Part shown: positions 1 through 36,004 of the stretch, piece after piece
Layout: each line of letters starts with the position of its first letter
Position numbering within the stretch: the first letter of the stretch is position 1
DNA from: Vicingaceae bacterium
GTDB taxonomy: Bacteria; Bacteroidota; Bacteroidia; Flavobacteriales_E; Vicingaceae
Assembly (NCBI GenBank): GCA_026003395.1
Contig: BPHE01000022.1
Location: 1-36,004, forward strand
Direction of reading: 5' to 3'
DNA length: 36,004 nucleotides
The notes under the pieces: model-generated
Databases searched by the model: none
What the model saw: the letters and a program-made list of their open reading frames with translations, nothing else
Told to the model about the DNA's origin: nothing
Translations under genes and position numbers: made by a program

Positions 1-111
1 AGGAATGTTCTTCCAATCGTTGTAATAAATTTGTCTTTCAATATACCAAATCCATTCTTCATCGGTGGAAGGTTGAAAATTGTCAGGTATGTCGTAATCC
101 CAGTAAAACAT
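1..111 (-). CDS. Unrecognised protein, N-terminal part only (cut by window edge)
   Basis: An open frame on the minus strand starts with ATG at 111 and runs off the left edge, giving 37 residues beginning MFYWDYDIPDNFQ. The peptide is rich in aromatic and acidic residues (Trp at 4, 20, 22 and 33) and has no signal peptide. I do not recognise the family. It lies 132 bases downstream of the polysaccharide export permease on the same strand. The usual partner there would be a Wzt-type ATPase, but no Walker A motif is visible and the N-terminus does not look like an ABC ATPase. Coding status is inferred only from the open frame and same-strand context. Confidence 0.45.
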   Translation of the reverse strand, partial: MFYWDYDIPDNFQPSTDEEWIWYIERQIYYNDWKNIP

Positions 112-243
112 AATTTCAATGATGAATATTCATTTTCTTGATATTTTGCGGTAAATTTATGTAAAAAAGACGGATGAATAAAATTTGCCCTAAAGTTAAA
201 ATCAAGTATATATTGTGATAGACATGGATAAAATGAAACTTCA

Positions 244-1083
244 TTAAACCAAATCTGCAAAATAATATTCGGTCTTTTTGAAATACAATAAACCTGCGAA
301 AAAAAACAAAAGAGCCATGGCCATGCTTATCCAAATTTCTATGGAAATAACTACTTCAGGCATGAACATCATTCTAAACAATTCAATGGCTGAAGCCATT
401 GGATTGAAGTAAAGTAACAGGAGTAAAATCCGGTTATCGGTAATGTTGGCAGGATATATTACGGGAGTAAGAAAAAACAATGCCTGAATCAAAAATGGTA
501 TTACATAACGGAAATCCCTATATTTAATATTCATAGCCGAGATGAGCATGCCCAAACCGGCAGATGAAAGGATGGTAATGCAGATGGCTAAAGGAAAAGT
601 ATAGACAACATGCAGATAAACCGGAGTTTGGAAATAAAGTATAAAAGGAATCAAAATTACAAGGGTCATGAGGAAATCAAATCCTGCGGTAATGATAGAG
701 GATAATGGAATGATTAACCGAGGAAAGTAGATTTTCTTAATGATAGATGCGTTGAGTACCATGCTTTGTGCAGCGTTTGAAAGAGAAGAAGAGAAAAAGT
801 TCCACAACACCATACCACTTAAAATAAATACAGGATAAGGGATATCGATAGATGAATTTTGTTGGATGGCTTTTCCGATGACGGCCGTAAATATTAAAGC
901 CATGATAAGCGGTTGCAACACTGCCCAAAGAAAACCAAGCAGCGTTTGTTTGTATTTTATTTTTATGTCGCGCCAGGCAAAAAAATAGATTAACTCACGA
1001 TAGTTCCACAATTCTTTCCAGTTGACCGAAAGACGGCCAGGTGGAGTAATCACTTCTTCATAAGTATTCCGGTCATTTTTCAT
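244..1083 (-). CDS. ABC-2 type polysaccharide/O-antigen export permease (Wzm-like)
   Basis: This 279-residue integral membrane protein fits the ABC-2 permease family that flips lipid-linked polysaccharide (Wzm, TagG, KpsM relatives). The N-terminal stretch WKELWNYRELIYFFAWRDIK followed by KYKQTLLGFLWAVLQP is the amphipathic element and first membrane helix typical of Wzm/TagG. About six hydrophobic segments follow, and PVIYP near residue 210 with FNPMASAIELFR near 230 are family hallmarks. Length is normal. The gene overlaps the end of galE by 11 bases, so the two are probably translationally coupled. The cognate ATPase (Wzt/TagH) is not in this window. The exported polymer is unknown; the neighbouring epimerase and sulfotransferase suggest a galactose-containing, possibly sulfated glycan. 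Confidence 0.88.
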   Translation of the reverse strand: MKNDRNTYEEVITPPGRLSVNWKELWNYRELIYFFAWRDIKIKYKQTLLGFLWAVLQPLIMALIFTAVIGKAIQQNSSIDIPYPVFILSGMVLWNFFSSSLSNAAQSMVLNASIIKKIYFPRLIIPLSSIITAGFDFLMTLVILIPFILYFQTPVYLHVVYTFPLAICITILSSAGLGMLISAMNIKYRDFRYVIPFLIQALFFLTPVIYPANITDNRILLLLLYFNPMASAIELFRMMFMPEVVISIEIWISMAMALLFFFAGLLYFKKTEYYFADLV

Positions 1084-2116
1084 CCGTTAAAAATTTTTGC
1101 CATTGCCATGCGGTTCTAACCATATCGTCCAAAGATAGTTGTGGTTCCCAGCCAAGAATGGTTCTTGCCTTGGTGCAATCCGAATAAATAGCGGCTACAT
1201 CACCGGGACGTCTTGAAGTAAATTCATAATTCACTTTTGTATCATTGATTTCTTCAAAGCGGTCAATGGCTTGTTTCACACTAACACCATGTCCTGTGCC
1301 AAGATTGAAAATATCAAAATATGAGTTTTTGTGCTTCAGGTTCCATAAATATTCCAAGGCCAATAGGTGAGCACGGGCAATGTCCACCACATGTACGTAA
1401 TCCCGGATGCAAGTTCCGTCGGGAGTGGGGTAATCATTGCCATAGACATACATTTTTTCCCTCAATCCAATGGCTGTTTCGGTGATGACCGGCAGAAGGT
1501 TTTCGGGTTGTTTGCGGGGCCATTCCCCCAATTTTCCGGACAGGTGGGCACCTACGGGATTGAAATATCTCAAAGCAATAGATTTAAAGCAGGGTGTAAA
1601 TTTTGTGAAATCTCTCAATATTTCTTCACCAATTTTTTTTGTGGTTGCGTATGGACATTCTGTTTCAGACAAAGGGGTGTCTTCTTTAACCGGCAATTTT
1701 TCGGGAGAAATGTTGCCATAAACCGAACATGATGATGAAAATATAAAATATTGTATGTTTGTTTCTTTTGCAATATTTAGCATGTTGATTAATCCGCAAA
1801 TGTTGTTTTGATAATACAAGACCGGTTTTTGTGTGGATTCAGGAACTGATTTCAATGCCGCAAAATGTATAATACCATCAATAGGCAAATAAGGTTGCAA
1901 AATTTTTAATAAACCTGGATTATTTACATCTGCATTGATTCTGGGAAAAGTTTTTCCGGTTATGGCTTCTATCAATTCATAAGAAGACTCCCGACTGTTG
2001 GAGAAATTATCCAATGCAACAATTTCATAATTGCTATTTTCCAAGATAGTGGCGGTTGTGATTGAACCTATATAGCCGGCAGCACCTGTGATTAGAATCT
2101 TTCTTTTATCCTTCAT
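1073..2116 (-). CDS. galE: UDP-glucose 4-epimerase
   Basis: The 347-residue protein is an extended short-chain dehydrogenase. A Rossmann NAD-binding motif GAAGYIG lies at residues 11-17, a FSSSCSVYG segment near 126-134 supplies the catalytic Ser/Thr, and the active-site Tyr156 and Lys160 sit in PYATTK. RYFNPVGAH and the later IRDYVHVVDIARAH block are typical of GalE, which interconverts UDP-glucose and UDP-galactose in the cytoplasm. Length agrees with bacterial GalE (about 340). It overlaps the sulfotransferase upstream and the permease downstream by 11 bases each. A related substrate pair (UDP-GlcNAc/UDP-GalNAc) cannot be excluded from sequence alone. Confidence 0.93.
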   Translation of the reverse strand: MKDKRKILITGAAGYIGSITTATILENSNYEIVALDNFSNSRESSYELIEAITGKTFPRINADVNNPGLLKILQPYLPIDGIIHFAALKSVPESTQKPVLYYQNNICGLINMLNIAKETNIQYFIFSSSCSVYGNISPEKLPVKEDTPLSETECPYATTKKIGEEILRDFTKFTPCFKSIALRYFNPVGAHLSGKLGEWPRKQPENLLPVITETAIGLREKMYVYGNDYPTPDGTCIRDYVHVVDIARAHLLALEYLWNLKHKNSYFDIFNLGTGHGVSVKQAIDRFEEINDTKVNYEFTSRRPGDVAAIYSDCTKARTILGWEPQLSLDDMVRTAWQWQKFLTDEK

Positions 2117-2999
2117 GATTTGTCATTATTTCAATTTCTTCTATCCAGTGGGTTGTCAATCCGGTCATTTTTTCAAAATTTTCTATGACCGGGGCGTAAA
2201 TATCCAAAAGATTTTCGATAATCGAAAGGGGCACTGTGGGTAAAGGTTCGTCAAAATCTTTAAACAATGTATTTTTTGTACGTAAAACCAGTTTATCCCA
2301 TATTTCAGGCGGCAAATATTTTTTTATCCAATCTTTATATCTACTTGTTCTAAGTTTCAAAAACAAATTTACAAGAGTTCTACTTCTTGGGCTTTTGACC
2401 GGATTATGTATCAATTCATCCGGATTGTCAATCTCTATGGTATCCAATCCATGGTTTGAGAGTATTTCATTAACTGTATACAAAGGACTTTGTTTAAAAT
2501 CTTCGAATATCAAACAGGTGATATTTTTTTCGGGAAAAATGCCTGAAACCTTTTTTAAAACCTTGTCATAAAAACCATAAGAGAGAAATACCTTGTATTC
2601 AAAGCTGCTACGGTCATTCAGGGCTTTGTTGAAAGCATATTCAATATCGCCTTTGTATAAACTACGGGTTTTTTCCATCATGAAAGAAGAAATAAAACGT
2701 TTGATGGGATTCCTGAAAAGCAAGAAAATTTTCATGTCCGGATTATGATGGTAGAGTTTTATTAACTCTTCTTGCGAGTAGCAGGCATTGGCATGTTTGG
2801 CAAGGATGATTTTTGAATTTTTTTTTCGATAAAAATATCTTTTGAATTTATCATTGTCGATTTCGTGTAAACTATAATCGTAAAAAAGGGTGCATTCTTC
2901 ATTTAAATGAGTCAGAATGTCCGGTGAATAGTCCAATAGGTTTTTTAAGGTTGTTGTTCCCGATTTTTGTGTTCCGGCGATAAACCAATCGATACTCAT
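2106..2999 (-). CDS. Sulfotransferase domain protein (PAPS-dependent)
   Basis: The 297-residue protein shows both signatures of the PAPS-dependent sulfotransferase fold. A 5'-phosphosulfate loop lies at residues 9-18 (GTQKSGTTTL, with Lys12 as the expected catalytic lysine), and a 3'-phosphate binding segment at about 94-105 (LFRNPIKRFISS, Arg96 and Ser104). Such enzymes move sulfate from PAPS to hydroxyl or amino groups of sugars, lipids or proteins. No signal peptide or membrane segment is visible, so it is probably cytoplasmic. It lies 6 bases after the thioredoxin-like gene and overlaps galE by 11 bases, so it most likely acts on a sugar or lipid precursor before export. No PAPS-synthesis genes are present here. 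The acceptor is unknown. Confidence 0.85.
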   Translation of the reverse strand: MSIDWFIAGTQKSGTTTLKNLLDYSPDILTHLNEECTLFYDYSLHEIDNDKFKRYFYRKKNSKIILAKHANACYSQEELIKLYHHNPDMKIFLLFRNPIKRFISSFMMEKTRSLYKGDIEYAFNKALNDRSSFEYKVFLSYGFYDKVLKKVSGIFPEKNITCLIFEDFKQSPLYTVNEILSNHGLDTIEIDNPDELIHNPVKSPRSRTLVNLFLKLRTSRYKDWIKKYLPPEIWDKLVLRTKNTLFKDFDEPLPTVPLSIIENLLDIYAPVIENFEKMTGLTTHWIEEIEIMTNHEG

Positions 3000-3005
3000 C
3001 TTACA

Positions 3006-3563
3006 TTATTGTCCTATCTTAGATTGAAAAGTTTCCAAAAATTTTTCCCAGGGTGTGGTTTTGTAATGATCTTCCCCAAAGTATATTAAAATGGGTTCCA
3101 ATTGTTGAGGCGTCATATAGCCCTGAATGGCTTGAATAATTTGGGAATTTTCATCCATATACACAATGGTAGGGTAGGCAATTCTGCCATTGACGTTGGC
3201 TATGGCATAAGTGAGTTGGTGGGTCGAATTTCTGCCAGGAGCATTTGGGTCATAGCCGGGATTGACATATGTTTGACCTTTGACAATGATGGTATCAGGG
3301 CCTTCGGCGTTGAATTTCACAGGATAATAATATTTGTTGATAAGTTCAATAATGCGTTTGTTCGTGAAAGTATTTGAATTTAACATGCGGCAGGGACCAC
3401 ACCAATTGGTGTAAACGTCAACCAAAATTTTTTTCGGCTTTTTATCGTTGGCCTTGATTGCCTCTTCAAAAGACATCCAACGGATACTTTCTTGTTGCGA
3501 TTTAACCGGTGAAATGGTAAAAATGCAACACAAAAACGTAATGTAAGATAAAATTTTTTTCAT
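3006..3563 (-). CDS. Exported thioredoxin-fold protein
   Basis: I choose the ATG at 3563, giving 185 residues, because it starts a clean signal peptide (MKKILSYITFLCCIFTISPV, cleavage near residue 22) and leaves a 10-base gap to the gene upstream. An in-frame ATG at 3644 would add 27 residues and overlap that gene. The mature part has a WCGPC redox motif at residues 54-58 and the cis-proline region AYPTIVYMDE that follows it in thioredoxin folds. About 40 extra residues lie between them, as in Thioredoxin_7/DUF255-like periplasmic proteins of Bacteroidota. It probably reduces or isomerises disulfides outside the cytoplasm; the substrate is unknown. Confidence 0.82.
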   Translation of the reverse strand: MKKILSYITFLCCIFTISPVKSQQESIRWMSFEEAIKANDKKPKKILVDVYTNWCGPCRMLNSNTFTNKRIIELINKYYYPVKFNAEGPDTIIVKGQTYVNPGYDPNAPGRNSTHQLTYAIANVNGRIAYPTIVYMDENSQIIQAIQGYMTPQQLEPILIYFGEDHYKTTPWEKFLETFQSKIGQ

Positions 3564-3573
3564 GATGGTAAAA

Positions 3574-4017
3574 TTATGAAAAATTATGCAGAGAAGTGAC
3601 AAACAACTTTTGTACCATTTCATGATCGGGATTAAAAAATTCATACTGCCATGTAATGACGATATGTTTTTTTTCTCTATTGGGTTTTAATTTTTGTGCC
3701 AGGAAATGCAGGGTATAGGGCGTATCCGGGTATACAGGTTTTAAGAATTGCCATTGGTCGATTGATAAACCTGCTATTATGGTAGATCCTAATTTTGGTA
3801 TAATCAATTCTTTGTGAGCTTTGATAAAAATATGGGGTCCACTGGCAATTAAGCGACCAAAACGGCTTTGTTGTGCCGCTGTTTTGTCGATATGGAAGGG
3901 TAAAGGGTCAAAATTTTTGGCAAAATCAATGATCTCTTCTTCACTTAAAATGATTGATTCAAAAATCCAGGGCTTTTCAACAGGAATTTTTTCCGGGTCA
4001 ATACTATCGTAAACCAT
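3574..4017 (-). CDS. MaoC-like hot-dog hydratase
   Basis: The 147-residue protein has the (R)-specific enoyl hydratase signature. An Asp37-Pro-x-Pro-x-His42 motif (FDPLPFHID) is followed by the FGRLIASGPH segment of MaoC domains. The later GLSIDQWQFLKPVYPDT region forms the second half of the hot-dog fold. Such proteins hydrate trans-2-enoyl-CoA or related acyl thioesters. The gene overlaps the transporter start by 14 bases. The neighbours are not fatty-acid genes, so the substrate cannot be inferred from context. Length is typical for a single-domain MaoC protein. Confidence 0.87.
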   Translation of the reverse strand: MVYDSIDPEKIPVEKPWIFESIILSEEEIIDFAKNFDPLPFHIDKTAAQQSRFGRLIASGPHIFIKAHKELIIPKLGSTIIAGLSIDQWQFLKPVYPDTPYTLHFLAQKLKPNREKKHIVITWQYEFFNPDHEMVQKLFVTSLHNFS

Positions 4018-5725
4018 GCATTTTCTTGATTATAATGTTAGAAATGGCAATCATGATTAAACCGGCCAATATAGGGATTGCCGTATAAATCAGGAAAAAT
4101 GTTGAAATCGAATACTTTTCCACAATTTTATCGATAAAACTGCCCGTCCAGCCTGCCAGGTAATTGGCTAACGCGGTAAATCCGAACCAAATTCCAAACA
4201 TTAATCCTACTAATTTTGGCGGAGCCAGTTTTGAGACATAAGAAAGTCCCACAGGGGAAATACAAAGTTCGCCCAATGTATGAAGCCAATAGGCCAAAAT
4301 GAGCCAAATCATACTGACTGAAGCTGATTCAGCCCCCCTTGGAATGGGCATACCACCATAAGCCAGTACGCCAAATCCCAGGCCGAGCAATATCAGACCA
4401 AATCCAAATTTTACCGGGCCGCTTGGATTATATTTACTTTCCCAAATTTTTGAAAATAGCGGGGCAAATGCAATAATAAAGAATGAATTTAAAATTCCGA
4501 ACCATGAAGCGGGCACTTCGGTTTCATTGGATTTTACTTTTATCACGGTAGCTTTTATTTTACTTTTGATGCGTTGGGCTTCTTCTTCCTGTAAAAATTT
4601 AAATTTATCTTTTTGCTTCAATACCCAAATTTCCTGTCCGGGGGTTAATGGAATGTCGGTAATTACACTGCCTTTACCCATTTTCTTGTCATCTAAAGCA
4701 TATTCAAATTCGTAGGAAGAACTGTTGAACTCTTTTAGCAGCATCCATCCTGCAATCAACCATATTATAATGAAACTGGTGGTAATAAAAAAAGAAGCGG
4801 CTTTATATTTCTGTTTAAGTGCTCCTACTAATTTAAACAACACAAAGGTTACGGCCAAAAGAGGACCTAATGTTAAAATGGTATTCGCTATAGTAAACAA
4901 AATCGCATGGTTGCCGGATAAGATTCTGTTTGTATAATTTTTGGCAAAAATGGTCATACTGCCACCGGCTTGTTCGAATGCCATCCAGAAAAAGATTGTG
5001 AAAAATGAAAAAATAAAAATAACCGTCAAACGGTCACGAATAATTTGTTTTTCTTCCGGAGTTAATTCTTTTTCAACATTGATTTGATTTGTGGATTGAT
5101 TCTTTTTTCCGGGATTGGAACCGACATTGCCCAATATGCCCTGACCAAAATAAAACATCATCATCCCAAAAAACATAAAAATACCGGCTAGTCCGAAACC
5201 ATAGCTCCAACCCACTTTTTCCCCAATATATCCGCACAAAAGAATTCCCAAAAATGCACCGGCATTGATACCCATATAAAAGATTGTGTAGGCAGCATCT
5301 TTTAATTTGCTTTCATCTTCACTATACAACTGTCCAACAATAGAAGAGATGTTGGGTTTGAAAAAGCCATTGCCCAGTACGAGTAATGCCAGTCCAAGAT
5401 AAAAGAAAAACGGAGTTTCCAATGCCATTGACCCGTGTCCACAGGTCATCAAAAAAGCCCCTAATAACACGGCTCTTCTGAATCCCAATACCTTGTCGGC
5501 TAAAATACCGCCAATAATTGGGGTTACGTATACAAGTCCGGTATACATGGCATATAACGATAGTGCTTTTTCGTTTGTCCATTCCCATCCACCGGTGGCG
5601 GCTTCGCTTACCAAAAATAAGACCAATAGTGCCCGCATGCCGTAATAACTAAACCTTTCCCACATTTCGGTGAAAAATAGCAGAAATAATCCTGCAGGAT
5701 GATGAAAAATTCTTGGTGTATTCAT
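4004..5725 (-). CDS. POT-family proton-dependent oligopeptide transporter
   Basis: The 573-residue protein belongs to the POT/PTR2 branch of the major facilitator superfamily, which imports di- and tripeptides with protons. The ExxERFxYYG motif occupies residues 20-29 (Glu20, Glu23, Arg24) in helix 1, and NGFFKPNISSIVGQLY near residue 120 is the second POT signature. About 14 hydrophobic helices are visible. A soluble segment of roughly 80 residues (about 325-405), rich in Lys and Glu, interrupts the C-terminal half; insertions here occur in Bacteroidota members. The gene appears to lead the minus-strand run; a candidate promoter lies 20 bases upstream. Specificity beyond peptides is not readable. 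Confidence 0.92.
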   Translation of the reverse strand: MNTPRIFHHPAGLFLLFFTEMWERFSYYGMRALLVLFLVSEAATGGWEWTNEKALSLYAMYTGLVYVTPIIGGILADKVLGFRRAVLLGAFLMTCGHGSMALETPFFFYLGLALLVLGNGFFKPNISSIVGQLYSEDESKLKDAAYTIFYMGINAGAFLGILLCGYIGEKVGWSYGFGLAGIFMFFGMMMFYFGQGILGNVGSNPGKKNQSTNQINVEKELTPEEKQIIRDRLTVIFIFSFFTIFFWMAFEQAGGSMTIFAKNYTNRILSGNHAILFTIANTILTLGPLLAVTFVLFKLVGALKQKYKAASFFITTSFIIIWLIAGWMLLKEFNSSSYEFEYALDDKKMGKGSVITDIPLTPGQEIWVLKQKDKFKFLQEEEAQRIKSKIKATVIKVKSNETEVPASWFGILNSFFIIAFAPLFSKIWESKYNPSGPVKFGFGLILLGLGFGVLAYGGMPIPRGAESASVSMIWLILAYWLHTLGELCISPVGLSYVSKLAPPKLVGLMFGIWFGFTALANYLAGWTGSFIDKIVEKYSISTFFLIYTAIPILAGLIMIAISNIIIKKMHGLR

Positions 5726-5745
5726 AGCTTTTCAAAAAATCCGGG

Positions 5746-5775
5746 CTAAAATAATAAAAACATTTTATGTGTCAA
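5746..5775 (-). promoter_or_regulatory. Candidate promoter for the peptide-transporter operon
   Basis: On the minus strand a TTG (5775-5773) is followed after 19 bases by TATTTTAG (5753-5746). The second element matches the Bacteroidota -7 consensus TAnnTTTG at all but one position, and the spacing is the expected one. The transporter ATG is at 5725, leaving a short leader. The call rests on sequence alone in an AT-rich region, so chance matches are possible. Confidence 0.35.
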
Positions 5776-5880
5776 GGAAAGTTATTTAAAAGCATTGAAA
5801 TTGGTGAAAAATTCAAATTTCTCTTCCTGTGTTGGTAATGAAAAATTTTTAAATATTTCATCAAGGTTTGATGCTCTCCA

Positions 5881-6660
5881 ATGGTAAGTTTTTATTTATT
5901 TTACCAACAAAAATACGATGTTGAAAAATACAGTTATATATCCTTTTCATTATCCCGTCGTCTGGTTCTCATATTTTCTTGTTCCAATCGTCAAGCCATA
6001 GTGTTGGAAAATATTCCCGTGAGCAAGTCGGAGATGGACACAACATCGGAGATTTACCATTTGATCAAACCTTTTCATGACTCTGTAAGTTTGTTGATGA
6101 ATGATACGCTTTATTGGTTGAATGACGATTTGTTCAAAGGATTTCCATACAATCCATTGGGGTATAGGGTTTCCGAATGGATTTTTGATTATGTGGCCAA
6201 TCATCAATTGCCCGTGCCTGATTTGGTTTTAATGAATAACGGAGGGTTGCGTAAACATTTGAAGAAAGGTCCTGTAACAGTGGGCGATGTTTATGAATTG
6301 ATGCCTTTTGACAATAAATTGTCATATGTGGAAATTGATCGGGATAAATTTTTGCAATTGTTGCAATATATCAGGGAGAAAAAAAATATGGCCGTATTTG
6401 GTATAACTGTCGAGTATACAATTGATGGAAAGATTTTGGTGGACGGATCTGAAAAATTAAAAGAAAAATATTTGGTTTTGACATCTGATTATCTTGCCAA
6501 TGGAGGTGATCAATTATCTTTTTTTCATCATCCTTTAAATAGGGAAGATTTAGTAATTTTGATACGTGATGCCTTAATTGAAAGGTTAGAATACATGCAA
6601 CAAAATAACATTAAAATAACTTCAAAATATAAACCGAATGTCATACTACCTGAACCGTAG
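5881..6660 (+). CDS. 5'-nucleotidase C-terminal domain protein, probable lipoprotein
   Basis: The 259-residue frame matches the 5'-nucleotidase C-terminal domain, which binds the nucleoside part of the substrate. Recognisable elements are DLVLMNNGGLRKHLKKG near 118-134, VGDVYELMPFDNKLSYVEI near 138-156, and the C-terminal VLTSDYLANGGDQL (about 199-212). A hydrophobic stretch ending LVLIFSCSN (residues 28-36) resembles a Bacteroidota lipoprotein signal with Cys34 as the lipidated residue. However, 27 polar residues precede it, so the start is doubtful: the ATG at 5881 is the only in-frame ATG upstream of the signal. It overlaps the metallophosphatase gene by 23 bases. The two genes together make one complete 5'-nucleotidase. 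Confidence 0.8.
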   Translation: MVSFYLFYQQKYDVEKYSYISFSLSRRLVLIFSCSNRQAIVLENIPVSKSEMDTTSEIYHLIKPFHDSVSLLMNDTLYWLNDDLFKGFPYNPLGYRVSEWIFDYVANHQLPVPDLVLMNNGGLRKHLKKGPVTVGDVYELMPFDNKLSYVEIDRDKFLQLLQYIREKKNMAVFGITVEYTIDGKILVDGSEKLKEKYLVLTSDYLANGGDQLSFFHHPLNREDLVILIRDALIERLEYMQQNNIKITSKYKPNVILPEP

Positions 6661-7570
6661 ATGGTTTTTAAAACAATTGGCTTTATTGGGGTCGGCCGCA
6701 TTTATTATGCCCAAAGAGTTGATGGCTGAGTGGCTATGGAAGCATAATTGGGTTAAAATCACCATATTGCATACCAATGATACCCACAGCCGTATAGATC
6801 CATTTCCTGATAATGACCCGAAATATCCCGGTTTGGGTGGAGTGGTGGCTAGAAGCAAAATGATCGACAAGATCCGTTCTGAAGAAAAAAATGTATTGCT
6901 GCTGGATTCAGGCGATATTTTTCAAGGTACCCCATATTTTAATCTCTTTGGTGGGAAAGTAGAGCTACAGGCAATGTCACAAATGAAATATGATGCGGCT
7001 ACCATTGGGAATCATGATTTTGATAATGGGGTGGAAGGACTCGCAAAGGTTTTACCTTATGCTAATTTCCCATTGGTATGCTCAAATTATGATTTTACGG
7101 GTACTCCACTGGAAAATAAGGTAGAACAATTTATTGTAAAACAGTATGATAATATAAAAGTTGGCATATTTGGTTTAGGAATAGAATTAGCCGGACTGGT
7201 GGATCCGAAATTATATGGAGATACGCGTTATCTCGATCCGTTGAAAAAAGGGTATGCAATGGCAAAATTTCTCAAAAAAGATTTAAGATGCGATTTAGTG
7301 ATTTGCTTGTCTCATCTTGGATTTTCCTATAATTTTAAAAAAATTTGTGATGTGGATCTGGCTGTTATGTTACAATATATTGATATTATTTTAGGAGGCC
7401 ATACACATACCTTTTTGAAAAAAGGGATGCGGTATCGCAATAAAGCAGGAAAAGAAGTGATTGTAAATCAAGTGGGTTTTGCGGGGATTCAATTAGGAAG
7501 AATTGATGTATACTTTAATTTAGATATGAAAGCATACAAAGGGCTCGTAAGTTCCGAAAAAGTTTTTTAA
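6638..7570 (+). CDS. Tat-exported 5'-nucleotidase metallophosphatase domain
   Basis: The 310-residue protein carries the calcineurin-like metallophosphatase half of a UshA-type 5'-nucleotidase. Metal and phosphate motifs are HTNDTHS (45-51), DSGDIFQG (90-97), GNHDFD (124-129), SHLG (225-228) and GGHTH (253-257), in the expected order. The N-terminus NRRWFLKQLALLGSAAF is a twin-arginine signal (Arg7-Arg8), so the enzyme is probably exported already folded. It lacks the C-terminal substrate-binding domain, which the overlapping upstream gene supplies. It likely releases phosphate from nucleotides or related phosphate esters in the periplasm. The frame ends at 7570 and dnaA begins 171 bases later. 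Confidence 0.92.
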   Translation: MSYYLNRRWFLKQLALLGSAAFIMPKELMAEWLWKHNWVKITILHTNDTHSRIDPFPDNDPKYPGLGGVVARSKMIDKIRSEEKNVLLLDSGDIFQGTPYFNLFGGKVELQAMSQMKYDAATIGNHDFDNGVEGLAKVLPYANFPLVCSNYDFTGTPLENKVEQFIVKQYDNIKVGIFGLGIELAGLVDPKLYGDTRYLDPLKKGYAMAKFLKKDLRCDLVICLSHLGFSYNFKKICDVDLAVMLQYIDIILGGHTHTFLKKGMRYRNKAGKEVIVNQVGFAGIQLGRIDVYFNLDMKAYKGLVSSEKVF

Positions 7571-7650
7571 AAAACAATAGGAAAAAGAATTTTTTTTTAA
7601 AAAAAATCATCTGATATTTGCTTCCTGAAATCAACGCTTTTTAAGCAGAG

Positions 7651-7685
7651 AGGAGGATTTAATAAGCTTGATTTTGAGTTATTAA
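7651..7685 (+). promoter_or_regulatory. Isolated perfect Shine-Dalgarno and tiny open frame in the dnaA leader
   Basis: AGGAGG at 7651-7656 is the strongest Shine-Dalgarno sequence seen in the window, yet it lies 85 bases before the dnaA ATG, too far to serve it. Eleven bases further a TTG (7668) opens a five-codon frame ending TAA at 7685. AAGC at 7643-7646 could pair with GCTT at 7636-7639 or with GCTT at 7666-7669, the latter putting the AGGAGG in a loop. The pairings are only 4 bp, so function is speculative. Confidence 0.2.
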
Positions 7686-7741
7686 TATTTGTTTGTTAAA
7701 ACAAAGAGTTTAAAGTTTTAAGGTTTTAAAAAATATTTTTT

Positions 7742-9175
7742 ATGGCAAAAAATCACGAGTTGGTTTGGCAAAACTGTTTGAGGATCATTAGAGACAACAT
7801 CAATTTGCAGAGTTTTAAAACATGGTTTGAACCTATCAAGCCGGTGAAGTTGGAAAAAAATGTGCTTACAATTCAAGTTCCGAGTCAGTTTTTTTATGAA
7901 TGGCTTGAAGAGCATTATTTGGATCTTTTGGCAAAAGCCATAAAAAAAGAATTGGGACCTGATGGAAGATTGGAGTATAGTATCATAATGGAAAATACCT
8001 TGAAATCAAAAAATCCGGTAACAATTAAAATTCCGGCCTCAAAACGTCATGCCACTAAAAACGACCCTATAAGTTTGCCAATCGATCTAAACAAAGATAA
8101 AACCATCAAAAATCCTTTTATTATTCCCGGTTTGAAAAAAGTCAATGTCGATTCTCAGCTGAATCCTATATATTCTTTTGAAAATTTTGTTGAAGGAGAT
8201 TGTAACCGCTTGGCCCGTTCGGCCGGTTATGCTGTAGCCAAAGATCCGGGTGGTACGGCTTTCAATCCTTTGTTTATTTATGGAGGAACAGGGCTCGGAA
8301 AATCTCATCTTGCACATGCCATTGGTTTGGAAGTAAAGGAAAGGCATCCCCATAAAATTGTTCTTTATGTAGGTTGCGAAAAATTTACCCTTCAATTTAT
8401 AGAAGCTGTTAGAAATAACGAACAAAATGATTTTGTTCATTTCTATCAAATGATCGATGTTTTGATTATTGATGATATTCATAATCTTGCAGGTAAAGAA
8501 AAAACTCAAGAAGTATTTTTTCATATTTTCAATCATTTGCATCAAAACAACAAGCAAATTGTGATGACTTCTGATCGTCCGCCGGTGGAGTTGCAAGGCA
8601 TTGAACAACGCTTGTTGTCAAGATTTAAATGGGGATTGGCAGCAGATTTACAAGTTCCTGACTTGGAAACGCGTATTGCCATCCTCAAAAAGAAAATGTA
8701 TGCTCAAGGTATTGAGCTACCCTACGATGTGGTGGAATATCTTGCATATAGTATTACCACAAATGTCCGGGAATTGGAAGGTGCTTTAATCTCTTTAATT
8801 GCTCAATCGTCTCTAAATAAAAAAACCATTACACTCGATCTTGCCAAACAAATGATTGATAAATTTATCAAAAACACAGCAAAAGAAATTTCCATAGATT
8901 ACATACAAAAAGTAGTATGTGACTATTACAATCTGCCTATTGATGTCATGAAATCCAAAACCCGCAAACGCGAAGTTGTGCAAGCCCGTCAAGTAACCAT
9001 GTACTTTGCAAAACAATTTACCAAAAACAGCCTGGCAAACATAGGTATGATGTGTGGAGGGAAAGATCATGCTACGGTTTTGCATGCTTGCAAAACGGTC
9101 AATAATCTTATAGAAACAGATAAAAAATTCCGTCAAGAAATAGAAACTCTTCGTAAAAAGCTTAGTCTGCAATAA
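7742..9175 (+). CDS. dnaA: Chromosomal replication initiator protein DnaA
   Basis: The 477-residue protein has the full DnaA architecture. Domain I (about 1-75) starts HELVWQNCLRIIRDNINLQSFKTWF, and a short linker follows. The AAA+ domain carries Walker A GGTGLGKS at 181-188 and Walker B LIIDD at 241-245. The C-terminal DNA-binding domain has GGKDHATVLHA at 439-449. The usual signature there is GGRDH(S/T)TVLHA, so a conservative Arg-to-Lys change is present just before the Asp-His-Thr recognition residues. It opens replication at oriC. The LMW phosphatase gene starts 1 base after the stop, so the two are probably cotranscribed. No cluster of DnaA boxes is visible in the 171 bases upstream. 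Confidence 0.97.
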   Translation: MAKNHELVWQNCLRIIRDNINLQSFKTWFEPIKPVKLEKNVLTIQVPSQFFYEWLEEHYLDLLAKAIKKELGPDGRLEYSIIMENTLKSKNPVTIKIPASKRHATKNDPISLPIDLNKDKTIKNPFIIPGLKKVNVDSQLNPIYSFENFVEGDCNRLARSAGYAVAKDPGGTAFNPLFIYGGTGLGKSHLAHAIGLEVKERHPHKIVLYVGCEKFTLQFIEAVRNNEQNDFVHFYQMIDVLIIDDIHNLAGKEKTQEVFFHIFNHLHQNNKQIVMTSDRPPVELQGIEQRLLSRFKWGLAADLQVPDLETRIAILKKKMYAQGIELPYDVVEYLAYSITTNVRELEGALISLIAQSSLNKKTITLDLAKQMIDKFIKNTAKEISIDYIQKVVCDYYNLPIDVMKSKTRKREVVQARQVTMYFAKQFTKNSLANIGMMCGGKDHATVLHACKTVNNLIETDKKFRQEIETLRKKLSLQ

Positions 9176-9176
9176 T

Positions 9177-9674
9177 ATGGCGTTATTGGAAAGACCTGTG
9201 AGAATATTGACAGTTTGTTTGGGGAACATATGCCGTTCGCCTATTGCACAGGGTTTGGTCGAACATTTTGCCAATTTGAAAAGTATTCCTGTTGAGGTCG
9301 ATTCTGCCGGTTTGGCCTCATATCATATCGGAGAGCCACCTCACCCACGCAGTTTAAAAGTATGTAAAGAAAGAGGTCTGGATATTTCACACCAAAGAGC
9401 ACGCGCATTCAATACCAAAGATTATGATTATTTTGACTTTATTCTTGCAATGGATAAAGAAAATCTACGCGATCTTAAACGTTTTGCTTCAAATGAAGAA
9501 CAGTTAAAAAAAATCTTTCCGGTCACTCATTGGATATCCAACGGAAAAGAAATAATCGAAGTGCCTGATCCATACTATGGTGATGAAGAAGATTATGAAT
9601 ATGTATACGAATTGCTTGAGAAATCCATCGACCATTTCACTGACTTTCTAAAAAATGAGTATATCAAAAGGTAA
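9177..9674 (+). CDS. Low-molecular-weight protein-tyrosine phosphatase
   Basis: The 165-residue protein has the LMW-PTP P-loop C-x5-R-S as CLGNICRS (Cys14, Arg20, Ser21) and the general-acid loop DPYYG with Asp131, the two defining elements. Cys19, next to the arginine, matches the second cysteine of the loop that can form a protective disulfide. It would hydrolyse phosphotyrosine or phosphoarginine; which one cannot be read from the sequence. It starts 1 base after dnaA and overlaps the methyltransferase by 20 bases. A dnaA-phosphatase-methyltransferase order is, as far as I recall, common in Bacteroidota. Confidence 0.93.
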   Translation: MALLERPVRILTVCLGNICRSPIAQGLVEHFANLKSIPVEVDSAGLASYHIGEPPHPRSLKVCKERGLDISHQRARAFNTKDYDYFDFILAMDKENLRDLKRFASNEEQLKKIFPVTHWISNGKEIIEVPDPYYGDEEDYEYVYELLEKSIDHFTDFLKNEYIKR

Positions 9675-10374
9675 ACTCTATTTGTTGCCTGTTCCTCTGG
9701 GAGAAAATGCGGATCCGGGCATGTTGTCCGTCAATCACCCGGCTATCGTTGGCGCTCTAAAAAAGTTTGTGGTTGAAAACCCCCGGACAGCTCGCAGGTA
9801 TATAAAAAAGATTGTTCCCGAAACAGATTTAGACCAAGTAGAGATGATCTCTACAAATGAAGAAGAGCTTTCTCAAGCCATCAATTGGCTTATGAAAGGA
9901 GAAAATGTCGGATTGATGTCCGAAGCAGGTCTACCTTGTCTGGCAGATCCGGGTAATAGCTTGGTTTTAATGTGTCATCAAAAAAAAATCCAGGTAATTG
10001 CCTTATCTGGTCCATCTTCTGTTTTTATTGCATTGATGCTTTCGGGGTTAAATGGACAGGAATTTACTTTTCATGGTTATTTACCCGCCAAAACCTATGA
10101 ACGAAAGCAAAAAATTAAACAATTGAACGAAATCTGCCATAAAAGCAAGCAGACGCAGGTATTTATAGAAACCCCCTACAGAAATATGACATTATTGAAA
10201 GATCTTTTGATCAATCTTAACAATGATTTATATCTGTCCATATCTTCAAACCTTGGATTGAACGACTCGTTTTCATTGACCTTAACAATTGCAGATTGGA
10301 AAAAAATTCCCGGCGAACTATTAAAATCATGGCTGCATAAAAAACCGGCAGTTTTTTGTTTGGGATATATCTAA
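9655..10374 (+). CDS. RsmI-like SAM-dependent methyltransferase (tetrapyrrole methylase family)
   Basis: The 239-residue protein belongs to the tetrapyrrole methylase fold as used by 16S rRNA methyltransferase RsmI. GLMSEAGLPCLADPGN at about 93-108 corresponds to the ISDAGTPxISDPG motif of RsmI, and ALSGPSSVFIALMLSG (about 120-135) and FHGYLPAK (about 141-148) match the following conserved blocks. The N-terminus (GKLYLLPVPLGENADPGML) is shortened and diverged from RsmI, where LYVVATPIGNLxD is expected, so this is probably the Bacteroidota paralogue rather than RsmI itself. The target is unknown; rRNA is plausible. It overlaps the phosphatase gene and ends the dnaA cluster. Confidence 0.83.
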   Translation: MSISKGKLYLLPVPLGENADPGMLSVNHPAIVGALKKFVVENPRTARRYIKKIVPETDLDQVEMISTNEEELSQAINWLMKGENVGLMSEAGLPCLADPGNSLVLMCHQKKIQVIALSGPSSVFIALMLSGLNGQEFTFHGYLPAKTYERKQKIKQLNEICHKSKQTQVFIETPYRNMTLLKDLLINLNNDLYLSISSNLGLNDSFSLTLTIADWKKIPGELLKSWLHKKPAVFCLGYI

Positions 10375-10435
10375 AAAACTAAATTTTATCCTCTTAAATC
10401 ATTAAAGTATTATTTCAAGCTATTTGTAAAAACAA

Positions 10436-10824
10436 ATGAATGAAATTAACAACCGGGGAGGAGATAAAACTGCCGGAATGTCATTCGTAACTATGTACCC
10501 ACTATACTTGAAAAAATGCCAAAAAAAAGGAAAAAGCAAAGAAGAACCGCATTTGATTATTAAATGGCTTACCGGTTATGATGAAAATATGATTAAAGAA
10601 ATAATTGATAAATATATTACTTTCATCGAATTTTTTGAAAAAGCAATGTCAATCCTTTATATTCTGAAATAACCGTTAGAATCTGTGGACAACGCTTTGA
10701 AGAAAGCTTCAATACCTTAACAAGAAAAGTGCGCTGTTTTGATAAACTTGTCGATGACTTGGCCAAAGGAAAAAATAGACCAAATTCTGAAATGTTAAAC
10801 AACTCACTTTTTGGTTACCAATGA
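10436..10824 (+). pseudogene. DUF2200 family protein, frameshifted
   Basis: The first frame (10436-10672, 78 residues) contains the DUF2200 N-terminal core: MSFVTMYPLYLKKCQKKGK, then IIKWLTGYDEN and FIEFFEKAMS. It then stops. The other half of the family continues in the -1 frame from about 10651: it starts NPLYSEITVRICG, later has VRCFDKLVDDLAKGK, the typical DUF2200 ending, and stops at 10824. The break lies near 10645-10652 (GCAATGTCAATCCT); dropping two bases after ATG would rejoin the frames as Ala-Met-Asn-Pro. The C-terminal part also has unusual substitutions, which favours a decayed gene over a sequencing error. The family function is not known. It follows the methyltransferase by 61 bases. 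Confidence 0.75.
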
Positions 10825-10860
10825 GCGTTGACTGCTGTAAAAATTGCAAAAGGTATTTGA

Positions 10861-11037
10861 TTATTTACTTTCGGCGTGAGTGTACAAATAAATAGAATAT
10901 AAAGATAACAAAATAGTTGCGGTCATTGAAATGGCTGAAACAATCGGACGGTCAAAATTTATATTAATAAAGCTCCATTGAAAAGGAACCAAAAAAACAA
11001 ATGCCAAAATGGCCAATGCTATTACTTTTTTGTTCAT
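10861..11037 (-). CDS. Small two-helix membrane protein (58 residues), unknown
   Basis: A short frame on the minus strand runs from ATG at 11037 to TAA at 10861. The peptide starts MNKKVIALAILAFVFLVPFQ, a lysine-capped hydrophobic helix, passes through a short polar loop FININFDRP (about 23-31) and has a second hydrophobic helix (about 33-52, SAISMTATILLSLYSIYLYT) before the tail HAESK. The positive N-terminus and two helices suggest an inner-membrane hairpin protein with both ends inside. I do not recognise the family. It is divergent to the histidine-rich gene and shares a 93-base intergenic region with it, so the two may be co-regulated. Its membrane-protein-like composition supports a real gene, but there is no homology evidence. 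Confidence 0.5.
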   Translation of the reverse strand: MNKKVIALAILAFVFLVPFQWSFININFDRPIVSAISMTATILLSLYSIYLYTHAESK

Positions 11038-11118
11038 AATAACTAAATTTAGTGCCTGTAAAATTAAAAATTTTCTGTAAAACCAAATTTATTTTCAAAT
11101 TTTTCAGCAAAAAATCTA

Positions 11119-11126
11119 TAATTTTG
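11119..11126 (+). promoter_or_regulatory. Candidate -7 element upstream of the histidine-rich gene
   Basis: TAATTTTG matches the Bacteroidota -7 consensus TAnnTTTG exactly. No TTG is visible at the expected -33 position. If used, transcription would begin around 11131-11134, which would leave a TTG start at 11131 without a leader and favour the GTG at 11146. Confidence 0.35.
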
Positions 11127-11130
11127 GCTT

Positions 11131-11496
11131 TTGAAAAATTTTGATGTGAATCTTTCAAACAAACCATTTTACAGGTCTTTTTTGGGAATCTTCTTTTTGA
11201 TAATTTTAACCGGACACCTTCTTTTGCCCGGCATTCACATTATTCACCATCAAATTCACATCGAAAACCATGATAAGTGTTTAAGTCACAATGATACGCA
11301 TATTCACAATCATGGAGAATTACACTATAGTCATGATTGTCAATGGATAAGCTTAAATGCTTCTTATTCACATGCTCTCGAACATGAAGTAGAAACATAT
11401 GTTACTGTCTCAACCTTAAGAATTAGAATATTCAATAAATTTTTAGACAAATTTTTTCTCTTACCTGGAAATAAATCCCCTCCATTTTTTAAGTAA
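11131..11496 (+). CDS. Histidine-rich exported protein, possible metal binder
   Basis: The frame encodes up to 121 residues. A hydrophobic segment (about 17-33, FLGIFFLIILTGHLLLPG) acts as signal peptide or anchor. The following 55 residues hold about 15 histidines, many spaced one apart (GIHIIHHQIHIENHDKCLSH, then DTHIHNHGELHYSHDC), plus two cysteines. Such density suits Zn2+, Cu or Ni binding outside the cytoplasm. No ATG is available: possible starts are TTG at 11131 or GTG at 11146, and the promoter-like element nearby favours the latter. It lies 123 bases before the TonB-dependent receptor on the same strand. I do not recognise a named family; metal binding is inferred from composition and neighbour. 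Confidence 0.7.
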   Translation: MKNFDVNLSNKPFYRSFLGIFFLIILTGHLLLPGIHIIHHQIHIENHDKCLSHNDTHIHNHGELHYSHDCQWISLNASYSHALEHEVETYVTVSTLRIRIFNKFLDKFFLLPGNKSPPFFK

Positions 11497-11539
11497 TAAT
11501 ATTTCTTGATTTTTTCTTTAAAAAATAATTGATAAGAAT

Positions 11540-11560
11540 CTTAAACCTTAAATCTTAAAG
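11540..11560 (+). repeat. Three tandem CTTAAAN heptads upstream of the TonB receptor
   Basis: The 7-base unit CTTAAA plus one variable base occurs three times without a gap at 11540, 11547 and 11554 (ending C, T and G). The array lies 59 bases before the receptor ATG at 11620. It could be an operator or a repeat-length variation site; AT-richness makes chance possible. Confidence 0.4.
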
Positions 11561-11619
11561 CAGGTAAGGCGTTGCCATTGTTTGATTTAATTATTTTATT
11601 CATCAAAAAAAGTATTGAT

Positions 11620-13875
11620 ATGAAAACTATTGTTAAATATGTTTATTATGTGTTTTTTATTGCATTTCCGGTGATTTTAAATTCTCAAATCTCTTTACAG
11701 GGCAATGTCAAGGGATCCGATGGGTTAACGTTACCCTATGCAAATATCCTTGTTAAAGAAGTAAATAAGGTTTGGGTTGCTGATGATGCCGGTAAATTTG
11801 AAATACAACTCAAACCCGGAATATATACAATTCAATTTTCATACATAGGATATAAACCGTTGAAAATTGTTGTAAAAGCTTTAAACGACACATCTTTAAA
11901 CGAGATTCAACTGCAAACGGCAGTTATAGAGACGCAAGAATTTGTCGTAGAAGAAAGTCAGCAATCGGGAAGAAATTCCATGGCTATTTCAACCCAAAAA
12001 ATTTCTCCTAAAGAACTTTTGTCCTCAGGACAAGACCTGGCCGCTTCATTAAATTATATACCGGGTGTACAGGCAGCTCAATACAGTGGCGGTGTTTTTA
12101 AACCTGTCATAAGAGGAATGCAAGGAAACAGAATGACTGTTTTTGCCCAAAATGTCAGAATCGAAAGTTTGCAAGGCCAGGACGATCATGGACTTTCAAT
12201 CAACAATTGGGCCAACGGTGGTGTTGAAATAATCAAAGGTCCTGCATCATTGATTTACGGACCTGGATCAATGGGAGGGGTGCTAATTTTTCACGACGAC
12301 CTGCCGGCTCCGGTTGGAACAACCAAAGGATTTGTTAATTACCGTTTTTTTACATCTACTCTCGGAAATTCGCTTGTGGCCAATTTCAAACAATCTTTAC
12401 AAAAGTTTCAATACGGCATTTTTGTAACCGGTGATTTGCATAAAGATTTTACACAGGCAGGATTTATCCGGGTACCAAATACCCGTTATCATAATGCATT
12501 TACTTTACTTTGGGCCCAAACCGAATGGAAAAAACACATTTTTCATTTGAGTTACTCATACTTTGTTCAAAATTCAGGTCTTTTGCCCGAAGAGGAGGAA
12601 TTTATTGAAGATCAATATTCCATTCATGAACCATATCAGCAAACTACTCAGCAGATATTTTCTTTGAAACATACATGGATAAACAAAAATTCGATGTGGA
12701 AAAACATCATTGGATTAACTAAAAACAATCGTAAAGAATTTGAAGAAATGCATGAGGATTCAACAGCCATAAATCATGAAGAGCATCATAATGAAGCAAG
12801 CCTTGATTTTGGGACAGATCAAATTTATTGGCAATCGTTTGTCAAAAAAAGTTTCAATAAAAATTCATCTTTTATGGCCGGCACGCAAAATAATTTTTTG
12901 AAATACCAATCAAAAGGCCATGAAAAAATTTTTCCGGACGGAACAAGTGTCAATTTAGGATTTTACTTGTTATATGAATTTGAAAAACAACGTTTGAAAA
13001 CTTCAACCGGTTTGCGAACAGATTATAACATTACTCAATCAATCAATACTTTTGTTGAAGATTCACTCATGTGGACCGGTCAGAAACTAGAATACTTCAA
13101 TTTCCCTGTTTTTTCAATGGGAGTAATTTATAAACTATTAACGAAATGGACGTTGGATTTTTATGCATCCGGAGGATACCGTCCGCCATCATTTACGGAG
13201 TTATGGAGCAATGGAGAACATCACGGGGCATTTCGCTATGAAATTGGAAATGATCAATTAAAACCCGAAAAAAACTTTGAAATATCCTTTGGAAGCACCT
13301 ATGAATCAGAACATATAAAAGCAAGCGGCAATGTATACTACAATCGTATTCTAAATTACATAGATTTAATTCCTCAAGGCATATACATTGAAAGTTTTCC
13401 TGTGTTTGTATACAGTCAATACACTGCTTATATCCGAGGAGTGGAAGGAATGTTTGAATGGCATCCTCATCCGTTCGATTGGCTGCACTTACAAACTTCC
13501 GTGAATATGATTGAAGGGAAAAGTGTGGAAGGCAATTATCTTTATAGAATTCCTCCAATGCGATGGATGAATGAGATAGAAGTAGAAAAAGATTGGGATA
13601 AAACTATCCGGCATGCTTCTTTTGGAGTACAATGGTTGTGGGTCGACCGTCAAAACCGTGTAGGACCAAATGAAACCACAACTCCCGGATACGACCTGCT
13701 GAATGTTTACCTAAAAACTCATTGGAAATTGGCAAACAGATCGTTGTATGTCAATTTAAGAGCCAATAACGTTCTAGACAGAAAATATGTCGATCACCTA
13801 TCTTATTTTAAAAATACCCCCGGATTTTATCAACAAGGTTTTAATATGATGATTGAATTACATTGGGAATTTTAA
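11620..13875 (+). CDS. TonB-dependent outer-membrane receptor, possibly for zinc or another metal
   Basis: I start at the ATG at 11620 (751 residues) because it opens a clean signal peptide MKTIVKYVYYVFFIAFPVIL; an upstream in-frame TTG at 11572 adds 16 unlikely residues. A carboxypeptidase-like beta-sandwich (about 24-115, ending near FVVEES) precedes the plug. The plug contains LLSSGQDLAASLNYIPGVQ, PVIRGMQGNRMTVFAQNVR and VEIIKGPASLIYGPGSMGGV. The rest is a 22-strand barrel ending in the aromatic MIELHWEF. A QDDHGLS segment in the plug and an acidic, His-rich loop (MHEDSTAINHEEHHNEAS) resemble ZnuD-type metal receptors. With the histidine-rich neighbour, metal uptake is likely; zinc is my inference. 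Confidence 0.9.
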   Translation: MKTIVKYVYYVFFIAFPVILNSQISLQGNVKGSDGLTLPYANILVKEVNKVWVADDAGKFEIQLKPGIYTIQFSYIGYKPLKIVVKALNDTSLNEIQLQTAVIETQEFVVEESQQSGRNSMAISTQKISPKELLSSGQDLAASLNYIPGVQAAQYSGGVFKPVIRGMQGNRMTVFAQNVRIESLQGQDDHGLSINNWANGGVEIIKGPASLIYGPGSMGGVLIFHDDLPAPVGTTKGFVNYRFFTSTLGNSLVANFKQSLQKFQYGIFVTGDLHKDFTQAGFIRVPNTRYHNAFTLLWAQTEWKKHIFHLSYSYFVQNSGLLPEEEEFIEDQYSIHEPYQQTTQQIFSLKHTWINKNSMWKNIIGLTKNNRKEFEEMHEDSTAINHEEHHNEASLDFGTDQIYWQSFVKKSFNKNSSFMAGTQNNFLKYQSKGHEKIFPDGTSVNLGFYLLYEFEKQRLKTSTGLRTDYNITQSINTFVEDSLMWTGQKLEYFNFPVFSMGVIYKLLTKWTLDFYASGGYRPPSFTELWSNGEHHGAFRYEIGNDQLKPEKNFEISFGSTYESEHIKASGNVYYNRILNYIDLIPQGIYIESFPVFVYSQYTAYIRGVEGMFEWHPHPFDWLHLQTSVNMIEGKSVEGNYLYRIPPMRWMNEIEVEKDWDKTIRHASFGVQWLWVDRQNRVGPNETTTPGYDLLNVYLKTHWKLANRSLYVNLRANNVLDRKYVDHLSYFKNTPGFYQQGFNMMIELHWEF

Positions 13876-13981
13876 GATAAGCATATCATGAACATTTTTT
13901 TAAACATAAATTATTGGGAGACAAATTGACGCCATATACCGACAGGCAATTGTAATTAAACAGCTGACCTAACGGGGCTTT

Positions 13982-14008
13982 TGTGGTTAATTCCATTATG
14001 TGGTTAAT
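13982..14008 (+). repeat. Direct repeat TGTGGTTAAT, two copies
   Basis: TGTGGTTAAT occurs at 13982-13991 and again at 13999-14008, a 17-base period, about 50 bases upstream of the -33 element of the ribosomal promoter. The placement would suit a regulator-binding site. No known binding motif is recognised. Confidence 0.35.
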
Positions 14009-14056
14009 AAAACAAAACAAGATTCAGTAAAAAAGTGAAAGATTTTTTAATAATAT

Positions 14057-14087
14057 ATTGTAAAATTAAAAAAAAGATGTATTTTTG
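14057..14087 (+). promoter_or_regulatory. Promoter of the rpsL/ribosomal protein operon
   Basis: ATTG at 14057-14060 is followed after 19 bases by TATTTTTG at 14080-14087, an exact match to the Bacteroidota -7 consensus TAnnTTTG with correct spacing to a -33 TTG. The predicted start of transcription (about 14092) begins at a small hairpin, CCCA-TTTT-TGGG at 14091-14102. rpsL starts at 14133. This is the best promoter in the window. Confidence 0.72.
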
Positions 14088-14132
14088 CAGCCCATTTTTG
14101 GGAAAAAATTAACCGGAAAATTTAGATAAAAT

Positions 14133-14516
14133 ATGCCTACAATTCAACAATTAGTAAGAAAAGGTAGAACAAAAGTGGTGAAAAAGAGTAAATCTGCTGC
14201 ACTGACTTCTTGCCCGCAAAAAAGAGGTGTGTGCACCAGGGTTTACACCACCACGCCAAAAAAGCCCAACTCTGCGTTGCGTAAAGTAGCAAAAGTGAAG
14301 TTGACAAACGGGATAGAGGTTATTGCATATATTCCCGGTGAAGGGCACAATCTTCAAGAGCACTCCATCGTGTTGGTGAGAGGTGGCAGGGTGAAAGATT
14401 TGCCCGGTGTGCGTTATCATATCGTGCGCGGTACGTTGGATACTGCCGGCGTGGAAGGAAGGAAAAAAAGCCGTTCGAAATACGGCACTAAGCGTCCGAA
14501 AGAACAAAAAAAATAA
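14133..14516 (+). CDS. rpsL: 30S ribosomal protein S12
   Basis: The 127-residue protein matches S12 throughout, with the decoding-centre loop [11 protein letters not shown] at 41-51 and [13 protein letters not shown] at 84-96. Lys43 and Lys88, the positions where changes give streptomycin resistance, are the sensitive-type lysines. Asp89 is the site that is methylthiolated in some bacteria. It checks codon-anticodon pairing in the 30S subunit. It is the first gene after the promoter at 14057, and rpsG follows after 19 bases. Confidence 0.98.
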
Positions 14517-14535
14517 TATAAAGGCCTTTTGAATT

Positions 14536-15003
14536 ATGAGAAAAACCAAAGCCAAAAAAAGAACGCTGTTGCCGGATCCTGTATACAATGATCCGATGGT
14601 TACACGTTTTGTAAATAATCTGATGTTGAACGGCAAAAAAACCGTTGCTTTCACGATCTTCTATGAAAGCATGAAAATAATTGCCGATCGTACAAAAGAG
14701 GACCCAATACCCATTTGGAAAAAAGCAATTGAGAATGTTACACCTCAGGTGGAAGTGAGAAGCCGAAGAATTGGTGGGGCTAATTTCCAAATACCTATGC
14801 CCATTCGCGAAGATAGAAAGATTTCCATGGCAATGAAATTTTTAATCAAGTTTGCCAGAGAAAGAAAAGATAAATCCATGGCCGAAAAACTGGCTAATGA
14901 GATTATGGCTGCCTATAGAGAAGAAGGCGGAGCGTTTAAGAAGAAAGAAGATATTCATAGAATGGCTGAAGCCAACAAAGCATTTGCTCATTTCAAAATT
15001 TAA
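14536..15003 (+). CDS. rpsG: 30S ribosomal protein S7
   Basis: The 155-residue protein is S7, which nucleates folding of the 16S 3' domain and lines the E site. Recognisable segments are [19 protein letters not shown] near the N-terminus, [20 protein letters not shown] in the middle and the C-terminal [17 protein letters not shown]. The length is close to the family norm. It sits between rpsL and fusA as in the classical str operon, 12 bases before fusA. Confidence 0.98.
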
Positions 15004-15015
15004 AAATAGATATTT

Positions 15016-17127
15016 ATGGCTGAGTTTAAAAAAAGAGATTTACGTTATACCCGCAATATAGGAATTGCGGCTCATATTGATGCCGGCAAAACCACTACCA
15101 CAGAGCGTATTCTATACTACGCCGGTATAAATCACAAAATTGGTGAAGTGCACGAGGGTGCCGCAACCATGGACTGGATGGAACAGGAGCAGGAAAGAGG
15201 TATCACCATCACCTCTGCGGCTACTACAGTTTTCTGGAATTATCGCGGACATCAATATCATGTCAATATTATAGATACTCCCGGACACGTTGATTTTACC
15301 GTAGAGGTAAATCGTTCATTGCGTGTTTTGGATGGTCTGGTGTTTTTATTTAGTGCGGTCGATGGTGTTGAGCCACAATCTGAAACAAACTGGAGATTGG
15401 CCAACAACTATAATGTGCCCCGTATAGGTTTTGTCAATAAGATGGACCGTCAGGGAGCAGATTTCTTGAATGTGGTCAATCAAGTAAAAACTATGCTTGG
15501 CAGCAACGCTGTTCCTTTGCAATTACCCATTGGCGCTGAGGATAAATTCAAAGGGGTAGTGGATCTTGTTAATTTCCGGGGAATTATTTGGAATGAGGAA
15601 GATTTGGGAATGACTTATCAAGTTGTTCCTATACCCGAGGATATGATGGAAGAAGCCAAGCACTACCGTGAGGTATTGTTAGAAAATGTTGCCGAGTATG
15701 ACGATAAAATAATGGAAAAATACTTCGAAGACCCCGATTCGATTACCGAAGACGAAATACTTGCCGCTCTCCGCAAAGCTACCATTGAAATGAAAATCGT
15801 TCCCATGTGCTGTGGGTCAGCTTTTAAAAACAAAGGAGTGCAAACTATGCTGGATTATGTGATGGCATTGTTGCCTTCTCCTCTTGATATTGCCGCTGTG
15901 AAAGGAACCGATCCACGCACAGGTGAAATTATTGAGAGAAAAACTACTTACGAAGAACCATTTTGTGCTCTGGCTTTTAAAATTGCTACAGATCCTTTTG
16001 TGGGTAGATTGTGTTATATCCGCGTTTATTCCGGTGTTCTCGATTCCGGCTCTTATGTTTACAATTCCCGCTCACAGCAAAAAGAGCGCATATCCAGGAT
16101 TTTCCAAATGCATGCCAATAAGCAAAACCAAATACCTGCAATCGGTGCCGGTGACATAGGTGCAGTTGTTGGATTCAAAGATATCAAAACCGGCGATACT
16201 CTATGTGACGAAAAGCATCCCATTGTGCTTGAATCCATGAAATTCCCCGATCCTGTTATTGGTCTTGCAATTGAACCAAAAACTACCGCCGATCAGGATA
16301 AATTGTCGATGGCACTTTCGAAATTGGCCGAAGAAGACCCCACTTTTAGAGTGCATACTGATGAAGAAACCGGACAAACTGTTATTTCCGGTATGGGTGA
16401 ATTGCACCTTGAAATTATTTTGGACCGTCTTAAAAGAGAGTTTAAAGTTGAATGCAATCAAGGTGCGCCTCAGGTAGCTTACAAAGAAACTATCACCGGT
16501 AGTATTCAACACAGAGAAGTGTATAAAAAACAAACCGGTGGTCGTGGAAAATTCGCTGATATTATTGTGAAAATTGAACCCGGAGATCCCAATAAACCCG
16601 GTCTTGAATTTATCAATGAAGTGAAAGGTGGTAATATACCTAAAGAATTCATCCCGTCTGTTGAGAAAGGTTTCAAGGAAGCCATGCAAAATGGTGTTTT
16701 GGCCGGATATCCGGTTAATAGTTTGAAAGTAACTCTTTTAGATGGTTCTTACCACCCTGTCGACTCAGATTCACTTTCATTTGAACTTTGTGCCAAATTG
16801 GCTTTTAGAGAAGCATTGCCAAAATGTAATCCACAATTGTTAGAACCTATCATGAAACTTGAAGTATTGACCCCAGAAGAATATATGGGAGACATTGTGG
16901 GTGACCTAAACAGAAGAAGAGGGGTGATTGAGGGAATGGACGACAGAGCCGGCTCTAAAGTGATTAAAGCAAAAGTTCCTCTTTCAGAAATGTTTGGTTA
17001 TGTTACCCAACTACGGACTTTGTCATCCGGTAGGGCAAGTTCAACAATGGAATTCTCACACTATGAAATTGCACCTGCCAATATTCAAGAAGCTGTTGTT
17101 GCAAAAGTAAAAGGAGTAAAAGCTTAA
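15016..17127 (+). CDS. fusA: Elongation factor G
   Basis: The 703-residue translational GTPase moves tRNAs and mRNA after peptide bond formation. GTPase motifs are AHIDAGKTT (19-27), the switch [12 protein letters not shown] (61-71), DTPGHVDFT (87-95) and NKMD (141-144). GGRGKFADI and the C-terminal [14 protein letters not shown] mark domains IV and V. The length and completeness indicate canonical EF-G rather than the diverged second EF-G present in many Bacteroidota. tuf, which follows fusA in many bacteria, is absent; rpsJ comes next after 12 bases. Confidence 0.98.
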
Positions 17128-17139
17128 TTTATATAAACT

Positions 17140-17442
17140 ATGAGCCAAAAAATTAGAATAAAACTTAAATCTTACGACTACAATTTGGTTGATAAATCTG
17201 CCGAAAAAATTGTAAAAACAGTCAAAAGCACCGGTGCCGTTGTTAGTGGCCCTATTCCCCTTCCGACAAAAAGAAGAATATTTACTGTATTGCGCTCTCC
17301 ACACGTAAATAAAAAGTCAAGAGAACAATTTCAGTTGTGCACTTATAAAAGATTGATAGATATTTACAGCAACAGTCCCAAAACCATCGATGCCTTGATG
17401 AAACTTGAGTTACCAAGTGGCGTTGAAGTTCAAATTAAATAA
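17140..17442 (+). CDS. rpsJ: 30S ribosomal protein S10
   Basis: This 100-residue protein is S10, with the signatures [18 protein letters not shown] near the start and [29 protein letters not shown] in the middle. It is a head protein of the 30S subunit and, as NusE, also part of antitermination complexes. It is joined directly to fusA, so the str and S10 clusters are fused. No separate promoter is visible in the 12-base gap. Confidence 0.97.
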
Positions 17443-17457
17443 TAAAAATATATAATT

Positions 17458-18078
17458 ATGCCCGGATTAATTGGAAAAAAACTTGGAATGACCAGCGTCT
17501 ACGATGCCTCTGGGAAACGGGTCCCATGCACAGTGTTAGAAGTTGGTCCTTGTGTTGTTACACAAGTTAAAACCAAGGAAAAAGATGGCAAAGATGCTAT
17601 TCAACTTGGTTTTGGAGAAAGAAAAGAAAAAAACACACCCAAAGCATTGTTGGGACACTGCAAAAAAGCAGGAGTTACTCCCAAAGCAGTGTTAATGGAA
17701 TTTATTGAGATGAATGATTACAAAGTGGGTGATGTTATTACTGTTGACTTTTTTAATGAAGGTGAATATGTGGATGTAACCGGCATTACAAAAGGAAAAG
17801 GATTTCAGGGGGTTGTGAAAAGACATGGATTTGCCGGTGTTGGAGGGCAAACTCACGGACAACACAACCGTCAAAGACATCCTGGATCTATTGGTGCATG
17901 CTCTACTCCATCTCGTGTATTTAAAGGTATGAGAATGGCCGGAAGAACAGGAGGGAAAAAAGAACACATTGAAAACCTTCAAGTTTTAAAAGTAATACCC
18001 GAAAAGAACTTGCTTGTTGTTAAAGGTTCTGTTCCGGGACATAAAGGTTCAATCATAAAAGTACAAAAATGGAATTAG
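17458..18078 (+). CDS. rplC: 50S ribosomal protein L3
   Basis: The 206-residue protein starts [19 protein letters not shown] and has the long loop [20 protein letters not shown] that reaches toward the peptidyl transferase centre. In the E. coli loop a glutamine in SIGQNQTP is methylated by PrmB; here the equivalent is SIGACSTP, so that target is absent, as expected outside Proteobacteria. The last 10 bases overlap rplD. The stop codon is TAG, unlike most neighbours. Confidence 0.97.
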
Positions 18079-18692
18079 TAGTTAAAAATATCGAAGGTAA
18101 AAATACGTCCAAAAAAGTTCAATTACCCGATCACATTTTCGGTATTGAACCCAATCATCATGTAATGTATCTGGACGTAAAATTAATTCTTGCCAATCAA
18201 AGACAAGGCACCCATAAAACAAAAGAAAGAAGCGAAGTTTCTTACAGTACCAGAAAAATTATCAGACAAAAAGGTTCAGGAGGTGCCCGTCACGGTAGTA
18301 TCAAAGCAAATATTTTTGTAGGTGGTGGCCGTGTATTTGGTCCTCGTCCGCGTGATTATGGATTTAAATTGAATCAAAAAGAACGTAAACTTGCCAGAGC
18401 TTCGGCATTAAGCGCAAAAGTAAAAGACGGTGCTTTGGATGTGGTTGAAAAAATTGAAATTGATAAACCCTCGACGAAAACATTTGCAAAAATTGCCGGT
18501 AATTTAAGTGATGGAAAGAAAAAATTACTTTTTATTGTTGGAGAATTAAATAAAAACGTATATTTGTCGGCCCGAAATTTAGAGGGTGTAAATATATTAA
18601 GCGCTTCTAAATTAAATACTTACGATGTTTTGAACGCGCAAAAAGTAATTATTTTAGAAGACGCATTAAGTGAAATTGAGAAAATATTTTAA
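18069..18692 (+). CDS. rplD: 50S ribosomal protein L4
   Basis: The 207-residue protein is L4 (uL4), which lines the exit tunnel. The loop [20 protein letters not shown] and [19 protein letters not shown] correspond to the extended tunnel loop; [19 protein letters not shown] is the following signature. The gene starts inside rplC, overlapping by 10 bases, which implies translational coupling. I see no leader structure of the kind L4 uses for autoregulation in enteric bacteria, since the operon start is 4 kb upstream. Confidence 0.97.
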
Positions 18693-18694
18693 CC

Positions 18695-18994
18695 ATGGCA
18701 AAAGGAGATATACTAATCAAGCCCATTATTACAGAAAAGGCCACTTCTTTGAGTGAAAGCAATGGGGTTTATACATTTGTTGTCAACAAAAAGGCTAACA
18801 AAATAGAAATAAAAAATGCCATAGAAAAATATTATGGAGTTACAGTCGAGGAGGTCAACACTGTGAATGTTTTAGGGAAAAGAAAAACCAGATTTACCAA
18901 AAATGGTTTTTCACAAGGAAGAAAACCTTCTTATAAAAAGGCATACGTAAAATTAAAACAAGGAGAAACCATTGACTTGTTTAGTAACATTTAA
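18695..18994 (+). CDS. rplW: 50S ribosomal protein L23
   Basis: This 99-residue protein is L23, which sits at the tunnel exit and docks trigger factor and [18 protein letters not shown] at the start, the [19 protein letters not shown] helix and [16 protein letters not shown] are family signatures. The length is normal. It begins 2 bases after rplD and ends 11 bases before rplB. Confidence 0.96.
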
Positions 18995-19005
18995 GAATAC
19001 AAATT

Positions 19006-19830
19006 ATGGGAGTTAAGAAATTTAAACCTGTTACACCTAGTATCCGTTGGAAAGTAATATCCGACTTTTCAGATATAACCAAAAAAGAGCCGGAAAAATC
19101 TCTTGTTGTTAAATATGTTAAAAGCGGAGGTAGGAATAATGACGGCCGTCGTACAATGAGATATATAGGCGGAGGCCACAAGAGAAAATACAGAATTATA
19201 GATTTTAAAAGAAATAAAGACGGTATACCTGCAAAAGTAGCTTCAATCGAGTATGATCCGAACCGAACAGCTCGCATTGCACTTCTTCATTATGCGGATG
19301 GTGAGAAACGTTATATCTTAGCTCCACAAGGATTAAAAGTAGGGCAAACATTGATGTCCGGCAAGGAAGCTTCACCGGATGTAGGGAATACCCTTTACTT
19401 ATCAGATATTCCATTGGGTTCTATCATTCACAATATTGAATTAACACCCGGCAAAGGAGGACAAATTGCAAGATCTGCCGGAACATATGCTCAATTGTTA
19501 AGCCGTGAAGGAAAATATGCCGTGATTAAATTGCCATCAGGAGAAACCAGAAAAATACTAGTTTCTTGCCGTGCAACAATTGGCTCGTTGTCAAATCCTG
19601 AAAATAACCTGATTGTGCATGGTAAAGCAGGAAGGAAAAGATGGTTGGGACGCAGACCCAGAACAAGAGGAGTTGCAATGAACCCCGTTGATCACCCTAT
19701 GGGAGGTGGAGAAGGACGTGCTTCAGGTGGTCACCCAAGATCCAGAAAGGGTATTCCTGCAAAAGGTTATAAAACTAGAAAGAAAAATAAACCTTCAAAT
19801 AAATTTATCATAGAAAGAAGAAAAAAATAA
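19006..19830 (+). CDS. rplB: 50S ribosomal protein L2
   Basis: The 274-residue protein is L2, needed for subunit association and peptidyl transfer. The conserved [16 protein letters not shown] near 222-237 keeps the DHP histidine that matters for catalysis, while the next His of the E. coli motif (DHPHGGG) is Met here. [22 protein letters not shown] and the basic C-terminus are typical. It lies between rplW and rpsS. Confidence 0.98.
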
Positions 19831-19838
19831 TTTGAGTT

Positions 19839-20120
19839 ATGGGAAGATCATTAAAGAAACCACCATTTGTACACTACAAACTAGCCAAGAGAGTTAGAGA
19901 AGCTCAAGAGTCAGGAAAAAAAACTGTGATTAAAACATGGTCAAGAGCCTCAATGATCACTCCGGAGTTTGTAGGATTGACCATAGCAGTGCACAATGGC
20001 AATAAATTTATACCGGTATATATTACAGAAAATATGGTAGGGCACAAATTGGGTGAATTTGCTCCGACCAGAACATGGAGAGGGCATGCCGGACAAAGAA
20101 AAGATAAAGGTAAGAAATAA
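19839..20120 (+). CDS. rpsS: 30S ribosomal protein S19
   Basis: The 93-residue protein begins [19 protein letters not shown] and has [24 protein letters not shown] and [18 protein letters not shown], all diagnostic for S19 of the 30S head. The length matches the family. The gaps to rplB (8 bases) and rplV (14 bases) are short. Confidence 0.97.
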
Positions 20121-20134
20121 TAAAATTTAAAATT

Positions 20135-20527
20135 ATGGGCGCAAGAAAAAAATTAAGAGCCGAACAATTAAAAGAAATAAAAAGAAATACTGCATACGCA
20201 TTGTTAAATAACTGCCCCGTTTCTCCGCGCAAAATGAGATACATAGCAGATTTAATTAGAAATAAAGATGTATTTACCGCTATGACCATTTTGCAATATA
20301 CTCCAAATGTTGCGGCAAGATACCTGGAAAAATTACTCCGCTCAGCCATCGACGTTTGGGAAAACAAAAATGAAGGTGAAAGACCGGAAGATGTACAGTT
20401 ATATATTTCAGAATTGCAAGTAAATGGTGCAAGGTTTTTAAAAAGGATTCAACCTGCTCCGCAAGGTAGAGCTTACAGAATTAAAAAAAGATTTTGTCAT
20501 GTTAAATTAACCGTAGATAAAGCTTAA
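20135..20527 (+). CDS. rplV: 50S ribosomal protein L22
   Basis: The 130-residue protein is L22, whose hairpin lines the exit tunnel near macrolide sites. [16 protein letters not shown] and the C-terminal loop [24 protein letters not shown] are family signatures. It is somewhat longer than E. coli L22 (110) because of an N-terminal charged extension, as in other Bacteroidota. rpsC follows after 4 bases. Confidence 0.96.
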
Positions 20528-20531
20528 AACA

Positions 20532-21224
20532 ATGGGTCAAAAAACAAATCCAATATCAAATCGCTTGGGAATCATTAGAGGATGGGATTCCAACTGGTTC
20601 AACGAAAAATCATATGCAGAAGAAATTGCGGAAGATTACAAAATCCGTAAATACCTAAAAGCCAGATTACCTAAGGGAACCATCTCTAGAATTATTATTG
20701 AACGGACATTAAAATTGGTTACGGTTACGATTAACACTTCTCGTCCCGGTATGATCATCGGAAAGGGAGGGAAAGAAGTGGACAAATTGAAAGAAGAGTT
20801 GAAAAAATTAACCGGAAAAGATATTCAAATTAATATCTTTGAAATTAAAAGACCCGAATTGGATGCTCCGTTGGTTGCAGACAGCATTGCCCGTCAGATC
20901 GAAGGACGCATCTCATATAAAAGGGCTGCAAAAATGGCAGTTGCTGCTGCTATGAGAATGGGAGCCGAAGGAATAAAGATAAAAATTTCCGGTCGTCTTG
21001 GCGGTGCTGAGATGGCTAGATCAGAAATGTTTAAAGATGGTAGAACCCCCTTGCATACATTTCGTGCAGATATTGATTACCATGTTGATGAAGCACTTAC
21101 TACTTATGGTTTAATTGGAATTAAAGTTTGGATTTGCAAAGGCGAAGTTTACGGAAAAAGAGATTTAACTCCAAATATTGGTTTGAAAAAAGCTAAATCC
21201 GGAAAACCTAAAAGAAGAAAATAA
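20532..21224 (+). CDS. rpsC: 30S ribosomal protein S3
   Basis: The 230-residue protein is S3, located at the mRNA entry channel. [20 protein letters not shown] at the start, the KH-domain motif [20 protein letters not shown] (about 72-92) and [20 protein letters not shown] are clear. The helicase-active C-terminal domain is present ([17 protein letters not shown]). It ends with a short basic tail, [11 protein letters not shown]. Confidence 0.97.
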
Positions 21225-21243
21225 TTATTAAATTCAAAATATC

Positions 21244-21666
21244 ATGTTACAGCCCAAAAGAACAAAATATAGAAAAGTACAAAAGAAATTAAAGATTGAC
21301 GGTGTTGAAACCCGTGGAACTCAATTGGCATTTGGATCGTTCGGTTTGAAAGCATTGGAAGGTGCCTGGATTACTGCTCGTCAAATCGAAGCTGCCCGTA
21401 TTGCATTGACAAGATATATGAAACGTGAAGGTCAATCATGGATAAGGATATTCCCTGATAAGCCCATTACACGGAAACCTCTTGAGGTTCGTATGGGTAA
21501 AGGTAAAGGAAATCCCGAATTTTGGGTAGCTCAAGTAAAACCGGGTAGAATATTGTTTGAAGTTGACGGCGTATCTCTAGATATTGCCAAAGAAGCTTTA
21601 CGTTTGGCAGCTCAAAAATTACCCATTAAAGTAAAATTTGTTGTTAGAAGAGATTATCAAGAATAA
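21244..21666 (+). CDS. rplP: 50S ribosomal protein L16
   Basis: The 140-residue protein is L16, which contacts the A-site tRNA elbow. [15 protein letters not shown] at the start, [20 protein letters not shown] and [21 protein letters not shown] are diagnostic. The length is close to E. coli L16 (136). The intergenic gap of 19 bases after rpsC contains only AT-rich sequence. Confidence 0.97.
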
Positions 21667-21677
21667 TTTTTAAAGAT

Positions 21678-21881
21678 ATGAAACTTAAAAACACAGATAT
21701 TAGAGGAATGAGTAGCAGAGAATTATTAGACAGATTAGAAGAGTTGAAGGCCAATTTGATTAAGCTTAAAATCAATAACGCAATTGCTACTATAGATAAT
21801 CCTCTGCAAATACGCGAGATTCGCAGAACAATCGCAAGAATTAAAACTGAATTAAGAAAAAGGGAATTGGAAAATAAATAA
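21678..21881 (+). CDS. rpmC: 50S ribosomal protein L29
   Basis: This 67-residue, mostly helical protein begins [20 protein letters not shown] and ends in [17 protein letters not shown], matching L29 of the tunnel exit. Its position between rplP and rpsQ is the standard one. The length is within the family range (60-70). Confidence 0.95.
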
Positions 21882-21886
21882 CCAAC

Positions 21887-22171
21887 ATGGAAAATAAAGA
21901 AAACAAACCGGTTAGAAAAAACGGTAGAAAGGTTAAAATAGGTAGGGTGTTAAGCAATAAAATGGATAAATCCATTGTAGTTGCTGTTGAAGTTAGAAGT
22001 AAACACCCTAAATATGGTAAATTTGTTAAACGTACGTCGAAGTTCTATGCTCACGACGAAAAGAATGAGTGTCAAATAGGAGACGTGGTTAAAATTATGG
22101 AAACCCGTCCTTTAAGTAAAATGAAACGTTGGAGATTAGTTCAAATAATTGAAAGACCTGTAAAATTATGA
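21887..22171 (+). CDS. rpsQ: 30S ribosomal protein S17
   Basis: The 94-residue protein is S17, an OB-fold primary 16S binder. [27 protein letters not shown] and the later [20 protein letters not shown] are signatures. A short Lys/Asn-rich N-terminal extension ([14 protein letters not shown]) precedes the fold. Its stop overlaps the start of rplN by 4 bases (ATGA), so the two are probably coupled. Confidence 0.96.
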
Positions 22172-22536
22172 TACAGCAAGAATCAAGATTATCAGTGGCC
22201 GACAATAGCGGAGCTAAAGAGGTATTATGCATCCGCGTATTAGGTGGTACCGGAAGACGATATGCCAGTGTTGGCGATAAAATCGTCGTAACAGTGAAGA
22301 ATGCTTTACCATCCGGGAATGTCAAAAAAGGCCAAGTTACAAAAGCAGTAGTCGTAAGAACCAAAAAAGAAATCAGAAGACCTGATGGTTCTTACATCAG
22401 ATTTGACGATAATGCAGTGGTATTGCTTAACAACCAAGATGAAATGCGTGGAACACGTATTTTTGGACCGGTTGCCCGTGAATTGCGCGACAAACAATTT
22501 ATGAAAATTGTCTCATTAGCACCTGAAGTATTATAA
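22168..22536 (+). CDS. rplN: 50S ribosomal protein L14
   Basis: The 122-residue protein is L14, which contributes to the subunit bridge. [19 protein letters not shown] at the start and [20 protein letters not shown], then [15 protein letters not shown] near the end, are invariant-type L14 segments. The length equals the family standard (122-123). It starts inside the rpsQ stop. Confidence 0.97.
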
Positions 22537-22537
22537 A

Positions 22538-22861
22538 ATGAAGAAGATGAAAAAGTTTCATGTAAAAAAAGGCGATAAGGTAATGATCATCGCCGGTGAA
22601 AATAAAGGAAAAACAGGAGTTATCACAAAAGTACTCCGTGATAAAGAAAGAGTATTGGTTGATGGCGAAGAAATTAAAAAATTAAAAAAACATACACGGC
22701 CTACTGCTGCCAATCCAAATGGAGGGATCATAGAAATCGAGCCATCTATCCACATTTCAAATGTGATGTTGATAGATCCGGCCACCGGTAAACCCGGAAG
22801 AGTGGGACGTAGAAAGAATGAAGAAGGTAAATCAGAACGTTACGTAAAAGTTAAAAATTAA
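22538..22861 (+). CDS. rplX: 50S ribosomal protein L24
   Basis: This 107-residue protein is L24, an assembly initiator for the 50S subunit. The KOW motif lies near the start ([20 protein letters not shown]), and [27 protein letters not shown] follows as in the family. The first ATG at 22538, 1 base after rplN, is used; a second Met four codons later is an alternative. Confidence 0.95.
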
Positions 22862-22869
22862 TCATAATC

Positions 22870-23430
22870 ATGAGCGCTTCAAAATACATACCAAGATTAA
22901 AAAAACAGTATTTATCGGAAACCCGTTTTAAATTAAAAGAGAAGTTTGGGTACAAATCTATCATGCAAGTACCCAAATTAGAAAAAATTGTTATCAATCA
23001 AGGTCTGGGTAAAGCTACTTCCGATAAAAAATTAATCGAAACAGCCGTTCAAGAATTGACTTTAATTACCGGCCAAAAAGCTGTTCCAACATATGCCAAA
23101 AAGGATATTTCAAATTTTAAATTAAGACGAGGAATGCCTATTGGCGTGAGAGTTACGCTTCGCGGTGATAAAATGTACGAATTTCTTGATCGTTTGATCG
23201 CAATTTCCATTCCACGTACACGCGATTTTAGAGGATTGAATCCTAAATCGTTTGACAACAGAGGTAATTATACTTTTGGTGTCAAAGAACAAATTATTTT
23301 CCCGGAGATTGATATCGATAAAGTAAATCATATAAATGGATATGATATAACTTTGGTTACTTCAGCCAAAACAAATGAAGAAGCCAAAGCTTTATTGGAA
23401 GAACTAGGTTTACCATTACGAAAAAAATAA
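22870..23430 (+). CDS. rplE: 50S ribosomal protein L5
   Basis: The 186-residue protein is L5, a 5S rRNA binder that touches the P-site t[43 protein letters not shown], and the C-terminal [20 protein letters not shown] with [13 protein letters not shown] are diagnostic. The length is normal (about 180). Confidence 0.97.
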
Positions 23431-23442
23431 ATTATATAAGAT

Positions 23443-23712
23443 ATGGCAAAAGAATCAATGAAAGCCAGAGAAAGAAAAAGACAAGCTCTGGTCGACAAGT
23501 ACAAAGAAAAAAGAGAAGCTTTAAAAAAAGCAGGCGATTGGGAAGCTTTACAAAAACTACCCAAAAACTCATCTAAAGTTAGATTACACAATCGTTGTTC
23601 GATTACCGGACGTCCGAGAGGTTATATGCGTTTATTTGGAATTTCAAGGGTTACGTTCAGAGAAATGGCTTCATTTGGATTGATTCCCGGAGTTAAAAAA
23701 GCAAGTTGGTAA
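23443..23712 (+). CDS. rpsN: 30S ribosomal protein S14 (zinc-free type)
   Basis: The 89-residue protein is S14. The C-terminal [20 protein letters not shown] and [17 protein letters not shown] are typical. It lacks the two CxxC pairs of the zinc-binding form, keeping a single cysteine, so it is the C-minus, longer type. It packs in the 30S head and needs no zinc. Confidence 0.96.
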
Positions 23713-23735
23713 ATTATTAAATAAATATTAAAATT

Positions 23736-24134
23736 ATGGTAACGGATCCCATAGCAGATTATCTTACTAGAATCAGAAACAGCATCAAAGCTCGTCAACG
23801 TGTGGTTGAAATACCCGCATCAAATATTAAAAAAGAATTGACAAAAATTCTTTTTGAAAAAGGGTATATTTTGAATTATAAGTTTATAGATGATAACAAA
23901 CAAGGCGTTATCAAAATTGCCTTGAAATATCATCCTCAAACCAAAACACCTGCAATAAAAAATTTAAAGAGAGTGTCAAAACCCGGTTTGAGAAAATATA
24001 CTTCCGTCAAGGATATGCCAAAAGTCATGAATGGTCTGGGTATTGCTGTTGTGTCAACCCCAAAAGGGCTTATGACTGATAAAGAAGCCCGAAAAGAAAA
24101 TGTTGGTGGTGAAATAATTTGTTTTGTATATTAA
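23736..24134 (+). CDS. rpsH: 30S ribosomal protein S8
   Basis: The 132-residue protein begins [20 protein letters not shown] and ends with [31 protein letters not shown], both S8 hallmarks. S8 binds the central domain of 16S rRNA and in enteric bacteria represses its own operon; I cannot tell whether that applies here. It follows rpsN after 23 bases. Confidence 0.97.
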
Positions 24135-24146
24135 AAATTAAAAATC

Positions 24147-24704
24147 ATGTCTAGAATAGGTAAAGCACCGATTAAAATACCTTCAGGAGTACAAGTAGAG
24201 ATTACTCCAAATAATGTTGTAAAAGTAAAAGGACCTAAAGGTGAATTGTCACTTACGGTTGATCCCGTGATTACTATTGCCAAGGATGGAGATGAAATAA
24301 AATTATCCCGCAATAGCGACCAAAAATCCCATAGATCAAAACATGGATTATACCGCAGTTTAATTAATAACATGGTAATTGGTGTTTCTAAAGGATATAC
24401 AGTCAAACAAGAATTGGTTGGTGTGGGATATCGTGTCAATGTGAACGGACAATTATTGGAATTCAACTTAGGTTATTCACATAACATTGTATTTGAACTG
24501 CCAAAAGAGATTAAAGCCAGTGCCGCACAAGAAAAAGGTAAAAACCCGGTGCTTACTCTCGAATCACATGACAAACAACTATTAGGATTGGTTGCAGCCA
24601 AAATTAGATCATTCCGTAAACCTGAACCATACAAAGGAAAAGGTATCAGATTTGAAGGAGAACAAATAAGAAGAAAAGCAGGAAAATCTGCTTCTAAAAA
24701 ATAA
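24147..24704 (+). CDS. rplF: 50S ribosomal protein L6
   Basis: The 185-residue protein is L6, near the factor-binding site. MSRIGKAPIKIPSGVQVEI at the start, LYRSLINNMVIGVSKGYTVKQELVGVGYR in the middle and PEPYKGKGIRFEGEQIRRKAGKS at the end identify both repeated domains. The length is typical of Bacteroidota L6. Confidence 0.97.
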   Translation: MSRIGKAPIKIPSGVQVEITPNNVVKVKGPKGELSLTVDPVITIAKDGDEIKLSRNSDQKSHRSKHGLYRSLINNMVIGVSKGYTVKQELVGVGYRVNVNGQLLEFNLGYSHNIVFELPKEIKASAAQEKGKNPVLTLESHDKQLLGLVAAKIRSFRKPEPYKGKGIRFEGEQIRRKAGKSASKK

Positions 24705-24719
24705 TAAAATTATACAGTT

Positions 24720-25076
24720 ATGGCATTCGATAAAATTGCTAGAAGGAAGAAAATCAAAATGCGCATCAGGAAGAAAATTTATGGAACACCTGATTGCCCA
24801 AGGTTGAGTGTATTTAGAAGCAACAAAGAGATATATGCTCAAGTAATAGACGATCTTAACGGTGTTACTCTTGTTGCCGCCTCATCTCGTGAAAAAGGAA
24901 TTAGTAAGGATGGTAAAACAAAAGTTGAAATTGCTTTGGAAGTTGGTAAACTTTTGGCAAAAAAAGCTAAAGAAAAAGGAATTGAAAAAATTAAGTTTGA
25001 CCGTAATGGCTATTTATATCATGGCAGGGTAAAAGCTCTTGCTGACGGAGCCAGAGAAGGGGGACTTAACTTTTAA
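24720..25076 (+). CDS. rplR: 50S ribosomal protein L18
   Basis: This 118-residue protein is L18, which anchors 5S rRNA. Signature parts are [31 protein letters not shown] and, at the end, [26 protein letters not shown]. The length matches the family. rpsE follows after 19 bases. Confidence 0.97.
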
Positions 25077-25095
25077 ATTATAATATTTGCAAATT

Positions 25096-25608
25096 ATGAG
25101 TACAGTAAAAAAAGTAAAATCTTCGGAAATAGAATTAAAAGATCGCCTGGTTGCCGTTAATCGGGTTACCAAAGTTACAAAGGGAGGACGCCATTTCAGT
25201 TTTTCTGCAATCGTTGTCGTTGGTAATGAAGATGGCGTTGTGGGTTATGGACTAGGAAAGGCCAATGAAGTAACCGAGGCAATAGCAAAAGGTATTGAGG
25301 ATGCCAAGAAAAATTTAATAAAAGTACCTGTTGTGAAAGGCACTGTTCCTCATCCTGTAGAAGGTAAATATGACGGAGCCAGAGTATTAATTAAACCTGC
25401 AGCACCCGGTACCGGTTTGATTGCCGGAGGTGCTATGCGTGCTGTATTGGAAAGCGTTGGAATCAAAGATTGCTTATGTAAATCAAAAGGTTCTTCAAAC
25501 CCACATAATGTAGTGAAAGCTACCATAAAAGCATTGTCCGAAATGCGTGACCCGATTACTGTGGCTGCCCAAAGAGGCGTTTCATTAGAAAAAGTTTTCA
25601 ATGGTTAA
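25096..25608 (+). CDS. rpsE: 30S ribosomal protein S5
   Basis: The protein has 170 residues from the ATG at 25096; a TTG three codons upstream (25087) is open in frame but unlikely. [31 protein letters not shown] is the double-stranded RNA-binding start of S5. [25 protein letters not shown] is the second domain. S5 helps decoding accuracy and mRNA unwinding. It is 11 bases before rpmD. Confidence 0.97.
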
Positions 25609-25619
25609 AAAAAATTATT

Positions 25620-25799
25620 ATGGCAACTATTAAAATTACACTTAAAAAAAGTATCATTGACCGACCAAAAAATCAGAAACTGACCATCAAAGCCTTAGGA
25701 CTTAGAAAATTAAATCAAACGGTCGAAAAGAATGATACACCACAGATACGTGGAATGATTGAAAAAGTAAAACATTTGGTTGAAGTAGTTGAAAATTAA
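25620..25799 (+). CDS. rpmD: 50S ribosomal protein L30
   Basis: A 59-residue frame from ATG at 25620 to TAA at 25799 fills the gap between rpsE and rplO, exactly where L30 belongs. The start [20 protein letters not shown] and the core [21 protein letters not shown] match L30 (about 60 residues). The final helix [10 protein letters not shown] is also typical. It is a small 50S protein near the 5S rRNA. Confidence 0.95.
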
Positions 25800-25814
25800 T
25801 AAAGTAATAAAATT

Positions 25815-26261
25815 ATGGATCTGACAAATTTAAAACCTGCAAAAGGTTCGATAAAATCGAAAAAGCGTCTCGCCCGTGGACAGGCAAGTGGCACAGGTGG
25901 AACTGCCACACGTGGAAATAAAGGAGATAAATCTCGTTCAGGGTTCAAATATAAAAGAGGTTTTGAAGGGGGACAAATGCCTTTGCAAAGACGTATCCCG
26001 AAATTTGGATTTAAAAATATCAACAGAGTTGAGTATAAGCCCATTAATTTGGACACCCTGGAATCTATCGTTGAGAAACAAGGAGTTTCAGAAATTACAT
26101 TGGATGTGTTGCGCAAAAGTGGTCTTGTCAGCAAAAATGATCTTGTAAAAATACTTGGACGTGGAGAGTTAAAATCGAAAATAACCGTCCAGGCACATGC
26201 TATTTCAGCTAAAGCTAAATCTGCAATTGAGGAAAAAGGTGGAAAGGTTGAGATAATTTAA
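25815..26261 (+). CDS. rplO: 50S ribosomal protein L15
   Basis: The 148-residue protein is L15, a late-assembly 50S protein. The glycine- and arginine-rich start (KKRLARGQASGTGGTATRGNKG, FEGGQMPLQRRIPKFGFKN) and the later LGRGELKSKITVQAHAISAKA are diagnostic. It is directly upstream of secY, 14 bases apart, as in the spc operon. Confidence 0.96.
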   Translation: MDLTNLKPAKGSIKSKKRLARGQASGTGGTATRGNKGDKSRSGFKYKRGFEGGQMPLQRRIPKFGFKNINRVEYKPINLDTLESIVEKQGVSEITLDVLRKSGLVSKNDLVKILGRGELKSKITVQAHAISAKAKSAIEEKGGKVEII

Positions 26262-26275
26262 CGACTTATTGAATA

Positions 26276-27622
26276 ATGAAAAGAATAATTGAAACCATAA
26301 AAAATATTTATCAAATTGAAGAATTGCGTAACCGGATCATAACCACTCTGGGTTTGATTTTGATCTACCGCCTGGGGTCATATGTTGTTTTGCCGGGGAT
26401 AGATTCCAATTTGCTTGCAGCCGAAAATCAAAACTCTTCAAGTGGATTGGCCGGTCTGATTGATATTTTTGCCGGTGGTGCATTTTCCAGGGCTTCTATT
26501 TTTGCCTTGGGTATCATGCCTTACATTTCAGCCTCTATCGTCATTCAATTGTTGGGTATGGCCATACCCTATTTTCAAAAAATGCAAAAAGAAGGAGAAA
26601 GCGGTCGCCGTAGAATGAATCAAATAACGCGTTTATTAACAATCGGAGTGGTTGCTCTTCAAGCCCCCGGTTACATTGCCTCTTATATACCTGCATATGA
26701 TTCCCAAGGATTAATGATTCGTCCCGATTCATTCTTTTGGTTATTTACTTCTGTTGTTATATTGATAACAGGAACCATGTTCGTCATGTGGATTGGCGAA
26801 AGAATAACCGAAAGAGGCATTGGGAACGGTATATCTTTACTCATTATGATTGGTATTATCGCCAATCTTCCATTTGCATTTTTTGCAGAATTTGCTACCC
26901 GTGTCAATTCAGGAGGGTTGTTTATCCTGTTAATTGAAATAGCGTTTTTGTTATTGGTAACGATAGCTTCGATTTTGTTAGTACAAGGAACACGAAAAAT
27001 ACCCATCCAGTTTGCCAAAAGAATAGTTGGTAACCGTCAATATGGAGGTGTCAGACAATATTTGCCATTGAAAGTGAATGCCGCAGGTGTAATGCCTATA
27101 ATTTTTGCACAGGCTATAATGTTTGTACCCATCACATTGGCAGGATTTGCCGATTCCGAACAACTGACCGGTATTACTGCAGCCCTTAGTGATTTTACAG
27201 GTTTTTGGTATAACTTTGTATTTGCTGTTTTAATCATTCTGTTCACATATTTTTATACCGCTGTTTCTGTCAATCCTAATCAAATTGCCGAAGACCTTAA
27301 GAAAAACGGGGGCTTTATACCCGGAATTAAACCCGGTAAAAAGACAGCAGAATTTATCGATGACGTAATGTCAAAAATTACCTTGCCGGGCTCTATATTT
27401 TTGGCCATTGTCGCTATATTGCCGGCAATAGCTGCCAAATTGGGGGTGAATATGCAGTTTGCACAGTTTTATGGTGGAACATCGCTTCTTATACTTGTTG
27501 GAGTGTTGTTGGATACTTTGCAACAAATAGAAAGTTACCTGTTGATGAGGCATTATGATGGTTTGATGAAGTCCGGAAGAATAAAAGGAAGAACCTCAAC
27601 CGGAATGGGAGTTCCTGTGTAG
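26276..27622 (+). CDS. secY: Protein translocase subunit SecY
   Basis: The 448-residue protein forms the SecYEG channel for export and membrane insertion. Ten hydrophobic helices are visible. RNRIITTLGLILIYRLGSYV marks helix 1, IFAGGAFSRASIFALGIMPYISASI the plug and helix 2, and GERITERGIGNGISLLIM the conserved stretch before helix 5. The cytosolic loops (QRxGRRRM-like near 110, PNQIAEDLKKNGGFIPGIKPGK near 340) bind SecA and ribosomes. adk, which follows secY in many bacteria, is missing; map is next. The stop codon is TAG. Confidence 0.98.
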   Translation: MKRIIETIKNIYQIEELRNRIITTLGLILIYRLGSYVVLPGIDSNLLAAENQNSSSGLAGLIDIFAGGAFSRASIFALGIMPYISASIVIQLLGMAIPYFQKMQKEGESGRRRMNQITRLLTIGVVALQAPGYIASYIPAYDSQGLMIRPDSFFWLFTSVVILITGTMFVMWIGERITERGIGNGISLLIMIGIIANLPFAFFAEFATRVNSGGLFILLIEIAFLLLVTIASILLVQGTRKIPIQFAKRIVGNRQYGGVRQYLPLKVNAAGVMPIIFAQAIMFVPITLAGFADSEQLTGITAALSDFTGFWYNFVFAVLIILFTYFYTAVSVNPNQIAEDLKKNGGFIPGIKPGKKTAEFIDDVMSKITLPGSIFLAIVAILPAIAAKLGVNMQFAQFYGGTSLLILVGVLLDTLQQIESYLLMRHYDGLMKSGRIKGRTSTGMGVPV

Positions 27623-27640
27623 ATAAAATATTGTTTGCAG

Positions 27641-28432
27641 GTGATTTATATTAAGACAGAAGAAGAGATAGAATTAATAAAAAAAAGTTCTTTACTTGTT
27701 TGCGAAACGTTGGCTTATTTGGCAAGTTTGTTGAAACCTGGCATAACTACCCTTGAACTTGACAAATTAGCCGAAAAGTTTATACGTGACCATGGAGGCG
27801 TACCTTCATTCAAAGGTTATCATGGATATCCATTCACTTTATGTACTTCTGTGAATGACAAGGTTGTGCATGGGTTTCCTTCAAAAGAGCCATTAAAGGA
27901 AGGTGATATAGTATCGATAGATTGTGGTGTTTTTTTGAATGGATTTCATGGTGATGTGGCATACACGTTTGCTATCGGAAATGTGAGTGATGAAGCCCAA
28001 AAATTAATGAAGGTAACCAAAGAAGCGCTCTACAAAGGGATCGAACAAGCCGTTGAAGGGAAAAGAATAGGAGATATAGGTTACGCCATTCAATCACATG
28101 CAGAATCCAATGGGTTTTCGGTTGTGCGCGAATTGGTCGGTCATGGACTTGGAAAAAATTTACATGAAGAACCGGAAGTGCCTAATTATGGAAAGAGAGG
28201 TCACGGAGTTAAATTATGTGAAGGAATGGTGATAGCTATAGAACCGATGGTTAATTTTGGAAGCAAAAAAGTAAAACAATTGAGCGACGGATGGACCATT
28301 GCCACTGCTGACGGAAGCTTATCTGCACATTATGAACATGATGTATGTGTTAAAAAGGACAAAGCATTGATACTTTCAGATTATACAAAAATTGAAGAAA
28401 ATATATTAAAAAACGAAAATATTTATGGGTAA
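27641..28432 (+). CDS. map: Type I methionine aminopeptidase
   Basis: I use GTG at 27641 (263 residues) since the product then starts [17 protein letters not shown] as in other Bacteroidota; a TTG two codons earlier (27635) is the alternative and there is no ATG. The metal ligands are present: two Asp in [19 protein letters not shown], His in [20 protein letters not shown], Glu in [11 protein letters not shown] and Glu in HYEHDVCV. It removes initiator methionine from new proteins. It overlaps infA by 8 bases. TTTGCAG sits right before the GTG. Confidence 0.95.
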
Positions 28433-28643
28433 ACAACCGGCAATAGAGCAAGACGGAGAAATTATAGAAGCACTATCAAACGCTATGTTTCGTGTGAAAC
28501 TGGCTAATGGACATATTGTTACTGCTCATATTTCCGGAAAAATGCGAATGAATTACATAAAAATACTTCCCGGAGATAAAGTCAGAGTGGAATTATCTCC
28601 ATATGATTTGTCTAAAGGAAGAATTACAATGAGATATAAATAA
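28425..28643 (+). CDS. infA: Translation initiation factor IF-1
   Basis: The 72-residue S1/OB-fold protein matches IF-1 along its whole length: [39 protein letters not shown] and [17 protein letters not shown]-1 binds the A site during initiation. It begins inside the end of map (8-base overlap), so its translation is probably coupled to map. rpmJ follows after 30 bases that contain a promoter-like element. Confidence 0.97.
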
Positions 28644-28659
28644 ATTAAAATAAAAATCA

Positions 28660-28667
28660 TAAATTTG
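28660..28667 (+). promoter_or_regulatory. Candidate internal -7 element before rpmJ
   Basis: TAAATTTG fits TAnnTTTG exactly and is followed by CAGGCC and the rpmJ ATG at 28674. Transcripts starting here would have almost no leader. No TTG is found at -33, so strength is doubtful. It would allow separate expression of the rpmJ-rpsM-rpsK-rpsD-rpoA-rplQ block. Confidence 0.35.
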
Positions 28668-28673
28668 CAGGCC

Positions 28674-28790
28674 ATGAAAGTTAAAGCATCAGTTAAAAAA
28701 AGAAGTCCTGAATGTAAAATTGTAAAACGCAAAGGACGTGTTTATGTTATTAATAAGAAAAACCCAAGATTTAAACAAAGACAAGGATAA
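28674..28790 (+). CDS. rpmJ: 50S ribosomal protein L36 (zinc-free type)
   Basis: A 38-residue frame starts [20 protein letters not shown] and ends [15 protein letters not shown], the standard L36 sequence. The zinc-binding form has three Cys and one His; here only one Cys (residue 14) remains, so this is the C-minus form that works without zinc. The location between infA and rpsM is conserved. It is the smallest coding gene in the window. Confidence 0.95.
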
Positions 28791-28803
28791 AATTTAAAAA
28801 ACT

Positions 28804-29181
28804 ATGGCAAGAATAGCAGGTATTGATTTACCCAGAAACAAGAGAGGATTTATTGCTCTCACTTACATTTATGGAATCGGACGCAGCTCCGCATTAAAAA
28901 TTTTAGAAAAAGCAGGAGTGAATCCCATGAAGAAGGTTGAAGAATGGGATGACAAAGATATTGCCGGAATCCGTAAAGTAATCGGTGAAGAATATAAAGT
29001 GGAAGGTCAATTAAGGGCCGAAGTACAAATGAATATCAAACGCCTGATGGATATAGGTTGTTACAGAGGTATCCGCCACCGTGTGGGATTACCTGTCAGA
29101 GGTCAAAAGACCAAAAACAACTGTAGAACCAGAAAAGGAAAAAGAAAAACGGTTGCCAATAAGAAAAAAGCTACCAAATAG
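28804..29181 (+). CDS. rpsM: 30S ribosomal protein S13
   Basis: The 125-residue protein is S13 of the 30S head, which contacts the 50S subunit and the P-site tRNA. The start [26 protein letters not shown] and the C-terminal [31 protein letters not shown] are diagnostic. The helix-hairpin region [16 protein letters not shown] is present. It opens the classical alpha operon; the stop is TAG. Confidence 0.97.
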
Positions 29182-29212
29182 TTGATTTGTTATTCTAATT
29201 TAATATAAAGTT

Positions 29213-29614
29213 ATGGCGAAAAAACAAGTTTCTACTGCACAATCAAAGAAAAAAAGAAAAGTTAAAGTTGATGCTGTTGGCCAAGCACATATCCAGGCCA
29301 CATTTAACAACATCATTATATCTTTGACCAATGCCAATGGTGAAGTGATATCATGGTCTTCTGCTGGTAAAATGGGATTCAGAGGATCTAAAAAAAATAC
29401 ACCTTATGCAGCTCAAGTGGCTGCTGAAGATTGTGCTAAAGTGGCCTATGATGCCGGCTTGAGAAAAGTGAAATTATTTGTTCAAGGACCGGGCGCCGGA
29501 CGTGAGGCTGCCATTAGAGCAATTCACAATGCCGGTATAGAAGTAATGGAAATAATTGATGTTACTCCTATACCCCATAATGGTTGCCGTCCACCAAAAA
29601 AGAGAAGAGTTTAA
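29213..29614 (+). CDS. rpsK: 30S ribosomal protein S11
   Basis: The 133-residue protein is S11 of the 30S platform. [44 protein letters not shown] and the C-terminal [18 protein letters not shown] are family hallmarks. The Asn-Gly in PHNGCRPP is the site of isoaspartate formation reported for E. coli S11. The gap to rpsM is 31 bases. Confidence 0.97.
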
Positions 29615-29647
29615 AATCATATAAATTACAATTTAAAATTTATTATT

Positions 29648-30253
29648 ATGGCAAGATATACAGGACCTAGATCAAAAATAGCCAGAAAGTTCAGGGAACC
29701 TATATTCGGACCGGACAAAGCTTTGGAGAAAAAAAATTACCCTCCCGGCATGCATGGACCTAATAAAAGAAGAATGAAGCAGTCCGAGTATGCCATTCAG
29801 TTGCAAGAAAAACAAAAGGCAAAATATACTTACGGAATTCTGGAAAGACAATTTTCCAATATGTTTAAAAAGGCAACACACATGCCCGGAATCACCGGTG
29901 AAAATTTGTTGCGTTTATGCGAATCAAGACTCGACAATGTGGTATTCAGATTAGGAATAGCTCCTACACGTGCTGCTGCCCGTCAGTTGGTTACTCACAG
30001 GCATATTACCGTTAATGGCAATGTAGTCAATATACCTTCATATCAATTGAAACCTGGCGATCAAGTAGGTGTGCGCGAAAAATCCAAAACGCTTGAGGTG
30101 ATTCGCAATTCTGTCGCCTCCTCCAATGTAAAGTTAGACTGGTTAAGTTTTGATAAAGCAACCATGACGGGTACTTTTATTAGCTATCCCGTTAGAGAAC
30201 AAATACCTGAAAATATAAAAGAAAACTTAATCGTAGAGTTGTATTCAAAGTAA
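29648..30253 (+). CDS. rpsD: 30S ribosomal protein S4
   Basis: The 201-residue protein is S4, a primary assembly protein. [16 protein letters not shown] at the start lacks the cysteines of zinc-binding S4. The S4 RNA-binding domain runs from [31 protein letters not shown] to [15 protein letters not shown]. In enteric bacteria S4 represses the alpha operon; no leader pseudoknot is apparent here. Confidence 0.97.
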
Positions 30254-30274
30254 GAAATTAATAAAACAAAACCT

Positions 30275-31267
30275 ATGGCAATACTTGATTTTCAAAAACC
30301 CAACAAAGTTATCATGCTTCAATCCGATGATTATCATGGCGTATTTGAGTTCCGTCCTTTGGAACCCGGATACGGTATCACCATCGGAAATGCATTAAGA
30401 CGTATTTTGCTTTCCTCACTTGAAGGATATGCTATCAGTACAGTAAAAATCGAAGGCGTAGATCATGAGTTCTCCACAATCAAAGGTGTACTCGAGGATG
30501 TTGTAGAAATTATTTTAAATCTAAAACAAGTACGTTTCCGTAGACAATTAGAAGATACCAATTCCGAAAAAGTAACTGTGAGAATTAGTGGACAGGATAA
30601 ATTTACAGCCGGAGATATCAATAAATTCACTACGGCTTTTCAAGTGCTTAATCACGACCATGTGATTTGTCATCTCGATCCAAAGACCTCGTTGACGCTT
30701 GAGTTGTTAATTACCAAAGGACGTGGTTATGTTCCGGCCGAAGAAAATAAACACTACGCACAATCTCCAGGTGTCATTGCCATCGATTCTATTTACACCC
30801 CTATTAAAAATGTAAAATATACCGTAGAAAACTATCGTGTTGAGCAAAAAACCGACTACGAAAAGTTAATTATTGAAGTTACTACCGATGGTAGTATACA
30901 TCCTAAAGATGCTTTAAAAGAGGCCTCAAAAATTTTGATTTATCACTTTATGTTATTTAGCGATGAGCGTATAACTGTTGAACTTGAAGAACAAAAAGAG
31001 GTGGAAGAATTTGATGAGGATGTACTTCATATGCGTCAATTGCTCAAAACAAAACTTAGCGATCTAAACCTTTCTGTCCGTGCTTTGAATTGTTTAAAAT
31101 CTGCCGACATAGAAACATTGGCCGACCTGGTAAGATATCAACGAAATGATTTGTTGAAATTCCGTAATTTTGGTAAAAAATCTCTGTCAGAAATCGATAA
31201 TTTATTAGAGTCAAGAGGATTGCGTTACGGAATGGATTTGTCAAAATATAAATTAGATAAGGAATAA
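30275..31267 (+). CDS. rpoA: RNA polymerase alpha subunit
   Basis: The 330-residue protein has both alpha domains. The N-terminal assembly domain (about 1-235) includes [31 protein letters not shown] and [21 protein letters not shown] short acidic linker ([13 protein letters not shown]) leads to the C-terminal domain with [22 protein letters not shown] and [18 protein letters not shown], which binds UP elements and activators. The length is standard. It ends 4 bases before rplQ. Confidence 0.98.
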
Positions 31268-31271
31268 AGTT

Positions 31272-31820
31272 ATGAGACACGCAAAAAAAATTAATCTTTT
31301 GGGAAGAACAGCCAGCCACCGGAAAGCAATGCTTTCAAACATGGCTTCTTCATTAATCCGCCATAAAAGAATTTTTACAACTGTTGCAAAAGCAAAAGCA
31401 TTGCGCAGGTTTGTAGAACCTTTACTGACAAAGGCCAAAAATGATACTACTCACAATAGGCGTGTAGTATTCAGTTACTTGCAAGACAAAGTTGCTGTTA
31501 GCGAATTGTTTAGGGTTGTGTCACCCAAAATTGCCGAAAGACCCGGTGGTTATACCAGAATCATTAAAACCGGTTTTAGAAAAGGGGATAATGCCGAAAT
31601 GTGTATGATCGAATTGGTCGATTTCAATGAATTGTACACTGCCGGCAAACCCGAGAAAAAAACAAGAAGATCCCGCAGAGGGGGGAAATCCAAAAAAACG
31701 AAAGAAAGCGTTGATGCAGTCAAAACTCAAGAATTAGAAAATTCCGCCAAACAACAGGAAGATAATACTGAAAATAACGAAGAAAAACCGGAAGAAAACA
31801 ACAAAGAAAACGAACAATAA
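31272..31820 (+). CDS. rplQ: 50S ribosomal protein L17 with acidic C-terminal tail
   Basis: Residues 1 to about 122 form L17 ([28 protein letters not shown], and [21 protein letters not shown]). After a basic stretch ([17 protein letters not shown]) a further 40 or so residues are low-complexity and rich in Glu, Asn and Gln ([20 protein letters not shown]). Total length is 182, against about 127 in E. coli; extended L17 is known in Bacteroidota. It is the last gene of the ribosomal block, followed by a terminator. Confidence 0.96.
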
Positions 31821-31843
31821 ATTCAATGATTTTCAATCATCAT

Positions 31844-31879
31844 AAAAGGATAAAGTTTCAAACTTTATCCTTTTTTTTT
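31844..31879 (+). terminator. Intrinsic terminator of the ribosomal operon
   Basis: AAAAGGATAAAG (31844-31855) pairs perfectly with CTTTATCCTTTT (31863-31874) around a TTTCAAA loop, and the second arm runs into nine consecutive Ts (31871-31879). It sits 24 bases after the rplQ stop and 18 bases before carA, so carA probably has its own promoter or relies on readthrough. Confidence 0.88.
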
Positions 31880-31896
31880 ACAAAAAAATATAGAGA

Positions 31897-33015
31897 ATGA
31901 TTAAACGCAATAGACAAAAAGCGATTTTATTATTGGAGGATGGTACATGTTTTCATGGTTATGCTGCCGGCGCCATTGGAACCACATTTGGAGAAATTTG
32001 CTTCAATACGGGTATGACCGGTTATCAAGAAATTTTCACAGACCCTTCATACTTTGGCCAAATTTTGGTGATGTCGGTGGCTCATATTGGAAATTATGGT
32101 GTGGTAGATGAAGATACCGAATCGGATAGTATAAAAATTGCAGGCTTGGTATGTAAAAAATTTGCCGACCATTTTTCCCGTCCAAGATCAAAAAAATCAT
32201 TGCAGGAATATTTTATAGAAAATGGATTAGTTGCCATATCCGATGTGGATACCAGAGCAATCGTCAGACACATCAGGCAAAAGGGGGCAATGAATGCGGC
32301 AATTTCTTCTGAAGAGTTAAATCCCGATAAGTTAATGATAGAATTGAAGAAAGTTCCTTCAATGACCGGGCTTGAATTATCTTCAAAGGTTACGGCAAAT
32401 GTTGCTTACGAGGTTGATCCCGATGGCCCCGAAAAATACAGAGTAGCATTGCTGGATCTTGGTGTAAAAAGAAATATCATCAGGATGCTCACTTCGAGAG
32501 GTGCGCGGGTGAAAGTTTTTCCTATGCATACGCCTTTAGACGAAATGATGAGTTGGGGCCCTGATGGGTTTATGATTTCCAATGGACCCGGTGATCCTGC
32601 CGCAATGAAGGATACTATAGAAAAGATAAAACAAATCATAGATACCGGCATACCGGTTTTTGGCATTTGCCTGGGACATCAATTAATCGCTCTTGCACAA
32701 GGACTGAAAACGGTGAAAATGCATCATGGGCACAGAGGCATCAATCACCCGGTGAAGAATTTGTTGACCGGAAAATGTGAAATCACTTCCCAGAATCATG
32801 GATTTGTTGTGGACAATACCGATATTGAGAAATTAGAAAATATCGAAATAACCCATATCCATCTAAACGATAAATCAATAGCAGGCCTAAGATTGAAAAA
32901 CAAACCGGTATTCAGTGTTCAATATCATCCCGAAGCTTCACCGGGCCCGCACGATTCGTCATATTTATTTGATTTGTTTTGTGAAAATATGCAAAAAGCA
33001 AAAGTTTCAGTTTAA
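31897..33015 (+). CDS. carA: Carbamoyl-phosphate synthase small subunit
   Basis: The 372-residue protein is the glutaminase subunit that releases ammonia from glutamine for carbamoyl phosphate, used in arginine and pyrimidine synthesis. The N-terminal CPSase domain has GEICFNTGMTGYQEIFTDPSY. The class I amidotransferase domain has the catalytic triad Cys258 (FGICLGHQ), His344 and Glu346 (QYHPEASPGPHDS). The length is normal. The large subunit carB is not nearby in this window. eno follows after 25 bases. Confidence 0.97.
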   Translation: MIKRNRQKAILLLEDGTCFHGYAAGAIGTTFGEICFNTGMTGYQEIFTDPSYFGQILVMSVAHIGNYGVVDEDTESDSIKIAGLVCKKFADHFSRPRSKKSLQEYFIENGLVAISDVDTRAIVRHIRQKGAMNAAISSEELNPDKLMIELKKVPSMTGLELSSKVTANVAYEVDPDGPEKYRVALLDLGVKRNIIRMLTSRGARVKVFPMHTPLDEMMSWGPDGFMISNGPGDPAAMKDTIEKIKQIIDTGIPVFGICLGHQLIALAQGLKTVKMHHGHRGINHPVKNLLTGKCEITSQNHGFVVDNTDIEKLENIEITHIHLNDKSIAGLRLKNKPVFSVQYHPEASPGPHDSSYLFDLFCENMQKAKVSV

Positions 33016-33019
33016 ATAA

Positions 33020-34330
<1,311 letters not shown>

Positions 34331-34383
34331 ATATTTTAAAAAAGCCGTTAAATTAGTGCCCAATAAAAATAATATAAAAAGTT

Positions 34384-35703
34384 ATGGATAGTATAAAATT
34401 AAAATTTGCAGAGAAGGCGCGCCCAATGGCAGAAGAAGTAAAAAAAATCATCAAAGAACATGGTGATTTTGTGATGGGCCAATATACTGTTGCGCAGGTA
34501 TATCAAGGCATGAAAGGCATCGTTGGGTTGGTCACCGAGACATCGAAATTGGATCCTGAAGAAGGAATAAGATTTAGGGGGTATTCGATACCTGAATTAA
34601 GAAAAATGCTGCCCAAAGCACCAGGCGGTTCAGAACCACTTCCCGAGGGCATTTTTTACTTAATGTTGATTGGAGAAATCCCTACAGAAGAAGATGTTCA
34701 TAAACTGTCCAATGAATGGGCCCGCCGATCTATTGTACCTAAACATGTATTTGATGTTATTGATAAATTACCGGCTTCTACACATCCGATGACCATGTAT
34801 AGTATAGGAGTGATGGCCATGCAAACAGAATCTGTTTTTGCTGCTGCTTATGCCAAAGGTATCAGCAAAAAAGATTATTGGGATTATGTGTATGAAGATG
34901 CAATGAATTTGATTGCCCGATTACCAAGATTGGCTGCCTATATTTATCGCAAAAAATATAAAAACAATGAGCATATTGAACCTGACCATAGATTGGATTG
35001 GGCAGCAAATCTGGCACACATGATGGGGTATGACGACCATGACGTTAAACGCCTGATGCGTCTGTATATGACTATCCACGCCGATCATGAAGGAGGAAAT
35101 GTTTCCGCACATACAACACACCTGGTAGGTTCGGCATTAAGCGATCCGTATTTGGCTTATGCTGCCGGTATGAACGGTTTGGCAGGCCCGCTGCACGGTT
35201 TAGCCAATCAGGAGGTTGTAAAATGGATATTGGAGATGCAAGAGTACCTTCAAACAAATGATCCTACTGAAGAACAAATTGCAGAATATGTGAAAAAAAC
35301 TTTAAGTGAAGGAAAGGTAGTGCCCGGATATGGTCATGCCGTATTGAGAAAAACCGACCCCAGATTTATAGCCCAACAGGACTTTTACATTCAGTACATC
35401 AAATCGAAAGGAGTGTCTTCGCCATTGTGCGAGATAGTTCAAAAACTCTACAAGGTTGTACCACCTATTTTACAGGCTACCGGTAAAGTGAAAAATCCTT
35501 GGCCCAATGTGGATGCGCATTCCGGAGCATTGTTGGTACATTATGGCATAGTGGAATATGAGTTCTATACTGTGCTATTTGGTGTTTCGCGTGCATTGGG
35601 AGTATTGGCATCGCTTGTTTGGGACCGTGCTTTAGGTCATCCCATTGAGCGGCCAAGCTCAACAACCACTGAATTGATCAAAAAAATGATCGGTATTGCA
35701 TAA
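34384..35703 (+). CDS. gltA: Citrate synthase, mitochondrial-type (type I)
   Basis: The 439-residue enzyme condenses oxaloacetate and acetyl-CoA at the entry to the TCA cycle. The catalytic residues align with pig citrate synthase: His271 in GPLHGLANQE, His318 in VPGYGHAVLRK and Asp377 in NPWPNVDAHSG. Long stretches, such as DEGIRFRGYSIPE-like near 58-71, HADHEGGNVSAHTTHLVGSA and YTVLFGVSRALGVLA, follow the eukaryotic mitochondrial form rather than the hexameric, NADH-inhibited E. coli type. The start MDSIKLKFAEKARPMAEEVKK has no targeting peptide. It follows eno after 53 bases and ends in a terminator. Confidence 0.95.
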   Translation: MDSIKLKFAEKARPMAEEVKKIIKEHGDFVMGQYTVAQVYQGMKGIVGLVTETSKLDPEEGIRFRGYSIPELRKMLPKAPGGSEPLPEGIFYLMLIGEIPTEEDVHKLSNEWARRSIVPKHVFDVIDKLPASTHPMTMYSIGVMAMQTESVFAAAYAKGISKKDYWDYVYEDAMNLIARLPRLAAYIYRKKYKNNEHIEPDHRLDWAANLAHMMGYDDHDVKRLMRLYMTIHADHEGGNVSAHTTHLVGSALSDPYLAYAAGMNGLAGPLHGLANQEVVKWILEMQEYLQTNDPTEEQIAEYVKKTLSEGKVVPGYGHAVLRKTDPRFIAQQDFYIQYIKSKGVSSPLCEIVQKLYKVVPPILQATGKVKNPWPNVDAHSGALLVHYGIVEYEFYTVLFGVSRALGVLASLVWDRALGHPIERPSSTTTELIKKMIGIA

Positions 35704-35728
35704 TCATTTTTGTGCATAAAACTTTTAA

Positions 35729-35763
35729 AGAAAAGGGTTGAAAAAAATTTTCAGCCCTTTTCT
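35729..35763 (+). terminator. Intrinsic terminator after citrate synthase
   Basis: AGAAAAGGGTTGAAAA (35729-35744) pairs with TTTTCAGCCCTTTTCT (35748-35763) with one G-T wobble and a 3-base AAT loop region that would open somewhat. It begins 25 bases after the stop codon. The stem arm is A-rich on one side and T-rich on the other, so it may work in both directions. Confidence 0.78.
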
Positions 35764-35825
35764 AATTTCTCAGGATTTTATTAAAGTAAATGACATGTAA
35801 TAAATAAAGCGGATGTCTTATCCAA

Positions 35826-35857
35826 TTTAATAAATAAAAAAACTTTTCATAATTTTG
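35826..35857 (+). promoter_or_regulatory. Candidate dapA promoter
   Basis: TAATTTTG at 35850-35857 is an exact TAnnTTTG element, with TTTA at 35826-35829 as a weak -33 match 20 bases upstream. It is placed after the terminator and 17 bases before the dapA ATG. This gives dapA its own transcript. Confidence 0.5.
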
Positions 35858-35874
35858 AATACAAATTAAAGGAT

Positions 35875-36004
35875 ATGGATTTTAGCGGAACCGGTGTGGC
35901 TATTGTAACTCCTTTTGATAAAAAAGGTTCGGTTGATTTCAGTTCGCTTGAAAAAATTTTAAAACACGTCATTGACGGGCAAGTTGATTTTTTGGTTCTA
36001 CTGG
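35875..36004 (+). CDS. dapA: 4-hydroxy-tetrahydrodipicolinate synthase, N-terminal part
   Basis: From ATG at 35875 the frame runs off the right edge after 43 codons. The peptide starts MDFSGTGVAIVTPFDKKGSV, then LEKILKHVIDGQVDFLVLL, matching the start of DapA (FxGxxxALVTPF, then HVIxGGVDxLVVLGTTGE). The enzyme makes 4-hydroxy-tetrahydrodipicolinate from pyruvate and aspartate semialdehyde in lysine and diaminopimelate synthesis. The active-site lysine lies beyond the window. A related N-acetylneuraminate lyase-family member is possible but less likely. Confidence 0.85.
   Translation, partial: MDFSGTGVAIVTPFDKKGSVDFSSLEKILKHVIDGQVDFLVLL

Follow-up and report, generated by a model that had tools for sequence, protein, structure and literature searches.

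Genes and features of the locus

The window, by which we mean the whole analysed stretch of 36,004 nucleotides, comes from a Vicingaceae bacterium (Bacteroidota; contig BPHE01000022.1 of assembly GCA_026003395.1). A small histidine-rich ORF is followed there, on the same strand, by the gene of a TonB-dependent receptor, with the following features.

11131..11496, + strand: His-rich ORF, putative leader; 121 aa from TTG, 116 aa if the start is GTG 11146
11278..11340, + strand: probable metal-binding stretch Cys50-X19-Cys70, with HxH at Cys50 +7/+9
11473..11484, + strand: KSPP codons, a variant of the RAPP/RGPP arrest motif, with 3 residues after the motif
11497..11619, + strand: leader between the small ORF and the receptor ATG, 123 nt, A+T-rich
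11620..13875, + strand: ZnuD-like TonB-dependent receptor; its ORF opens at TTG 11572 (11572-13875, 767 aa), with ATG at 11620
12178..12198, + strand: QDDHGLS in the plug, receptor residues 203-209
12772..12801, + strand: NHEEHHNEAS, external-loop insert, receptor residues 401-410
13219..13221, + strand: His550 of the receptor

The preliminary description of this locus had reported a protein of roughly 120 residues with about 15 His and 2 Cys before a TonB receptor, and the ORF indeed encodes 121 residues with 14 His and 2 Cys. This number of His is in clear excess (binomial p(>=14) = 1.9e-6 against a background of 2.46% His in 15 neighbouring ORFs of the window). The N-terminal third is hydrophobic, with a maximum of 2.5 over a 15-residue span on the Kyte-Doolittle scale, the only scale used. 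It is followed by the His/Cys region and then by the C-terminal KSPP with three further residues, and the distance from Cys70 to Lys115 of KSPP is 45 residues. No ATG start is available for the ORF, the options being TTG 11131 or GTG 11146. The small protein, which the preliminary description did not recognise as a named family, has no Pfam or NCBIfam match at E <= 10.

Upstream, about 750 bases at 10375-11130, between the ORF at 9655-10374 and the leader, hold no long ORF and could contain a decayed gene. Right before the TTG start, TAATTTTG at 11119-11126 matches by eye the Bacteroidetes -7 element, whose consensus we take to be TAnnTTTG; the transcript may start at or near the start codon of the small ORF.

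Kinship of the receptor with ZnuD

The only ATG near the start of the receptor ORF is that at 11620, and translation more likely begins there, which leaves a leader of 123 nt after the small ORF. The receptor is complete and carries the Pfam domains Plug, TonB_dep_Rec_b-barrel and an N-terminal CarbopepD_reg_2. Its relatives were collected as a set of 53 receptors (40 places at E <= 1e-70 and 13 down to about 1e-59), 41 of which form the alignment A1. Receptors weaker than about E 1e-59 lie outside this count, and five of them (L037, L040, L042, L043 and L046) also have a leader of the class I type described below; two weak loci from the receptor search of the genome contigs were left unused.

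By the A1 profile, ZnuD of Neisseria meningitidis is the best PDB relative of the receptor clade (208 bits, next 113). A fold search with the AlphaFold2 model of the window receptor (mean pLDDT 83.4, pTM 0.82) placed ZnuD structures at ranks 1-4, with 18-19% identity in the fold alignment. The copper receptor OprC was also among the fold matches and ranks below ZnuD by sequence and fold. The NCBIfam ZnuD model NF038289 was the best model but its cut-off was missed (120 bits vs 950), with a heme model close at 118.6. The window receptor further differs from ZnuD in its added CarbopepD_reg_2 domain.

The zinc site of ZnuD includes His100 and His499 (PMC4557270). These residues were matched in a HMMER alignment, taking the chain numbering to differ by 14 from the published one, a shift deduced from the two His themselves. 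His206 of QDDHGLS, present in 41 of 41 aligned receptors, corresponds to His100, whose acidic neighbour is kept as well; His550, present in 37 of the 41, corresponds to His499, the exceptions being L107 and the three class II receptors L112, L129 and L131. The two motifs singled out earlier, QDDHGLS in the plug and NHEEHHNEAS in an external loop, were both found as described. Since the His206 position is invariant and most members read GDEHGLG, QDDHGLS is the plug signature of the clade and not private to the window receptor. NHEEHHNEAS falls largely within a low-confidence stretch of the model (residues 395-406, pLDDT < 50) between two strands. The clade has such inserts repeatedly at this position: 11 of the 41 receptors (window included) have at least 3 His in the same stretch, comparable to the His-rich clusters in loop 3 of ZnuD. 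Judging from sequence and model, the window receptor is probably a ZnuD-like importer of zinc, or at least of metal.

A probable leader family with a fixed end motif and cysteine distance

Used alone as a query against 60 relatives, the small protein gave nothing above chance level except in the window's own genome (best E elsewhere 0.05). Relatives were therefore sought by scanning upstream of the receptor loci for an ORF of 70-230 aa with [RK][AGS]PP inside its last 16 residues. By this rule, a leader precedes 28 of the 53 related receptors (window included), whereas of 310 further long ORFs in these regions only 1 fits it. The motif is R[AG]PP in 25 of the 28, and RSPP, KGPP (L124) and KSPP (window) once each; it is followed by 2-5 residues and preceded, in 28 of 28, by a Cys at a distance of 43-48 residues. 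In 2000 shuffles of the stretch from position 25 to the motif, this spacing appeared on average in 5.3 and at most in 13 of the 28. The mature part as a whole is poorly conserved (20% mean column identity), and CXXC is present in part of the relatives.

A leave-one-out profile built from the 27 relatives put the window ORF at the top (E 1.1e-4) of the 226 six-frame stretches searched in the window, and its Cys-Cys spacing and HxH position are the same in L125 to L128. The nearest relative of the window locus is L088 (receptor identity 33-35%), whose leader ends in RSPP and has a weak, below-cut-off match to NCBIfam LIC10965 (E 2e-4). At E <= 1e-3 the family profile, A2, has matches in 102 of the 296 genomes examined from the class. 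In the wide set of 90 leaders the motif reads R[AG]PP in 88 (L199 read by eye), RSPP in one and KAPP in one, and Lys-type motifs occur in only 3 of 104 members, namely the window (KSPP), L124 (KGPP) and L217 (KAPP). The Cys spacing is kept in 72 of 75 further members that took no part in profile building, a count that excludes L199, whose motif sits 16 residues from the end.

Gene order beyond the leader and receptor is not common to most loci, and the pair is therefore the unit. At L103 (first seen as L062), an RGPP leader frame has no ATG, GTG or TTG and overlaps the preceding gene; like the window ORF, it suggests that leaders of this kind have weak or unusual starts.

Another 13 receptors of the 53 (14 with L123, added by homology) are preceded by a second type of leader, homologous ORFs of 169-188 aa whose N-terminus is hydrophobic and whose end is of the PP or PPP type, such as PSPPPKSV or TPPTPPPNFI (among them L026/L112, L027/L113, L028/L115, L032/L133, L035/L136, L045/L129 and L071/L114). 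At L112, L129 and L131, which have this type, the receptor has lost the His550 ligand. The second type may be another arrest peptide family with another signal.

The co-occurrence that the preliminary description proposed to check is borne out: the small ORF is linked to the receptor clade from both sides (28 of 53 receptors; 71 of the 90 leaders, see below). The same description had named receptor homologues without any His-rich neighbour as evidence against a pair, and such homologues do exist to some extent: besides the 13 with the other leader type, 12 of 53 have neither type by motif scan, or 10 once L103 (frame) and L123 (homology) are reassigned.

Genes downstream of the leaders

Downstream genes were surveyed for 90 distinct leaders (92 matches minus one duplicate and minus one leader seen in two overlapping loci). 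The next gene encodes an A1-type, ZnuD-like receptor in 71 cases, a porin-like protein marked by 'DSLLLLQ' in 7, a COG0523 GTPase in 3 and another protein in 8; in one case it lies out of view. Two of the COG0523 proteins were searched in Pfam and matched cobW. One was compared with NCBIfam, where its best model was ZigA (540 bits, below the cut-off of 600), which NCBIfam names a zinc metallochaperone. COG0523 proteins have been tied to zinc limitation in other phyla (PMC2770081).

The porin-like proteins follow class I leaders at L162, L165, L181, L196, L197, L198 and L227 and share the repeated start 'DSLLLLQIQ...NPDISVIGDF'; that of L181, the one searched, has no Pfam match. They are candidate zinc-related outer-membrane proteins.

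RNA between the small ORF and the receptor

The 123-nt leader of the window shows no excess structure (z 0.0). Across the family, 91 leaders have lower folding energies than shuffled sequences (mean z -1.74) and are more structured than control gene pairs, for 82 of which the mean z is -0.63 (p 2.7e-7). Base pairing between the end of the small ORF and the start of the receptor, which could unmask that start, does not hold as a general mechanism: only 7 of 91 leaders reach p < 0.05, barely above shuffles. L088 is a clear single case of such pairing.

Possible Zur-like control at loci without a leader

A Fur-family gene adjoins 4 of the 53 receptors, 48 bp upstream at L089 and divergently at L053, L092 and L119, and none of the four has a leader; Pfam FUR was confirmed for the neighbours at L089 and L119. 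The palindrome TTGCAA-N5-TTGCAA, with at most one mismatch, lies at the receptor start in 4 of 53 (L053, L090, L092 and L119), again all leaderless. Exact copies number two in G210 and one in G361, all at the receptor and none elsewhere in their sequence examined. One exact copy lies elsewhere in each of G106 and G060, and none in G067. At L134 a DtxR-type regulator and a ZupT-like ZIP gene stand alongside the receptor. That several leaderless receptors have a Fur-family gene or the palindrome supports a regulatory reading of the leader. We use the label 'Zur-like' on the grounds of Fur-family membership, gene neighbourhood and the palindrome; the literature searched gave no published Bacteroidota Zur motif for comparison. 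TonB receptors of Neisseria are Zur-regulated (PMC6103462).

Across genomes the leader and the Zur-like gene tend to exclude each other: among 296, 20 have both, 82 only the leader, 104 only the Zur-like gene and 90 neither (odds ratio 0.21, p 9e-9, uncorrected for kinship). At a stricter Zur cut-off of 115 bits the counts are 11, 91, 87 and 107 (p 1e-9, likewise uncorrected for kinship). Counted by family, 17 have the leader only, 23 the Zur-like gene only and 20 are mixed, family f53 having both in 6 of 9. A Zur-like gene is thus also present in 20 of the 102 leader-bearing genomes. Well-supported branches of the receptor tree make 3 changes necessary for the Zur-like state.

In the window's genome a single Fur-family gene is present, on a contig other than that of the window, and A3 gives no match at 1e-16. 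Around the locus (10400-11700) the palindrome is limited to position 10413, with 2 mismatches, and we do not count it as a Zur site there. A match at L111 (spacing of 4, one mismatch) lies upstream of a receptor that has a leader and is probably due to chance. Elsewhere in the window's genome TTGCAA-N5-TTGCAA occurs six times, solely in one short stretch of contig C7 (18488-19590 in G000; L231, L235-L239), where the exact TTGCAAGGATTTTGCAA copies, most of them about 155 bases apart, form a repeat array unrelated to the receptor promoter.

From this distribution a wider proposal may be drawn, which we put forward tentatively and at somewhat less than even chances: in many Bacteroidia, Zur would have been replaced by zinc-sensing nascent peptides, an exported arrest-peptide family set singly before zinc-uptake genes (ZnuD-like receptors, ZigA-type GTPases and the porin-like proteins).

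Comparison with known nascent-chain sensors

The closest counterpart is CruR (Bp2923, DUF2946), which lies before the TonB-dependent transporter gene bfrG/crtA in Bordetella pertussis. CruR arrests in vitro; 45 residues separate its CXXC from RAPP, and 3 follow RAPP (PMC9426467; PMC12992588). Like CruR, the window ORF is the first gene before a TonB receptor and has a hydrophobic N-terminus, and its Cys stands about 45 residues before a C-terminal xxPP motif with 3 residues after it. In place of the CXXC and the RAPP of CruR it has Cys-X19-Cys with many His and KSPP, respectively, and its receptor is ZnuD-like, in a zinc, not copper, context. Membership in DUF2946 (Pfam PF11162) was rejected: the window gave no match at E <= 10 and only 1 of 28 relatives matched, below the cut-off, at E 0.095. 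None of 60 related genomes had a match over the cut-off for this domain, as against 1 of 14 control genomes.

RAPP/RGPP leaders with signal sequences are enriched before TonB-dependent receptors in Gram-negative bacteria generally (PMC12992588, EMBO J 2025). These leaders, and with them the Sec/YidC arrest peptides ApdA, ApdP and SecM, are small exported proteins with RAPP or RGPP close to their end whose genes precede the one they regulate, an arrangement that the window ORF resembles. The kind is therefore known. The present analysis adds to it ZnuD-like and ZigA-type proteins as targets, zinc as the proposed signal, an exchange with a Zur-like system and, in the window copy, the variant with Lys. 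In the accessible text of PMC12992588, copper is the only metal assigned to RAPP/RGPP TonB leaders and zinc has 0 occurrences, whereas the window has a zinc context; and R[AG]PP near the C-terminus, by which such leaders are recognised, is absent from the window ORF (KSPP).

CutF of Rhodobacter capsulatus also senses metal as a nascent exported chain, ends in a proline-rich stretch and is encoded before a metal-related gene. It differs in its metal, copper, in activating in excess metal and in its downstream gene, a multicopper oxidase. Some CutF-like proteins have been suggested to bind metals other than copper (PMC9973294). The open literature searched, with most subscription papers and all preprints lying outside it, yielded no zinc-responsive bacterial arrest peptide.

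Proposed mechanism and alternatives

Rather than a metal buffer, the small ORF most likely encodes a leader peptide with a regulatory role, of the type of CruR and the RAPP leaders; with moderate confidence, we propose that this peptide acts as a nascent chain and controls the downstream ZnuD-like receptor. The ribosome exit tunnel holds 30-40 residues. The analysis shows the family, its motif and spacing, its linkage to the receptor gene and the kinship of the receptor; from these we infer the arrest, zinc as its ligand and the direction of the response as follows. The N-terminal hydrophobic segment would bring the nascent chain to the membrane, and the ribosome would pause at the two prolines of the end motif, KSPP here and R[AG]PP in relatives, at which point the Cys/His cluster, about 45 residues back, would stand just outside the tunnel. 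When zinc is scarce, the pause would be long and the receptor expressed; when zinc occupies the cluster, local folding would pull on the chain, end the pause and turn the receptor off. The pause might act on the receptor mRNA by unfolding of the leader or through Rho, and the small protein, once complete, would be no more than a by-product. For this locus, zinc is the metal to which the context points, because ZnuD is the best solved relative of the receptor clade, the positions of His100 and His499 are kept, COG0523 proteins are among the targets (3 of 90), and some leaderless receptors have a Fur-family neighbour or the palindrome and one (L134) a ZIP gene.

The motif of the window argues against this reading, since KSPP is outside the listed RAPP/RGPP set. 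Arg is essential for arrest in ApdP (PMC10951233) and CruR (PMC12992588); RSPP is partially permissive, and KSPP, KAPP and KGPP do not occur in the accessible text of the latter source (PMC12992588). In addition, the window receptor is the longest branch of the receptor tree (2.68), and the locus may therefore be drifting. The lack of an ATG, the absence of excess structure in the window's leader, the scarcity of pairing with the receptor start in the family, the 20 leader-bearing genomes with a Zur-like gene, the distance from ZnuD and the presence of OprC among the fold matches count against the reading too. Because the window copy has KSPP, its own capacity for arrest is uncertain. The copy could then be a decayed leader, formerly an arrest peptide and now without arrest, with the receptor expressed by other means; the missing ATG, the unstructured 123-nt leader and the long receptor branch would fit this as well. 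We consider it unlikely, given that the ORF is intact, that the distance of 45, the 3-residue tail and a His/Cys pattern as in the family are kept, and that L124 and L217, with KGPP and KAPP, retain the spacing.

An improbable alternative is the surface or periplasmic metal buffer of the preliminary description, in which the small protein, as an exported buffer or chaperone, would supply the receptor, or a carrier in the periplasm, with zinc or copper. Its 14 His and 2 Cys after a hydrophobic N-terminus, beside a metal receptor, are what such a role would predict. Yet the mature part is scarcely conserved while the end motif, 2-5 residues from the stop, and the Cys distance are fixed; an RxPP end has no known use in a buffer, and CutF, of similar build, is degraded after export (PMC9973294). 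As the end motif and the fixed Cys distance are needed by a regulatory nascent chain and not by a buffer, we prefer the former. Of the metal capture and import pair proposed earlier, the receptor stands as a probable importer of metal (zinc), and the buffer is not supported.

Least probable, and rather doubtful, is a leader peptide that works as proposed but senses copper, a CruR of Bacteroidota, as its build and spacing, the CXXC of many relatives and OprC among the fold matches might suggest (PMC9426467), because ZnuD ranks above OprC by sequence and fold, the context is ZigA-type, ZIP and Zur-like, and copper-related leaders were not found in Bacteroidota according to the accessible text of PMC12992588.

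Implications of a possible zinc-sensing leader

If the leader peptide indeed responds to zinc, it would be the first zinc-responsive arrest peptide, and its family would form a regulon governed by leader peptides in place of a DNA-binding repressor. As the authors of the CruR study pointed out, neither copper nor zinc has a known riboswitch (PMC9426467); the leader family would fill this gap for zinc. It would also account for the repeated presence, before these receptors, of a small ORF rich in His that belongs to no named family. The zinc reading is directly testable, because the relatives include textbook RGPP members with complete genomes. Zinc supply in a large part of Bacteroidia would then be set by a ribosome-bound protein that is exchangeable with Zur.
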